From positions 992,001-1,056,000 of the forward strand of contig NZ_CP068595.1 in NCBI RefSeq assembly GCF_016772475.1: 64,000 nt of DNA, given 5' to 3'. The position numbers were made by a program, and so were the translations under genes. Position 1 is the first letter of the stretch. Each line of letters starts with the position of its first letter. This DNA is from Paenibacillus sonchi. Lineage in GTDB: Bacteria; Bacillota; Bacilli; Paenibacillales; Paenibacillaceae. Shown in pieces: positions 1-64,000 of the stretch. The notes under the pieces are model-generated. The model did no database searches, was not told the origin of the DNA, and was given only the letters and a program-made list of their open reading frames with translations.

Positions 1-93
1 TTCTGCGATCTCAGCAGCCCCGGCCTTCATACACTCTGCCAGCAGCCGCTCTACTGCATCTCTGTCCCAATAATTCTTTAAGCTGATTAACAA
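1..93 (-). CDS. Partial CDS, 5' end only, unknown product
   Basis: An open frame of 31 codons runs off the left edge on the minus strand. It starts at a TTG (complement of 91-93) preceded by AAAGGAG ten bases upstream, which is a good ribosome binding site. The visible N-terminus (MLISLKNYWDRDAVERLL and on) has no stop and looks helical and acidic. I do not recognise a family from so few residues. No in-frame ATG lies nearer the ribosome binding site, which is why TTG was chosen. Confidence 0.5.
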   Translation of the reverse strand, partial: MLISLKNYWDRDAVERLLAECMKAGAAEIAE

Positions 94-170
94 ATTGTCC
101 CAGCTCCTTTCAGCAAAAATACAAGGAATAATAAATAGCATGAAGCAATCCGCTGCTTATAATTCGAGAA

Positions 171-205
171 AGAAAAGACCGCTTCCGGTGTGGAAGCAGC
201 CTTTT
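171..205 (-). terminator. Rho-independent terminator after the glutaredoxin gene
   Basis: On the minus strand a GGCTGCTTCC/GGAAGCGGTC hairpin is followed by TTTTCTTT, just downstream of the glutaredoxin-like gene stop. Confidence 0.7.
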
Positions 206-233
206 CCCTAATGCAGGCTATTAGTGGAAATGA

Positions 234-467
234 TTATACGTTCGCCAATGCCTTGTCGAATTGGGTTTTGTTCATGCCGACGATCTTGAAGTCGCCAATG
301 ACGGTGACTGGCACAGCTCTCATCCCCATATCCCAAACCTGCTGGGCATAATCATCATTCTGTTCAATGTTGCGCTCCTCGTAGGAGATGCCCTTCTCGC
401 TCAGGAAGCTTTTGACCTGACGGCAATGCGGACAGTTGGTTGAAGTGTACACAATTACATTTTCCAT
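234..467 (-). CDS. Glutaredoxin-like thiol-disulfide oxidoreductase
   Basis: A 77-residue single-domain thioredoxin-fold protein of the glutaredoxin/NrdH class. It carries a CPHC redox motif at residues 12-15 after a short beta strand (VIVYTSTN), and the cis-proline segment AVPVTVI near residues 51-57. The length is normal for the family. Such proteins use thiols or thioredoxin reductase to reduce disulfides in the cytoplasm; the exact partner cannot be told from sequence. The start is supported by AGGAGGAGA eight bases upstream. It lies 156 bp downstream of thioredoxin reductase on the same strand, which fits a shared thiol-redox role, and a terminator follows it. Confidence 0.9.
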   Translation of the reverse strand: MENVIVYTSTNCPHCRQVKSFLSEKGISYEERNIEQNDDYAQQVWDMGMRAVPVTVIGDFKIVGMNKTQFDKALANV

Positions 468-484
468 AGTAAAATCTCCTCCTA

Positions 485-569
485 AAAGTTTTGTGAGCCT
501 TGCTTCCTGAATCAGCTTCGTACAAAACTCGCTTCGGAAGCATAGTCCAAGTTTTGTGAGCGTTGCTAA
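485..569. repeat. Short direct repeat between glutaredoxin and trxB
   Basis: AAGTTTTGTGAGC(C/G)TTGCT occurs at about 485-504 and again at about 550-569 in the spacer. Function unknown; it may be part of a dispersed intergenic repeat. Confidence 0.5.
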
Positions 570-623
570 TATATCAATGTTCTATATTGTAGCACTACAG
601 TTCCTGTTATACCAAGTTAGGTG

Positions 624-1565
624 TTACAGAATTACCGCGCTGTGCTCCAGGCTCTCAATGTACTTCTCGGCATCAATAGCAGCCATACATCCGCTGCCTG
701 CTGCGGTAATCGCTTGTTTGTAACGGGTATCCTGCACATCTCCGCAAGCGAATACGCCGGGAATGTTGGTTTCCGAGGTGCCTGGATTCGTCACGATATA
801 GCCATTCGCATCCGTTGTAATCTGTCCGCCCAGGAACGCTGTGTTCGGATGGTGCCCGATAGCGACGAATACACCGCTGGCTTCAATGAACTCTTCTTCT
901 CCGGTCACATTGTTAAGCACCTTAATGCCGTTCACGCCTCTGTCGCCGGAAGTCACTTCCAGCGGGGTGCGGTTGAGGCTCCAGGCCACCTTTTCGTTGT
1001 CGCGGACGCGGTCCTGCATGATTTTAGAGGCACGCAGCTCTTCACGGCGGTGAACAAGGGTTACTTTTGAAGCAAAACGGGTCAGAAAGCCTGCTTCCTC
1101 CAGCGCTGAATCACCGCCGCCAACCACTACGATCTCCTTGCCGCGGAAGAAAAAGCCATCGCAGGTCGCACAAGTGCTGACACCGCGTCCGATGTTGTCC
1201 TGCTCACCCGGAATACCCAGGTATTTGGCCGTTGCACCCGTCGACAGAATCAAGGTATCCGTAGTCAGCGCGCCCATTCCTTCCACATTGAGCTTAAACG
1301 GACGCTCGCCCAGTTCTACACTGTTGACCCAGCCTGTCACAAACTTGGCACCGAAGCGTTCAGCCTGCTTGCGCATATTGTCCATCAGTTCCGGACCCAT
1401 GATCCCGTCAGGAAACCCCGGAAAGTTCTCTACTTCAGTAGTTGTGGTAAGCTGGCCTCCCGGCTGAGGACCTTCAATAACCAACGGATTCAGATTGGCC
1501 CGGGCCAAGTAGATGGCTGCAGTCAATCCGGCAGGTCCGGTACCAATAATGATTGATTTATACAT
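624..1565 (-). CDS. trxB: Thioredoxin reductase (NADPH)
   Basis: A 313-residue flavoprotein that reduces thioredoxin with NADPH via FAD. Visible hallmarks are the N-terminal FAD Rossmann motif (GTGPAGLTAAIYLARA), the redox-active CATC motif near residues 133-136, the second NADPH-binding Rossmann motif (VVVGGGDSALEEA), and the C-terminal FAD motif FACGDVQD. Length is typical for low-molecular-weight bacterial TrxB. AAGGAGGATATAGTC precedes the ATG. A PerR-box-like palindrome lies about 55 bases upstream (1619-1633), suggesting peroxide control. Confidence 0.97.
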   Translation of the reverse strand: MYKSIIIGTGPAGLTAAIYLARANLNPLVIEGPQPGGQLTTTTEVENFPGFPDGIMGPELMDNMRKQAERFGAKFVTGWVNSVELGERPFKLNVEGMGALTTDTLILSTGATAKYLGIPGEQDNIGRGVSTCATCDGFFFRGKEIVVVGGGDSALEEAGFLTRFASKVTLVHRREELRASKIMQDRVRDNEKVAWSLNRTPLEVTSGDRGVNGIKVLNNVTGEEEFIEASGVFVAIGHHPNTAFLGGQITTDANGYIVTNPGTSETNIPGVFACGDVQDTRYKQAITAAGSGCMAAIDAEKYIESLEHSAVIL

Positions 1566-1618
1566 GACTATATCCTCCTTGAGATGGACGGCTTAGGCGC
1601 CGGTTTATATTTCCTTAA

Positions 1619-1633
1619 TTAAAATTATTATAA
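1619..1633. promoter_or_regulatory. PerR-box-like operator upstream of trxB
   Basis: TTAAAATTATTATAA matches the Bacillus PerR consensus TTATAAT-N-ATTATAA at 13 of 14 defined positions. It sits in the trxB promoter region. The surroundings are AT-rich, so a chance match is possible. Confidence 0.5.
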
Positions 1634-1768
1634 TGTAGTACTAATTATGCTCACCTTAAGCGAATCTGTCAATATGCCAGACACAATGTAATCGCTCCAT
1701 TTTGTGAACAATTCAATTTTAAACAATTAAATTTCTGGAATTGGCAAAAAACTTGGACACTGCCGCCC

Positions 1769-3724
1769 TCACCGCAATAATCTCAGTCCATTGAGGATGA
1801 CCAGAATCGTGCTGCCTTCATGGCCAATAACACCGAACGGAAGGGCAATTCCCTGCAAAAAGTTGCTCAGCATCAATGTAGCGATTACGGTCACGGCAAA
1901 AACCATATTCTGCTTCACAATCCGCTGCGAGCGGCGGGCCAGTGTAATTGTGGAAGCAATCTCTTCAATATTGTCGTTCATCAGCACGACATCGGCGATT
2001 TCAAGCGCTGCGCCGCTGCCCTTCATACCCATTCCTATACCAACCGTCGCTGTGGCCAGTGCCGGGGCATCATTCACCCCATCGCCCACCATAACCACAT
2101 TCCCGTATTGGTTACGCAGTGCCTTGATATGTGTTACTTTGTCCTCAGGGAGCAGTCCTGCAAACACCAAGTCTACACCGGTCTGTCCGGCAATCACTTC
2201 CGCCGTCGCCGCGCGGTCACCGGTCAACATGGCTACTTTTACACCCAGCTCCTGCAGTTTGCGAACCGCTGCAACGGCCTGCGGCCGCACCGTATCCTGC
2301 AGCGCAATCATCCCGGCAATCTTTCCGCCGTCAAGAATCAGCGACACCGTCTTGCCTTCCTTCTCCAACTGCCGCCGCAGCGCTTTCCACTGCTCATCTC
2401 CGCCCTCATTCCGTTCATCCAGCAGATTGGACTTGCCGATTCTCCACAGCCGCCCTTTGATCAGCCCTTCAATCCCCCAGCCGGTAACAGACGTGCTTTC
2501 TTCAATCACATGAAGCACAAGGTGCTCCTCCTCGGCCTTGCGCACGATCGCTTCCGCCAGCGGATGGCGCGACAGCTTCTCAATCGAGGCGCTGACTGCC
2601 AGCAGTTCATTCCGGTCATATCCTTCTCCGGCAATAAAATCAGTTACCTGCGGAAGTCCCTCCGTCAGTGTGCCGGTCTTGTCAAAAGCCACCACCGAGG
2701 TTTTCGCCATGTTCTCCAAATGAACGCCGCCTTTGAAGAGAATGCCTTTACGCGCACTTTTGGAGATGGCCGACAGCATCGCCGGCATGATGGAAGATAC
2801 CAATGCACAGGGAGAAGCTACTACAAGAAACACCATTGCTTTATAAAAGGCCGCGCTCCAGCTCCAATCAAGCAAAAATGGCGGCAGAGCAATCAGAGCT
2901 GCCGTTGCGGCAACCACTACCCGGGCATAAATCGACTCCAGCCGTTTGATGAATCGCTGCGATTCCGGCACCTCGGTTTCCGCTTCTTCGACCATCTTGA
3001 TGATTTTGGCAAAAAGAGTGTTCTCCGCCGACTTGGTCACCTCTATATAAAGAGGGCCTTCTCCATTGATGGTTCCGGCAAATACATCGCTGCCCGCGCT
3101 TTTCTCAACAGGCAGGGATTCACCCGTAATGGAGGCCTGGTTAACCGCGGATTCCCCGCGATAGATCGTACCGTCTGCCGGAATAATCTCTCCCGGACGG
3201 ACAAGCAGCTGATCGCCGACCGCGAGCAGATCAATCGCAACCTCGCTCATGCCGCCTTTTTCAATCCGCACAGCGGTGGCCGGCTTCAGGGCCATGAGCG
3301 ACGAGATATCTTTTTTGCTGCGTTCCATCGTATAGCTCTCCAGTGCTCCACTCAGAGCAAAGATAAAGATCAGCATCGCACCTTCGTTCCAATACCCGAT
3401 TGAAGCCGCGCCCAGCGCGGCGGCAATCATCAGCAGATTCACGTCCAGATCCCGTTCCTTCACCAGCGTCTCGACGCCTTCCTTTGCCTTGATCCAGCCG
3501 CCTACCGAGTAAGAAACAATATACAGCAGGATGGAAAAAATCTCCGACCAGCCGCTGACCGCCCAGGCAATAAGCAGAAGCAGCCCGCTGCCAAGTGCTG
3601 CCTGCATTTCAGCATTGCTGAGCATAGCCTTGGGATCGAACCGGCGCGGCCGCGGGGTGCGCGGCTGCTGGGCGCTGCCTTCGCGCGCCAGGGATTTAGG
3701 CAGTTGTTTGGATGTCGCTTGCAT
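1769..3724 (-). CDS. P1B-4-type heavy-metal efflux ATPase (PfeT/ZosA-like)
   Basis: A 651-residue P-type ATPase predicted to export a divalent metal from the cytoplasm. It shows TGES in the actuator domain, the SPC metal-binding motif in the membrane (about residue 303), the phosphorylation motif DKTGTLTEG (about residue 347), MLTGDR, the hinge GDGVNDAPAL, and HEGST in the last membrane segment (about residue 633). The SPC plus HEG[GS]T pair defines the P1B-4 group, whose Bacillus member PfeT exports Fe(II); related enzymes move Co or Zn. There is no N-terminal CxxC metal-binding domain. I chose the ATG at 3722-3724 because CAGGAG lies ten bases upstream; the longer frame to 3817 has no ribosome binding site. 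Fur-like sites upstream favour iron. Confidence 0.92.
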   Translation of the reverse strand: MQATSKQLPKSLAREGSAQQPRTPRPRRFDPKAMLSNAEMQAALGSGLLLLIAWAVSGWSEIFSILLYIVSYSVGGWIKAKEGVETLVKERDLDVNLLMIAAALGAASIGYWNEGAMLIFIFALSGALESYTMERSKKDISSLMALKPATAVRIEKGGMSEVAIDLLAVGDQLLVRPGEIIPADGTIYRGESAVNQASITGESLPVEKSAGSDVFAGTINGEGPLYIEVTKSAENTLFAKIIKMVEEAETEVPESQRFIKRLESIYARVVVAATAALIALPPFLLDWSWSAAFYKAMVFLVVASPCALVSSIMPAMLSAISKSARKGILFKGGVHLENMAKTSVVAFDKTGTLTEGLPQVTDFIAGEGYDRNELLAVSASIEKLSRHPLAEAIVRKAEEEHLVLHVIEESTSVTGWGIEGLIKGRLWRIGKSNLLDERNEGGDEQWKALRRQLEKEGKTVSLILDGGKIAGMIALQDTVRPQAVAAVRKLQELGVKVAMLTGDRAATAEVIAGQTGVDLVFAGLLPEDKVTHIKALRNQYGNVVMVGDGVNDAPALATATVGIGMGMKGSGAALEIADVVLMNDNIEEIASTITLARRSQRIVKQNMVFAVTVIATLMLSNFLQGIALPFGVIGHEGSTILVILNGLRLLR

Positions 3725-3820
3725 AGGGAAATCACTCTCCTGTTTCATTTTCGGGAATTGCTTAGAGAAACAAATGCTTGGGTAAATACTCCGCTGCTTC
3801 TCCTGCTGACAATACATGCT

Positions 3821-3938
3821 GACTGAGAATAATCGTGTCCTTACTGAGAATGAGAGCCATTATTAAGGCCCTTAAAATGACACATGCTGCCCCGGCTCAG
3901 CCGGGACAGCATGGTAAATGAGAATGATAATCGTTGTT
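3821..3938. promoter_or_regulatory. Cluster of Fur-box-like sites upstream of the P1B-4 ATPase
   Basis: GAGAATGAGAGCCATTATT (3846-3864) and GAGAATGATAATCGTTGTT (3920-3938) each match the classical 19-bp Fur box GATAATGATAATCATTATC at about 15 of 19 positions. A weaker site, TGAGAATAATCGTGT, starts at 3824. Iron-linked control by a Fur-family protein is inferred. Confidence 0.55.
3883..3913. other. GC-rich inverted repeat in the ATPase leader
   Basis: CATGCTGCCCCGGCT is followed immediately by CAGCCGGGACAGCATG, a near-perfect 15-bp palindrome with almost no loop. It lies between two Fur-like sites, in what would be the 5' untranslated region if transcription starts near 3930. No T-run of terminator quality follows on the minus strand. 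Confidence 0.55.
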
Positions 3939-4040
3939 GCAATTGTACAAATTTATTTCCTCAGCGCAACTTGTAGCTATAATATACCATGATCCGCGAA
4001 AAAGTAAAGCAGGAGACTAACCTGAACATTTGGGAGGTTT

Positions 4041-4091
4041 AAAAAAGGCATCCCGGACCACTGATTAGCGGCTGCCGGGATGCCTTTTTTT
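4041..4091 (-). terminator. Rho-independent terminator of the GH94 operon
   Basis: A perfect 10-bp stem GGCATCCCGG/CCGGGATGCC is flanked by A6 on the left and T7 on the right, so it can work in both directions. On the minus strand it follows the GH94 gene. Confidence 0.9.
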
Positions 4092-4123
4092 GCTGATGTT
4101 TATTGTCCGTGAACTTGCAAGGG

Positions 4124-6598
4124 CTACAGGATAACCTCTACCTTAACCCTAGCCTTTTCCGGGTAGGCGGGCACTACGTTGCCTTCCAGCCGCTGGCCAT
4201 CCACACGGATTTCCTTCACACCCTTGCAGCTATGTGAGCTGTTGGTTACAGAAATCTCGTAGAGGCAGCCGCGGAATCTCCGGTTCACCGTGAAGCCTTC
4301 CCACTCCGAGGGAATACACGGATCAATGGACAGCCCCTCCAGGACAGGCTTAATGCCCATAATATACTGGGTAGCGGCAATATACATCCACGCGGCAGTA
4401 CCGGTCAGCCAGGATACGTTGGCCAGTCCGAACTTATCCGATTCCGGCCCGAACAGATTGGAGGCATAGACATACGGTTCTGCCTTATAGCGCCATATTC
4501 CGGCCTGCTCCATAGCGACGTTCGGAATCAGCTGGCGGTAATACTTGTAGGCCTGATCTCCTCTACCCAGCATACATTCCGCAATAATGGCCCAGGTATT
4601 GGCATGGCAGAAGACCGCGCCATTTTCACCCGTGCCCTTGTTGTAATTGGTCAACGGGTCCGCAGGATCAGGGAAAGTGGTGATGGAAGGATGCAGCTTC
4701 TTAATGCCCAGCTCCGTATCCAGAATATCACGCACGCTGTCCATAGCCTGCACGGCTTTGTCTGGCTCGGCCATGCCGGACAGGGTGGCCCAGGTTTGCG
4801 CGTTGAGCCAGATTTTGGCCTCGTCGTGCTCATCCGTACCGAGGAAACGCCCGTCATCCATCACCGCCCGCCGGAACCACTGCCCATCCCAGCCCAGCGT
4901 GTTCACCAGGTCCTTCTGTTTCTCATACATAGCTTCATAACCTGCTGCATGCTCCGGATGGCCGGATGCCGCTGCCAGATCCTTCATGCGCAGCAGTACT
5001 GTCCCAAGCTGCATCGCAGTCCAGATGCTCTCCCCTTTGCCCTGGCGGCATACACGGAAAAGCTGGTCGTTCCAGTCCGAACGCAGCATTAACGGGAAGC
5101 CGTTCGGTCCCAGCCGGGAGGCGGTAAAATCGATAGCCCGCTTCAAATGCTCATACAGCGTGCCCTCACCGCCGTCATAAAAGGGCAGGCTCTCCTGCAG
5201 AAATCCGGCATCCCCGGTCTCGGCGAGAATGTCCCATACCGCAAGCGCGGTCCACAGATGGTCATCGGAATGAATGCTGGTCACCGGGTCCCAGCCCTCA
5301 TTCGGGAAGAAATAATGGTTCACATGCCCATCCTGATATTGCTGCCCCAGCAGCAGGCGGACCTTCTCTTTCGCCGCCTCCGGATCAAACGGGGCTACGG
5401 CCAATATATCCTGCGCGGTATCCCGGAAGCCTACACCCCGGAAGGTGCCGGTGGCATAAAAGGAAATATTGCGTGAGAAGAGGAAGTTCCGCTGGGCCTG
5501 ATACGGGTTCCAGATGTTGAGCATCCGCTGCGCATCTGCATCCGGCAATTCACAATTCCAAGCGCCCAGATAACTGTCCCAGTTCTCTTTAAGGGCCGCA
5601 TAGGAACGTGCGACAAAATCCGCCTCCCGCGAATGTTCAATAGCCTGCTCAACTTCCGCTTCATTCATCGCCGTCCCCAGGAAAAAGTTCACGGTCCGGG
5701 TTTCACCGGGCTGTAGAGTCACCTGTACCTGGAGCGCGCCGCAGGGGTCACCGCCCAGGAGCGTTGAGCCCGTACAGCCTCCCTGCTCAATGGCCGCGGG
5801 ATTGGATTCACTGCGGTAGCTGCCGATAAACTCTTCACGGTCGCCGTCATAGCTGTGCAGCGGCGTATCGGACATCATGTATACCAGCGGCGTCTCCTCC
5901 GGCTTCGGCTGATTCTCGACACCGTATTTGTAGACCAGCGCTTCCTTGGGGTGGTACTGCACCGATACCTGATGTTTGTTGTAGCACTGCCACTGCAGCT
6001 CGCGCATGAATTCCATCATGCCAAACTCGGCGTAAGCATACACATTCAACACCTTCACCGCCGGGCTGTTGTTCGTCAGTGTCAGATTCCAGATCAGCGA
6101 GTTCTCATAGGGCCCGACAAAATAAACTGTCTTCGCAGCGACCTCATCCTCCTGAGCCTCGAAACGGGTATACCCCAGGCCGTGGCTGCTGCTCCATTCC
6201 TGCGGCTTCTGGAAGGCAGGCTCATAGGTAGGACACCAATAACGCCCCGTTCCGGCATCCTGGAGGTATATATAAGGGCCGGATCGGTCTGTCGGCAGAT
6301 GGAAAAACCGGTAGCGGGTAATCCGCCAGATCTGCGGAGATTTATAAAAAGCGACCCCGCCGCCCGCATGGGACAGCATGGTATGAAACGTGCCGTTGGA
6401 CAGGTAGTTCATCCATGGTGTCGGCATGTCATGACGTTTGAACTCGACTTCCTTCAGTTCGTCGCGGAACGTGAAATACTGGTCAAGCTGCTGCTCGCGG
6501 ACAGCCGCTGCGCCTCCGGCAGTTTTTACTTCGCCCTTCTTGTGCTCTTTAGAGCCGGATAGGCCGGCAGGACTTGCGGGTCCGGGTTGCTTCATCAT
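4124..6598 (-). CDS. GH94 family glycoside phosphorylase (cellobiose phosphorylase-like)
   Basis: An 824-residue enzyme of glycoside hydrolase family 94, which splits beta-linked gluco-oligosaccharides with phosphate to release a sugar 1-phosphate. The N-terminal beta-sandwich shows family signatures (WMNYLSNGTFHTMLS, WRITRYRFFHLP, HGLGYTRFE). The catalytic barrel contains FRDTAQDILA, IHSDDHLW and the general-acid segment DWND (Asp about residue 505). Length matches cytoplasmic cellobiose/chitobiose phosphorylases, and there is no signal peptide. Exact substrate cannot be assigned. It is the last gene of a minus-strand set with the GH2 and mutarotase-like genes, so the set probably processes one imported oligosaccharide. 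Two ATG codons stand at the start; either is possible. Confidence 0.9.
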   Translation of the reverse strand: MMKQPGPASPAGLSGSKEHKKGEVKTAGGAAAVREQQLDQYFTFRDELKEVEFKRHDMPTPWMNYLSNGTFHTMLSHAGGGVAFYKSPQIWRITRYRFFHLPTDRSGPYIYLQDAGTGRYWCPTYEPAFQKPQEWSSSHGLGYTRFEAQEDEVAAKTVYFVGPYENSLIWNLTLTNNSPAVKVLNVYAYAEFGMMEFMRELQWQCYNKHQVSVQYHPKEALVYKYGVENQPKPEETPLVYMMSDTPLHSYDGDREEFIGSYRSESNPAAIEQGGCTGSTLLGGDPCGALQVQVTLQPGETRTVNFFLGTAMNEAEVEQAIEHSREADFVARSYAALKENWDSYLGAWNCELPDADAQRMLNIWNPYQAQRNFLFSRNISFYATGTFRGVGFRDTAQDILAVAPFDPEAAKEKVRLLLGQQYQDGHVNHYFFPNEGWDPVTSIHSDDHLWTALAVWDILAETGDAGFLQESLPFYDGGEGTLYEHLKRAIDFTASRLGPNGFPLMLRSDWNDQLFRVCRQGKGESIWTAMQLGTVLLRMKDLAAASGHPEHAAGYEAMYEKQKDLVNTLGWDGQWFRRAVMDDGRFLGTDEHDEAKIWLNAQTWATLSGMAEPDKAVQAMDSVRDILDTELGIKKLHPSITTFPDPADPLTNYNKGTGENGAVFCHANTWAIIAECMLGRGDQAYKYYRQLIPNVAMEQAGIWRYKAEPYVYASNLFGPESDKFGLANVSWLTGTAAWMYIAATQYIMGIKPVLEGLSIDPCIPSEWEGFTVNRRFRGCLYEISVTNSSHSCKGVKEIRVDGQRLEGNVVPAYPEKARVKVEVIL

Positions 6599-6629
6599 AA
6601 ATTTGGCTCCTCTCGGGGTTGGAAAATGC

Positions 6630-9600
6630 TCACTTGGGCTCTACCTCATCCATCGTCAGCCGGTACTCCAAATCGTTCATATAAGTACCGTCGCTGTTCA
6701 AGAACACCATGCCGAAGGCAAAATCCTCCCGGCCGCCCTGAACGATGGCAATCAGCCGGTTGATTCCGCTGCTCAGCCGGATCTCCTTCTCCGGGGCTGC
6801 AACCTGTTCCCCGTTCATATAAATCACGAAGGCATTGTCCGATTGAACCCGCAGTCTGCCGGTGCGGACGTTTCCAGTCCGGCTGTCCTCAGACAGTGCC
6901 GGGAGATGCACAAAGCAGCTCAGGAACACCGGACAGCCTGCCGGGTCCGGAATCAGCAGTGTTCCGTCGGTGCGGCGTTCTTTTTCTTCATCCAGCCGTA
7001 CAGCCCCTCACCCAGATTGTTCAAGGAGAATTCGGGGTCGGTATAATAATCCTTCATGGCCTGATAGTCCACATACGGCGGACAAGGCAGCACCATTGCA
7101 GTTTCCACCGCCCATTCCGCATCCCCTTTATCACGGATCAGCAGTTCATCCGCGAAGGCGGCGCCCATATTCCCCAGCAGGCGGGTGTAGAGCCGTTGGC
7201 TTTTGTCGCTGTCCGCTTCCGTGAGCAGCTGCGAGCAGATAATTTCTCCCTCGCCTGCCGCGATCCGGATCAGAAAGTCTCCGGGTTCACGCGCCTTGCC
7301 GCGGTTCAGCTCGACCAGCGCCAGTCTGCTGTATTCTGCTGTGTGCTGCCCGGCAAAATAATCCTTCCAGGCTGTTCCCTCCACGCTGGTGCACAGCACC
7401 TCAGCGTCCGGCACTTCCAGCCTGTGCAAGGCCAGCTCCCGGTTCACTACATCCCGGGGCGAGAGAAACACCTTGTCGAACCCGAACAGGTCGACAGGGC
7501 TGATTCCGCGGACGGCGGCGTGTACGTAGTCCGCCTCCAGATGGTACGTCCCGTGCGGCGCGATGTGCACGGGACGGTCCAGCAGGCGGGCGAGCGCCTC
7601 CTGCCCGCCGGGCTCTGCCGGCAGCACCAGCACCCTGCTGCCGGCACTTGCAGCCTGCCGGACGGCCTCAGCCGCGCCCGGCCCGTTCAGCAGCCCGGCC
7701 TCCACCACGAGGAGGCCGGGACTCAGGCTGGATAAGCCTGCGGCGCTATCCAGCCAAGTGCCCTTGAGGCGAAGCTTGCGGAGCAAGGCTTCCGCCGGAC
7801 TGCCGCTGCGGACCCATACCGCAGCGGGCACCGGTGCCGCAGCCGCGGGGACCGCGCGGCCCGCATAGCGGAGCAGGCCCCGCAGCAGCAGGCAGGCCTG
7901 GGGAACCCGGTGGAGATGATCCATAATCTCCAGTTGGTTCGCCAGGAACATTCCTGCACCGTTCCGGTATTCCAGAAGCGGCGACCACAAGTCCCCGCCG
8001 TCGCCGAAATCACCGCTGCTGCATTCCAGCAGCAGGGTGAAATCCCCGGTTACCGGCTTCTCAAAGGCTGCCTTAATGATCGGCAGCGGCCCTTCCTCAC
8101 GGAGCTCCTCATGCCAGAACATCAGGTCCTCGTCTCCAAGACCCTGAAGTACAGGATGTTCATAGCTGCCCGCCTGGGCGCGGATGAACTCTCTGCGTAC
8201 CAGGGGAAGCTTGCCGGGGAGAGATGCTGCTGCTCCAGCAGCAGCAGCCTGCCTCCTTGCTGCACAAAACCTCTCAGCTTCCGGTCCAGCCCCCCGTCCT
8301 TATCCGGCATTTTACTGCCGACAATCAGCAGAACGCCGCCGGGCAGCTGCTCTATGGCTTCAGGTTCTATGCGGTCCAGGCCAGGAACCAGAACTTTAAT
8401 TACCTCATAGTCCCTATCAGAGCCTGTATAAACAGCGGGCAGCTCCAGTGCTACCGGAGCAGTCTTGCAGCTGCCGGACAGCAGCCTGTAGCTGAGACTA
8501 AGCTCATGCTTCAGCTCCCCCCATGGAACAGCCTGGCCGCGAGCACAGCTTCCCCTTCACCATCGACGGAATCCGGCATCCACTCCAGCCGGATACACCG
8601 CCGTTCAGCAGGCTCTTGCCGGAAACTGAAGGCCCGCGTATGAACCACGCGTCCGTCCTGCTGAACGGTGCATTCAATGGTTACTGCTTGTTCGGCCAGC
8701 GTATCGTTATACACATCAAAGCTGCGGCGGATCGGCGAGTCGTCGAAAAAGCAGCGGTTATACTCGGCAGCTATCATCGTGACCGGTTTGAACGCCTCCG
8801 CCATGATATCGAAGGAGGGGTTGACCCGATACGCCGGGTATTCCTCCGGCAGCAGTCCGTTGTTCAGTGAAAGTGAGTATGCCGGAATAAGCACAGGCTT
8901 GGGTCCTGGTTCCGTCAGATCCGCAGGCGGCAGAGCAATATCCCGGTCCGGCATCGCCCGCATGAAATAATGGACGAAGTTGAAGGTGGAGATGCCGGAC
9001 ACCCCCTGGCGCCGCGCATATTCCACGAAGAGCCGCTCCTTCTGGGCAAGCCCGGCAGCACTAGCGTCCGTATCGCGGTATGCCCCAAGCCCCACGTACA
9101 TGCTGCTGTTCTGCGGGCAGATGTACCACCAGCCGCCGTGTTCACCAAAGGTGAGCGGAACCGTACGGTCCCATTGGGAGATCGTTCCGTCAATGTTGTA
9201 GTGCCGGCTCTCTACCTCCGTAAGCTCCTTGGGGAGCAGCCGGTTATCCCCTTCGACCATGATTGGGCGGGTGGAATCCAGGTCCCGCATCAGCTTCATC
9301 AGGCCGGGAATATGCTGCTTGTAGCCGTCCCTGCCGTCGACCCAGCGCATCTCGTTCTGCACACTCCACAGGATGACGGAAGGATGGTTTTTGTCACGCT
9401 GCACCAGCCGCTGCACATGTGCCCGGCAGTTGGCTATGAAATCCGGATGATTGGCATCCATCGATTTGCTGGAGCCATAAATCGCGGTTTCATCGACGAT
9501 AAGCATCCCTTCCTCATCGGCAATCCGCAAATAATCGGACGGATACGGTTCGGCATGCAGCCGGACGCTGTTGACGCCCGCCTGTTTGCACATGCGGTAC

Positions 9601-10658
9601 CAATTGCGGATATAGCCCTCTGTCTGCTGCGCTGCACCCTGGAAGTGCCAGGAATCCCCGCGCAAGTTAACGGGAGTTCCGTTCAACATAAACTGCGGAC
9701 CTTCACACCAGAATTCCCGGAAGCCGAACGTTTCGGTGCGGCGGTCGAGAATTTCCCCTCCTGCCCGCAGCTCAAGCTCCAGTTCATACAGATTAGGAGT
9801 TTCGGGACTCCACAGCCTGGCGTCCGGCCACGGCAATACAAACCGGGCTTCCTGCCACTCCCTGTTGCCCGCGTTCTCGCATAATTGCCGGCCGTCTCTT
9901 GCCTGCAGAGGTACGGCTTCTGCGCCAGCTTCTGCTTCAAGCACCGGCAACGTCCCTGGTTTCCGGTCTTTTACCTTAAGGAACACCTGCAGCGGTTCCC
10001 CATACGCGCTGCCGGATTCCGTACCAATAAGCGCGTCCACCTCCAGAAGGCCTTGGCGGAAAAAGGTGCGGATCGTAATATCCTCCAGCGTTACAAGCGG
10101 ATAGCTTTCGAGGAATACATCCTGCCAGATTCCCCTTGCGATTCTGCCGAACCAGGAGCCTGCAAGCCCCGTAATCTTCCTGTCCCCGGAGGGCAGCACC
10201 GTTTGATCAAAGCTTCCGCAGACCACATGCAGGTGCTGCTCCTCACCCGGCTTCACCCGTGAGCTGATATCCAGCCGCAAGGGCAGATACCCGTCCTCCC
10301 AGACGGCGATCCGCTCGCGGTCCAGATAAACCGCCGCCTTCTGCATAATCCCATCGAACCGCAGGATAATCCGCTGCCCCAGCATAGCCTCAGGCACCTG
10401 GAAGGACCGGTGCAGCACACCAGCCTCCGCCGCATCCCATTCCCTTGGATAGCCGTATACATCAAAGGGCATGAAGCCATACTCTGCGACCTCTCCGAAC
10501 TTTTTGCCTGATGGCTGCGGATAGCCATGGCGCCAGCTGGAAGGAACCTGTACCTTGCGTGCCTCATACACCAGCCTTTCCGGAAGAGTCCGGTTGAGGG
10601 GCTGGCCGTAAAGCGGCATGAAATCCCATTCACCGTTCAAACATATCGATGTGCGCAT
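6630..10658 (-). CDS. Very long GH2 family beta-glycosidase, frame broken three times
   Basis: Reads as one 1,343-residue protein if three single-base gaps are filled: a G6 run at 8517-8522, a C4 run (GGGG on the plus strand at 8203-8206) and an A5 run (T5 at 6981-6985). The first 715 or so residues are a GH2 enzyme: sugar-binding jelly roll (LNGEWDFMPLYG), immunoglobulin-like domain, and a barrel with acid/base Glu in SVQNEMRW (about residue 435) and nucleophile Glu in FGEHGG (about residue 505). The C-terminal half holds two glutamine-amidotransferase-like segments (LLIVGSK...FVQQGGRLLLLEQ and VRSGSPAEALLRKL...SRVLVLPAE) and a final beta-sandwich. The start is the ATG preceded by AGAGGAGTG. 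No signal peptide. Substrate unknown; beta-galactoside or beta-glucuronide are options. Confidence 0.82.
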
Positions 10659-10663
10659 TCTGT

Positions 10664-11341
10664 TCACTCCTCTTTTTTGCCTGCGGGGGCGGCTACGTTT
10701 AGCACCATAGTGAGCTTTTTCCAAATTTCCTGGTCAGGCAGCGCATCCCCCCACTTGATAAAATGCGGCTCCATAACTTCCCCCCAATGCTCCGGCCTGA
10801 GATTCGTTGTCAGCTTGCCGGAATACGGCACGGGTTCCACCGTCGCGGGCAGCTCGGAATAGAAGAACAGCAAATTCTCATGAAGCCCGATGATTCCATA
10901 CTTGTCCCCGTCTCCAGGACGCTCCTCCTGATACTGATAATGGTAATAGACATAGCTTGAAACCTGCTCCGGCTTCAAAACAGCCACCCTTCCAAAGGGT
11001 GTTCTTTCCCCTTGGCTGCGCTTCCAATACTCCCTGGAAACAGGCTGCTGATAATGAAAAATATCCATCATGGGCACCCACCATCTCGGCTTTTCCCCGC
11101 CCGGCCAGACCTTGAGCAGTTCCCCGTTATCCGCCAACAGCTTCTCCGGTTCATGCAGCTCTCCGCCGCATTCATAATAAAGGAACAGCTCTTTGCCGCC
11201 CTTAAATATGCTGAGCCGGGTTACGTCCAGCAATTCCATACGTTCATTCAATTGTGGAAGCCGAGAGGGAAAAAGGACTCCGGAACTCCGCCTTCCCTGC
11301 ACTCGCCCCTGTATAAACAGCGCTGCATAAGCACCCTCCAA
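10664..11341 (-). CDS. L-rhamnose mutarotase-like protein (tentative)
   Basis: About 225 residues, ending five bases before the GH2 start codon, so the two are translationally coupled. Segments FPSRLPQLNERMELLDVTR, LSIFKGGKELFLYYEC and RWWVPMMDIF resemble the WPELLEAL, NYSIFL..LF.Y.E and WW..M patterns of the L-rhamnose mutarotase family, which interconverts sugar anomers. The protein is about twice the usual length; the C-terminal half (VSSYVYYHYQYQEE and on) is unrecognised. The start is uncertain: the long frame uses TTG at 11341, while an ATG in another frame just downstream has the better GGAGGG site and encodes only 26 codons. A start at the ATG at 11239 would cut the domain. Confidence 0.45.
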   Translation of the reverse strand: MEGAYAALFIQGRVQGRRSSGVLFPSRLPQLNERMELLDVTRLSIFKGGKELFLYYECGGELHEPEKLLADNGELLKVWPGGEKPRWWVPMMDIFHYQQPVSREYWKRSQGERTPFGRVAVLKPEQVSSYVYYHYQYQEERPGDGDKYGIIGLHENLLFFYSELPATVEPVPYSGKLTTNLRPEHWGEVMEPHFIKWGDALPDQEIWKKLTMVLNVAAPAGKKEE

Positions 11342-11425
11342 CTTTGTGTCATCTACCTCTTCAGATTAGCGCATCCGGCCGGCCTGTTCCTTGACGATCA
11401 GGCCCTTATTTAGCATAATAACGAC

Positions 11426-12292
11426 ATGACAAATAAACTTTTTGCACGGGATTTGGGACTGGAGCCCGGCTTTACTTTCCGAATTCAGAAATGCCCGCTT
11501 ACCCATGACTATTATGTTCACTCCCATGACTTCTCGGAGCTGGTGGTTATTCTGGAGGGGAGTGCGATTCATATCATCGAAGGAAGGGAGTATCCCGTTT
11601 CTGCGGGACAGGTATTTTTTATTCACAGCGATATCTCCCACGGCTACAAAAATGTGCAGAATATTCAATACGTCAATGTAATGTTCCATCCCGATCAGCT
11701 GCTGCAGCTGCCTGAGCTGAAGCTCCTGCCGGGATTTCAGGCCTTATTCTATCTGGAGCCGTTCTTCCGCAAAGAGATGTTCTTCAAAGGGATGCTCTCG
11801 CTGGAGCCAAGGCAGCTGGATGAGGTGAACCTTTTGCTGGACCGGATTCTGGAGGAGCATGACCGGCAGTCGGACGGGTACCGGCTGATGATCCGCACCT
11901 ATTTCACGGCGCTCGTCGGCACCCTGTCACGGTATTACCGGCAGAATGGCGGCGGGACGGAGAACAAGGCGCTGCGGATCGGAGAGGCGATTACCTATAT
12001 TGAGGAGCATTTTTTGCAGCCTGTCTCTTTGCAGGATCTGGCCGATCTGGCCTATATGTCGAGGCGCCAGTTCCTCCGCGTGTTCACCCGGAATTATCAC
12101 ACGACGCCCATGGATTACATCATCCGCAAACGGCTGGACTACTCCTGCACACTGCTGCGCAATCCGGAGCTGTCCATCTCCCAAGTGGCCATGGATAGCG
12201 GATTCCGGGACCATAATTACTATTCCAGACAATTCAAAAAAGTGTTCCTCTGCACACCTTCCGAATACCGGACACATAAGGCCGGGCTGTGA
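11426..12292 (+). CDS. AraC family transcriptional regulator with cupin sensor domain
   Basis: 288 residues. The N-terminal part (about 20-110) is an AraC-type cupin, with HSHDFSELVVILEG and FFIHSDISHGY marking the sugar-binding pocket. The C-terminal 100 residues hold two helix-turn-helix units (VSLQDLADLAYMSRRQFLRVF and SISQVAMDSGF.DHNYYSRQFKK). It is transcribed divergently from the mutarotase/GH2/GH94 set, 84 bp away, and is most likely its sugar-responsive activator, similar in layout to RhaS/MelR. Effector unknown. Confidence 0.92.
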   Translation: MTNKLFARDLGLEPGFTFRIQKCPLTHDYYVHSHDFSELVVILEGSAIHIIEGREYPVSAGQVFFIHSDISHGYKNVQNIQYVNVMFHPDQLLQLPELKLLPGFQALFYLEPFFRKEMFFKGMLSLEPRQLDEVNLLLDRILEEHDRQSDGYRLMIRTYFTALVGTLSRYYRQNGGGTENKALRIGEAITYIEEHFLQPVSLQDLADLAYMSRRQFLRVFTRNYHTTPMDYIIRKRLDYSCTLLRNPELSISQVAMDSGFRDHNYYSRQFKKVFLCTPSEYRTHKAGL

Positions 12293-12790
12293 CGTGACGG
12301 CAGGCTGGAACTAGAGCCATAAGTGGATTTGAAGGCTGCTGCTGAAGAAAAAGTTCGGGTAAAATAACAGAGCATAAGTTGCTGAACGAGAGAACGCGCA
12401 ATCGCTTGAAGACACATCACGCTTACGGATGGACAGTCCCCGCCCCGCTGCTTATCAAGCGCACACTATTGCACATGGCCCAATCCATCCGGGGAATCCG
12501 GACTTAACAATCGCTGGATTTCCCGGTACTGCCCCGGCAACTTCCCTGCAGGGACGTATCAACGGTATTTTTGCCGTTGTTTCACGGCTAGCTGACATGC
12601 TGGGGCTTAAAATGTTAAGGGACAAATCCGCTTAGCTCTGTATGAAGCTCTATGCTGCCCAAAAAACCTTTTTTTGAACTCATTGAAGCCAGATGACAAT
12701 ATGTCGTCTATGAACAAGACTTGCTAATCTCTGCGGACTCTGGCATTCTTCATAATGGAAACATTTGAGCAATCAGGAGGGTACGATGTT
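12293..12790. other. Intergenic stretch without a supported gene
   Basis: About 500 bp between the AraC regulator and the deacetylase. A 68-codon open frame at 12429-12635 lacks a ribosome binding site and any recognisable sequence. The promoter of the deacetylase must lie here, but I cannot point to clear -35/-10 boxes. Confidence 0.5.
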
Positions 12791-13591
12791 ATGAAAATCA
12801 AACTTAATCTTTTCCCTGGCGGCGTTGCGAAAGCGCTCACACTAAGCTGGGATGACGGCAGAATCTATGACAGACAGCTGGTCGCGGTCCTGAACCGGCA
12901 TGGCTTGAAGGGCTCTTTTCATTTAAATTCGGGATTCTTTGGTAAGGACAGCTATATTACCAGGGAAGAAGCGGCCTCCCTTTATAAAGGGCATGAAATT
13001 TCCGCGCATACCTGCACTCATCCCTTTCTTTCCATGACCCCCCGTGAAGGCATTGCCGAAGAGGTTCTGAAGGACCGCGAGCACCTGGAGCAAATCGCCG
13101 GGTATCCCGTTAGGGGCATGTCCTATCCGTTCGGCGATTACAATGACGGGGTGCTGAGCATCCTTCCTGCGCTGGGAATCGAATATTCACGGACTGTACA
13201 GTCCCACGGCAGCTTCACCCTGCCGGACAACCTGCTGGCCTGGCATCCTACCTGCCATCACCGTGATATGCTGGCGCTTGGACAGCAATTCCTGGAGGAG
13301 AAGCCTAAATACCCACGAATGCAGCTCCTGTATGTCTGGGGGCACAGCTATGAATTCAACGACAACAATAACTGGGAGGAATTAGAGCAGTTTGCCGCCA
13401 TGATGGGCGGCCATGAAGATATCTGGTATGCCACCAATATCGAGATTGTTGACTATCTGTCCGCTGTCCGGGGATTGCGCTTCTCCGCTTCCCGGTCCAC
13501 CGTCTATAATCCGTCAGCAGTGGATGTATGGATCACGGCAGAGGATCAAGTCCGCCAGATCCCTTCAGGCGCTACCGTGAATTTGGATTAA
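12791..13591 (+). CDS. Polysaccharide deacetylase family protein (NodB domain)
   Basis: 266 residues, a compact carbohydrate esterase family 4 fold without signal peptide. The metal and catalytic motifs are present: SWDDG (motif 1, catalytic base and metal Asp) near residue 19, HTCTHPFLS (motif 2, metal histidines), and the SYPFGDYN motif 3. Family members remove N- or O-acetyl groups from sugars such as GlcNAc polymers; a cytoplasmic member near GH2 and GH94 genes may act on imported oligosaccharides. I chose the ATG at 12791 because AGGAGG is ten bases upstream; the in-frame ATG at 12755 has no site. Confidence 0.88.
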   Translation: MKIKLNLFPGGVAKALTLSWDDGRIYDRQLVAVLNRHGLKGSFHLNSGFFGKDSYITREEAASLYKGHEISAHTCTHPFLSMTPREGIAEEVLKDREHLEQIAGYPVRGMSYPFGDYNDGVLSILPALGIEYSRTVQSHGSFTLPDNLLAWHPTCHHRDMLALGQQFLEEKPKYPRMQLLYVWGHSYEFNDNNNWEELEQFAAMMGGHEDIWYATNIEIVDYLSAVRGLRFSASRSTVYNPSAVDVWITAEDQVRQIPSGATVNLD

Positions 13592-13844
13592 ACACTGAGA
13601 GCACTTGAGCGCCCAATTGTTGTACTGTCTGCAGGTTTCCCTCCTGTTTACAGGCAATGAGGGCACACATTGCTGTATAACTGTGCAGGATTCCTGCCTT
13701 ATGATACGAACAGAATCCGCAATGTTGTATTATGAGCAGAATCGCCAACATCCCCTACTGTTTAGATTGGTGGGAAGCATCGGGCTTACTTATGTTTGAT
13801 TTTGAGTGATCCGTCCTCTATACCTCTTCCCAATTTCATACCAC

Positions 13845-13894
13845 AAAAAAACCGATTCCCCCTGCATCCTGACGGCAGGAGAAATCGGGTTTTG
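13845..13894. terminator. Bidirectional terminator between deacetylase and PEP-utiliser-like gene
   Basis: A 14-bp stem (CCGATTCCCCCTGC / GCAGGAGAAATCGG, two mismatches) is flanked by A7 on one side and GTTTT on the other. The T7 on the minus strand makes it strongest for the gene at 13989-15044. Confidence 0.75.
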
Positions 13895-13988
13895 CCTTTA
13901 TGCAGGGCTTCAGCACTGACCTGCAGGAGCAACGAGTGTTGCTGAACGATCCGTTCGGACGGGTATCACACGGACGAACGCGGGACGG

Positions 13989-15044
13989 TTACAGCCTTCC
14001 TCCGGCGGCTGTATCCGCATGATCCTGCCGGGCGATCCACGTCAGGCAGGCTGCCCGCAGCAGCGCCTCGGTCCGCTGGCCCGCGCTGCAAAAGATCCCG
14101 CTAAGGCCGATCCGGTACAGATCGGCCAGCGCGTACGCCGCCGGTGCCCCCGCGGCGAGCAGTGCCGCCGCCGGCTTCACGCTGCGCGCGGCGGCCAGGA
14201 TCTCCGCCGCCGCCTGGGCGAAGCCTCCGGCGGCGTCCTCCGGCGCGGCTTCGCCCGCCGCGCCGTCCAGCACCAGGAAATCGGCGATGCGCGCGATTTC
14301 CCCGGCGGCGGCGCGCTCCACATCGGGCAGGATCACCGCCCCGATGCGGCACGCCGCCGCGTAAGCGTGGCCGAGGGTCTGCTCGGCCACGCCCTCGATG
14401 AATTCGCGCTGCGCCGCGAATTCGGCTGCGCTGGCGGGATACGGCGCCAGCAGGTCCACGCGGCAGTCGCCGCCCAGGCGCTGGCGCTCCGCGACCGCCG
14501 CGAACAGCGCTTCAAGCTGCGCATCCTGCAGCGCAGCCAGCCTGGCCGGCTGATCGGCCAGCTCCGGCATGAAGGGCAGCATGACGGCGGCCCAGAGACC
14601 GTCCGCCGAATCCAGGAGCGCGGCAGCCGATGCGCGCAGCCGGTAGTAGATCCGCTGCAGAATCCGCTCCTCCTGCGCCGCAGTCTCGCTGAACAGCCAG
14701 CTGGCATAGAGCCCGTTCACCTCAGGGGCAAGCAGCCATTCGCCGCTGCGGATCAGACAGGGGCCTGCCGGCATGGCTCCGGCATCCTCCCGCAGGGCCG
14801 GCCGCTCCTCGCGCCCATCCCGCAGCACCAGGAAAGCCGGACGTTCTCCCGGACGTCTGACATAAGCACGGTTCAGCGGCTCCCTTATACTTGCGCGTTC
14901 CCCTTCAGCAAGAAACTCCGCAGCCGCAGAAGCCACTGTCGCCGACTGGCTCATCTCCACCCCAATGGTCCGGTCCCCGGCAAGATACTTGAACGGGCGC
15001 TCATTCTTATTCCGGTTTTGATCCTGCTCACGTTCACCCTTCAT
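13989..15044 (-). CDS. PEP-utilising-enzyme-like TIM barrel protein, probably catalytically dead
   Basis: 351 residues, strikingly rich in alanine and far more GC-rich than its neighbours. The second half follows the pattern of the C-terminal barrel of pyruvate phosphate dikinase and PTS enzyme I: VNGLYASWLF, DLLAPYPASAAEFAAQREFI, CRIGAVILPDVERAAAGEIA, ADFLVLDGA and IGLSGIFCSAG. The phosphohistidine domain and ATP-grasp are absent. The catalytic cysteine that normally sits in a GICGE-type motif is replaced by an alanine-rich stretch (LLAAGAPAAY). The product may therefore be a non-catalytic relative. The start at 15044 has AAGGTGG upstream; a longer frame to 15113 has none. No partner gene is adjacent. 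Confidence 0.55.
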   Translation of the reverse strand: MKGEREQDQNRNKNERPFKYLAGDRTIGVEMSQSATVASAAAEFLAEGERASIREPLNRAYVRRPGERPAFLVLRDGREERPALREDAGAMPAGPCLIRSGEWLLAPEVNGLYASWLFSETAAQEERILQRIYYRLRASAAALLDSADGLWAAVMLPFMPELADQPARLAALQDAQLEALFAAVAERQRLGGDCRVDLLAPYPASAAEFAAQREFIEGVAEQTLGHAYAAACRIGAVILPDVERAAAGEIARIADFLVLDGAAGEAAPEDAAGGFAQAAAEILAAARSVKPAAALLAAGAPAAYALADLYRIGLSGIFCSAGQRTEALLRAACLTWIARQDHADTAAGGRL

Positions 15045-15278
15045 CTCCGCACCCACCTTTTTTAGCTTTGGATTACTGCCGGTGATCTCTTGGCTTGATG
15101 CTGCCGCCGGCATGGGATTACACTCATCTTATAAATACGGGAACCTTAAGCAAAATATGCAAGCGTTACCAATTAATCAGGGGCACCAAATCAGGAGAAC
15201 AATGACGTTCTGCCGCCGCTCCCCCTTTTTAGGCATATGCTTACAGGGCAAGTGATATGAGTTAGTATTGCAGATAAG

Positions 15279-15346
15279 CAAAAAGGCCGCTGTGCAAATA
15301 CGCCGCTCTTCTTCCGGTGAACGGTTGCGTATGTGGACAGTGGCCT
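15279..15346 (-). terminator. Long hairpin terminator after metY
   Basis: On the minus strand AGGCCACTGT pairs with ACAGCGGCCT, with an inner ATACGC/GCGTAT stem, followed by TTTTTGC. It lies about 105 bp beyond the metY stop. Confidence 0.65.
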
Positions 15347-15450
15347 GTATAATGTGCTGAACCCCAATCACCTGATGGGCACTGAGAACCCGGCTTTGTA
15401 AAAAAAACGGGAATACCAAACGTAATCCTGTATGCTGTATATCTGTTTAA

Positions 15451-17366
<1,916 letters not shown>

Positions 17367-17702
17367 TCATGAACGGCGGACCATGGCAGCCATCTGACGC
17401 CCCTTCTTACGGCTGAACAACCTGAGATACCGCTTCCGGGTAGACAGCACCTCCGCCGATGCGCTCAGTGTCTCCTTCACCTCGCCGAGCACCGCCCGGG
17501 TCTCCTTGACCGACTGCTTCATCCGCCCAAGCTCCGACCTCACTCCGTCACTCCGCAGCTTCGCCGACTCCACCGTCTCCTGCATATTCGCTTTGAGCTC
17601 CTCGACCGGAGCCTTCAGCCCGTCCACCGACTGCTTCACCCCGTCCAGCGACTGCTTCAGCCCATCGATGCTGCTCTTGAATTCCTTCAACGGATTGCCC
17701 AT
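17367..17702 (-). CDS. Small coiled-coil protein of unknown function
   Basis: 111 residues, almost entirely helical. Residues 5-45 show a near-repeat of seven residues (IDGLKQS, LDGVKQS, VDGLKAP, VEELKAN), followed by a second heptad region (MKQSVKETRAVLGEVKETL). The C-terminal 25 residues are strongly basic (RKRYLRLFSRKKGR). There is no signal peptide or membrane helix. TAGGAGGGG precedes the ATG, which supports translation. A structural or nucleoid/membrane-edge role is possible but not shown. Confidence 0.7.
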   Translation of the reverse strand: MGNPLKEFKSSIDGLKQSLDGVKQSVDGLKAPVEELKANMQETVESAKLRSDGVRSELGRMKQSVKETRAVLGEVKETLSASAEVLSTRKRYLRLFSRKKGRQMAAMVRRS

Positions 17703-17881
17703 ATCGTCCCCTCCTAAGCCCTCTTTCTCTATATTACCCAGAATGGAGGGGGCGGGATTCAGCAGTATCAGTGCTTACATTGTTAGGGTGGGTAGCCAAA
17801 GGAAGCATGTTTCAGATATTGAAAGATTAAGGGTCACGATGATACTATATAGAACGTAAATAAATGAATTGGAGGGAAATG

Positions 17882-18685
17882 ATGGACGCTAAAGCGAAAA
17901 AAATATTAAACAAAACGTTTTGGTCTGCGCAGGGATGGAAGCCTGCTGGGACAAGACTACCTTTTGCAGGAGAAGAGTTTGAATATGCTAAAAGCAAAGG
18001 GGTGATGTTCGATCCTGTGACGATGACACATGATGAGTGTGTGTCGAGAATTCGTTATTTGCTAGAGCATGAGGTTACGAAGGACAGGGTAGCTGCTGCC
18101 TTTTTACATAGCTTATCAACAAGAAAAGTACATCTGAGAAGTGGGTTATCCAGCTATGCATTAACCAGCAATCTTACCCAGCATAAATATAGTGACAAGC
18201 TTTTGGAGCGTGCTAGCTACAGCCATTGCTTCTATTGTAACGATCATAAATTAATGACTCATGAAGAATGGAATAATGCCGATATTAATATTTTGAATTT
18301 TGAACGAGTAAAATGGGGTGGTGTTCGCTTAAATTGGCTCCTCTATTGCTGGATGGATATAGAACTACTAGCGAAGGAGGAACCGGTAGAGGTGACATCT
18401 GAGGATGTCCAGATTCTCAAAAATTTACTGGCAGAGGTGGATGCCTGCGCTGAGACTGATTCCGCACGTAAATTAGAGAAGCGTTGGAAGGATGTATTAT
18501 CCTCCAACCAGTACGAACGAGATGTTATGATGGAGATATGGGGTTATGCAGGTATATTAGCTTCTGAGGAACGACTTGGACCTGAACGCGGCAGAGGGAC
18601 GGACTTTGTATCCGTAGATACATGGCTTGGCATAGATCGTTATGCGGAAGAGAAGGTAGAGTATTATTTTGGAACTTATTTATAG
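17882..18685 (+). CDS. Hypothetical protein, AT-rich orphan with CxxC motif
   Basis: 267 residues from the ATG at 17882, six bases after GGAGGG; ATGs at 17864 and 17879 are less well placed. I do not recognise a family. Visible features are a tryptophan-rich N-terminus (FWSAQGWKP), a CFYCNDH segment that could bind a metal, and a mostly helical, acidic C-terminal half. Base composition is clearly more AT-rich than in flanking genes, and a transposase fragment lies 60 bp downstream, which suggests acquisition by transfer. Confidence 0.65.
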   Translation: MDAKAKKILNKTFWSAQGWKPAGTRLPFAGEEFEYAKSKGVMFDPVTMTHDECVSRIRYLLEHEVTKDRVAAAFLHSLSTRKVHLRSGLSSYALTSNLTQHKYSDKLLERASYSHCFYCNDHKLMTHEEWNNADINILNFERVKWGGVRLNWLLYCWMDIELLAKEEPVEVTSEDVQILKNLLAEVDACAETDSARKLEKRWKDVLSSNQYERDVMMEIWGYAGILASEERLGPERGRGTDFVSVDTWLGIDRYAEEKVEYYFGTYL

Positions 18686-18748
18686 CAAGAAGAATTGAAT
18701 GGGACACTTTGGATTCTCGTATGTAGGTCTTGAAATTCGAGTTGACCC

Positions 18749-18931
18749 GTGTTCATTATGGACGATTCTATGTTTGAACGAAATCGGAGCAAAGCTGTAG
18801 AACTGCTCGCTCGTTTCAAGGATCACGCGACAGGGGCTTATTATAAAGGGTTTGGTATGCTGACCTTGGGCTGGGCGGATAGCTATATGTTTCTCCCTTT
18901 GGACTTCGCCTTACTGAGTTCCGTGAATGCC
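18749..18931 (+). pseudogene. Transposase fragment (IS4-like DDE family)
   Basis: About 61 codons (FIMDDSMFERNRSKAVELLA, then KGFGMLTLGWADS, FLPLDFALLSS) match the central part of IS4/IS1380-type transposases around the first catalytic aspartate. A stop codon lies just upstream in frame and homology ends near 18931, so both ends are missing. It marks an old insertion between the AT-rich orphan and the aroB remnant. Confidence 0.7.
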
Positions 18932-19052
18932 GGACTCCGGCATGAATCCGGGAATAGACAAGCGCTCCTGTGGGTACAAACGCCGGAAGGAAGCCTGACT
19001 CTGGCTTCTGCGGTTCAACCATCCACATTCGTTTGGCTCGTATCGTCTAAAA

Positions 19053-20036
19053 TCACCGGATTGCGCGTAACTCTTCCAGCAGCTCCATCACCTCTGACTC
19101 CTCTACCGGAACGGAATACGAGCCGTCAGCAAAACGCTTCATCGCCCCAATGCCGTCCTGGAAGACGAAGCGGATGCGGCCGCTGCGCACTTTTTTGTCG
19201 TGTACATCTTATCGAGGAGCACCCGGTTTGTAATATAATCTGGAATCTCTGTCGGCAGACCCGCCTATTTCAGCAGAGCCGCTACACGACCAGCCTCTTC
19301 CTCCGTCATATATCCGTACTTCGCCCCCAGTCTCGCCTGGATAACAAGCCCCACAGCAATGGCTTCGCCATGAAGAAGTTGGTATCCACTTAGCGCCTCA
19401 AGCGCCCTGCCGGCGGTATGCCCCAGATTCAGAATCTGCCGCAGATTATGCTCATGCTCATCCTGCTCCACCACTGCATATTTGATCCGGCAATTCGTGA
19501 GCGCAAGTTGCTCGCACACCCCGGCATCCAAGATCAGCTCCCCTTCTTCCGTAATAATTCTGTCCATGTTCGCTTCTAAGTAGCTGAAGAATTGCTCATC
19601 GCTCATACAGGCGTGCTTAATGGTCTCGGCCAGACCGCTTCTGAATTCACGGGCCGGAAGTGTGCGCCAAGCAGCCAAGTCGATGTATACTTTACGGGGC
19701 TGGTGGAATACGCCGATCAGGTTGGTGGCAACAGGGTTGTTCACGCCTGTTTTGCCGCCAACGGAGGCGTCCGCTGCTGCCAGCAGGGTGGTGGCATAGT
19801 TCAGAGAAGGCACTCCCGGCCGAAGGTCCCTGCCACAAAACCCGCCAGATCCGTCACCGCTCCGCCGCCTACCGCAATGATACAACAGTCTCTGCCGTAG
19901 GCATGGCTTAACAATTGATCCTCCAGCAGCGCCTTGGTCTCACGGGTCTTCGAGCTCTCCCCCGCCGGAAAAGAGAATAAGTCCGCCTGGAATCCCTCAC
20001 GCCGCAGCAGCTCCAGTAAAGAGCGCAGGGTAACTG
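19053..20036 (-). pseudogene. aroB: 3-dehydroquinate synthase remnant
   Basis: Recognisable AroB segments run through three frames: IIAVGGGAVTDLAGF, GVPSLNYATTLL, ASVGGKTGVNNP, NLIGVFHQP, LNLGHTAGRALE and LHGEAIAVGL, then AGLPTEIPDYI and FVFQDGIGAMKRF. Two frame breaks are fixed by adding one base (CCC at 19815-19817, T6 at 19191-19196). A TAG at 19265-19267 interrupts LLK-AGLP, where other AroB proteins often have Q, K or R. The first 50 or so residues are missing: similarity stops abruptly at about 20036, next to a copy of the TGGAAAAAGT-type repeat. AroB makes dehydroquinate in the shikimate pathway; this is probably a decayed second copy. Confidence 0.8.
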
Positions 20037-20363
20037 ACCCAATTAGTGGTACTTTTCCCACTTAACCCGCTAACGAAATCCCGGGAAGATACGCGCTCAT
20101 CTATACCCGCTTCTTGACGCTATCCGTGTAGCCCGCATCCGGCGAATTCAAAGATTTTTACCTCTCACTCACCATATCCCCCGTATCCGCCACTTTCAAA
20201 AGCACCTTACCCCGCATTCTCCACACGCGCTTACGTTCACCAAACGTTATCTGCTAATTCTCGCACACAAAAGGCCCCAGCCGCAAACGGCGGGGGTCTG
20301 AGTGAGACAATTGTCCCTCTTTATGCTGACAGGTACGATTGTTATGACCATTCAAAGCCGACT
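20037..20363. other. Intergenic stretch downstream of the GntR gene
   Basis: About 330 bp. It holds one repeat copy (AAGTGGGAAAAGTACC on the minus strand, near 20040-20062) and the terminator at 20269-20297. No gene is visible. Confidence 0.5.
20269..20297 (-). terminator. Terminator of the glucosaminate-type operon
   Basis: Minus strand: ACCCCCGCCG-TTTG-CGGCTGGGGCC then TTTT, about 70 bp beyond the GntR gene stop, the last gene of the operon. Confidence 0.65.
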
Positions 20364-21110
20364 TCAAGCATCGTAACTGACCAGATAATGATGAAGCGCG
20401 GTATTATAGCTGCCAATGCTGTGTTCAATCAGCCGGCCTTCCCCGTCGTAGGAGTTGCGGAGGCGCTTGAGCACATGTGTGCCCGGAGGCAGCTCCAGCA
20501 GCAGACAGACTTCGGCAGCAGCCGGCTCCACAAAGAAGCGGTCTTTAAAATTCTCCAGCACGATGTTGTTCTCCTCCAGAGAGTCATAGAGCGATTGAAT
20601 ATCCGTGCTCATCTCCTTGGCTCCACCGTCTGGCAGCGCAGCGGCAGTCAGGAAGTGGATCAGATGAATATACGGCTGGCCGTTCAGAATATACAGACGT
20701 TCGATCCGCTGGCAGTAGGGTCCATACCGGTTGTATTCCTCCGTCCCGGCAGCATTCGCAATGAGCTTGGAGGACAGCAGCCTTTTTTCGAGCCTATGGC
20801 CCTCCTCTACCAGCAGCTCCGTAAATCTCTTGCCCTTGGAGAGCTTTTGATAAGAAGTATTGCGGGTAACTATCGTGCCGATGCCGCTTCGTTTCTGCAC
20901 ATAACCTTCCTGGGCCAGCTCCTGGACCGCGCCGCGGACTGTCATCTTGCTGACTCCGAATTCCTTTTCGAGCAGCGGCTCGGAAGGAATGATGCTGCCC
21001 AGCGGATAGATGCCGTGCAGAATCCGGTCTTTGAGGATTTTTTGGATCTGTTGATATAAAGGACCTTGCTTGCGTTTCAGGGACACGGGCCGTTCACTAC
21101 CTTTCAACAT
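20364..21110 (-). CDS. GntR/HutC family transcriptional regulator with UTRA domain
   Basis: 248 residues. The N-terminal winged helix (GPLYQQIQKILKDRI, SEPLLEKEFGVSKMTVRGAV, GYVQKRSGIGTIV) binds DNA; the C-terminal UTRA domain (about 100-240) binds small molecules, commonly sugar phosphates. It overlaps the end of the kinase gene and is the last gene of the minus-strand operon, so it is the likely local repressor. The start could be the ATG at 21110 or a GTG eight codons later with AAAGG upstream. Confidence 0.9.
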   Translation of the reverse strand: MLKGSERPVSLKRKQGPLYQQIQKILKDRILHGIYPLGSIIPSEPLLEKEFGVSKMTVRGAVQELAQEGYVQKRSGIGTIVTRNTSYQKLSKGKRFTELLVEEGHRLEKRLLSSKLIANAAGTEEYNRYGPYCQRIERLYILNGQPYIHLIHFLTAAALPDGGAKEMSTDIQSLYDSLEENNIVLENFKDRFFVEPAAAEVCLLLELPPGTHVLKRLRNSYDGEGRLIEHSIGSYNTALHHYLVSYDA

Positions 21111-22109
21111 CTAAGGTATGTTCCGACAGCGCCCGGAGCACCTCACCCTCTGTAAAAAGCGCAGTATCTCCTACAATGGTATGGGCCAGCATCGCCGCCG
21201 CCGCTGCCATATTGACCGTTTGCTGCGGCGGGTACTGCTGCAATTCCCCATGGATGACGGCACTGGCAAAAGCATCTCCGGCGCCGATCCGGTCAAGCAC
21301 GGGAAAAGCCAGCTTCCGGGAAAACTCGAACCTGCCTTGATGATAAATATATCCGGTTAAAGAATGCGTATTGTTATCGTTAATCTCGCGGTGGGTTCCC
21401 GCTGCTGTTCCGATGCCGAAGCGCTTCACCACTTCGGGAATGGCATGCTTCAACTGTGTTATTCTATCATATTCTCCGGTTCCGATGCCAAGAATAAACC
21501 GCGCATCCTGCTCATTCATCATCACGGTATCCGCCAGCTGCAGCAGCTCTTCATAATGCGGGCGGGCAAGGGCATAGCCGTCCGCCCCCCAGAGCGACGG
21601 GCGGTAGTTGCAGTCAAAGACGACTTTGCCCCCGCGCTTTTCACCTCCGCAGCGAGCCGCTTCATCTGCCTGCGCACTTCCTCATTCATAGCCAGCGTGA
21701 TGCCGCACAAATGAAGGACATCTACACGTGAAGCCAGAGCAGCCATATCATAATTGCTCACCGCTGCGGTGTTGAAGCTGCTCCCCAGCCGGTCTGTATA
21801 GGTGACCTTGCCGGGACGGACGCCGAAGCCATTTTCGAGAAAATACATCCCCAGATGTTTGCCGCCCCGGCTCACCAGAGACGTATCGATCCCCAGCTTG
21901 CGCAGATAAGCGACAGCCGCATCCCCAAGCGGAGTCTCCGGCAGAGTCGTAATGATGGCTCCGTTATGACCGTATCTGGCCAGTGCGGCCGTAACATTAA
22001 CCCCGGTCCCGGAAAAAGAGTACTCCAGCCTGCTGCTTTGAACCAGCGTTTCATAGCCCGGCACCTGCAGCCGCATCATCACTTCGCCAAAAGCAGCAAT
22101 CCTAGGCAT
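21097..22109 (-). CDS. kdgK: 2-keto-3-deoxygluconate kinase-like PfkB sugar kinase, one frame break
   Basis: Reads as a 337-residue PfkB kinase if one G is added to the G5 run at 21629-21633. N-terminal part: AAFGEVMMRL, GTGVNVTAALARYG, LGMYFLENG. C-terminal part after the break: FDCNYRPSLWGADG, VMMNEQDA, and the anion-hole/catalytic motif DRIGAGDAFASAVI. Length and motifs fit KdgK, which phosphorylates 2-keto-3-deoxygluconate to KDPG. It overlaps the aldolase gene by eight bases. A kinase here implies that the upstream ammonia lyase works on the unphosphorylated sugar acid. Confidence 0.82.
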
Positions 22110-22857
22110 ATTGGTCCACCAGCGATTTCATGATACCAAGCAATCTGCGGACATCCTGCACGTTCGTATGGCCTGTGCCGGCATCAATAATGGAGGAATA
22201 GACGTGCGGAATGACCTGCGGCACCCCTGCCTGAAGGGCAATTTCCAGAATCGGCCCGAAATTGTCCATATCGATGCCGCCTGTAGGCTCCAGGGCAAAC
22301 CCGGCTTCTCCGCAGGCTGTGGCGACGGCACGGTACTCCTCCTCCAGCTTCAAGCCCTGCATGGGAAAATACTTGAGCGCATTGCCGCCCATATCCCGCA
22401 CGAGGGCAATGGCGGCCTCCACGGGAACAATGGCCTGCGGTATTATCCCCGAGCTTACAGGACCGGTTGATATGTTCACAAAACCCGCCTGCCCGCAGGG
22501 AGAAACCAGGCTGTTGATCCAGCTGTCCCGGGCTCCGAGATTGGTGCGGGTTGCCCCTACTGCCGGAAATACCTGGTTGATATGGCTTCCCGGATAGCTC
22601 TTCGCAATCTCCGCCACAACCGCCGCCTGGCGGTTGTCACCGGCTCCCAGGCCGATGGATACGGCATCCTGAATGTCCTGGCCGTATGCGGTCATGGCAG
22701 CGGCCGCTGCCTCTGCGGTGGCGTAATTTTTGGAGAGTACGCCAACCAGGACATGCCCTTCCGCAGCCGCAAAGACGTCTCTGGCATTCTCCATACTGCC
22801 TGCCAGCACATTAAGTGCGGCTCTGTTCCTGTACAAACGCTGCTGAATTTGACTCAT
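22102..22857 (-). CDS. KDGP aldolase family protein (DgaF-like)
   Basis: 251 residues of the family that includes DgaF of Salmonella glucosaminate catabolism, which cleaves 2-keto-3-deoxygluconate 6-phosphate to pyruvate and glyceraldehyde 3-phosphate. Visible features are SIGLGAGDNRQAAVV, HINQVFPAVGATR, ALKYFPMQGLKLEEEY (lysine in KYFPMQG as Schiff-base candidate) and LEPTGGIDM. The start ATG lies one base after the TAG of the DgaE-like gene, with GGAGGG upstream; the earlier in-frame ATG overlaps that gene. It sits directly between the ammonia lyase and the kinase, as expected for one pathway. Confidence 0.88.
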   Translation of the reverse strand: MSQIQQRLYRNRAALNVLAGSMENARDVFAAAEGHVLVGVLSKNYATAEAAAAAMTAYGQDIQDAVSIGLGAGDNRQAAVVAEIAKSYPGSHINQVFPAVGATRTNLGARDSWINSLVSPCGQAGFVNISTGPVSSGIIPQAIVPVEAAIALVRDMGGNALKYFPMQGLKLEEEYRAVATACGEAGFALEPTGGIDMDNFGPILEIALQAGVPQVIPHVYSSIIDAGTGHTNVQDVRRLLGIMKSLVDQYA

Positions 22858-22858
22858 T

Positions 22859-23962
22859 CTATTTGCCCTCCACAATTTCATGTATTCTGTCTATGATTAC
22901 CTGAAGATCATCCCCTTGCAAAGAACGGGGATCGATATCGAAATATCCCTGCTTCACTCCATAGTCCCGTGTGTACACTGCTATTTCGCCCTCGCGCAGC
23001 TGGTCATTAACGGTTTTGGCATCCACTCCTGCGGCGGCGGCATCAATCTGGATGCGTCCCCGGAATATGGCTCTGCCCGCTTCATCCTGCACGATGCGGA
23101 CCGAAACTCCGTGTAGTGCGGCCAGCGGCTGAAGCGCCTCAAGCGCTTTTTTCTCCACTTCACTGTTGTCAGGCTTGTCCTGGTATTCCTCCAGCGCCTG
23201 GAGCAGCCCGAAGGTGGTCTCTTTGCCGACTTTCATGCTGCGGCCGATCCCGTGCAGCTGTACCTTCACCCATTCAACATATTTCCGTTTGCCGGCAACG
23301 ATTCCCGAGGTCGGGCCTTCAATGGCTTTGGAGCCGCTGTAGATGGCAAGATCAGAGTATTGGACATATTTAAGCAGATCCTCTTCCGCAGCCGCATCGA
23401 CAATCAGCGGAACTCCGCTGCGCGCGGCAACCTCCCAGGCCTCTTCCACGGAAATCATGTTTTTTTGGACGGTATGATGGGATTTGACGTAGAGTATGGC
23501 TGCAGTGCGTTCACAGATCGCTTGTTCAATATGCTCCTTACGGCCTTCGTTGGCATATCCCGCTTCAACCACCCGGCCGCCCCCTAGGGAAACCATCGTT
23601 TCCACAGGAGCACCGTACTGCACATTGTGGCCCTTCAGCATAATAATTTCATTCTTAAGTACAGGCTCCTGATGCAGGCGGAGGCTGAGCCGGGGATCAC
23701 CGCCGGTTACGATGGCCGCCACTGACAGCGCAATGCCGCTGGATGCCGAATTCACGACAACCGCAGCCTCTGACCCGAGCAGCCGGGCAATATAATCCCC
23801 TGATTTATCCACGAGATCCGCGATCTCCACATACTGCTGTCCGCCATGCTTCATCGCCTCCATGACGGTATCCGTCGGAGCAGAAACTCCAAGGATACTC
23901 ATTCTCCCGCTGGCGTTAATTACGCGTTTCAGTCCATATCTAGCATGTAATGAGTGACCCAT
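22859..23962 (-). CDS. DgaE-type PLP-dependent ammonia lyase (SelA-like fold)
   Basis: 367 residues of the SelA-related fold-type I PLP family. The presumed PLP lysine is in YSGSKAIEGPTSG (about residue 210), preceded by VPLIVDAAAEEDL. DgaE of Salmonella converts D-glucosaminate 6-phosphate to keto-deoxygluconate 6-phosphate and ammonia. The gene order with the DgaF-like aldolase supports the same chemistry, but the neighbouring kinase suggests an unphosphorylated substrate. The start at 23962 has AAAGGAG nine bases upstream and overlaps the amidohydrolase end by 23 bases; the longer frame to 24010 is less likely. It is not selenocysteine synthase. Confidence 0.88.
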   Translation of the reverse strand: MGHSLHARYGLKRVINASGRMSILGVSAPTDTVMEAMKHGGQQYVEIADLVDKSGDYIARLLGSEAAVVVNSASSGIALSVAAIVTGGDPRLSLRLHQEPVLKNEIIMLKGHNVQYGAPVETMVSLGGGRVVEAGYANEGRKEHIEQAICERTAAILYVKSHHTVQKNMISVEEAWEVAARSGVPLIVDAAAEEDLLKYVQYSDLAIYSGSKAIEGPTSGIVAGKRKYVEWVKVQLHGIGRSMKVGKETTFGLLQALEEYQDKPDNSEVEKKALEALQPLAALHGVSVRIVQDEAGRAIFRGRIQIDAAAAGVDAKTVNDQLREGEIAVYTRDYGVKQGYFDIDPRSLQGDDLQVIIDRIHEIVEGK

Positions 23963-25061
23963 TTGCAAAGACTCCTTTAGCCTCAATATAGTGGTCCGCA
24001 ACCCGGACATCGCCTTCCGAATCCGTCAGTTCCTTCCGTCCTTCTTCCAGGGCAAACAGTGTCAGATTCGCCTGCTGTCCTACACTGATGCCTTCAAGCT
24101 CAGGCCTCTTAAGCCACAATGCCGCATTCCGGGTGACCGCATGAATAATCTCCTCCAGGCTGTAGCCCAGATAGAGAAATTTCGACAGCACATTTGACAT
24201 GCTGTACACCGGCCCGTTCAGCCGGTTCCCCCGGTAGATGTCCGTGCTGATCGTATTCAGTGGAATGCCCGCCTTCTTGGCCTGTCCGGCAATCCGGAAG
24301 GAAAAGCTTGCGGTACCATGACCCACATCCAGATGAACTCCCTTTGCGACTGCCTCCAGCAGCCCTTGAAGCGGCGTGCCGTCCGCATGAAACAAATTAT
24401 TGGACTTGCCGTTGAGATAATGGGTAATAACATCCCCCGGCTGCAGCAGTTCCAGCACTTCAGAAATATCCGGCGGAGCGGAGCCGATATGCACCATCAG
24501 CGGAAGCTTCGTTTCACCGGACAATGCCCGGGCCTGCTTGAGCGGCTGAATACCGTTTTCTTTGACGACACTTTGACTTATGCGGGCCTTGAGCCCCACA
24601 ATGAAATCAGGATAAGCCGCTGCCGCCTGCACAGCCTCATCCCGGTCAATCCATTCCAGCTGCGACAGCTCATCCGTACGCTCCAGACCAATCCGGGAGA
24701 TATTCAGAAAAGCCAACACATTGGTGGCAGCGAGCAGGCTCCCAGCATAAAAAGCTCCGATCCGGTCCGCACCGCAGCTCCCGGCATCGACGATTGTTGT
24801 TACTCCCTGTTTGATACCAATTTCATCGATGTCATCGCCATAAGGATGCAGCTCAGGCACGGCATGCACATGCAAATCAATCCATCCGCTGGATACGTAT
24901 AGCCCAGAGCCGTCCAGCACTGTCTTTCCTTCAGCCCGGCCTGCCGGTGTAATGGCGCTGATGATTCCGTCCCGAATGGCGATGTCAACCGTCCGCCCGT
25001 CAATCAGCTGCAAATTGCGCAGCACATTCTCTGTGCCCACTTGTTCCATCTCCTTCTCCAT
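23940..25061 (-). CDS. Amidohydrolase/deacetylase family metallohydrolase
   Basis: About 373 residues of the dihydroorotase-like amidohydrolase superfamily. Metal ligands are visible: the HVH motif in GWIDLHVHAVPEL, a probable carboxylated lysine in VGLKARIS, histidines in LMVHIGSAPP and ITHYLNG, and the Asp in TISTDIY. Family members remove acyl groups from N-acyl sugars or amino acids. As the first gene of the operon it probably deacylates an N-acyl-aminosugar acid before the ammonia lyase acts. The start is uncertain: ATG at 25061, ATG at 25049 and a GTG a few codons on are all possible. Confidence 0.85.
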   Translation of the reverse strand: MEKEMEQVGTENVLRNLQLIDGRTVDIAIRDGIISAITPAGRAEGKTVLDGSGLYVSSGWIDLHVHAVPELHPYGDDIDEIGIKQGVTTIVDAGSCGADRIGAFYAGSLLAATNVLAFLNISRIGLERTDELSQLEWIDRDEAVQAAAAYPDFIVGLKARISQSVVKENGIQPLKQARALSGETKLPLMVHIGSAPPDISEVLELLQPGDVITHYLNGKSNNLFHADGTPLQGLLEAVAKGVHLDVGHGTASFSFRIAGQAKKAGIPLNTISTDIYRGNRLNGPVYSMSNVLSKFLYLGYSLEEIIHAVTRNAALWLKRPELEGISVGQQANLTLFALEEGRKELTDSEGDVRVADHYIEAKGVFANGSLITC

Positions 25062-25094
25062 CCCCGGCTTCAAAAATTAAAACCGGAGACTGCT

Positions 25095-25130
25095 TCAACT
25101 TAAAGATTATAATGTTATAATGTTTATATT
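25095..25130. promoter_or_regulatory. Possible operator of the glucosaminate-type operon
   Basis: Two tandem TTATAATG units (ATTATAATGTTATAATG) followed by TTTATATT lie 40-65 bp upstream of the first gene. Direct AT-rich repeats here could be a GntR operator or promoter; I cannot place a clean -35/-10 pair. Confidence 0.3.
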
Positions 25131-25355
25131 AGCACAAGTATGATCCAGATGAGAACAGTGATTTAGAAATCCGCACATTTTAACACTGGAGGGACTGCTT
25201 AATGGCAAAGTTTGCACCCAAGTCATCCTTGCTCACCACATTCCGGGTGGAGGGGCCATGGCCTGCCAAGAACAGGGGACTGCAGACAATGCTTCAATCA
25301 CGAATTAGCGGGTAGAAACACACAATATCACCCCGACGGTTGAACAGCATCACGC

Positions 25356-25405
25356 AAAAACGGCTGCGCCGTCCTTGATACAAGGAGGGCCGCAGCCGTT
25401 TTTTA
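25356..25405. terminator. Bidirectional terminator after deoC
   Basis: A perfect 12-bp stem AAAACGGCTGCG/CGCAGCCGTTTT with T6 on the right and A5 on the left. It follows the deoC stop on the minus strand. Confidence 0.9.
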
Positions 25406-25415
25406 TTGTCTTGTG

Positions 25416-26090
25416 TTAGTATCCGCTCTGGCTTTGCTCGCCTTTGGCGATAGCCACACCGCCGCTGGTGCCGATACGGGTTGCGCCTGCGCCAACCATG
25501 ATCAGCGCATCCTCCGCGCTGCGCACACCGCCGGAAGCTTTGACGCCGATGTCAGGGCCAACTGCGGCACGCATGAGCGCGATGTCTTCCTTGGTTGCGC
25601 CGCCGGTGGAGAATCCGGTCGACGTTTTCACGAAGTCGGCTCCGGCTTCTACGGCAAGCTTGCAGGCACGGACCTTTTCTTCATCCGTAAGCAGGCAGGT
25701 CTCAATGATCACTTTGGTCAGTGCTTTGCCGCGGGCTGCACCGACAACTGCAGCGATATCCCGCTTCACCAGCTCATTGTCCCCGTCCTTCAGTGCGCCG
25801 ATGTTGATAACCATGTCCACTTCTCCGGCCCCGTTCGAAATTGCGTTCGTGGTCTCAAATGCCTTGGTTTCCGGTGTCGAAGCGCCCAGCGGGAACCCGA
25901 TAACCGTGCATACCTTCACTTCAGGCGTGTCCTTCAACACCTCGTACGCTGTAGCAACCCAGGCCGGATTCACGCAGACCGAAGCAAATTTATACGTCTT
26001 GGCCTCTTCCGCCAGCTTGATGATATCTTCTTTACGGGCATCCGCCTTCAGCAGGGTGTGGTCAATGATCCCGGATAGTGTGTTTGTACT
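25416..26090 (-). CDS. deoC: Deoxyribose-phosphate aldolase
   Basis: 224 residues of the class I aldolase DeoC, which splits 2-deoxyribose 5-phosphate into acetaldehyde and glyceraldehyde 3-phosphate during nucleoside salvage. The Schiff-base lysine is in [14 protein letters not shown] (about residue 155), with the second lysine in GVKASGG and the N-terminal [10 protein letters not shown] signature. GGAGGAATTCACA precedes the ATG at 26090; the longer frame is not supported. Terminators on both sides make it a single-gene unit. Confidence 0.97.
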
Positions 26091-26186
26091 CATTGTGAAT
26101 TCCTCCATGATAATCGGTAGTAGACTTCGCATTCTTAGTAATCATACCAATACTATAGCCCTTTGGAAAGCTGTACGGCAGTATAA

Positions 26187-26224
26187 ACAAAAGCCCTGCT
26201 TCCCTAAGGAGCAAGGCTCTTGTT
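26187..26224 (-). terminator. Terminator after the SPFH gene
   Basis: Minus strand: AGCCTTGCTCC-TTA-GGGAAGCAGGGCT followed by TTTTGTTT, 30 bp past the SPFH gene stop. Confidence 0.65.
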
Positions 26225-26254
26225 CACTTGTAACTGCGCAGGAGAAGGTCTTTT

Positions 26255-27091
26255 TTATTTCTGCGTCAGCGACTGTACATCGACAAATGGCGTAGCGCCG
26301 CCAGTGACGCTCGGGAGCACACCGTTCCATTTCTCCAGCGCCTTCTCCTGTACCTCGATTTGTTTCAGCTGCACCAGCTCCGGAGTTACCTCCTGCTTCT
26401 TGAGCCGCAGCGATTCGGCTTCCGCCTGGGCCTGGGCGATCTTCTGCTTGGCTTCGATCTCGACCCGCCGCAGATCATTTTCGGCCTTCAGCGCCTGCTG
26501 CTGGGCAACCTGCTTGGCTTCAATCGACTGGTTGAAGGCATCCGAGAATTTGAAGTTCACAATATTAATGTCATTTACGACCAGATCGTATCTGCCCAGC
26601 CGCTTGGTCAGCAGCTCGCTGATTTCTCCTGCAACGAGATCACGCCGGGTGATGAGGTCCTCCGCAGGATATTTGGCAGTAACCTCTTTCACAATTTCCT
26701 GAATCGCCGGATTAATAATGACTCCATCGAAATTCCCGCCGATATTATTCATGAGATTATAAGCGGAATCCTTATTGACGGAATAGTTGACAGCCACATG
26801 CGTGGATACAGGCTGCAAATCTTTGGACGACGCGGATGTATCCGTCTCGGCCTTGGTAACCTGCGTATTGACCTGAATGACTGTTTGAATGAACGGAATT
26901 TTGAAATGGATGCCGGGCGAGAGCATATTGTTGTTGAGCTTGCCGAAGGTTTTGTATAGACCCACATGGCCGTACTCCACAGAAGTAAACGCATTGCCCC
27001 CAATAATTACTACCAATAAGACCGCAATAACAATGCTAATAATTTTGCCTGGACGAACCTGCTTAAGTTTCGGGTTAACCTCCACTTTCAT
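26255..27091 (-). CDS. SPFH/prohibitin family membrane protein
   Basis: 278 residues. A short basic N-terminus is followed by one membrane helix (about 17-37, IISIVIAVLLVVIIGG), then a prohibitin-type SPFH domain (VEYGHVGLYKTFGKL, LSPGIHFKIPFIQ, AVNYSVNK). A long charged coiled coil follows (about 190-255, rich in EAKQKIAQAQAEAESL). Such proteins form oligomeric rings on the membrane and organise microdomains or protect proteases and lipids. No NfeD-type partner lies beside it, so the class is prohibitin-like rather than YqfA/FloA. GGGAGG precedes the start. Confidence 0.9.
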   Translation of the reverse strand: MKVEVNPKLKQVRPGKIISIVIAVLLVVIIGGNAFTSVEYGHVGLYKTFGKLNNNMLSPGIHFKIPFIQTVIQVNTQVTKAETDTSASSKDLQPVSTHVAVNYSVNKDSAYNLMNNIGGNFDGVIINPAIQEIVKEVTAKYPAEDLITRRDLVAGEISELLTKRLGRYDLVVNDINIVNFKFSDAFNQSIEAKQVAQQQALKAENDLRRVEIEAKQKIAQAQAEAESLRLKKQEVTPELVQLKQIEVQEKALEKWNGVLPSVTGGATPFVDVQSLTQK

Positions 27092-27232
27092 CTGCCTCCC
27101 TCTGAATTATGGTTAATCCTTAACGGTTACCTTTCTATACGGATGAAAAAGGGAAATCGTCGCAACGAATATCCGGTTCTGCGGGAAATAGCAGGATACT
27201 TAAGAGCGCTCAGCATATAAGGTTTTATATTT

Positions 27233-27265
27233 CAAAAAGAAAGAACCCTCCGCAAAGGGTCCTCT
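27233..27265 (-). terminator. Terminator after the chemoreceptor gene
   Basis: Minus strand: ACCCTTTGCGGAGGGT hairpin followed by TCTTTCTTTTTG, 37 bp beyond the stop. Confidence 0.6.
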
Positions 27266-27301
27266 CTGCTATATAAGTCTAATGTCTGGCGGCGTCCCCG
27301 C

Positions 27302-29059
27302 CTATACCCTCACCTGGCGGATGGCTTCGCGCATGTCGCTCGTATTCGCGCTGATGGTCATCGAAGCCTCGTAGACCTCTTTGATCTTCTCCAGCTGAAG
27401 ATCTGTCAGCTCACGGATCTGCCGGGTCTGCTCCGACACACCGCCGGCAATATGAGCCATGCTGCCTACCGTTGCAGCCACCTCTTCCGAACCTGCGGAC
27501 AGCTGCTCTGCCGTCGCCGACACATCGATGATCTGCTCAGCCACCTCACGAAAAGCGGCGGAGGCTTGCAGCAAGGCAGCTTCCGCCTCCGCAGACATTC
27601 GCGCGCCTTCCTTGACTTCCTTGGAGGCGTCCGTCATCTGCGTACCGATGCTTGCCGAAGCATTGCCGATATGCAGCAATAAATCGGCGACCCGCTCCAC
27701 CGAAGCGGCGGAGCCTTCAGCCAGCTTGCGCACTTCACTGGCTACGACGGTGAAGCCCCGCCCGTGTTCTCCGGCGCGGGCGGCTTCAATTGAAGCATTC
27801 AGCGCCAGCAGCTTCGTCTGATCCGCAAACTGCCTTATCGCAGCCAGCGCCCCTTCGATTTCTTCCGCATAGCTCTGCAGCAGCAGCGCGATCTCCAGGG
27901 TCTGTCCGGTGGATAGGGAGATCGACTTCATCTGCCGGTTCATCTGGTGCATAGCTGCCTGGGAGGAATCCACAATCTCCAGTGCTTTGACTGCAGATTC
28001 AGAGACAAAGGCAGCAGATGCCGAAATGCGGGAGATGCCTTGCGCCATCTCGTCTATCGCCAAGGCGCTGCTCTGTGCCCCTTCTGTCTGCGAGCTGGCA
28101 CCGGCGTAAATGTCTGCGATTTTGCCATTGACCGTTTCGCTCATCCGCAGCACATCATCGGCATTCCTGGCGAATGTCTCGGAGGAACCATAGAGAAGGT
28201 CGGACGCCGTGGACACATGGGACACTATTCCCTCCACTCTTGCGTTCAGATCCCCCGACATCCGGAGCATCGCCTGATAAGCCGTTCCGATCTCATCCCG
28301 GGACTTCACCGGACGGGCATGCAGAATCCGGGCTGCTTCAGCCAGATCGCCCCGGGCCATGGTACCCGCACTCTCTGTTATCGTACGCAAGGGGCGCAGG
28401 GCCCGGGACACGAACCAGGCCATGATGCCCAGCGCAGCCAGAGATAAGGCGAGAATGCCGCCATAGAGCGGCAGGCTTTGCAGCAGAACATCCCGGGTCA
28501 ACGTGCTGAGGACGGCGACATCCGTATCAATGCCCAGCGCACCGACCAACTTCCCCTGGCCGTCTCTCATCGGTACATACGCCGAGATATAATCCCCATA
28601 TTCGGGGTTCTTGATCAGCGGTGTGCTGGCATTCTCTCCGGCAAGCACCGCCTCAACTGCAGCGGCCGGCATATCCGTATTTTCATTAATCGGCGAAGCC
28701 AGCGGATCGCCCTTGGGTCTGCCGTCAATCATCAGCAGCGGCTGATTCGCTTCATCAATCTTCACAAAGTATACATAACGGGCGCCGATCGACTGCCGGA
28801 ACTGGTCCAGTTCAGCCCGCAGCGACCAGTACAGGTCCGTCTCCTGCGGGTCGGCCAAAAAATCGCTGAAGCGTCCGGCATCCGCCTGCGCAGCATAATG
28901 GCTGGCAATATTCATATTGTAGCTGCTGATCGTCCCTTTTACTGCTGATCCGGTGTTTACCCATTGAATGGCGATGTTTCCGGCAGCGATACAGAGAATA
29001 ACGGCGGTCATGACACAGAAGATGCGGGCAATAAGTCTTTTTCTAATAAAAGAAAACAT
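27302..29059 (-). CDS. Methyl-accepting chemotaxis protein with periplasmic-type sensor
   Basis: 585 residues. Membrane helix at about 8-28, extracellular CACHE-like sensor at about 35-185 ([33 protein letters not shown]), second membrane helix at about 195-215, HAMP domain, then a long cytoplasmic signalling domain with the hairpin tip around [18 protein letters not shown] and EVRKLAEGS, which contacts CheA/CheW. It controls motility in response to an unknown ligand; the fold suggests small organic acids or amino acids. The start at 29059 has AAAGGGAAGG upstream. Confidence 0.93.
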
Positions 29060-29227
29060 GGAGGCCTTCCCTTTCGTGCGCTGCAATTGCGTTCATGAAG
29101 TAGGGCATTCTTGATCCAGCAATGACAAATGTCCCTCTAACGGAAAATTTCGACAGCGTTTTTAAAAATCCTTTTTCCCATGTCAAAATATTCGCGTACA
29201 GGGCGGTTGCCCGAACATTCAAGTTAT

Positions 29228-29274
29228 AAAAAAGACCGCCCCAGCAGCCATTTTTGGCATTTGGGACAGCCTCT
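29228..29274 (-). terminator. Terminator after the SulP gene
   Basis: Minus strand: GAGGCTGTCCC pairs fully with GGGGCGGTCTT when G-U pairs are allowed, followed by T6. Confidence 0.6.
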
Positions 29275-29293
29275 TAGTCTCACAATAATTATT

Positions 29294-30745
29294 TTAATGC
29301 CCGCCGGACGGAGACAGGCCGATCCGCTTCACCAGCTGCGCGCTTTCATGGTTCAGTCCGGTTAGGGTCACTTTTTTGCCGAGCGCATCGTATTTGGAGA
29401 TGACCTTGGCAATTGCGCCTGCCGCTGACTGGTCCCATATATGTGAATGGGTGAAGTCAATGATAATCTGCTCGGGGTCGCCCTCCACCATGAAATGATG
29501 GATGAACTGGCTTGTCGTGCCGAAGAACAGCTGTCCATGGACCATATACTGGGTGGAAACCGCCGTCGTATGAACGGTCATTCGGATGGAGGCGATTTTC
29601 CAGGCAAAGGCAAGCGCGCTGAGCAGGACACCAAACAGCACGCCTATCGACAGATTATCGGTAGCGACCACTGTAACCACGGTAACGAGCATCACCAGAG
29701 CATCACTTAACGGAACCTTCGGCAATGAAGTGAGCGATTTCCATTCAAAGGTGCTGATCGAAACCATAAACATTACTCCGACCAAGGCTCCCATCGGGAT
29801 CTGCTTCACCACATCGCCCAGGACCAGAATCAGGAACAACAGGAATATCCCCGACACAAAAGTGGACAGCCGGGTTCGTCCGCCGGATTTCATATTGACC
29901 ATGGATTGGCCGATCATCGCACAGCCCGCCATGCCTCCAAAGAAGCCGGTGACAATGTTCGCCAGCCCCTGCCCCTTTGCTTCACGGTTTTTGTCGCTTC
30001 CGGTGCCGGTAATGTCATCAATGAGGGTCGCTGTCATCAGCGATTCCAGCAGTCCGACAACGGCAAGCGACAGAGAGTAGGGCGCAATGATCAGCAGCGT
30101 ATCCAGGGTAAATGGAAGCTGCGGGAGATGGAATACCGGCAATGCCGGGGTGATGTTCCCCATATCGCCAACGGTTCTCACATCCAGATGAAGCACGATG
30201 CTGAGCACGGACACTACTATAATCGCCACAAGCGCCGAAGGCACCGCCTTGGTGAACCGGGGAACGGTATAGATAATGAGCAGCGTAAGCGCCACTAGAG
30301 CATACATCACCCAGCCCTGTCCGCTGAAATGAGTCAGCTGCGCCATAAAGATCAGAATGGCCAGCGCGTTGACAAATCCGGTCATGACCGGCTGCGGCAA
30401 AAAGGTGATAAATCTCCCCAGCTTCAGCATCCCCATAAGAATTTGCAGGATTCCCGCCAGCACGGTAGCGGCGAATAAATACTCTATGCCGTGGTTCAGC
30501 ACCAGGCTGCCGACCAAAAGAGCCATCGCCCCGGTGGCCGCCGAAATCATGCCGGGCCTTCCTCCGGCAAATGCCGTAACGATTGCAATGCAGAATGAGG
30601 CGTATAAACCCACCATCGGGCTGACTCCGGCAAGAATGGAAAAGGCTATCGCCTCCGGGATCAGGGCAATGGCCACGGTCATCCCCGATAGAACATCACT
30701 TCGTGTGTTGGAAAACCACACGTTCTTCAAACCAAGCTGCTTCAA
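29294..30745 (-). CDS. SulP family inorganic anion transporter with STAS domain
   Basis: 483 residues. The N-terminal 370 or so form multiple membrane helices with SulP signatures ([58 protein letters not shown]). A cytoplasmic STAS domain follows at about 400-480 ([19 protein letters not shown]). Members move sulfate, bicarbonate or other anions; the substrate cannot be told. The start is taken as the TTG at 30743-30745, eleven bases after AGGAGGAAC; the ATG-initiated longer frame (to 30793) has no ribosome binding site. It stands alone. Confidence 0.93.
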
Positions 30746-30959
30746 AACCTTGTTCCTCCTGTGTCTGGGTATGGTATTCGGGACTTTCTGCAAAAGTCCG
30801 GGTCCGGTGCAACGCCAATGTTACTCATTGTACTTGACCTTCCATACCCTCCACAAAAGTTCAATCTGGTGTTGTAAGCGTTATTTATGACGATATTCTC
30901 GCTTTTCCTGCCCTATTCGTCCAAATTCTATATATTGAATTTTTTTGATTTCAGCGGAT

Positions 30960-32036
30960 TCAGCGGTATAGTCCCGAAGCTTTGACTTCATTGAAGAAGG
31001 TATTGAACTCTTCAATATTCAACTGCTGCGCAGCATCGGACAGCGCGGTAGCCGGATCGGGATGCACCTCCACCATGATGCCGTCGGCCCCGGCAGCGAG
31101 CGCAGCCTTGGCGCAAGGAATCAGAATGTCCTTGCGGCCGGTAGAGTGGGTCACATCGACCAGCACCGGCAAATGGCATTCCTGCTTGAGAATCGGCACA
31201 GCTGAAATATCAAGTGTATTGCGGGTCGATTTCTCATAGGTGCGGATGCCGCGTTCAATCAGCATAATCTCCATATTGCCCCGGGACATAATATATTCCG
31301 CCGCATGAACGAACTCATCCAGCGTCGCGGACAACCCCCGCTTCAGCAGCACCGGTTTGTTCACTTCTCCGACGGCCTTGAGCAGTTCGAAGTTATGCAT
31401 ATTCCGCGCGCCGACCTGAATTACGTCTACATAATCAAGCGCCTCTTCAATATGCCGGGGATCGACAATTTCACTAATGGTCAGAAGGCCGTATGCTGTG
31501 GCCGCTTCCCGAAGAATTCTCAGGCCGTCCATTCCCAGACCCTGGAAGTCATAAGGGGAGGTACGGGGTTTGAAGGCTCCGCCGCGCATAACCTTCACTC
31601 CGGCCTTCTGCAGCGCTGCGGCAACGGTACGGGTCTGCAATTCACTCTCCACCGAGCAGGGTCCGGCAACCATCAGCGAGGATAATCCGCCGACGGTTAC
31701 ACCCCCCGGCAGAACGATCACTGTATCTTCCGCGTGGTTCTTCCGGGCCACCAGCAGGGATTTCTTATGATCCGTACTTTGCAGATCAAGCGATGCGGAG
31801 AAAATCTGCTTGAAAAGGGTGCGGATGGTCCCGCTTGTGAAAGGCCCCTTGTTGCTTGCCACCAGCTTCTCCAGCATCTGTTTTTCCCGTTCGGGATCGA
31901 ATTTCGGCACACCCTGCTTTTCTTTTACAGCTCCAATTTCCTGTACGACCTGGGCCCGCTCGGAGATCAGCTCCAGCAGTTGTCCATTGATTTCATCCAG
32001 GCGGGCTCTCAGCCCTTCCAATTCCACATTGCTCAT
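30960..32036 (-). CDS. aroA: Bifunctional chorismate mutase / DAHP synthase
   Basis: 358 residues. Residues 1-85 are an AroQ-type chorismate mutase ([34 protein letters not shown]). Residues 100-355 are a type I DAHP synthase of the KDO8P-like subgroup ([53 protein letters not shown]). It starts the shikimate pathway from PEP and erythrose 4-phosphate; the mutase domain serves chorismate/prephenate feedback sensing as in B. subtilis AroA. AAAGGAG precedes the ATG at 32036. A T-box leader upstream places it under aminoacyl-tRNA control. Confidence 0.96.
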
Positions 32037-32076
32037 TACCTTCCACTCCTTTTTGTAAATGAATTTGATGATGAAC

Positions 32077-32375
32077 GCAAAAAGGCCCCCGTCGCAAGGG
32101 ACGAGGAGCCGTGGTACCACCCTAATTTAGAAATCAATCACTTCTGATGGTTCAGCACATCAAACACTTCAGGCAGAAATTAACTCTATCTTACACCCGT
32201 TAACGCGGAGCGCGGGCCTCCCTACGCATACCTGCTGCAGCAGTGTACTTCAGGGGCCGACTCGGAAGTGAACTTCAGCGCAAACCGTCTCTTGAGGGTG
32301 CTCTCAGTCTCCGGCACACCTTCCCTGTTAAGATCCGTTCCCCGCGCTTACTCTCTCCGTCATCGTCATTTCATT
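32077..32375 (-). ncRNA. T-box leader of the DAHP synthase gene, probably tyrosine-responsive
   Basis: Minus strand: the T-box core GGGTGGTACCACGG (complement of 32109-32122) is followed by a terminator stem closing on GGGGGCCTTTTT. Stem I base AGCGCGGG pairs with CCCGCGCT. The candidate specifier is UAC in CTGAAGTACACTG (complement of 32245-32247), right after a CAGGG/CCCTG helix, which predicts tRNA-Tyr. UUC (Phe) occurs earlier in stem I and is a less likely alternative. Confidence 0.85.
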
Positions 32376-32462
32376 ATGGTTGGCACTCAAATGTACCAGT
32401 TTCTGCTATCTTAATCAAAATATGATCCACATGCAAGACATTTATTCACAATATAACCTGAC

Positions 32463-34727
32463 TCAGAAAAATTTGCCGACGATATTCGTAATCGCTTCGC
32501 TTCGCAAAGGCTTGCTGATATACTCATCCATACCGGCGGCCAGGCACAGCTCACGGTCTCCTTTAAGCGCATTTGCCGTAACGGCAATAATGACTGGCTG
32601 CTTGTCCGGCGGCAGCGTTTCTTTGATCGCCTGCGTAGCTTCCAGGCCGTTCATGCGCGGCATCTGCACATCCATAAAAATAAGATCGTAGCTCTGCTCG
32701 CGGGCCATCTCCATCACCTGCAGCCCGTCTCCCGCAACATCGACAGAATAGCCGCGTTTCTCCAGAATTTTACGCAGCACAATCTGATTGATTTCATTAT
32801 CCTCCGCGACCAGAATCCGCAAGGACCGTTCGCCAGAGAGCGTTTCGTCCTCCTCAGTGCCGCTTGCGGAGTCCGGTAAGCTGCCGCTTTCCTCCCGGAG
32901 CTTCACGGTGAACACAAAAGATGCGCCTGTTTCTACTGTAGTATCCAGAGCGATTGACCCCCCCATCATCTCCACGAGCTGCCTGGTAATCGCCAGTCCC
33001 AGACCCGTCCCTTCATGCCGCCGGTCTATGAAATGATCCAACTGGTAGAAGGGCTCAAACAGCCGGCCCCGGGAGCTCTCGGGAATGCCAATACCGGTAT
33101 CCGCTACGGTGAATTCAAGCGTTACGCTTCCTCCAGCTCTTGCCAGTACCCGCAACGTCACCTTAATCCCGCCGGTGTAGGTAAACTTTACGGCATTTCC
33201 CACCAGATTGAGCAGGATCTGCTTCAGCCTTTCCCCATCGCCGATCAGATGCTCCGGCACATCCGGACCGATGCTGACCTCAATCTTCAAGCCCTTTTTA
33301 TCAGCTTTGTGCTGCAGCAGCTCAAGCACCGAATCCACACAGGGCATAAGCATAAACGGCTCTTCATGCAGAATGGTTTTCCCGGCCTCGATTTTGGAAA
33401 AGTCCAGCACATCGTTGATGATCGCAAGCAGGGTATCCCCGCTTTGGCGAATGATATCCAGATACTCTCTTTGCAGCGAACCCGGCTCACTCATTTCCAG
33501 CAGCAGATCGGTCATTCCGATCACACCGTTCATGGGCGTGCGGATCTCATGGCTCATCATCGCCAGAAATTCGCTTTTGGCCCGGTTGGTTTTTTCCGCA
33601 GCCTCTTTGGCAATCAGCAGCTTCTTCTGGTCGGTAATATCCTTAGCGATGATGTAGAGGCCTACCGTCTCCTGGTTGATGATAATCGGTGCAATCGTAG
33701 TCAGCACCTCAACAGAGTATCCTTCCCGGTGCCAAATGTGGTCGATATTCACTTCTGCAGGGCTGCCTTCTTTGGAATAGGCGATTACCTCCCCAAGGTG
33801 CTCTGCGCCGATAATCCGGCCCACATTCATTCCGGCAAGCTCCGGGATGCTGTAGCCTGTAAGCTGGCAGGCCTTCTCATTCCCATTGATGATCCTCCCC
33901 TCAAGATCCAGGGAAATGATCGCATCATGGTTATACTTTTTCAGAGAAGTATACCGTTCTACAGACTCCTGCAGCTTTTGTTCCACAATCTTGCGTTCTG
34001 TGATATCACGGCCTACGGCGAGCACACTGTACTGTGTGCCTTCTGCAATCAGCCGAAGCGTGAATTCAATCCACAGATAACGGCCGTCCGTATGCAGGAC
34101 CCGAATCTGGACTCTCTGAAAATCTTGAGCTTCGGGGAAATGAAGCGCAGCTAGATCATCGGGGTGGATCAGCCCGCGGATGTCCCGGCCCACCAGCTGC
34201 TCTGAATCATAGCCCAGCACCTCGCTTACCGAAGGCGAGCAATATCTGCAGATATTGTCTGAAGTCGCGTAGTAGACCACATCCGAGATGTTGGCCACAA
34301 TCTGCCGGTACAGTTTGTCCACAGATGGAAGCGGCTCATCCGCCGGTTCTTCGGCAGCAAGCTCAGCGATATGGATTAAATAATACAGCTTCTCTCCAGT
34401 CGAAGGATCGCTGATAAGCGTCATATGCAGCTGCACCGGCACACGCGCTCCGGAGGCGGAGGACAAATGGACTGCACACTTGGCAAAAGGAGTTTCTCCA
34501 GCCTCCAAAGCCCGCACCATCGCTGTATATGACTCCAATGAATCCTCGCACACAAGCTCTCTGAGATGTTGCGACAAGAGCTGTTCCCCCGTAAATCCAA
34601 GCAGCGAAGTTACAGCCGGATTTACGCTGGTCCATTGCCCGTTAACGGAAAGGAACGCTACTCCAATCGCTCCCGTTTTACATGCATGCTCAAAGTGGGA
34701 ATATCCTTGTGCTTGCTGTCTTAACAT
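32463..34727 (-). CDS. Hybrid sensor histidine kinase with PAS domains and receiver
   Basis: 754 residues, no membrane helices, so a cytoplasmic sensor. Order: three PAS-type domains (about 15-125, 145-260, 270-380; FSPSV-like CRYCSPSVSEVLGYDSEQL, DAIISLDLEGRIINGNEKA). The phosphoacceptor domain has His in MMSHEIRTPMNG (about 392), followed by the ATPase domain (NLVGNAVKFT, DTGIGIP, GTGLGLAI) and a C-terminal receiver (about 635-750) with Asp in IFMDVQMPRMNG. It lies 200 bp downstream of a single-domain response regulator on the same strand, the likely phosphorelay partner. The input signal is unknown. The start at 34727 is inferred from GGGCGGTGA upstream. Confidence 0.92.
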   Translation of the reverse strand: MLRQQAQGYSHFEHACKTGAIGVAFLSVNGQWTSVNPAVTSLLGFTGEQLLSQHLRELVCEDSLESYTAMVRALEAGETPFAKCAVHLSSASGARVPVQLHMTLISDPSTGEKLYYLIHIAELAAEEPADEPLPSVDKLYRQIVANISDVVYYATSDNICRYCSPSVSEVLGYDSEQLVGRDIRGLIHPDDLAALHFPEAQDFQRVQIRVLHTDGRYLWIEFTLRLIAEGTQYSVLAVGRDITERKIVEQKLQESVERYTSLKKYNHDAIISLDLEGRIINGNEKACQLTGYSIPELAGMNVGRIIGAEHLGEVIAYSKEGSPAEVNIDHIWHREGYSVEVLTTIAPIIINQETVGLYIIAKDITDQKKLLIAKEAAEKTNRAKSEFLAMMSHEIRTPMNGVIGMTDLLLEMSEPGSLQREYLDIIRQSGDTLLAIINDVLDFSKIEAGKTILHEEPFMLMPCVDSVLELLQHKADKKGLKIEVSIGPDVPEHLIGDGERLKQILLNLVGNAVKFTYTGGIKVTLRVLARAGGSVTLEFTVADTGIGIPESSRGRLFEPFYQLDHFIDRRHEGTGLGLAITRQLVEMMGGSIALDTTVETGASFVFTVKLREESGSLPDSASGTEEDETLSGERSLRILVAEDNEINQIVLRKILEKRGYSVDVAGDGLQVMEMAREQSYDLIFMDVQMPRMNGLEATQAIKETLPPDKQPVIIAVTANALKGDRELCLAAGMDEYISKPLRSEAITNIVGKFF

Positions 34728-34928
34728 GTAGTCACCGCCCGTTTGTGGAGTGTCAAACGCAAGAATTTTATATAAAATCTTCAATATAAATATCTTGTAT
34801 TATTAGGTGAAAGTCAAATGGTAATCTAAGCTTGGTTTCAGTTGAACCAAACCGTTTTTCAGGCGGAGTTCTCCCCAGATCCACACCTATCGCTGCTTCC
34901 TTCCCTCTCTCATGAAATGGCCGCAGCA

Positions 34929-35318
34929 TCACGCAATTCCGGCTAAAAGCCTCTCCACAGCCTCTGTCAGGGCCTTCACCTGAAAGGGTTTGGTAATATA
35001 TCCGGAAAATCCCGTTTTTTGAGCCCGTTCGATGTCCGAGCGCTGGGCAAAAGCGCTGATCGCCAGTACGGGTATCGGACGGGTTAATTCGTCATTCTTG
35101 AGCTGGTCCATAGCTTCATATCCATTCAGGTCGGGCAGACCAATATCCAGAATAATCAGATCCGGCAGCATCTGCCGGGCGATCTGCAGACCAAGCGCTG
35201 CCGTCTCCGCTTTCAGCAATCGTACAGAAGGCAGGTTTTTTTTGAAGATATGGTGCATCAAAGCCATGTTGAGTTGATTATCTTCCACGTATAGCACTGT
35301 CTGCTTGTATTCTATCAC
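34929..35318 (-). CDS. Single-domain response regulator
   Basis: 129 residues, a bare CheY-like receiver: acidic pocket VEDN near residue 12, phosphorylation Asp in LIILDIGLPDLNG (about 58), and the lysine in GYITKPFQ (about 108). There is no output domain, so it acts in a phosphorelay or by protein contact. The GTG start has GGGGGACAAG upstream. It precedes the hybrid kinase on the same strand. Confidence 0.9.
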   Translation of the reverse strand: MIEYKQTVLYVEDNQLNMALMHHIFKKNLPSVRLLKAETAALGLQIARQMLPDLIILDIGLPDLNGYEAMDQLKNDELTRPIPVLAISAFAQRSDIERAQKTGFSGYITKPFQVKALTEAVERLLAGIA

Positions 35319-35367
35319 CAGCTTGTCCCCCTAAATGTCCAGCGTAAATCCTCTGATGAGACAGCCA

Positions 35368-35414
35368 AAAAAAATAAAAAGCCGAAGAAAGGGACCATTC
35401 CCCCTTCTCCGGCT
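35368..35414 (-). terminator. Terminator after the DUF2294 gene
   Basis: Minus strand: AGCCGGAGAAGGGGGAATGG pairs back with CCCTTTCTTCGGCT and is followed by TTTTATTTTTTTT. Very strong. Confidence 0.9.
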
Positions 35415-35465
35415 CATGTTCGGCTCATTTGCATGTCCGACTCATTTCCGCCTCATATATGGTGA

Positions 35466-36140
35466 TTACAGAAAAGTATAGGCTATTACGCTGGTATCTT
35501 TGTCGAAATCCCAATCCACGTAGATGTCGGCAAGCTCCTTGCCAAGCATCGGTGCAATCGTGGTGGTATCCTCCAAGTATCGTTTTTCCATCTTGCGTTT
35601 GGTTGTTTTGAGCGTGTTCTCATAACCGAGGCCGATCAGTTCCTTCTCCAGAGGAATCAGAATGCCTTCACGCTTAATAATCAGGGTGCGGGGACCCAGC
35701 CACCAGGAATCGGTATGTACCGGCTCCTTCTGCACCTTTCTGCTCACTTCGTTAATTTGGGCATGAACCTCATCCCGCCCAGCATAATCGTCAATGGCTA
35801 CATCATCATTCTTGATAAGCGCAACGATTATTCCTGAAGCGTTATGTATCCCCCAATCATAAAAAAGCTCGCCGACCTCAATAGCCATCGTGTCCTTCAG
35901 GTACGCTGAAAGCTCGGGAAGCAGCGATTTCATCAATAGCTCCCGTGTATACCGAAAAGCCTGTTCCTCTTCCTTGTTAAGCAAAAACCGCTCTACAGGG
36001 CCGATAAAATTTCGTATATGCAGTGCTATGCATTGCTTCCCGATAGAAGCATGTATAGACTCGGGTCCCTTCCCGAATCGCTCCCGAAGCAGTCTTCCTG
36101 CATAACTGGATAGTTGGCTAGTAAGTTCCGTAGTGCTCAT
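35466..36140 (-). CDS. DUF2294 (MpsC-like) protein, two domains
   Basis: 224 residues made of two copies of the DUF2294/MpsC domain: RLLRERFGKGPESIHASIG at about 17-35, and a second copy with REGILIPLEKELI and YLEDTTTIAPMLGKELADIY in the C-terminal half. In Staphylococcus MpsC belongs to a cation-translocating bicarbonate system, but in many Bacillota this domain is free-standing and its role is unknown. GGAGGAAATTGA precedes the start. No MpsAB partner is nearby. Confidence 0.8.
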   Translation of the reverse strand: MSTTELTSQLSSYAGRLLRERFGKGPESIHASIGKQCIALHIRNFIGPVERFLLNKEEEQAFRYTRELLMKSLLPELSAYLKDTMAIEVGELFYDWGIHNASGIIVALIKNDDVAIDDYAGRDEVHAQINEVSRKVQKEPVHTDSWWLGPRTLIIKREGILIPLEKELIGLGYENTLKTTKRKMEKRYLEDTTTIAPMLGKELADIYVDWDFDKDTSVIAYTFL

Positions 36141-36278
36141 TCAATTTCCTCCAGCAATTATATTCTTTTGTCTGAGTTTGTTAGTATGGGGAGAACTTTC
36201 CTGCTGAAAGAAACGGTTAGTTCTCTTAAGTATAATATTATCCAACAACTTCGTATACAGTAAAATTAGTCTAGATTA

Positions 36279-36307
36279 TTGACTTTTTAAATTAAGTTGC
36301 ATACAAT
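36279..36307 (+). promoter_or_regulatory. SigA-type promoter of the glutathione peroxidase gene
   Basis: TTGACT (36279-36284), 17-bp spacer, TACAAT (36302-36307), 50 bp before the start codon. Confidence 0.75.
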
Positions 36308-36356
36308 TAAATTACTATAAATTAATATGATGTATAATATGGAGGTTGAAACAGCA

Positions 36357-36902
36357 ATGAGTGTCTATCAATATAGTGCCCGCAGCATACGGGGCAAGGA
36401 AACCAGCCTGGAGCAATACAAGGATAAGGTGCTGCTCATTGTCAATACTGCCAGCAAATGCGGCTTCACCCCACAATATTCGGATCTGCAGAAGCTTTAC
36501 GAGAAATATCAGGACCAGGGGCTGCAGATTCTGGGTTTCCCCAGCAACCAGTTCGGGGAATAGGAGCCGGGCAGTAATGAAGAGGTTAATGTATTCTGTC
36601 AGATCAATTACGGGGTCAGCTTCCCTCTCTTCGAGAAAGTGGATGTTAAAGGAGAGCATCAACATCCCCTATTTACCTATCTCACAGAACAGGCAGGGTT
36701 CGAAGGGTATGATACCACGGATTCAAACGGCAAACTGCTGCACGCTATGCTCCAGGAGCGTGATCCGGCTGCGCTTGATAATGACGAAATCAAATGGAAT
36801 TTCACCAAATTTCTGATTGATCGTCAAGGGAATGTCGTGAAACGCTACGAATCCCCCGTTGATCCGATGGATCTTGAACCGGCCATTCAGCAGCTGCTGT
36901 AA
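36357..36902 (+). pseudogene. Glutathione peroxidase-like gene interrupted by an amber codon
   Basis: 181 codons in one frame with a single internal TAG at 36561-36563 (codon 69). The protein matches the thiol peroxidase branch (Gpx/BsaA): peroxidatic Cys35 in NTASKCGFTPQYS, FPSNQFGE before the stop, [12 protein letters not shown] directly after it, and [10 protein letters not shown] with the catalytic Trp and Asn. The family motif is NQFGxQEPGSNEE, so the TAG replaces the catalytic glutamine codon, most simply CAG to TAG. Without readthrough only 68 residues are made. GGAGG and a good promoter lie upstream, so the gene was recently functional. A base-call error is also possible. Confidence 0.88.
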
Positions 36903-36972
36903 TCATTTTTCTTCCATCGGGTTTCTTTTCATATAGCTTCCCCTTTCTAGCCAAAAGCATTCCCTTCTAGAA

Positions 36973-37015
36973 CGACCATCAGGCCGCCCGGAAAAACCGG
37001 GCGGTCTGATGGTCG
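36973..37015. other. Long inverted repeat between gpx and hydrolase genes
   Basis: CGACCATCAGGCCGCCCGG, AAAAA, CCGGGCGGTCTGATGGTCG: a 19-bp stem with one G-T pair. There is no T-run on either side, so it is a weak terminator candidate. It separates two convergent genes. Confidence 0.6.
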
Positions 37016-37094
37016 CCAATATTATCGGCGTTCTGTTCAGAACCTTCATCGGGACATCGTTCGGGCGGTTACACTGCCGGGCATTCAATCCGGC

Positions 37095-38263
37095 TCATAA
37101 CCTCATCCAGCCATGTAAAAACCCGCTGGTTAAAAAGCTGCAGTGCTCCGAAATGACAATGTTCTTCTCCCCTTCTTCTGCGGTAAACCGCATGTAGGTT
37201 TTCTCGCAGGTCAAGGCTTCGTAAAGCTTTTGCGGCTGACCCTGGAAAAAATGATCATTCTCCGCTTCGCATACCAGCATCGGACATTGAATGTTCTGTG
37301 CTACACCCTCCAACGTAAAAGGCTCCGTCTTATCAGCCAGCTCTGAAAATGTTGATGCTTTAAATGTAAATAGACCGTTCTCGATGGCCCATCGCATATT
37401 GGTATTTTTCTTCATTAAATCCTCTATGAGTCGGTTCAGGCTGTCAGGATGTTCCGCTTGCTCCTTGTCCACTAATCCTTTCAGGGCGCCGACCTGAAAG
37501 TCTAGCAATCCATCATTTGCAATGCACGCCGCCAAACGGTGCTCAAAAGCCGCCGCCCGGGGCGCCAGATACCCCCCATGCTAATCCCCATCAATGAGAT
37601 TTTTGCAGGATCGACTTCAGGCCGGGACTGCAAATAATCAATGACAGGAGAAAGTACATGTTCCCAATCATGGCGAAATGGAATGGCTTGCTCCCGGATA
37701 ACCGCGCCTTGGCCTGGTCCCTCAAAGGTAAGACAGTTGTAGCCCCGCTGCAGCGCCGCCAACGCCCCCCCGAAATAAAGCTCTTCCCCCGTAGAATCGT
37801 AACCGCCATGGATAATTAATACAGGTTTAGGCTCTTGATTCAAATGATAGAAGTAACCGGGCAAAGTGATTCCCTCATAGGGAATCTCCACCTGCTCAAC
37901 TGAAAAATCCATCAATGCAGTAGCCTCCCGGAAAGCCTTTCTGCTCTTCCCCCATGTATCCAAAAGACGGGGATCATCAGGATTGCCATGCAGAAAAAAT
38001 TCGGCAGTACGGTAGTAATTAGAAGCCCGCAGCAGCCCTTCTCTTGCACTTACCCGCTCTCCCAGTTTCATGCTCTCCGCAGCCAATGCCTGAATACGGT
38101 TCGCTGTGGTATACCATTCTGTATGCCAGCTTTCAAAATCGCCTTCTTTAATTCGATAAGCGGTAGCCAGACACTCGCCGACATCAGCTCCGCCGAACGC
38201 AGCGTAGCTCATAGTGCGTAAGAGTTCAAAAGAAAATGTAGAGTCCTGAAAAATAAGTTTCAT
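37095..38263 (-). CDS. Alpha/beta hydrolase family protein, one frame break
   Basis: Reads as 389 residues if one G is added to the G6 run at 37572-37577. An N-terminal helical cap domain (about 1-130) is followed by the hydrolase fold: VLIIHGGYDSTGEEL, FEGPGQGAVIRE, and the nucleophile elbow GISMGG (serine), which continues across the break as YLAPRAAAFE; later VCEAENDHFFQG carries the Asp. This layout resembles 2,6-dihydroxypseudooxynicotine hydrolase/FrsA-like enzymes. Substrate unknown. GGGAGG precedes the ATG at 38263. It is divergent from a PadR regulator that probably controls it. Confidence 0.85.
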
Positions 38264-38291
38264 CAAAAAAACCTCCCAAGTATGATATTTT

Positions 38292-38366
38292 CTATAGGTC
38301 AAAATTAACCTATGGAAAATATAACCTATAGCACTGTTGATGTAAAGTTAAAATTAACCTATATTT
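38292..38366. promoter_or_regulatory. Repeated AACCTAT operators between hydrolase and padR genes
   Basis: AAAATTAACCTAT occurs twice (38301-38313 and 38349-38362 region), with ATAACCTATAG between them and ATAGGT inverted at 38294. The repeats sit in the shared promoter region, as expected for a PadR operator. Confidence 0.6.
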
Positions 38367-38430
38367 TTGCTGAACTGAAACCTGTTTTCGATTAAAATAG
38401 AACATAAGTATGTTAAGAGGAGTTGTTTTT

Positions 38431-38994
38431 ATGAGTCTTATTCGTTACGCTTTGCTCTCTCTGCTGGCCCGGGAGCCTTTGAGCGGTTATGATATCAAGC
38501 AGCAAATGAACGATCGTTTTGCCCCCTTCTGGAAAGCGGGAAGCAACCAGGTATATCCTGAGTTATCAAAAATGGAGTCGGAAGAGCTGGTAACACTGAT
38601 AAGTGTTGAGCAGCACAGCTACCGCCCCGCCCGAAAGGTATATGAAATTACGGATATAGGAAAAACAACCTTAGCCGAATGGACCATCGAGCCTAAGGAA
38701 GTGGAAAAAGTAAGGGATGATTTTCTGATAAAGGCTTACAATTCCTGGATGATCCCACCCGCAGAGATGATTGAACGGCTAAAGGACATTAAAGTCCAGC
38801 ATGAGGAACGGCTGGCTATCTATGAACGAAAAATGGTTGAACTTTCGGGACAGTTCAAGTTATTTGATACCAGCGACCCCAATTTCTCAAGTATTTCCGT
38901 CATTCAATTTGGGGCTCAGTATGAAAGGCTGTATCTGGCCTGGTGCGAGGATCTTATTGAAAAATTAAACCTCTCATTGCAGCAGCAAAAATAA
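38431..38994 (+). CDS. PadR family transcriptional regulator
   Basis: 187 residues. The N-terminal winged helix (YALLSLLAREPLSGYDIKQQ, SNQVYPELSKMESEELV, RKVYEITDIGKTTLAEW) is followed by a helical dimerisation domain (about 95-185), the subfamily 1 (Vir_act_alpha_C) layout. Divergent from the alpha/beta hydrolase gene with repeated AACCTAT elements between them, so it is the likely repressor of both. Start chosen at ATG 38431 after AGAGGAG. Confidence 0.92.
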   Translation: MSLIRYALLSLLAREPLSGYDIKQQMNDRFAPFWKAGSNQVYPELSKMESEELVTLISVEQHSYRPARKVYEITDIGKTTLAEWTIEPKEVEKVRDDFLIKAYNSWMIPPAEMIERLKDIKVQHEERLAIYERKMVELSGQFKLFDTSDPNFSSISVIQFGAQYERLYLAWCEDLIEKLNLSLQQQK

Positions 38995-39033
38995 ATCCCC
39001 AAGGGACAGCATTCGTTAAATTCCTTTCCATTA

Positions 39034-39063
39034 CAAAAAAAAGTACCCTTTTCTGAAGGGTAC
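39034..39063 (-). terminator. Terminator at the end of the decayed ABC genes
   Basis: GTACCCTT-TTCT-GAAGGGTAC stem preceded by A8, so T8 on the minus strand. Confidence 0.8.
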
Positions 39064-39127
39064 TGAGCAGTTACAAAAATTCACAAGTTCCACACTAAGC
39101 TTCTTCATCTCTGGTCCTACAAGACCT

Positions 39128-39829
39128 TTATTGCAGCTGCCAGTCGCTGATATTGAAATCTTTTTTGGCCAGCTTCTCCTCCACCAGGAAGTTCTTCGTG
39201 CCCTCCAGCAGCTTTGTTCCCTCCTCAGTGAACGGCGTATCCTTGATGTCGCTGATCGGACTCACCTGCTTCACCAGCTCAGGGGTGGTATCGCCGATCT
39301 CGGCCAGGAACTGATAATACTCAGCTTCATGCTGCTTCAGATCAGCCAGCGCCTTCTCACGGGCCGCATTCCACACCTTCGGGAAATCCGGGAATTTCTT
39401 CAGATATTCCTCCGATACCACAGTCGCACTGGAGCCCAGCAGATCCGGATGGCTTGAAGCATCATCCAGACGGGTGTAGCCCTGGTCAATCAGCTTCAGC
39501 GCAGGTACCCCTGTATTTCCACATCCCCGCGGGCCAATGCGGCAGTGGCGTCAGGAGTAAGCATATGGACCAGCTTATAACCGGTTACCTCCTCCTGCTG
39601 CAGCAGGCCGACTATATAACGGTGCATTCGTGGCGCTGCCGGTATAGCCGGTGTCGAGGCCGGCAACGATGCGCAGCAGCGTGCTTTTTCCGCAGCCGCT
39701 TGGGCCGATGACCGTAATGAACTCGCCTTCCTGCACCTGAAGCTCGACATTCTGCAGCGCCTGCACCTGACCCCCTGCCGTACCAAAGCTCTTATTCAGC
39801 TGTGTGATCGACAGCAAAACTTCTCCCAT
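39128..39829 (-). pseudogene. Decayed sulfonate/nitrate-type ABC transporter genes (ssuB-ssuA remnant)
   Basis: The first 75 or so codons are the start of an SsuB-like ATPase ([20 protein letters not shown], Walker [12 protein letters not shown]). They run straight into a fragment of an SsuA-like binding protein in another frame ([27 protein letters not shown]). After a further gap comes the SsuA C-terminus (ALKLIDQGYTRLDDASSHPD, then EEYLKKFPDFPKVW to the stop). Most of SsuB and the first half of SsuA are gone, and an internal piece of SsuA is missing, so this is a genuine deletion product and not just a frame error. An IS200 element borders the 5' side. Confidence 0.8.
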
Positions 39830-39859
39830 ACCCGTTCCTCCTTCAGCTTAAATTTTCTA

Positions 39860-40600
39860 GGGTGGCAATCATAACCACCCGTCCAACGGGTGGTTTGCTC
39901 TGAGGCTATAAGCCTCTGGTGCCGGCTAGCGTCTAAAGGCGCTGGCTTTCACTTCGTTCAAGCCACTATGCCTTTGCCTCTTTTGCCTACCCCTGAAGGG
40001 GTGCTTGGACTACCAGCTACCCCTTAAAGGGGTTTTCATACTCTTTCACACTCAGCTTATCCAGTGCAATATCGTGACTTTCCTGCTCCTGGATATACTT
40101 TTTAATCGTTGCTTCATTGAGACCTACCGTGCTTACATAGTACCCTTCTGCCCAAAAATGGCGATTCCCGTACTTATACTTCAAGTTTGCATGCTTATCG
40201 AAGATCATGAGCGCACTTTTCCCTTTCAGATATCCCATAAAACTCGAGACGCTCATTTTCGGTGGAATACTCACCAACATATGAATATGATCGGGCATGA
40301 GGTGTCCTTCGATAATCTCTACTCCTTTGTAGCCACAGAGTTGCTTTAGGATATCTCGGATACTTTCTTTGTATTGATTGTAGATCACCTTTCGTCTATA
40401 CTTTGGGGTGAATACGATATGGTACTTGCACATCCACTTGGGTTGTGCCATGCCTTCTCTGGCTTGTGCCACAAAAACCACCTTCTCCTTTCGTTAGACA
40501 TAGTAGCTTGAACACTCCTATTATAACGATCGCATCAGGTGGTTTTTTGCTATAAGCATCACTACACCACCCGCATAGCAGGTGGTTTTTTGTTTCGCAC
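39860..40600 (-). mobile_element. IS200/IS605-type insertion sequence (approximate ends)
   Basis: A TnpA gene flanked by subterminal hairpins. Left: AACCACCCGT-CCA-ACGGGTGGTT (39873-39895). Right: ACCACCCGC..GCAGGTGGT (40566-40586) followed by T6. No terminal inverted repeats, as normal for this family. The ends are approximate. No TnpB gene. Confidence 0.8.
40017..40481 (-). CDS. tnpA: IS200/IS605 family transposase TnpA
   Basis: 154 residues of the HUH-type Y1 transposase that moves single-stranded DNA. Visible are KYHIVFTPKYRRKVIYN, the HUH motif in MPDHIHMLVSI, FMGYLKGKSA, and the region with the catalytic tyrosine (HFWAEGYYVSTVGLNEATI). The length matches intact IS200 transposases. The exact start is uncertain: the GTG at 40481, another GTG nine bases later, or the ATG at MAQPKW; AAAGGAG lies upstream of all. 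Confidence 0.93.
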   Translation of the reverse strand: MVFVAQAREGMAQPKWMCKYHIVFTPKYRRKVIYNQYKESIRDILKQLCGYKGVEIIEGHLMPDHIHMLVSIPPKMSVSSFMGYLKGKSALMIFDKHANLKYKYGNRHFWAEGYYVSTVGLNEATIKKYIQEQESHDIALDKLSVKEYENPFKG

Positions 40601-40632
40601 GCTTCGCGTACTCAACTGGCTAAAGCCACTAA

Positions 40633-40677
40633 CAAAAAACAGAGGTCCCGTGCAGTGATTAACACGGATACCTCTGT
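40633..40677 (-). terminator. Terminator of the ion permease gene
   Basis: Minus strand: CAGAGGTATCCGTG pairs with CACGGGACCTCTG and is followed by T6. Confidence 0.8.
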
Positions 40678-40773
40678 TGGAACAGTCGGCATATTTTAAT
40701 TCAAAGTAAATCAATTGGAATTTGTAAATTTAAAATATCATCTATTTATAGCTCTGTCAACAAAAATTCACAA

Positions 40774-42056
40774 TTAGATCAGGTACCGCAGATAGATATA
40801 GAGGCTTGAGATTACTATTGACAACAGCATCAAGGGAAAGCCCACTTTCAAGTATCTCATAAACGTGATGGGATATCCTTCTTTTGCCGCAAGGCCTGCA
40901 ACTATAAGATTCGCACTCGCGCCGATCAGCGTCCCGTTCCCCCCAGACATGCTCCAAGTGCGAGGCTCCACCACAAAGGCTCCAGGTTGTGAATGCCCAG
41001 ATTGCCCATCTCCTGAATCAGAGGAATCATGGTCGCTACAAAAGGGATGTTGTCCAGAAAAGCAGAAGCTATCGCGCTCAGCCATAAAATCAGCATCGAG
41101 CTGGCTGCCAGGTTTCCGCCGGTAAGCTCCATGGCTTGCCCTGCCAGCTCTGCAATCACGCCGGTCTCTACGAGACCAGATACGAGCACAAACAAACCGA
41201 TGAAGAAAAAAATCGTCACCCACTCCACACCGGCAAAAGCCTTGTGCAGCATCTGCTCTCCTCCGGTGAGGAGAAGCAGCAGAAAGGCCCCGGCCAGCGC
41301 CACTGTCGCCGACTCCAAATGAATCGCCTGGTGCAGAAAAAAGCCGAGAATCGTCAGGCCCAGCACCCAAAGGCATTTGCGCAGCAGCTTGCGGTCAGTG
41401 ATCATCGCCCGCTCGTCCATCTCCATCACACTCCGCTGCAGTTCGGGAGAAGATTTCAGCTGCTTGCGGAACATGAGCAGAAACAGCGGCAAATACGCCA
41501 TAATGATGATCAGGATCACCGGAGTAAGGTTGCTGATAAATGCCATGAACGTCAGCTCCTTCACGGCGCTGCCAATCATAATATTCGGCGGATCTCCTAT
41601 CAGCGTTGCTGTTCCGCCTACGTTCGAGGCGATAATCTGCGACAGCAGAAAGGGCAGCGGGTGAATGCGCAGCTGCCTTGTAATACTGAAAGTGACCGGT
41701 ACCATCAGCAGTACGGTCGTCACATTGTCGAGAAAAGCAGAGGCCAGCGCGGTAACCAGCACCAGAGCCACCAATATTCGTTTGGGCTCCCCCTTGGCCA
41801 GCTTGGCCGCTTTTACCGCCACATAACTGAACAAGCCCGTCTCTGCGGTAATCCCTACCATCATCATCATACCCACCAGCAGCCCAAGCGTATTGAAATC
41901 AATATGCTCAAGCGCTGTTTCCTGCGGGACAATTCCCGCTGCAATCATAATCAGGGCTCCGAGCATCGCGAGAATCGTGCGGTGTACCTTCTCGGAAATA
42001 ATCAATCCGTATGTAAGCAAAAATATCCCTATCGCCCAAATCCCTTGCTGTTCCAT
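40774..42056 (-). CDS. ArsB/NhaD (SLC13-like) ion permease, one frame break
   Basis: Reads as 427 residues if one G is added to the G6 run at 40939-40944, which joins LGACLGG to NGTLIGASANLIVAG. About eleven membrane helices. The two inverted half-domains each carry the family signature: SAFLDNVTTVLLMVPVT with GGTATLIGDPPNIMIG, and SAFLDNIPFVATMIPL with GGNGTLIGASAN. This is the ion transporter superfamily group that includes arsenite pumps, Na+/H+ antiporters and citrate carriers; the substrate cannot be told. No ars genes are adjacent. GGGAGGTATT precedes the ATG at 42056. Confidence 0.87.
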
Positions 42057-42309
42057 AATACCTCCCGTTCGAATTTGCATTGCATGTGGTATACAATGTT
42101 AAAGCAGAGTCTGAATACAATCAACCTTTGTAGGTTAAGCATCGAAATTTCATGGAATAAGGACTTTACAGATTGAACTTGAATCTGCAGTCTCATTATG
42201 AATAAGTAGATTTGTAGCATGACTGCACTTCGTGCAATAGAATGCTTATTATTGTGCGTCGAATCGCTTAATGTGAGTGGTTGTGATTATTAACTTTTCA
42301 CTCTATTCC

Positions 42310-43650
42310 TTATTGCATTCTAAGGCTCTCCGGCTCCTTGAACGCTGTCAGCTTCCCTTTGCTCTGCACAATAATCATCCCGCTCTCCAGCAGGGTAGGT
42401 CCAAACACTCGGCCTGAGGTTTGCAGCTGCAGGACAGGCTTCGCTGTAAGGAGATTAATCGCCACCAGCTTGCCGGAGGGCTCTGCCAGATACATGCCGT
42501 GACCCAGTAGGTCAAATCTGGCAATCTGTCCGCCTGAGGGATACGGCACCGGCGACTGATTAGCCGTCTTTATACCGTAAACAGCCTGAGCATTGCTGAA
42601 AAACACTCTTCCGTCATATGGACCTGCGGCGTAGTCCAGGGACAGCCCGCTGCCCGACGCAGTGTATTTCATTGCTTTGACTTTGGAAGGGTCAGCCTCC
42701 AGAGGATAACTGTATAAGCTGTTTCCTTCCCCGATATAAATCTGTCCCCCGAGAAGCCAAGCCCTGCCCCCGCTGCTGATCACACCATTTACGGGCTCGG
42801 GATTGACCGGGTCAATATTTTTCGGGTTATACTCTGCCGTCTTCACCCGCTTGCCGGTTTTGGCATCCAAGCTGTCCAGGGTGGTCAAGGGCACCAGATC
42901 GATCAGATTACTCAGCCGCTGAGACAACACTGTTCCATTCGCCGCCGTTAGCGGAAGAGCCTGGTTGTCTGCTTCCCACAGATGTTTGCCTGTTGTACGG
43001 TCAAAAGCATGCAGCACCGTAAGAGTGTAAGCCCCGGACACCGAGTTTTGGGCAAATACCAGGTTGCCTTGGAATACCAGCGGGGAAAACAACGCTTCGC
43101 TGTAGTTGTCCTTCCAGAGAAATTTGCCGTCCCCCAGACGGAAAGCCATAATATCGCTGTCAGCAGCATACAGCTGATCCTGATCAATGCTCAGCTTGCC
43201 TTTGGCGTTGACCGTGGAACTCCATTTGTTGCGGCCAGTGTCGGCATGCACGGCATATATCGTCCCCCCCTCAGAACGGGCATAGACTACCCCCTTCTGA
43301 TAGAGCAGCGGACCGAGAAGCTTGGCCCCATATTTCCAGGCTACCTTCCCCGTCTGCACATTGATCGCTACGGCCTGTCCTTTCTGAATGACATAGGCCT
43401 TCCCGCCTCCGGTAACTGCAGATCCCTGATTCATTGTTTCGTAATCCGCTGCCGCCGTATTCACATCCATGGTTTGGGTCCAGACGGTTTTGGCAGCCGG
43501 AGTCGTCGCGGTCCAGTCATAATCACTGTTGTTTCCTACGTAAGAGGTATGCGAATCAGCCCAAGCCGAATGTACGGAGTACGGCGCAAACAACAGGCTT
43601 AATCCGGCAATGATAGCGCAGGCCCTCTGCCTGATCTGTAATTTTTTCAT
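42310..43650 (-). CDS. Secreted PQQ-binding-like beta-propeller protein
   Basis: 446 residues. A Sec signal peptide is clear (KKLQIRQRACAIIAGLSLLF, cleavage near AWA/DS at about residue 31). The rest is a chain of beta-propeller blades of the PQQ/BamB-like type, with repeated patterns such as AVNAQTGKVAWKYGA-like AINVQTGKVAWKYG, VHADTGRNKWSS, FDRTTGKHLWEA and LDAKTGKRVKT. There is no lipobox and no enzyme domain, so it is probably a binding or scaffold protein outside the membrane. TAAGGAGG precedes the ATG at 43650. Confidence 0.85.
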   Translation of the reverse strand: MKKLQIRQRACAIIAGLSLLFAPYSVHSAWADSHTSYVGNNSDYDWTATTPAAKTVWTQTMDVNTAAADYETMNQGSAVTGGGKAYVIQKGQAVAINVQTGKVAWKYGAKLLGPLLYQKGVVYARSEGGTIYAVHADTGRNKWSSTVNAKGKLSIDQDQLYAADSDIMAFRLGDGKFLWKDNYSEALFSPLVFQGNLVFAQNSVSGAYTLTVLHAFDRTTGKHLWEADNQALPLTAANGTVLSQRLSNLIDLVPLTTLDSLDAKTGKRVKTAEYNPKNIDPVNPEPVNGVISSGGRAWLLGGQIYIGEGNSLYSYPLEADPSKVKAMKYTASGSGLSLDYAAGPYDGRVFFSNAQAVYGIKTANQSPVPYPSGGQIARFDLLGHGMYLAEPSGKLVAINLLTAKPVLQLQTSGRVFGPTLLESGMIIVQSKGKLTAFKEPESLRMQ

Positions 43651-43847
43651 CAAGCTATTCCTCCTTAGTTATGAGCCATTCCCATCGCCTTTCTCTAGAC
43701 CCAGTATAACTCACCCTCTCCCTAATTCAATAATTTCCCATTATACCTGCAGACCCGCTCGAAATTCCATGGATGAAAACGGTAAAATCCAACACACTAA
43801 ACCTATGCAACCCCTCAAACCGCACATTAACAAACTTACACTCATAT

Positions 43848-43883
43848 ACTTACATTTTGTAAGTTATTATGATACAATAACTT
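43848..43883. promoter_or_regulatory. Two overlapping palindromes upstream of the LLM oxidoreductase
   Basis: ACTTACATTTTGTAAGT (43848-43864) overlaps AAGTTATTATGATACAATAACTT (43861-43883). Both are perfect palindromes of 7-8 bp arms, 80-115 bp upstream of the gene. They look like operators for a winged-helix repressor (MarR or HxlR type). Confidence 0.55.
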
Positions 43884-43963
43884 GTATTCCTCCTTTACGG
43901 ACAAACGTACGGGCAAACTGCTCATCATGAGGTAATATTCTGAATAACAAGGGGTTATACAAG

Positions 43964-45067
43964 ATGGACAATCACACGAAAGAACAAGTACCGGAATTTG
44001 AATTTGGCCTATACACTTTAGGGGATATCGTAACCGACTGCCATACAGGGCAGCGGATCAGCCCTCAGCAGCGGATGAAAGAAGTCATAGAGGCGGCCAA
44101 GCTGGCCGATGAAGCGGGGCTTGATGTGTTTGGGGTGGGTGAGCATCACCGGCTGGATTTTGTCATTTCCTCCGTGCCGGTGGTGCTGGCCGCCATTTCC
44201 CAGGTGACCAAGCGGATCAAGCTGACCAGTGCGACAACGGTGCTGAGCACCATCGACCCTGTGCGGGTCTTCGAGGATTTCGCCACCCTTGACCTGCTGT
44301 CCGGCGGCCGGGCGGAAATCATCTCCGGCCGGGGTGCTTTTCTGGAGTCCTTTCCGTTGTTCGGGTATGATCTGGAGGACTACAAGCAGCTCTTTACCGA
44401 GAATCTGGAGCTGCTGCTGCAGCTGAACCAGCGTGAAGTGATGAATTGGCAGGGGAGTTTCCGCACTCCGCTGAAGAATGCGGAAATAGCCCCACGCCCC
44501 TTGCAGCAGAAGCTCCCCCTTTGGGTCGGCATCGGCGGCTCCGCCGATAGCGCCGCACAGGCCGGAAGCCTTGGCGTTGGGATGGCGATTGCTATTCTCA
44601 GCGGCAGTCCGGAGCCTTTCCAGAACCTTGCCGACACCTACCGCCGGAGCGGAGCCGAAGCGGGACATGCCGCAGCAGACCTGAAGATCGCCATCACCAG
44701 CCATGGATATATTGCCAAGACCTCACAGCAGGCGCTGGACGAATATTACCCTTATTATTACAGCTACCGCAATGCCATCAGTCCGCATCCCGGTCAGGAA
44801 TACCGTGTCTCGCGCCGGGATTTTGGCCGCTTCGTATCTCCGGTCAATACACTGGCTGTCGGCAGCCCGCAGCAGATTATCGAAAAGATTCTCTACCAGC
44901 ATGAGCTGTTCGGCCATAACCGCTTCATGACCCAGCTCGATATCGGCGGACTTCCGTATGCCAAGGTGGCAGCCGCTATTGAACTGCTTGCCACCGAGGT
45001 TGCTCCGGTTGTGCGGCGGGAAATTGCGAAGAAGAACAGCGGCATCTCTCCCGCACGTGGACTTTGA
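43964..45067 (+). CDS. LLM class flavin-dependent oxidoreductase
   Basis: 367 residues of the luciferase-like monooxygenase superfamily, which uses reduced FMN and oxygen. Family segments: EFGLYTLGDIVTD, EAGLDVFGVGEHHR, KLTSATTVLSTIDPVRVFED, DLLSGGRAEIISGRGA and PLWVGIGGSADSA. The substrate is unknown. The convergent neighbour is a flavin reductase-type protein 12 bp away, which could supply reduced flavin but is on the other strand with its own regulator. AAGGGG precedes the ATG. Confidence 0.93.
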   Translation: MDNHTKEQVPEFEFGLYTLGDIVTDCHTGQRISPQQRMKEVIEAAKLADEAGLDVFGVGEHHRLDFVISSVPVVLAAISQVTKRIKLTSATTVLSTIDPVRVFEDFATLDLLSGGRAEIISGRGAFLESFPLFGYDLEDYKQLFTENLELLLQLNQREVMNWQGSFRTPLKNAEIAPRPLQQKLPLWVGIGGSADSAAQAGSLGVGMAIAILSGSPEPFQNLADTYRRSGAEAGHAAADLKIAITSHGYIAKTSQQALDEYYPYYYSYRNAISPHPGQEYRVSRRDFGRFVSPVNTLAVGSPQQIIEKILYQHELFGHNRFMTQLDIGGLPYAKVAAAIELLATEVAPVVRREIAKKNSGISPARGL

Positions 45068-45079
45068 ACACCGTAATAT

Positions 45080-45703
45080 TTACGTTTCCGACCGGTAGGA
45101 TTTGCCAAGCTCCGGGCTCAGGCCAAAGTAATGGCGGAAATTATAGATCAGCGGGTTCCAGCTGGCCGGATCAATATGATGTTCACCGGCAACCAGTTCC
45201 TTATGGACATGTACTTGCATGCTTTGCGTCTCTACAATTGCAAAATGCGCTGCATCTTCCGGAATACGGATATGGTTCACCCGTGCTTCAATCTGGATCG
45301 GGCATTCAGCAATTCTGGCCGTTTGTACTGTAGCGGATTCGGCCTTTGTAAGTCCTGAGTAAGCAAATTTATCCTTTTCAAAAATAAATCCGGCCTCCTT
45401 CTTCTCAGCAGGAACCGGATTTTTTCCTGTGAGCCGGGCCAGCCCCTCCACCTGCTCCCATAGCGAAGCGTCAGGCAGATTAATCACGCACTCAGGCTTC
45501 CGCTGCAGGTTTTCCAGTGCTTTTCCGCCCGTCCCCAGGCCCAGGATAATATGCTCCCCCAAAGCCCATGAGGATGAAATCGGACTTATGTTTACGGTCA
45601 TATCCTCATTGAGTGTCGTCAACAGGATGACCGGTGTCCCGTAATAAAGAATTTTTGGTTGTATAGTTACCGTCCCCCGGGGTTGCACAAATGGATTCAT
45701 CAT
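45080..45703 (-). CDS. Flavin reductase family protein (FMN-binding split barrel)
   Basis: 207 residues. The N-terminal FMN-binding split barrel is visible (ILYYGTPVILLTTLNEDMTVNISPISSSW, LGTGGKALENLQRKPECVIN). Members reduce free flavins or act as small flavoenzymes. The ATG at 45703 follows AGAGGAG; the longer frame to 45892 would run through the divergent promoter and is rejected. An ArsR-type gene is divergent, with a palindrome between. Confidence 0.9.
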   Translation of the reverse strand: MMNPFVQPRGTVTIQPKILYYGTPVILLTTLNEDMTVNISPISSSWALGEHIILGLGTGGKALENLQRKPECVINLPDASLWEQVEGLARLTGKNPVPAEKKEAGFIFEKDKFAYSGLTKAESATVQTARIAECPIQIEARVNHIRIPEDAAHFAIVETQSMQVHVHKELVAGEHHIDPASWNPLIYNFRHYFGLSPELGKSYRSET

Positions 45704-45734
45704 CTTAAAATCTCCTCTGCAAATGTATTGATTG

Positions 45735-45760
45735 TATTGTAAAATAGAACTCTTACAATA
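45735..45760. promoter_or_regulatory. ArsR-type operator between flavin reductase and regulator genes
   Basis: TATTGTAA - 10 bp - TTACAATA, a perfect 8-bp inverted repeat in the 93-bp divergent promoter region, typical of an ArsR-family dimer site. Confidence 0.65.
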
Positions 45761-45796
45761 TTCATCGAAATATGGAATGCAGAAGGAGGATATACC

Positions 45797-46494
45797 ATGC
45801 AAGCCAATCCAGCCGTTGCCCAAGTGGCATCTCTGATCACAGAACCGTCCCGGGCAAGCATTCTGACCGCATTGATGGACGGCGGTCTCCACCCAGCCTC
45901 AGCGCTGGCTTCTGCCGCCGGGATCAAACCCCAAACCGCCAGCTTCCATCTCGGCAAGATGGCGGAAGGCGGCATACTCACCGTTCATACCCAGGGCAGA
46001 CACCGTTATTATGGCATCTCCAGTCCGGAAATCGCCCAGGTGATAGAGCTGCTGCTGTCGATCTCGCCTCCGGTGAAGGTCAGCTCACTCCGCCACTCCG
46101 TACAGGATCAGGCCATGCGTCATGCCAGAACCTGCTACGACCATCTGGCGGGAAAATTCGGGTGCAGTTAACGGAGGCTTTGCGGCTTGAGGGGATTATT
46201 GCCGAGGAAGCGAATGGCTTCTCCGTTACAGCCCAGGGGGAGCACGCCTTGAAGAGGCTGGGAATAGATCTGGACCAGGTAAAAAAATGCCGGCGCGCTT
46301 TTGCCCCCAAATGCCTGGACTGGAGCGAAAGACGTTACCATCTCGCGGGGGCACTGGGCGCTGCTATCCTTCAACTTTTGCTGGACCGCCAGTGGGTGAA
46401 CCGGCTCCCGCAGACGAGAGCAGTTGTTATAACCGCAGACGGCCAAAAAGGACTGGCAGCTGCATTTCCGCTTACCTTTTCAGTTCTTGTGTGA
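45797..46494 (+). CDS. ArsR family regulator with extended C-terminus, one frame break
   Basis: Reads as 232 residues if one G is added to GGG at 46160-46162 (giving HLAGK-FGVQLTEALR). Residues 8-85 are an ArsR winged helix (ASILTALMDGGLHPASALA, KPQTASFHLGKMAEGGIL, GRHRYYGI). The C-terminal half (ARTCYDHLAGK, FSVTAQGEHALKRLGID, CLDWSERRYHLAGALGAAI) is shared with a Bacillota subgroup of unknown ligand. It has no ArsR-type metal-binding cysteine pair in the recognition helix. It probably represses the divergent flavin reductase gene. Confidence 0.85.
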
Positions 46495-46613
46495 CGAATT
46501 CTGCCCGCCCGCCAAGCAGAAAAGGATTCGCCGTCCTTGGCTGGAATAGGTAGTTGTTTGGGATTCAGTTAGCTTCGCCTGGAGAACCCTGTTATGAATC
46601 CTTCGGCAATCCC

Positions 46614-46850
46614 AAGTGGAAAAAGGATCACTAATTTGCTCAAGCACCCCTATTCTCCGCAGGTGAGGTGGAAAAAGGATAACTAATTTAACACATTTCG
46701 CCCTTTATCAGGAAATGTGGCCCAATTAAGCTCCCTTTTTCCACTTCAAGCTCACAATTGTTGATTTTGGGGAGAAATAAGTTCCCTTTTTCCAACTAGC
46801 ACTGCTCACCTGCTGCTTCGCAAGCGCCAGTTGGAAAAAGGCGAGCGAAT
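46614..46850. repeat. Cluster of five GTGGAAAAAGG repeat units
   Basis: Units: AAGTGGAAAAAGGATCACTA (46614 on, plus), GAGGTGGAAAAAGGATAACT (46666 on, plus), AAGTGGAAAAAGGGAGCTTA (46746-46724, minus), TAGTTGGAAAAAGGGAACTT (46798-46777, minus), AGTTGGAAAAAGGCGAGCGA (46829 on, plus). Related copies occur near 17142, 17190 and 20040-20062. Confidence 0.75.
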
Positions 46851-47501
46851 CTGGCTGATTTTCCACCCTTTTAAGTGAATTCGCTTAACAAACAGCATAT
46901 AAAATTCTGGCGTAATATTTTCAGAATAAAATTCCCCCTGATTGGTAAATAACAACATGAGACTTACGGCCACAGGGATTCCCACCGCTCCAATATCAAC
47001 CGGGCATGCTGACGACGGATCGTTGTACTTTAGGCAGGCTTAGCGTCCTTTGACTTGCTTAGAGCTCATATTGTTATACCACATGCGCAATGCTCGCCCA
47101 GAGTGTTGTAAAACCACATACACAACCTTGCCCAAAAGTCCATTAAGACATGCATTGGGGGCCGTATGATTATGGTGTGGGTCATTCTGCGGACACGCTG
47201 TGCTCCCTTCGATCCATCCGCAGCCGTTGCGGACAGGAAAGCCGTTATGGATAGAAGATTCGCCTATTCCGCAGGACGGACTGAGATGCCCTTATTTGTC
47301 CCTTTCCCCTTTATTCCAGGCTCCATCGAACGATATAACGGCTCCTGAGTCCGTAACCGCTGAAAAAACAAGATTTTTGGCAAAATAAGGCCCCCTCTGT
47401 CCGCTTCAGTCCGCTGACGGAGCCCCATCCTCCTGCATCGCTTATATCCTCTGAGGCTTCCAAGATCTCCGCATTTTTTGACATTGTATAATTTCCTACA
47501 T

Positions 47502-47533
47502 AAAAAAAAGCCCCCAGCATGAACCGGGGGCCC
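47502..47533 (-). terminator. Terminator of the TIR-like operon
   Basis: Minus strand: GGCCCCCGGTTCATGCTGGGGGC followed by T8, directly after the small partner gene. Confidence 0.9.
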
Positions 47534-47542
47534 TATTTACGG

Positions 47543-47776
47543 TTAAGCAAACGAAGGTTTGTTATTATCAACCTTCCCGCTGATGAGTTTCTTGTATTCG
47601 TCATCTCCACCTTCAAGCGAAGGCGCAATATAGACATTGATGGCTGAAGGCGACAGATTAGTGGGACTTCCGGTCCCTGCCTTGCGCTTCGTGCGGCCTT
47701 TGGCGCCTCTGCTGCTGCCGTTTGCGGTTCGGCGGACAGCACTGGACAAACTTACTGCATTCTTCATGTTCTTCAT
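47543..47776 (-). CDS. Small protein of unknown function, partner of the TIR-like gene
   Basis: 77 residues. The N-terminal half is basic and serine-rich (VRRTANGSSRGAKGRTKRKA); the C-terminal half is acidic to neutral (NVYIAPSLEGGDDEYKKLIS). No signal peptide or membrane helix. It starts four bases after the stop of the TIR-like gene, with GGGAGGGG upstream, and shares its terminator, so the two form an operon. I do not recognise a family. It could be a regulator, an antidote or a nucleic-acid binding accessory of the TIR-like protein; none of this is shown. Confidence 0.7.
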   Translation of the reverse strand: MKNMKNAVSLSSAVRRTANGSSRGAKGRTKRKAGTGSPTNLSPSAINVYIAPSLEGGDDEYKKLISGKVDNNKPSFA

Positions 47777-47780
47777 CGTG

Positions 47781-48782
47781 TCAGTCCCCTCCCACTAAAT
47801 GATTGACGGTACGGAACAAATCCCGGTTGTACGCCACGACCTCGGTCAGATCCTCCGCAGATAATCCGTCGCTTCCGGAAAAATGCACAGAAAGGACATG
47901 CCTCTCACCTAAAGGATAGCATAGGATATAGACCTCAGCAACTTCTGTACGCTGAAAAAAGGTCCATTCCTTGGTCAGAAAAGCCTCAAGCACACCTGGA
48001 CGGGAGCCCTTTTCTTCATTCGGTGAAAATGGATAGGCATGCCCGCGTCCCACATTTCCGCCGACCTGCACCAGAGCTTCCTGCCCGCGGGCCTGCCACA
48101 TGGCCGCACCGATCACCCGGCAGTGCTTGGGAGGCAGAAACGAATTGCGGACCGCTTCGCTGAGCGCCTGGTAATTTTCACGGTCCTCCGGAGAAGTCAC
48201 ATTACTATTATATTGCCAGAAGAAGTGAAGGATACTTTCTTTTCGCCTAAGCTCAAGCTTCAGCTGCTCCAGCTCCTGCTGCGGATCACGGAAGCTGCCG
48301 AGCGCCTGAATGCTGTCGATGATCTTACCGCAGCTGACATCCACAGCAGCCACGGGGTTCTCATGCTGCCATTCGTATTCCAGAGGCGTAAGTCCAGACA
48401 AATCCGAGAGCAGATGATATTCCTCAATATTCTCGCCGGGAATCAGATCCTTGCGAACCGGCACCTGGTCCGGCAGCAGGCAGAAGACGCGGCTCCGCCG
48501 CAGCCTCGCCCAGAACAGCCCCATTTCAAACTGTGTATTGTCACGGGTCACATAATAATATTTGCCGCGGATCCTCGCTACATCATCCGGCGAGAATACA
48601 AATACGGCAAAATCACTCTCATCCAGATGACGTTCGAGCGCTTCCATGGTGTATTCGTTTGCCCGGAAGGCATTGGCATACCACGGATTCACCTGGGCCT
48701 CCCGCTTCAGCTGCTCGTGGATGGCCCGCGCGTAACGGATAGATTCTCTTGAAGATCCAATGAATAATTTCGGTCTGGTCAC
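47781..48782 (-). CDS. TIR-like nucleotide-binding protein with C-terminal GAF-like domain
   Basis: 333 residues. Residues 1-140 match the TIR-like family found in CBASS/Pycsar effectors (PF10137 type): RPKLFIGSSRESIRYARAIH, DESDFAVFVFSPDDV, and RDNTQFEMGLFWARL with the conserved glutamate thought to be catalytic for NAD cleavage in this family. A linker with a short coiled coil (about 185-205) follows. The C-terminal 130 residues (CRVIGAAMWQA, WTFFQRTEVAEVYILCYPLG, HVLSVHFSG) look like a GAF-type ligand-binding fold; this is my reading of the pattern. The start is a GTG with AAAGGAG eight bases upstream; the ATG-initiated longer frame has none. No cyclase gene is adjacent, so a defence role is inferred only. 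Confidence 0.75.
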   Translation of the reverse strand: MTRPKLFIGSSRESIRYARAIHEQLKREAQVNPWYANAFRANEYTMEALERHLDESDFAVFVFSPDDVARIRGKYYYVTRDNTQFEMGLFWARLRRSRVFCLLPDQVPVRKDLIPGENIEEYHLLSDLSGLTPLEYEWQHENPVAAVDVSCGKIIDSIQALGSFRDPQQELEQLKLELRRKESILHFFWQYNSNVTSPEDRENYQALSEAVRNSFLPPKHCRVIGAAMWQARGQEALVQVGGNVGRGHAYPFSPNEEKGSRPGVLEAFLTKEWTFFQRTEVAEVYILCYPLGERHVLSVHFSGSDGLSAEDLTEVVAYNRDLFRTVNHLVGGD

Positions 48783-48948
48783 GTCGGCACTCCTTTGTCG
48801 GCTTCCAATATGTAACAATTATACAGGTGAATGCAATTCTGGAACAGAGGCTGTTTTTCTTTTAAAATTTTAAGCGTCTGCTGTTTCCCTCCGGCAGGAA
48901 CGGGTAATAAACCTTTAACCTATTTCTGAAACGAGGATCTTACATAAT

Positions 48949-50102
48949 ATGAAAAAAACATTATCCACTGCCATGCTGGCAGTCACTTTATTACTGTCCA
49001 ACCCTGGACAGCCTGAATCAGCCCATGCAGCCGGAGCTTATACGGCAAAGGTCTACGCCTCTTCGCTGAATGTGCGAAGTGAACCGGCCGCAAGCGCGTC
49101 TGTGACCGGAGCGCTGAAAAGCGGAGCGCTGGTCACTGTAACGGACGAGCAGCACGGCTGGCTTAAGGTGCGGGCCGGTTCGGTCTCCGGCTGGGTTGCC
49201 GGGTACTATCTTAAGCGAACCGGCGGAACAGCCTCTCCAGCGTCAGGGAGCGCGGCCGGAGCCGCTTCCGTGAAGACCTCAAGCCGCTCCTCCGGCAGTG
49301 CCGGCGGAACCGTACAGGTCACCGCTTCATCGCTGCGGATCAGGGGAGGCCCGGGAACGGGTTATAAAGTGCTGGGCTCCTTAAAAGAAGGGGATTCCGT
49401 CACAGTTCTGCTGCGTCAGGGAGATTGGGCGCGAATCCGCACCACGGGCGGAGAGGTCGGCTGGGTAGCAGGGCAGTATATTGCCAGAGGAGGCTCAAGC
49501 ACAGGGAACACAGGAAACACAGGGAGCACAGGAAACAGCGGGAGCAGCAACCGCTCCGGAAGCATCCGCGGCAAGCTGATTGTCATTGATCCCGGACATG
49601 GGGGCAGCGACCCGGGAATGCTGGGCACAAGCTACGACACAATGGAGAAGGATTTGACACTGCAGACGGCTTTTTATGTGCGCGATTATCTGCGGGCAAA
49701 AGGGGCAAGGGTGGAGCTAACCCGCACGCGGGGGAACCAAAAGCCCTCCCTGTCACGGCGGGTGCAGATCGGGCAGCAGCTCCGGGCGGATGCTTTTGTC
49801 AGCATTCATTACAATTCTTCCCGAAGAAGGTGTCGGGGACGCTCACCTTTTTTTATTCGGAAAATAATGATCTGCGGCTGGCCCGCTCCATCGAGAACCG
49901 GCTCCGGCAGGGCATTGGTCTGAAGTCCAACGGCTTGTCTTTCGGGGACTATCACATTCTGCGGGAAAACAGCCTCCCGGCGACGCTGGTGGAGCTGGGT
50001 TTTCTGAGCAACCGCTCTGACGAATCTATCGTCCGAACTGCGTCATATCAGAAAAAAGCAGCCAAGGCCATCGCCGACGGGCTGGCGGATTATTTTGACT
50101 AA
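48949..50102 (+). CDS. N-acetylmuramoyl-L-alanine amidase with two SH3b domains, one frame break
   Basis: Reads as 384 residues if one C is added to CCC at 49820-49822 (joining SIHYNSS to PKKVSGTLTFFYSE). A Sec signal peptide ends near SAHA/AG (about residue 28). Two SH3b wall-binding domains follow (about 32-88, SSLNVRSEP; about 122-180, SSLRIRGGPGTGYKVLG). A Ser/Gly/Thr/Asn linker with GNTGNTGSTGN repeats comes next. The catalytic Amidase_3 domain has its zinc ligands in VIDPGHGGSDPG, the MEKDL glutamate and SIHYN, with the catalytic glutamate in LVELGFLSN. It cleaves the amide link between peptide and glycan in the cell wall. Confidence 0.88.
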
Positions 50103-50122
50103 ATACAGGGGCTCCTTGCTTG

Positions 50123-51130
50123 CTACTCGATACTGATCTCCTTGATCTTAATCGTATTCAGCTTGCTGAGGTCAATATATTCATCATCGACTTTAACTAA
50201 AGGGGTCTCAATATCGTGGGGGTTCAAGTAGACGATTTCACCGACCCGCCCATCGGTCAGAATAACCTCGCGGCCAACCGTCCGCTTCACAATATTCTCC
50301 AGGAATACCGAGACAATATGCGGGTCCAGCGCACCAAAGCTGCCTCTTCTCATCTGGTCAACGATGATATGGAAGGGCACAGGCTCATGATAGGGGCGTC
50401 TGGAGGACATCGCATGAAAGATATCGGCGACGGCGACGATTTTGGCGTAGGCATCGATCTGTTCTTCCTTCAGCCCCAGCGGATACCCCCTGCCGTCATT
50501 CCGTTCATGGTGCTGCAGCGCCGTCAGCGTGATATGGGAGTTCGCTCCCGTGGTTTCCTTGAGCATTTCGTAGCCCAGAATCGTATGCTTCTTAACTAAC
50601 TCATATTCATCCGGGGTCAGCTTGCCCGGTTTGTTCAAAATCTCGGAAGGGATTTTTAGCTTGCCGATATCATGCAGGGTTGCGGCCAGTGACAGCACCG
50701 ACAGATCCGATTCGCTCATATTCATCCATCTGCCGATCAGTGTCGACAATACACCTACTCCGATGTTGTGCTGGTATGTATAGTCGTCCTTGCCCTGAAT
50801 CGCATCAAATAACGCAAAAATATCGGAATGACGGGATATTTCCTGAATCGCAGGCACAACTTCCTTCCGGATATCCGCGAGCGGAACCTTGCGGGAGATC
50901 CGGAAGGACTCAAATAAATCCTTCGATTTATTCACCACGTTGTAAGCCAGTTCCTTGCAGGAAGGTGCTTGTCCCTCTTCACCCGCAAAGATGATATCGA
51001 GAATATTGATTTTTTGCTTGCGGATCAGCTCCAAATGTTCAGCATTCAGAATGCTGTTCGCGGGAATTACCGTTACCCCGTAGGAATTGATCAAGTCATT
51101 TTTTATTTTTTTGCCTAAATACCTTTCCAT
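50123..51130 (-). CDS. HD-GYP domain phosphodiesterase
   Basis: 335 residues. An N-terminal region of about 110 residues of unknown fold precedes an HD-GYP domain with the metal motifs ATLHDIGKLKIP, HTILGYEML, HHERNDGRGYP and KIVAVADIFHAM. HD-GYP proteins hydrolyse cyclic di-GMP or act as degenerate sensors; all metal-binding residues look intact here, so activity is likely. No receiver or membrane segment. The ATG at 51130 follows GGGAGGACGG; the longer frame is not supported. Confidence 0.92.
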   Translation of the reverse strand: MERYLGKKIKNDLINSYGVTVIPANSILNAEHLELIRKQKINILDIIFAGEEGQAPSCKELAYNVVNKSKDLFESFRISRKVPLADIRKEVVPAIQEISRHSDIFALFDAIQGKDDYTYQHNIGVGVLSTLIGRWMNMSESDLSVLSLAATLHDIGKLKIPSEILNKPGKLTPDEYELVKKHTILGYEMLKETTGANSHITLTALQHHERNDGRGYPLGLKEEQIDAYAKIVAVADIFHAMSSRRPYHEPVPFHIIVDQMRRGSFGALDPHIVSVFLENIVKRTVGREVILTDGRVGEIVYLNPHDIETPLVKVDDEYIDLSKLNTIKIKEISIE

Positions 51131-51228
51131 ACCCCGTCCTCCCGAATCAACCGAATGAATATTTCCCTTATCTTTACTATCGGTCAAAAGCTGGAAATGC
51201 TGAAAGGGTTAAAGCTGGAAAAATTGTT

Positions 51229-51366
51229 ACTATATAAGTTGAACTTTATTTTTACATTGTGGGGTATAGTCGTAACTGCGGGGAATGTTTGGACTTCCAG
51301 CCGCTGTTGTCGTAAGAATTCGCACTTCTTCCCTTTTATGAATTCTTTAAGTTCAACTTATATAGT
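51229..51366. mobile_element. MITE-like element with 18-bp terminal inverted repeats
   Basis: ACTATATAAGTTGAACTT at 51229-51246 and its perfect inverse AAGTTCAACTTATATAGT at 51349-51366 bound a 138-bp segment with no open frame. The right end overlaps the last codons and stop of the yesN-like gene. No target-site duplication is obvious and no cognate transposase is in the window. Confidence 0.65.
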
Positions 51367-52939
51367 TCTCTCCCTGCTTGCGGTATTCCCTGGGCGATTG
51401 CCCGGTAGACTTCTTAAATACACGGCTGAAATATTTCTCATCCTCATAGCCGACCAGCTCCGAAATTTGCGACAGCCGCAGATTTGTATTTTGCAGCAGT
51501 GTTTTGGCCTTGTCTACCCGGAGGCCGGTCAAATAATCGGACAGGTTCTCCCCTGTAATCTGCTTGAACTTCCGCGAGACATTCTCCCTGCTGATGAAAA
51601 AGCGTTCCGCAATATGCTGCAATGTCATATCCCGGGCATAGTTCTGCTGGAGATACTGCCGGATCTCCTCGACAAGCCGGTTGTCCGGCGTCTGGGCATT
51701 CCCCTCCGACAGGCGCTGGAGCAATGTCTTGAGCTGGCTCCGCCAGTTCTCCACAGAAAAAAGCCCCTCGCTGTCATAGCAAAGCTCAAACGAAATCTCC
51801 CCGTCCGGCCGCAAGCGGCGGAGAACTTCCGAAATATCCGCCTGAAGCTGCTGGAACTGGCTCTCCGTAAGCAGCGGCAGACCGGCCAGCTGATCTGACC
51901 ACTCATCCACGACCCGTTCCATTTTGTCCTGGTCACCGGAGAGGACAGCGACTCTCAGCTTGTCCAGCTGCGTTTCATATGCGTAGTTCTTTTCAGGACC
52001 ACCTGATCCGGACTGCTCCCGGAACAGATGAATCCGTCCTTCCCGCTGCAGCAGATTCCGCTCGTTCAGACTCTGCCGCGCCTGGCGGAAAGCCCTTTGC
52101 AGCCCTTCCGGAAAAGCAACCGGAAGGCTGAGTCCGATATCCATCTGCACGCCGTAAGTCTGTCTAATGGACTCGTTAATACGGTGCATCTCTTCTTCCG
52201 CCTCAGCAACAGCACTCCACAGCAGAAGAACAATATCCGCTCCGCCCTGCCAGCTGCGGAAGGCGAAGCCGTTCTGCTTCGGCGCCAGCACCTCGTTGCA
52301 GACATTCGCCAGCACGAATGAGGTCAGCCCCACATCGCCCTGAAATCTGTGCAGCAGCCGGCAGTCTGCCCCCTGGAGCGAGATAAGCGCAACCCGGCAT
52401 TCAGCCACGAATAGCGGCATCCCCAATTCTTCACACAGTGAATTTCTTACTTCCTGAAAAGAAGCCTGTCCCGCCACCAGATCCGAAAGCATCTTATCCC
52501 AGTAGAGCGGCCGCAGCACATTCAGCTGCATATTCTGGCGGTGCGCCTGGTGCCGCTCCTGTTCCTCCTCCAGCCACAGCTTGAAGGCATGTTCAGCGGC
52601 GGCAATCAGCTGCTTGCTGTTCAGCGGCTTCAGCAAATAATCCGTTCCGCCGTAGACAATCGCCGGCTTCACATAGTTGAAGTCCTGATAGCCGCTGATT
52701 ACGATGGTTTTGGTATGCGGATAATGGCTGTGCAGCCACTCCAGCAGCTCTGCTCCATCCATGAGCGGCATCCGCATATCCGTAAAGACAATCGCAGGCT
52801 GCTGTTCCTGCATGATCCGCATCGCTTCCTGCCCGTTCGACGCCTCATAAATATCTGTAATATGATACTTCTCCCACGGAACAAAATAGCGGATGGCCTC
52901 CCGCACATGCTTCTCATCATCTACGATCAGCACCTTCAT
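51353..52939 (-). CDS. YesN-type response regulator with AraC output domain
   Basis: 528 residues. Receiver at 1-120 with VDDEKH, phosphorylation Asp in AIVFTDMRMPLMDG (about 55) and the lysine in TDYLLKPLN. A 280-residue middle region follows, and the C-terminal AraC helix-turn-helix pair (MTLQHIAERFFISRENVSR, LRLSQISELVGYEDEKYFSR, TGQSPREYR). It pairs with the sensor kinase just upstream and most likely activates the adjacent sugar ABC genes. Its last residues and TGA stop are supplied by the end of the MITE-like element, so the original C-terminus may have been altered slightly. Confidence 0.93.
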   Translation of the reverse strand: MKVLIVDDEKHVREAIRYFVPWEKYHITDIYEASNGQEAMRIMQEQQPAIVFTDMRMPLMDGAELLEWLHSHYPHTKTIVISGYQDFNYVKPAIVYGGTDYLLKPLNSKQLIAAAEHAFKLWLEEEQERHQAHRQNMQLNVLRPLYWDKMLSDLVAGQASFQEVRNSLCEELGMPLFVAECRVALISLQGADCRLLHRFQGDVGLTSFVLANVCNEVLAPKQNGFAFRSWQGGADIVLLLWSAVAEAEEEMHRINESIRQTYGVQMDIGLSLPVAFPEGLQRAFRQARQSLNERNLLQREGRIHLFREQSGSGGPEKNYAYETQLDKLRVAVLSGDQDKMERVVDEWSDQLAGLPLLTESQFQQLQADISEVLRRLRPDGEISFELCYDSEGLFSVENWRSQLKTLLQRLSEGNAQTPDNRLVEEIRQYLQQNYARDMTLQHIAERFFISRENVSRKFKQITGENLSDYLTGLRVDKAKTLLQNTNLRLSQISELVGYEDEKYFSRVFKKSTGQSPREYRKQGENYIS

Positions 52940-52966
52940 TGTCCGCCGCCCCTTTCTGTAAGTGAT

Positions 52967-54784
52967 TTATATGCTGTCCAGCGGAATAAGGAGTGTAACG
53001 GTTACGCCTCTGTCCTCATTTCCGCTCAGGAGCAGCTGCGCCCCGCTGCTCATCTGCAGGCGGAGCCGGGCAAGCACATTGTACAGCCCGATCTCCTCAC
53101 GCTCCGTTCTGCCGCTCTCTGCCAGTCCGGCCAAGATGGCTTCCAGCCGTTCCGGCGCAATTCCTTTGCCGTTATCCTTGACGGCAAGCATTAACCGGCC
53201 TTGGCCATCCAGCGCACACCTGATGGAGATGATCCCGCCCTGGATGCCGTCCGCGAAGCCGTGCTTGAAGATATTTTCTACGATCGGCTGCAGAATCATT
53301 TTGGGCACCACCACATCCAGCGCTTCCTCCTCCGCATCGACATCCAGGCGCAGATTCTCTTCACCGAACCGTTCCGTCTGCAGGATGACATAGTTCTGCA
53401 CATGCTCGATTTCATCGCGGAGCGGGACCTGTGTGCGTTCAGTATTCATCGAATAACGCATCATGCTGCCAAGGGAATAGATGAGATCATACACCTTGGG
53501 CGCATTGTACCGCAAAGACAAGCTGGCGATGGACTGCAGGGCATTATACAGGAAATGCGGATTAACCTGAGCCTGCAGCGCCTTTAGCTGGTTGGTTTTA
53601 TTCGCCAGTTCCAGCTTGTACTCATTGAGGATCAAATCGTTGATCGTCCGGGTCATCCCCGTAATCTTGCGCGTCAGGAGGCCGAATTCATCCTCCCGTT
53701 CCACATCCATACGCGCATCCAGCTGTCCGATCTGCACCTTCTGGGTGAAGGAGATCAGCTTCTTGATCGGTCTGGTGAAGCCAATAGAGATAAGCACTGC
53801 GCTGATTCCGCCCACGAGCAGAAACAATATACCAATACCGGTATTGAACCGGGTGATGACCCGGGCATCTTCGTACAGATCTTCATAGGGAACCAGCTTG
53901 ATAATGCTGCCTTTGAACAACGGGTCCTCAATATGCCGGTACATGACAATCCCCTTGAATCCGTCCTTTTTCCAGGTAAAATGACCGCTGCCGCTGTTCC
54001 CGGGAAGCTGGCTCCAGCCCGCCTTAACCGGCTTACCGATCCAATCGGGATCAGATGCGAATAACGCTTGCCCCTGATCATTCAACACATACAGGCGTTC
54101 CGTATCGGAATTGTACATGGATTTGACAATCCCCTCCAGCTCCGCAAGGCGATAGTCAATCGACAGGTCGGCCAGAACGTCGGAGCTTGGGGTCTTGTAA
54201 ATTGGAAAATGGGCTGTAAATACCGGTTCAATCCCCGGCTTCAAATTAGGAAAACCGGACCTTATCCCGTACTGATGTTCTATATGGGTGACCTCGATGT
54301 AGGGGCGGTACGTCCCCTCAAGGTGCTCACCCAAAGCATAGCGGCTGTTAGCCTCCTGGCGGAAATACCCGCCCCGCAGCAGATTGGACTGCTGCGCTGC
54401 CCGCACATACAGATGAATCTGAAAAGTGTTCCGGTCCGAGAGAAACAGGTTGGAAAGCTGGGTGGAGATCACAGCCCGGTTATCCGGGACTGCGGAGCCG
54501 GGCGGAACATCCTGCTGGCTTTTAGAGGTGAGCAGAATGGTATAAAAAGAGCTGGGCACATTGATTCCGCTGTACAGCGACATCGCCCGCTGATTCATAC
54601 CGCTGAAGTAGCTGCTCAGTTTGGCTTCCCCGAGCGTCAGCAGCTTCGTATTCTGCTTCACGGACTGCTCCGTGACCGATTCCTTGGTATAGAGATAAGA
54701 GAACGTAACTGAAATCGCTGATGGAATCACAGAGGCCAGCAGCACAAGCGCCATCAGCCGGGTCCGTATGCTGTTTTTGAACAT
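52967..54784 (-). CDS. YesM-type membrane sensor histidine kinase
   Basis: 605 residues. Membrane helix at about 10-30, a large extracellular CACHE-like sensor (about 35-280), second membrane helix (about 290-312), HAMP domain (RPIKKLISFTQKVQIGQLDA), then the His_kinase domain with QAQVNPHFLYNALQSIASL (phospho-His) and a HATPase with DNGKGIAP and GLYNVLARL. This is the two-domain kinase type that senses oligosaccharides together with a YesN regulator and a solute-binding protein. The start at 54784 follows AGGAGGACAAAGC. Divergent from the ABC operon. Confidence 0.94.
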   Translation of the reverse strand: MFKNSIRTRLMALVLLASVIPSAISVTFSYLYTKESVTEQSVKQNTKLLTLGEAKLSSYFSGMNQRAMSLYSGINVPSSFYTILLTSKSQQDVPPGSAVPDNRAVISTQLSNLFLSDRNTFQIHLYVRAAQQSNLLRGGYFRQEANSRYALGEHLEGTYRPYIEVTHIEHQYGIRSGFPNLKPGIEPVFTAHFPIYKTPSSDVLADLSIDYRLAELEGIVKSMYNSDTERLYVLNDQGQALFASDPDWIGKPVKAGWSQLPGNSGSGHFTWKKDGFKGIVMYRHIEDPLFKGSIIKLVPYEDLYEDARVITRFNTGIGILFLLVGGISAVLISIGFTRPIKKLISFTQKVQIGQLDARMDVEREDEFGLLTRKITGMTRTINDLILNEYKLELANKTNQLKALQAQVNPHFLYNALQSIASLSLRYNAPKVYDLIYSLGSMMRYSMNTERTQVPLRDEIEHVQNYVILQTERFGEENLRLDVDAEEEALDVVVPKMILQPIVENIFKHGFADGIQGGIISIRCALDGQGRLMLAVKDNGKGIAPERLEAILAGLAESGRTEREEIGLYNVLARLRLQMSSGAQLLLSGNEDRGVTVTLLIPLDSI

Positions 54785-54975
54785 GCTTTGTCCTCCTGTA
54801 GGTTTTGCCGAAGGTTGCTTCTTCCCGTATACTACTGTGCCGAATATCCGCCGCGCAAGCATCCCTGCAATATAATCCACTTTTATCATCATCAAATTGA
54901 GTGTTAGTCATACTTGCCGGTTCCTATAATGAAGATGTGAACCCGAAGATTAACTATACAAAAAGGAGACTCCAT

Positions 54976-55866
54976 ATGAGAAAAGCTCTGCGTCTGCAAC
55001 GGGGCTGGGGACAGCAAATTATTTTCCTCTGGCCCGCCCTGCTCTTCTTCCTGACCATTGTGGTCACACCCTTTATTCTCGGCTTTTACTATTCCTCCAC
55101 CAACTGGAACGGACTGGATTTGGACAAAGCGGTCTGGACCGGTGCGGACAACTGGAAACGGATTTTTATGAATGATGACAAGTTTTGGGATTCCCTCTTC
55201 TTTACTTTACGCTTCACGGTAGTATCCGTTATTGCAGCCAATGTCTTGGCACTGCTGCTTGCATTCCTGCTGATGACGGCGCTGAAGACCAAAAAGGTGC
55301 TGCGCACGATCTTCTTCATGCCCAATGTAATTGGCGGCATTCTGCTCGGTTACATCTGGCAGTTTATCTTCACCAAAGGTTTCGCTACCATCGGCGAGAT
55401 GACCGGTATTTCCTTCTTCCAGCTGCCTTGGCTGGGTACAGCGGGCACCGGCTTCTGGGGTCTCGTGATCGTATTCGTCTGGCAGACAGCCGGATATATG
55501 ATGGTCATTTACATCGCCGGATTGGCCGGAATTCCGAAGGATCTGATTGAAGCGGCCAAGATCGACGGGGCACGCGCTCCGCAATTGTTCAAGAGTGTCT
55601 ATGTCCCGCTAATCATGCCATCCATCACCATCTGCCTGTTCCTGACCACTTCCAATGCCTTCAAAATGTTCGATCTCAACCTGTCGCTGACCAAAGGCGG
55701 GCCGGGAACCTCAACCCAGTCGCTTGCCTACAACATCTACGCGGAAGCACTGATCAACAACCGTTACGGCCTCGGCACCGCCAAAGCGCTGCTCTTCTTC
55801 TTCGCCGTCTCGCTGATCACCGTCACACAGGTCTGGCTCACCAAACGGAAAGAGGTGTCCGCATAA
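54976..55866 (+). CDS. Sugar ABC transporter permease (MalF/UgpA type)
   Basis: 296 residues with six membrane helices of the MalF-like family: first helix at about 15-35 (IIFLWPALLFFLTIVVTPFI), and the EAA loop IEAAKIDGARAPQLFKSVYVPLIMP that contacts the ATPase. AAAGGAG precedes the ATG at 54976. The next permease overlaps its stop by one base. No ATPase gene is present in the operon; such CUT1 systems usually borrow an MsmX-type ATPase encoded elsewhere. Confidence 0.95.
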   Translation: MRKALRLQRGWGQQIIFLWPALLFFLTIVVTPFILGFYYSSTNWNGLDLDKAVWTGADNWKRIFMNDDKFWDSLFFTLRFTVVSVIAANVLALLLAFLLMTALKTKKVLRTIFFMPNVIGGILLGYIWQFIFTKGFATIGEMTGISFFQLPWLGTAGTGFWGLVIVFVWQTAGYMMVIYIAGLAGIPKDLIEAAKIDGARAPQLFKSVYVPLIMPSITICLFLTTSNAFKMFDLNLSLTKGGPGTSTQSLAYNIYAEALINNRYGLGTAKALLFFFAVSLITVTQVWLTKRKEVSA

Positions 55867-56702
55867 TGCAGACTAGCAGATATCGTCTGAGCAATTTCAT
55901 CCTTGAGATATTCGCCATTCTTCTGGCTGTGGTCTTCCTGTCTCCGTTCTACCTGGTGCTGAGCAACTCGGTTAAGAGGCTGAAGGAAATCCTGATTGAT
56001 GCGGCATCGTTCCCGCAGATGTTTCACTGGGATAATTACTCCAAAGTATGGGATGCGATCAATTTTCCCCAGGCGTTCTGGAACTCCCTGCAAATCACAG
56101 TCCTGAGCGTAATCTTCATCGTGATGTTCAGCTCCATGGCAGCCTACCAGATTGTCAGAAAGCCGTCACGCTTCAATTCCTTTGTGTTCCTGCTGCTTGT
56201 ATCGGCGATGATCATTCCGTTCCAGTCTCTGATGCTGCAATTGGTCCGGGTGACCAGCATGCTGGAGCTGCGCGGTGAGCTGTACGGCATTGTGGCCTGC
56301 TATCTCGGCTTCGGAATGCCGCTGTCCGTGTTCCTGTTCCATGGCTTCATCAAGAGTGTGCCTATAGAGCTGGAGGAAGCTGCACGTGTTGACGGCTCAA
56401 GCCCTTATGGCGTTTTCTTCAAAATCGTCTTCCCGCTGCTGATGCCGATCATTGTTACCGTCATTATTCTGAACACCCTGTGGATCTGGAATGACTACCT
56501 GCTGCCGGTGCTTGTCATTGGAGGCAATAAGGACCTGACCACACTGCCGGTGGCTGTTACCAAGTTCTTCGGCCAGTACACCAAGAAATGGGATCTTGCT
56601 CTCGCCGGACTGGTCATGGCCATTACGCCGATTCTCTTGTTCTTCCTGTCTCTGCAGCGTTATATTGTTGAAGGTGTCACCGCAGGCTCCATTAAGGGTT
56701 AG
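55866..56702 (+). CDS. Sugar ABC transporter permease (MalG/UgpE type)
   Basis: 278 residues with six membrane helices. MalG-like features: N-terminal FLSPFYLVLSNSVK, the EAA loop ELEEAARVDGSSPYGVFFKI, and the C-terminal YIVEGVTAGSIKG typical of the family. It overlaps the upstream permease by one base (TAATG) and is followed 107 bp later by the binding-protein gene. Confidence 0.95.
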   Translation: MQTSRYRLSNFILEIFAILLAVVFLSPFYLVLSNSVKRLKEILIDAASFPQMFHWDNYSKVWDAINFPQAFWNSLQITVLSVIFIVMFSSMAAYQIVRKPSRFNSFVFLLLVSAMIIPFQSLMLQLVRVTSMLELRGELYGIVACYLGFGMPLSVFLFHGFIKSVPIELEEAARVDGSSPYGVFFKIVFPLLMPIIVTVIILNTLWIWNDYLLPVLVIGGNKDLTTLPVAVTKFFGQYTKKWDLALAGLVMAITPILLFFLSLQRYIVEGVTAGSIKG

Positions 56703-56809
56703 ACCCTCTGCAATAATATCCACTTTTTTGAGCAAAATATTAAGTGTAAGCTCATTCAAATTTGCATTACGATCAGATTGTAGGACCACTAGACCAGGGA
56801 GGTTATACT

Positions 56810-58117
56810 ATGAAAAGAAAGTTCGCATTTGTTATCGCAACCGTTTGCACACTTATTATCGCAGGTTGCGGCAATGGCGGCAATAATAATTCCGCAAACG
56901 GTGGAAACGCTGTCAACACAGGAACAGAGACAGCTGCACCCGAGTCCACCAAAGCTCCTGCCAAGGATGTAACGATCAAAATGTTCCAGTTCAAGGTCGA
57001 GATTGCCGAGCAATTAAACACACTGGCCGAAGAATATGAGAAAGAAACCGGTGTGAAAGTTGAAGTGGAAACACATGGCGGCGGTGAAGATTATGGCGCG
57101 CTGCTCAAAGCAGAGCTTGCTTCCGGCTCTGAACCGGAAATTTTCAACAATGGCGGTTATACGGCTCTGGTTCCTTATATGGACCGTGCCACCGATCTGT
57201 CGAACGAGCCTTGGGTGGCCAATCTGATTCCAACCGCCAAAACGCCGGCTACCGTCGACGGCAAGCTGTACGGGATGCCGATGAACGTTGAAGGCTACGG
57301 ACTCATCTATAATAAGGACCTGTTCACCAAAGCAGGGATTACAGAAGAACCCAAAACACTTTCACAGCTCAAAGACGCGGCAGCCAAGCTGAAAGCTGCA
57401 GGCATCACGCCGTTTGAAGCGACCAATGAGTGGTGGTCCATGGGGATGCACCTGGTGAACGTAGGCCTGGCTCATCAGCCGGACCCGAAGAAATTCATCG
57501 ATGATCTCAAAGCCGGTACCCAAACCTTTAAAGGCAACGCGGTGTTCAAGCAATGGCTTGACCTGGTGGATGTGATTTTTGACAATGCACAGGATAATAA
57601 AATGACTACAGATTATGCTACTCAGATTGCAGACTTCGCATCCGGCAAAGCGGCCATGATGATGCAGGGCAACTGGACGCAAGGGGATATCGACAAAATT
57701 GATCCGGACCTGAACCTCGGCCTGCTCCCTCTGCCGATCAGCGACGAAGAAGGAACCATTCTCGTAGGTGTGCCTAACAACTATATTGTGAACAGCAAAT
57801 CGGCACATCCGGAAGAAGCCAAAGCATTCCTCAACTGGCTCGTGAGCTCGGAAACCGGCAAGAAATATCTGACTAAGGAATTCAAATTCATCCCCGCTGA
57901 AACCAACGTTGAAACGGATGCAGCGGATATCGGCCAGGTCGCCGTCGCCGTGCAGGAGCAATCCGATAAAGCCCTCGGCTGGAACTGGGATATGTTCCCT
58001 GACGGCGTGACTCAAGGCTTCGGCGCAGCTATGCAGGAATATCTGGGCGGCCAGCTGAATCACGATCAGCTCCTGGAGAAGCTCGACAAATCCGTACAGG
58101 ATATCGTGAAGCAGTAA
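56810..58117 (+). CDS. Extracellular sugar-binding lipoprotein of the ABC transporter
   Basis: 435 residues. The signal peptide carries a lipobox IIAGC with cysteine at about residue 18, then a Gly/Asn/Thr-rich tether. The mature part is a family 1 solute-binding protein (EEYEKETGVKVEVETHGGGE, GYGLIYNKDLFTKAGI, GKAAMMMQGNW). It delivers an oligosaccharide to the two permeases. The ATG at 56810 follows GGGAGG. Placed beside YesM/YesN, it may also present the sugar to the kinase. Two strong hairpins follow. Confidence 0.95.
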   Translation: MKRKFAFVIATVCTLIIAGCGNGGNNNSANGGNAVNTGTETAAPESTKAPAKDVTIKMFQFKVEIAEQLNTLAEEYEKETGVKVEVETHGGGEDYGALLKAELASGSEPEIFNNGGYTALVPYMDRATDLSNEPWVANLIPTAKTPATVDGKLYGMPMNVEGYGLIYNKDLFTKAGITEEPKTLSQLKDAAAKLKAAGITPFEATNEWWSMGMHLVNVGLAHQPDPKKFIDDLKAGTQTFKGNAVFKQWLDLVDVIFDNAQDNKMTTDYATQIADFASGKAAMMMQGNWTQGDIDKIDPDLNLGLLPLPISDEEGTILVGVPNNYIVNSKSAHPEEAKAFLNWLVSSETGKKYLTKEFKFIPAETNVETDAADIGQVAVAVQEQSDKALGWNWDMFPDGVTQGFGAAMQEYLGGQLNHDQLLEKLDKSVQDIVKQ

Positions 58118-58177
58118 TCTTACCTCCATTCAGCAGAGCCTAGTCTTCAGCGCAAATAATCCATGCTGGGCAGCCAA

Positions 58178-58220
58178 GCTGGAACGCTGCCTTCCTTTTG
58201 AGGGAAGGCAGCGTTCCAGC
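58178..58220 (+). terminator. Perfect hairpin after the binding-protein gene
   Basis: GCTGGAACGCTGCCTTCC-TTTTGAG-GGAAGGCAGCGTTCCAGC, an 18-bp perfect stem, without a clean T-run (GGGAACTTTC follows). It may stabilise the mRNA end or act with the next terminator. Confidence 0.6.
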
Positions 58221-58239
58221 GGGAACTTTCTTATATTTC

Positions 58240-58304
58240 AAAAAAGCCCGCCTCCGGTCATCCGTTCAGGTACAACCTGACAGATGCCGGGGGCGGGCTT
58301 TTTC
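58240..58304. terminator. Terminator of the sugar ABC operon (bidirectional)
   Basis: AAAAAGCCCGCCTCCGG pairs with CCGGGGGCGGGCTTTTT around an inner CAGGT/ACCTG hairpin. It serves the ABC operon on the plus strand and possibly mntH on the minus strand. Confidence 0.88.
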
Positions 58305-58437
58305 CTAATCCTAACAATCTATTCCCTTTGACTCGATAGATGTATTTACTGCAGTTAAAAGCAAATTTACTATTCGTTTTTTAGCGCTAGCTGTAGTTTA
58401 ATTGTATGAAATACAGTTACGCTCTTGGTTGGAAGAC

Positions 58438-59733
58438 TTAGACAAACATCTCTACAATCAGGAACAGATTCAGCGATACAACGAGTGCGGAGATGATCCA
58501 GCCCAGAACCGTAGTAATCCGGTGGTTCACCAGCCCGTTCATGATTTTGCGGTCACTGGTGAAGATCACCAGCGGAATCAAGGCAAAGGCAATCCCGAAC
58601 GAGAGCACCACCTGGCTCATGACCAGGGCGCTTGTAGCATTGATGCCGAAGGCGATGATGGCCAGCGGAGGAATAATCGTAATCGCCCGCCGCAGGTAGA
58701 GATTGATTCTTTTATTAATGAAGCCCTGCATGACCACATCCCCTGCCATCGTCCCCACTGACGAACTGGAGAGTCCGGCAATCAAGAGACCCAGTCCGAA
58801 GGAAATCGCAGTAACCGGTCCTGCCAAATGGCGGAACTGCTCAAAGGCGATATCCAAATCCTCGACCACTAAGCCGTTCTTGAAAAACAACGCGGCGGCC
58901 ACAACCACCATCGCCATATTGACCGCACCGGCAATCAGCATGGCAATCAGAATGTCGATGAACTCCAGCTTGAAAATCTGTTTTTTCTCCTTGTCATCGA
59001 TTCCGACTACGCGGCTCTGTGTCAGCGAAGAATGCAGATAGATCGCATGCGGCATTACCGTCGCACCCAGGATGCCCGCAGCCAGCAGAATGCTGTCCAC
59101 ACCCTGGAACTGCGGGGTGAAGATCCCGGCGGCGACTGCCCCGGCATCCGGCTTGGCCATGATGACCTGGAACGTAAAGGCCAGTACGACAATCAGCACC
59201 ATACCGGCGATTCCGGCCTCAAGTGTGCGGTACCCGCGCCGCTGCAGCTCCAGAATGGCGAATGAACCAACAGCGGTTATCAATGCGGCTGGCAGCATCG
59301 GAATGCCGAACAACAGATACAGTCCGAGCGCTGCCCCGATAAACTCCGCCAGATCGGTGGCGATAATCACCAGCTCACTCTGAATCCACAAAAAGATGGA
59401 TACGCCCTTCGGGAATCTCTCCCGTGCTACCTCGGGCAGATTCTTGCCGGTAGCTATGCCAAGCTTGGCGGACAGCGATTGGATCAGAACAGCCATCAGA
59501 TTCGACGCGAATATAACCCACAGCAGGAGGTAACCATATTTGGAGCCTGCTGTAATATTGGTAGCGAAATTCCCGGGGTCCAGATAGGCTACTGAAGCGA
59601 TAAAAGCCGGGCCCAGGAAAGGAAGGAGCCTCTTCAATCCTTTGACATCCCCGTTCAGTACTGCCTGCGCGGTGAGTCTGTTTTTTTGTCTGTGTATCAT
59701 TGGAGGTGTTTCTGCCAAATTCTGCTCCATCAT
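58438..59733 (-). CDS. mntH: Nramp family divalent metal (Mn2+/Fe2+) transporter
   Basis: 431 residues, eleven membrane helices. Proton-coupled Mn(II) or Fe(II) importer. Metal-site motifs are intact: VAYLDPGNFATN in helix 1 and GATVMPHAIYLHSS in helix 6. GAGGAGGG precedes two tandem ATG codons (59733 chosen). An MntR-like site with an overlapping promoter lies 45-60 bp upstream. It stands alone between two terminators. Confidence 0.95.
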   Translation of the reverse strand: MMEQNLAETPPMIHRQKNRLTAQAVLNGDVKGLKRLLPFLGPAFIASVAYLDPGNFATNITAGSKYGYLLLWVIFASNLMAVLIQSLSAKLGIATGKNLPEVARERFPKGVSIFLWIQSELVIIATDLAEFIGAALGLYLLFGIPMLPAALITAVGSFAILELQRRGYRTLEAGIAGMVLIVVLAFTFQVIMAKPDAGAVAAGIFTPQFQGVDSILLAAGILGATVMPHAIYLHSSLTQSRVVGIDDKEKKQIFKLEFIDILIAMLIAGAVNMAMVVVAAALFFKNGLVVEDLDIAFEQFRHLAGPVTAISFGLGLLIAGLSSSSVGTMAGDVVMQGFINKRINLYLRRAITIIPPLAIIAFGINATSALVMSQVVLSFGIAFALIPLVIFTSDRKIMNGLVNHRITTVLGWIISALVVSLNLFLIVEMFV

Positions 59734-59764
59734 TATCAATCCCTCCTCTTGCCCGGAAAAGTTG

Positions 59765-59795
59765 TCTATACACATGAAAGTTTCCCTGGTGCAAC
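59765..59795 (-). promoter_or_regulatory. mntH promoter with MntR-like operator
   Basis: Minus strand: TTGCAC - 18 bp - TATAGA as a SigA-type promoter, with GTTGCACCAGGGAAAC (complement of 59780-59795) over the -35. TTGC-N5-GGAAAC has the same spacing as the Bacillus MntR box TTTGCCTTAAGGAAAC. Confidence 0.5.
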
Positions 59796-60129
59796 ATTTA
59801 ATTTAGTTTTATTATAATCTGTGTTTTGAAAAATGTAAATGCCTTTACGAAACTAATGCTTGGCATCATTTCCATACCCTATTTATTAACCCTTGTGCGC
59901 TTAATGTTTCGTAGTACAGGCAGCAGAACCCCAGAAATCAGTTGCACAAAATACACTCATGCGAATATCTCTCCAGCCTAGAGCAGGTTACTTTATTCTT
60001 ATGTAACAAAGCCCTATAAAGTGAAACTTCCGTTCATCTGCTTCTGCTCAAAAATTAACGGGCGGGGTCCGGGCCACCCCGGCTCCCGCCCGCTGCGATT
60101 ACCTGTCTCTTCATCCCGCTCACGGCGGC
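59796..60129. other. Intergenic stretch upstream of mntH and downstream of glnS
   Basis: Apart from the terminator near 60054-60097 I see no gene or repeat here. Confidence 0.5.
60054..60097 (-). terminator. Terminator of glnS
   Basis: Minus strand: CGGGCGGGAGCCGGGGTGG pairs with CCCGGACCCCGCCCG, followed by TTAATTTTTG. Confidence 0.65.
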
Positions 60130-61821
60130 TTATTTCCCGCTCTTCCACGTATCCTTCAGCGGAACAATCCGGTTGAACACCAGCCGGTCTTCACGGCTCA
60201 GCTTGTTGTCGGCGCAGAAGTAGCCCTGGCGCATAAATTGAAATTTATCCTCTGGCTTGGCGCCAGCCGCAAAAGGCTCCAGCAGGCAGCTCCGCATCAG
60301 CCTCATGGAGTCCGGATTGATGTACTCCTCCCAGGCTTCGCCTTCCGCCTTGGGACCGTCGTTGTCTTCCAGCAGCTTCTCATACAGGTATACCTCCGCC
60401 GGTATGCCATGACTGGCCGAGACCCAGTGCAGGGTGCCTTTGACCTTGCGTCCACTATTTGCCCCGCCGCTTTTGGTCAGGGGATCATAGGTGCAGCGCA
60501 GCTCGCGGACCGCACCGGTTCCGGCATCCTTGATGACTTCATTGCATTTGATGATATAAGCCCCCTTCAGCCGGACCTCACCGCCCGGGACCAGCCTGCG
60601 GAACCCCGGTGCCGGTTCCTCCATGAAATCATCCCGCTCAATGTAGACAGTGCCTGAGAACGGTACCTCTCTCACACCCAGCTCTGCATTTTCGCTATTA
60701 TTGGCTAGAGTCAGCCACTCTGTTTCCCCCGCCTCGTAATTGGTAATTACGACCTTTAGCGGATCAAGCACGGCCATTATACTTGGCACACTGGCTTTGA
60801 GGTCCTGTCTCAGGCAATGCTCCAGCATCGAGAAGTCCACCATCGTCTGGTTCCTGACCATGCCAATCTCTCTGACAAAACTGCGGATGCTCTCCGGGGT
60901 AAATCCCCGTCTCCGCAGACCGCGCAGTGTGGGCAGCCGGGGATCATCCCAGCCGTCCACGTAGTTCCCCGCAACAAGTGCTCTGAGATAACGTTTGCTG
61001 GTAACCACCCCTGTGAGATTGACCCGTCCGAATTCCCTTTGCCTTGGGGCTTCTTCAATGCCCAGTTCTTCCAGCACCCACTCATAGAGGGGGCGGTGGT
61101 CCTTGAACTCAAGCGAGCATAAGGAATGGGTGATGCCTTCAATAGCGTCCTGGATCGGGTGGGCAAAATCATACATCGGATAGATACACCACGCCTCCCC
61201 TGTGCGGTAATGCTCCGCATGAATAATTCTGTACAGCACCGGATCACGCAGGTTGATGTTCGGTGAAGCCATATCGATTTTGGCCCGCAGCACCCGGGAA
61301 CCGGTAGGATAACCCCCTTCCCTCATCCCGCTGAATAAGCGGAGGTTCTCCTCCACAGACCGTTCCCGGTAAGGACTGTTTTTTCCCGGTTCCGTCAGTG
61401 TGCCTCTGTAGGCGGTCACCTCTTCCGGCGACAAATCGCAGACATAGGCTTTGCCTTTGCGGATTAAGTTCAGCGCGCTGTTGTAGATTTGCTCCGAATA
61501 GTCCGAGCCGTAATAAATATGTTCTCCGGTGCTGCAGCCCAGCCATTCGATGTCCTGAATGATCGCTTTTACATATTCCATGTCCTCTTTGAGCGGATTC
61601 GTATCGTCGAAGCGCAGATGAAAGGTGCCGCCGTATTTGTGTGCAAGCCCGTAGTTGGTGTGAATGGCAAACGCACTGCCGATATGCAGATATCCGTTCG
61701 GCTCCGGCGGGAACCTTGTGCAGATCTCCCTGCTGTAGATGCCGGACTCTATATCCTCCTTGATCAGCTTATCCATGTAGTTTTCCGCTGCTGCGGTTTC
61801 CATTGCATTGTCGTTCCCCAT
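60130..61821 (-). CDS. glnS: Glutaminyl-tRNA synthetase
   Basis: 563 residues, a class I synthetase that charges tRNA-Gln directly. The HIGH-type motif is TRFPPEPNGYLHIGSAFAIH (about residue 40), the adenylate pocket follows (FRFDDTNP-like LRFDDTNPLKEDMEYV), and the KMSKS-type motif is TGVVTSKRYL. The C-terminal part is the two-barrel anticodon-binding domain (VPFSGTVYIERDDF, GEVRLKGAYIIKCNEVIKD). Length and GlnRS-specific spacing distinguish it from bacterial GluRS. Many Bacillota lack GlnRS and use the GatCAB amidotransferase route, so this is likely an acquired gene. AGGAGGT precedes the ATG at 61821, and a T-box leader lies upstream. Confidence 0.95.
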   Translation of the reverse strand: MGNDNAMETAAAENYMDKLIKEDIESGIYSREICTRFPPEPNGYLHIGSAFAIHTNYGLAHKYGGTFHLRFDDTNPLKEDMEYVKAIIQDIEWLGCSTGEHIYYGSDYSEQIYNSALNLIRKGKAYVCDLSPEEVTAYRGTLTEPGKNSPYRERSVEENLRLFSGMREGGYPTGSRVLRAKIDMASPNINLRDPVLYRIIHAEHYRTGEAWCIYPMYDFAHPIQDAIEGITHSLCSLEFKDHRPLYEWVLEELGIEEAPRQREFGRVNLTGVVTSKRYLRALVAGNYVDGWDDPRLPTLRGLRRRGFTPESIRSFVREIGMVRNQTMVDFSMLEHCLRQDLKASVPSIMAVLDPLKVVITNYEAGETEWLTLANNSENAELGVREVPFSGTVYIERDDFMEEPAPGFRRLVPGGEVRLKGAYIIKCNEVIKDAGTGAVRELRCTYDPLTKSGGANSGRKVKGTLHWVSASHGIPAEVYLYEKLLEDNDGPKAEGEAWEEYINPDSMRLMRSCLLEPFAAGAKPEDKFQFMRQGYFCADNKLSREDRLVFNRIVPLKDTWKSGK

Positions 61822-61869
61822 GTGTGTACCTCCTGTATGAATGTGATGACCGCTCTGAATCTTTCCCAA

Positions 61870-62150
61870 CAAAAAAGAACCCCACCTCCAAGACGTATGG
61901 TCTTGGGGACGAGATTCTCGCGGTACCACCCCAGGTTTATTAATATGTCGCCATATTAATCTCATTAAGTACGGCATTGCCGGCAGGCAAGGCTTATACT
62001 CTAGCTCTGTAACAGGAGCTCCTGTCGCACCATCCCCGGCATCTGCTTAGTTCCGGTACGCCGCTCAGAGACTTGGTTCAATACACCTTTCCTTGCCCCT
62101 TTTCAGCGTCCGGGGCTCTCTGTAAAAGAACGGATATATCTACTCTTCTC
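61870..62150 (-). ncRNA. T-box leader of glnS with glutamine specifier
   Basis: Minus strand: the T-box core GGGGTGGTACCGCG (about 61919-61934) is followed by the terminator stem CCCCAAGACC..CTTGGAGGTGGGG and TTTTTT. The candidate specifier is CAG in GGAACTAAGCAGATG (complement of 62043-62045), matching tRNA-Gln, as expected for a synthetase controlled by its own uncharged tRNA. Confidence 0.9.
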
Positions 62151-62214
62151 ATCATCGCATTTGATTATAATTTCTTGTATTTTACAAAATAACTGCGCTG
62201 CTGTAAAGACAGCC

Positions 62215-63771
62215 TCAGCCCCCGCTGAGCGCCGCCAGGAGATCCAATGCCTCCTCATGCTCCGGCTCCAGCACCAGCGCCTGGCGGGTGTACTCCAGCG
62301 CGGCCTCCAGATCCTCAAGCTCATAGCTGCAGATGGCCAGGCAATAGAGCACTGTGACGACCGGCTCATCCTCCGTCTCCCGCAGCGATTGCGCCAGAAA
62401 ACGCCGCGAATCTTCGTACAGTCCCATCTCGAACAGCAGCAGCCCGCTGTCCAGGGCGAGATCATATTTTTGCGGCATCGGATAAAAGCCTGTCCACATC
62501 CGGTCGATCCCCAGCTTCAAATCGAGAATCTCCTCATCGCTGGCATCTTCCAGCAGGCCGGAAATCCGCTCGGCACTCTGGATGAACAGCTCGGCATCAT
62601 AGCCGCCCAGCCGCCAGAAGCCCAGAATCTGCTGCAGCCCGATGGTGTCGTAGTTCTGGTCGATCCAGAGCTTCAGACTGAAGAAGTCATCGGGCCCAAA
62701 ACGTTCGATGAACCTGCGGTAGGCCAGACGGGTCTGGACATGGCGCAGCGGCTCCTCCAGCATAAAGATGCAGCCCACATTCAGGTTCTTATAATGATGT
62801 TCGGTAAATGAAGCCAATGCGCCTTTTTGTTCAAAATAGCACACCAGCGCATGATAGTTGGCTGTAAGTGAGATGCTGCCATGATGGATCAGCTTCGGCG
62901 GCTCAGCAAATTCCCAGTTCTCCAGCCGGTGGTCGCCCTTGTCGGCGGTCAGCAGCAGGAAGCCTGCCCCGGACAGCGCACTCAGCCGCTCCATACATTC
63001 CAGCGCCGCCGCCGGGAAAAGTACATGCGAATCCTCCAGCTTCTCCTGATAGAACGCGATTACCTCGCGGTACGGGTAGAACTTCTCTTCATAGCCTGCT
63101 GCCCGGCGGTAGTGATACTCCGGAATCAGATCCCTCAGCACCTCGGAGGGCCCCATCGTGTCTGACTGTTCCGGGTACTGCAGCGATACCTCGCACTCAT
63201 ATATTTTGCCTTCATCTACATAGAGCAGCTCCTGCGGGATACTGTCAAAAAAGTAGTTGGCGATCACCATCAGCGGCTGTGCCAGCATCCCCGGTGTTAT
63301 CACCTTTCCACTTTCTATAAGATGCAGTTCAGTATCCGCAACGGCATCGAAACGCGCGAAATCGAGGATGCCCTGCTCCACAAAAGGGATCAGGCCGGGA
63401 TGCTGCTGCCAGCCGGTGATATTTTTCCACGGAAGATCGCTCATGACATAGGTAAACGGAGGCAGCGGCAGCCCCGCATAATCCATTAATTCACACAGCT
63501 TCTGCAGCACATGGAACGCGAGGCGCCCGGCACCTGCACCCAGCTCCAGAATAATGACCGGCTCCGTGGTGTGCCCCATCCCCGCCCGGTCCTGCAAAAA
63601 CCCGAAGATCATCTCCGCATAGCCGGTCCCGATCATCGGATTGCTTGTAATATACTGCGGAACCTGGTCGTTTTTCCAGGCCTGCATCCCCAGCTCTTCA
63701 TAATATTTGCGCTGCAGCTCCCATATCGGGGCTTCGCTGAAGCGGTAGCGTATTGGTCCGCTGTCTGTCAT
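62215..63771 (-). CDS. SAM-dependent methyltransferase-like protein with C-terminal TPR region
   Basis: 518 residues. A class I methyltransferase core (about 70-250) has the SAM-binding motif ILELGAGAGRLAFHVLQ and the ANYFFDSIPQELLYV strand that resembles the NDUFAF7/MidA group. A central region (about 255-400) is unrecognised. The C-terminal 110 residues look like TPR repeats (YDLALDSGLLLFEMGLYEDS, VTVLYCLAICSYELEDLEAA, LEYTRQALVLEPEHEEAL), which usually bind a protein partner. The target of methylation is unknown. It sits alone, upstream of the glnS T-box on the same strand. Confidence 0.82.
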   Translation of the reverse strand: MTDSGPIRYRFSEAPIWELQRKYYEELGMQAWKNDQVPQYITSNPMIGTGYAEMIFGFLQDRAGMGHTTEPVIILELGAGAGRLAFHVLQKLCELMDYAGLPLPPFTYVMSDLPWKNITGWQQHPGLIPFVEQGILDFARFDAVADTELHLIESGKVITPGMLAQPLMVIANYFFDSIPQELLYVDEGKIYECEVSLQYPEQSDTMGPSEVLRDLIPEYHYRRAAGYEEKFYPYREVIAFYQEKLEDSHVLFPAAALECMERLSALSGAGFLLLTADKGDHRLENWEFAEPPKLIHHGSISLTANYHALVCYFEQKGALASFTEHHYKNLNVGCIFMLEEPLRHVQTRLAYRRFIERFGPDDFFSLKLWIDQNYDTIGLQQILGFWRLGGYDAELFIQSAERISGLLEDASDEEILDLKLGIDRMWTGFYPMPQKYDLALDSGLLLFEMGLYEDSRRFLAQSLRETEDEPVVTVLYCLAICSYELEDLEAALEYTRQALVLEPEHEEALDLLAALSGG

Positions 63772-63861
63772 ATGTGTATACCCTGCTCTCTATAATCTTC
63801 TGGTTAATGTTCTCTTAGTACTCCATTATTAAGAATCCATCTTCGAGCGGTCTCTGTCAAT

Positions 63862-63935
63862 TCCTGATTTGCAATTGTGGGCATCTTCAAACGGCCTTCC
63901 GGCATATATTCTCTATTAAGCAATTGCAATCAGGA
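63862..63935. repeat. Spaced inverted repeat near the right edge
   Basis: TCCTGATTTGCAATTG (63862-63877) is matched by CAATTGCAATCAGGA (63921-63935) in inverse, one base different in length, 43 bp apart. It lies in the 178-bp divergent promoter region between the methyltransferase gene and the partial gene at the edge. Confidence 0.5.
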
Positions 63936-63949
63936 AAGGAGCCAGACCC

Positions 63950-64000
63950 ATGGAATCCCCGGAACATGGTTCAGCCAAAAAAGCAGGCATTCCCCAGCCG
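63950..64000 (+). CDS. Partial CDS, N-terminus only, unknown product
   Basis: AGGAAAGGAG lies seven bases before an ATG at 63950, which opens a frame of 17 codons to the window edge (MESPEHGSAKKAGIPQP). The segment is hydrophilic and not diagnostic. Confidence 0.55.
   Translation, partial: MESPEHGSAKKAGIPQP

Follow-up and report, generated by a model that had tools for sequence, protein, structure and literature searches.

The window analysed here, a 64,000-nucleotide stretch of Paenibacillus sonchi DNA, contains a compact two-gene unit on its minus strand. The larger gene codes for a protein that joins a TIR domain to a GAF-like domain (hereafter TIR–GAF), and its closest named relatives are Paenibacillus proteins. 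The smaller gene codes for a short partner protein. The features of the locus are as follows.

48818–48823, minus strand: TATAAT, a possible −10 box, found by eye
47781–48782, minus strand: TIR–GAF gene, 333 aa, from the GTG start at 48782 to the stop at 47781 (included)
48375–48770, minus strand: TIR domain of the CAP12/Pycsar type, residues 5–136 (PF10137 match)
48525–48527, minus strand: Glu86, catalytic-type Glu in the RDNTxFExG motif
47790–48284, minus strand: GAF-like domain with its leading helix, residues 167–331 (predicted fold)
47919–47921, minus strand: Cys288, the invariant Cys of the GAF-like domain
47543–47776, minus strand: partner gene, 77 aa, from the ATG start at 47776 to the stop at 47543 (included)
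47546–47635, minus strand: conserved C-terminal tail of the partner (VYIAPSLEGGDDEYKKLISGKVDNNKPSFA), from the partner alignment
47507–47534, minus strand: terminator-like hairpin 3′ of the partner gene, 12 pairs followed by a T tract

Both genes lie where the original prediction had placed them, with the partner ATG following the TIR–GAF stop codon after 4 bases. The predicted shared terminator is matched by the terminator-like hairpin at 47534–47507, found in a scan that returned 3 such sites against 2.3 expected. Inspection by eye revealed an AAAGGAG Shine–Dalgarno sequence upstream of the TIR–GAF GTG and GGGAGGGG upstream of the partner ATG at 47776; scanning for promoters did not return a complete sigma-70 site. 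The dN/dS values are 0.05–0.13 in 8 of 8 pairs for the TIR–GAF gene and 0.05–0.16 in 6 of 8 pairs for the partner gene (two pairs saturated, and two of the six with dS above 1.6), indicating from sequence comparison that purifying selection is acting on both genes.

Downstream of the pair, the short sequence GTGGAAAAAGG / CCTTTTTCCA recurs several times in the gene-poor segment at 46601–46852, in direct as well as inverted orientation. The flank had been described as gene-poor and rich in repeats; the former holds and repeats are present, but those at 46601–46852 are few and short.

Domains of the TIR–GAF protein

The Pfam search assigned residues 5–136 to PF10137, the CAP12/Pycsar TIR family, with an E value of 2.1e-22 and 79.8 bits against a curated cut-off of 24.7. 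This profile search had been proposed beforehand as a check on the TIR-like effector domain, and it bears the assignment out. In agreement, the PADLOC matches of the protein are Effector/PycTIR, and the TIR domain has solved relatives in 9lmq, 8jsj and 7un8. A fold search with the full-length protein, in which the matches were TIR rows, gave SfSTING/TIR-STING as the nearest TIR fold. The NCBIfam Cap12 models cover the TIR part only, scoring 75 bits where 450 are needed. Position 86 is Glu in 80 of the 81 aligned rows, with a gap in the remaining one (L068), and we take it to correspond to the catalytic Glu of Cap12. We regard the TIR–GAF protein as a putative NADase.

The remainder of the protein had been said to read like a GAF ligand-binding domain. 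Structure prediction, the route suggested for checking this, combined with fold comparison recovered a predicted GAF fold with relatives such as 3ci6, 4g3v, CodY and phytochromes; sequence profiles were silent. Pfam found no match at E ≤ 1 in the window protein beyond the TIR domain, GAF models included, and hhalign of the GAF-like domain against eight GAF_2 domains of the same genome reached only 1.2%. Own-genome PAS domains yielded nothing useful in the same kind of comparison, and a profile of the GAF part searched against PDB sequences had a best E value of 0.077. Cys288 is invariant in 81 of 81 rows. Moreover, V264, C288 and N319 are invariant across a 27-row alignment that includes six GAF-like domains linked to DUF4062 rather than to TIR.

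A partner gene at every TIR–GAF locus inspected

A scan of GTDB contigs yielded 154 confirmed loci, the best 80 of which were analysed. A partner ORF follows the TIR–GAF gene in all 80. Placement by script covered 79 of them, 51 of which show a 4-nt overlap of the partner ORF with the stop; the remaining locus, L105, was read directly. For L090 the script set the start too late (gap +28), an earlier start being present. As a control, an ORF of 45–110 aa within −25 to +30 nt of the stop was found after 77 of 752 other genes of at least 200 aa in the same loci, versus 80/80 here. Eighteen further loci from divergent relatives (7 + 6 + 5) all carry a partner ORF by eye, giving 98 of 98 in total; the effector frame is truncated in one of the eighteen, L266. 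Five genomes with a GAF match escaped the partner profile and had their partner called by eye, and since the profile missed five of the eighteen divergent loci, the motif is weak in them. The neighbourhood survey suggested earlier thus found the presumed accessory gene at all 98 loci, and the pairing looks obligate.

The partner profile was also searched in the class sample, where it matched 38 of 398 genomes, and 26 new loci were fetched. An effector match is present in 23 of these (only in part in L153) and absent from L144, L148 and L150. Exceptions to the pairing run one way: a partner without an intact effector occurs, and the reverse was not seen among the 98 loci inspected. L148 retains a GAF domain remnant upstream of an open partner frame, and L150 has a GAF-like scrap upstream, seen by eye, with the partner match lying in an open frame of 90. 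At L144:1498–1647 there is a lone partner-like gene with no TIR–GAF gene beside it. Weak partner-profile matches occur in G292 and G319.

The C-terminal tail of the partner follows roughly the consensus V-Y-I-G-P-S-V-E-G-x-D-x-E-Y-x-K-V-x-S-G-x-V-x-x-x-K-P-S-F, and its N-terminal part is variable. In a set of 81 partners, the median net charge is 0 (range −3 to +4) for the last 30 residues and +9 (range 0 to +13) for the rest of the protein. Of the two faces originally ascribed to the protein, the basic one stands; the acidic half was dropped as a family trait, given the neutral tail. Pfam has no model for the partner, and the partner profile found no match among PDB sequences. A DUF2187 label on one database partner (P0189) was discarded, as Pfam finds nothing there.

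Since TIR matches took up the whole of the full-length fold search, the C-terminal part was modelled together with the partner: the GAF domain and partner of one locus (L059) were joined as one chain and judged by pLDDT and pTM. In this model (pTM 0.78), the arm at residues 176–208 is disordered with pLDDT below 50, and the tail at residues 211–240 is predicted to be ordered, with block pLDDT of 75–92 and strands at 216–220 and 226–236. Because several of the 80 loci are near-identical, the distance analysis used the 58 left below 90% identity. After controlling for TIR, tail distances correlate with GAF distances at a partial r of 0.74 (permutation p 0.0005), versus −0.01 for tail and TIR distances after controlling for GAF. 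Restriction to the 52 PSF-type loci narrows the contrast to 0.57 for GAF versus 0.24 for TIR, the permutation test applying to the 58-locus set. This co-variation may partly stem from the GAF segment adjoining the partner gene. The single-chain model and the distance correlation both favour, rather than prove, binding of the tail to the GAF domain, and we infer such docking for the family.

Exchange of the effector domain

A relative in genome G154 carries DUF4062 instead of TIR. A database search gave 15 proteins of this DUF4062–GAF type, the query included, and DUF4062 was matched in 13 of 13 aligned sequences (12 database proteins and the query); Pfam finds no DUF4062 in the window protein. 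The C-termini of these relatives are homologous to the GAF-like domain (hhalign 97.4%, E 9e-12). Furthermore, the small gene is present in 7 of 7 DUF4062–GAF loci, mostly with a GPSVLKGD-like tail that is looser in L234 and L235. A 2026 preprint (PMC13174449) reports that DUF4062 is a TIR-like NADase acting against phages under the control of an auxiliary domain.

A different departure was found in the genus labelled g431, where 13 genomes have weak GAF matches (four were read for TIR and three for the partner) and strong ones occur in G942 and G979. The Glu and the RDN motif are gone from the TIR domain in all four genomes read (L267, L268, L269 and L270). The TIR-like domain still matches PF10137 in both cases tested (E 3e-10 and 5e-9), the GAF domain is kept, and the partner is present in all three genomes read for it (L267, L268 and L270). 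NAD cleavage alone does not explain this retention of GAF domain and partner beside a TIR without the Glu. The gene architecture, the pairing and the exchange of effector are themselves direct observations.

Distribution and genomic surroundings

The GAF-domain profile matched 157 of the 324 genomes sampled in the order, and the full TIR–GAF protein was found in 48 of 61 genomes of the same genus, its own included. Matches were found in 39 of 398 genomes of the class sample and in 8 of 398 of the phylum sample, two of these being weak. Genus g24 has no miss among the class-search matches listed and at least one (G894) in the order-wide GAF search. Matches occurred in 33 plasmid records, and only the one in Terribacillus covers most of the protein; phage records gave no match at 1e-5.

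Flanks are common within the three largest groups, which by eye comprise 17, 11 and 5 of the best 80 loci, and they are also common to five genomes of genus g24. Between groups the flanks differ, and only the partner stays constant. The neighbour scan took in 104 of 228 neighbour ORFs, drawn from 23 loci, and no more than 2 of these 104 proteins matched a PADLOC model at 1e-20 (mad1 and mad3). Weaker matches among the window neighbours (oxidoreductase C3a156, 1.1e-17; Csa3, 4.7e-10; PDC-M60B, 3.5e-6; Cas10, 2.4e-5) are read as general superfamily similarity. The absence of an adjacent nucleotide cyclase, asserted from the start, was borne out: no CD-NTase or PycC cyclase was found in the seven window neighbours (1e-3) or in the 104 neighbour proteins from 23 loci (1e-20). 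ThsA gave no match among the same scanned neighbours either, and the Thoeris pairing of a TIR protein, ThsB, with ThsA was thus not seen there. One locus, L189:44–9395, is a defence island in which type I R-M genes and a PDC-S66/ThsB-like TIR gene are followed by the TIR–GAF pair and then by Wadjet III jetD, jetA and jetB. The suggestion of accessory DNA or a defence island consequently finds a footing in this island and the one plasmid copy, but not in general, given the clade-shared flanks and at most 2/104 PADLOC matches.

Relation to known systems

The TIR–GAF protein shares with CBASS TIR-STING (Cap12) and Pycsar PycTIR a TIR domain of the same PF10137 subfamily fused to another domain. 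It differs from them in its GAF-like C-terminus, its obligate small partner and the absence of a cyclase gene among the neighbours scanned. Swarozyc, the DUF4062 system of PMC13174449, likewise combines a TIR-like NADase with an auxiliary sensing domain, and relatives of the TIR–GAF protein carry DUF4062 itself. As far as the available part of that preprint goes, however, the auxiliary domain is HTH/winged, the trigger is a phage portal and a partner gene is not mentioned, whereas the present unit has a GAF-like domain and a partner. The single-protein TIR defence SpbK resembles the unit as a TIR NADase responding to phage, but the portion of its source available mentions neither a GAF domain nor an obligate partner. 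Known GAF sensors (3ci6, 4g3v, CodY and phytochromes) share the fold of the C-terminus; unlike them, it has no detectable similarity to the GAF models tried, is joined to TIR or DUF4062 and comes with a partner gene.

TIR or DUF4062 combined with GAF and an obligate tail partner was not found described in the open-access literature searched. In PMC7159879, 'GAF domain' occurs twice, both times in the reference list. Fusions of TIR to a sensor are known; what appears to be new is the linkage of a GAF domain and its obligate partner to TIR or DUF4062.

A putative model of the unit

The present data lead us to propose that the two genes constitute one switch, made of a GAF-gated TIR NADase effector and a constant partner subunit, that would stop the cell or the phage; we put its probability at about one half. 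The large protein would be a TIR-type NAD-consuming effector with its activity set by its own GAF-like domain, and the small protein a constant subunit whose conserved tail docks on that domain. The flexible basic N-terminal arm would stay free, either holding the enzyme off or sensing or tethering something negatively charged. A signal would then be received by the GAF domain or the arm, candidates being a phage part, a nucleic acid, a ligand or thiol chemistry at the invariant Cys. Finally, this signal would free the TIR domains to act on NAD, and the cell or the phage would be stopped. In the likeliest arrangement, TIR activity is gated by the GAF domain, to which the partner is attached as a fixed subunit; tail binding and NADase activity, like the direction of control, the trigger and the role in phage defence, are what we infer. 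In favour of such a switch we count the TIR domain with its catalytic-type Glu, the GAF fold, the 98/98 pairing, the co-variation of tail and GAF domain, the swap to DUF4062 and the L189 island. Against it, most scanned copies lie away from strong defence matches, many lie in clade-shared places, and the g431 TIR lacks the Glu.

In a broader version, which we advance tentatively and at somewhat less than even odds, the GAF domain and its docking-tail partner would be a new sensing core, widespread in the order, that is mounted on interchangeable NADase domains (TIR and DUF4062), with the TIR apparently dead in one genus. Such a core would act as a receptor for immunity or stress that is endogenous and stable within clades, and the basic arm or the invariant Cys would do the sensing; it would not be a mobile defence gene.

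An endogenous stress or redox switch is the strongest alternative, possible though on balance improbable; here the GAF domain would sense a metabolite, light or thiol state, and the TIR domain would adjust NAD or make a signal for normal physiology. It fits the presence in 48 of 61 same-genus genomes, the flanks shared in several clades, the few strong defence matches nearby, the purifying selection, the invariant Cys288 and the missing Glu in 4/4 g431 genomes. It is at odds with flanks that vary between clades while the partner alone is constant, with the plasmid and defence-island copies, with the decayed copies and with the exchange of the effector for another NADase domain. Effector swapping between NADase domains is a pattern typical of conflict systems. 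Flanks common to a clade and a TIR domain lacking the Glu point to a physiological role, and the changed places, effector swapping, decay and one island to a conflict role; we give a defence-type use somewhat better odds.

We consider it unlikely that the partner is an antitoxin neutralizing a TIR–GAF toxin. No effector lacks a partner ORF in 98 loci, and a partner-like frame persists at L144, L148 and L150, where no intact effector is matched, as a toxin–antitoxin pair would have it. However, an obligate subunit accounts equally well for the pairing, three exceptions are few and the L153 effector match is partial. In addition, flanks as stable and as widely shared as those of several clades do not resemble an addiction module, and a GAF domain would be superfluous for a plain toxin. 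Still less credible is a CBASS/Pycsar effector whose cyclase is encoded at another genomic site: the TIR domain does belong to that subfamily, but the C-terminus is predicted to be GAF-like and CD-NTase/PycC matches are absent among the scanned neighbours. The notion that the small ORF is open only by chance, as the lack of a Pfam model might suggest, is refuted by the 80/80 versus 77/752 control and the dN/dS of 0.05–0.16 in 6/8 pairs, and the conserved tail speaks against it as well.

Discussion of TIR NADases has centred mostly on phage defence. The unit of TIR–GAF protein and partner considered here occurs frequently, and mainly on chromosomes, in a group of soil bacteria. A GAF domain as the sensor for a TIR domain was not found described, and a tiny partner accompanies it at every locus inspected. 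The unit may thus offer a compact, testable case of one sensing core driving different NAD-destroying domains, with the relatives that lack the catalytic-type Glu as a natural control for the function of the core without catalysis. The host genome (7.78 Mb) contains a second TIR–GAF copy, additional to the 98 loci, which is 45% identical and has its own 110-aa partner. Adjoining this second pair, L001:1962–2810 codes for a 282-aa protein that has no Pfam match at E ≤ 1 and, by eye, contains hydrophobic stretches.
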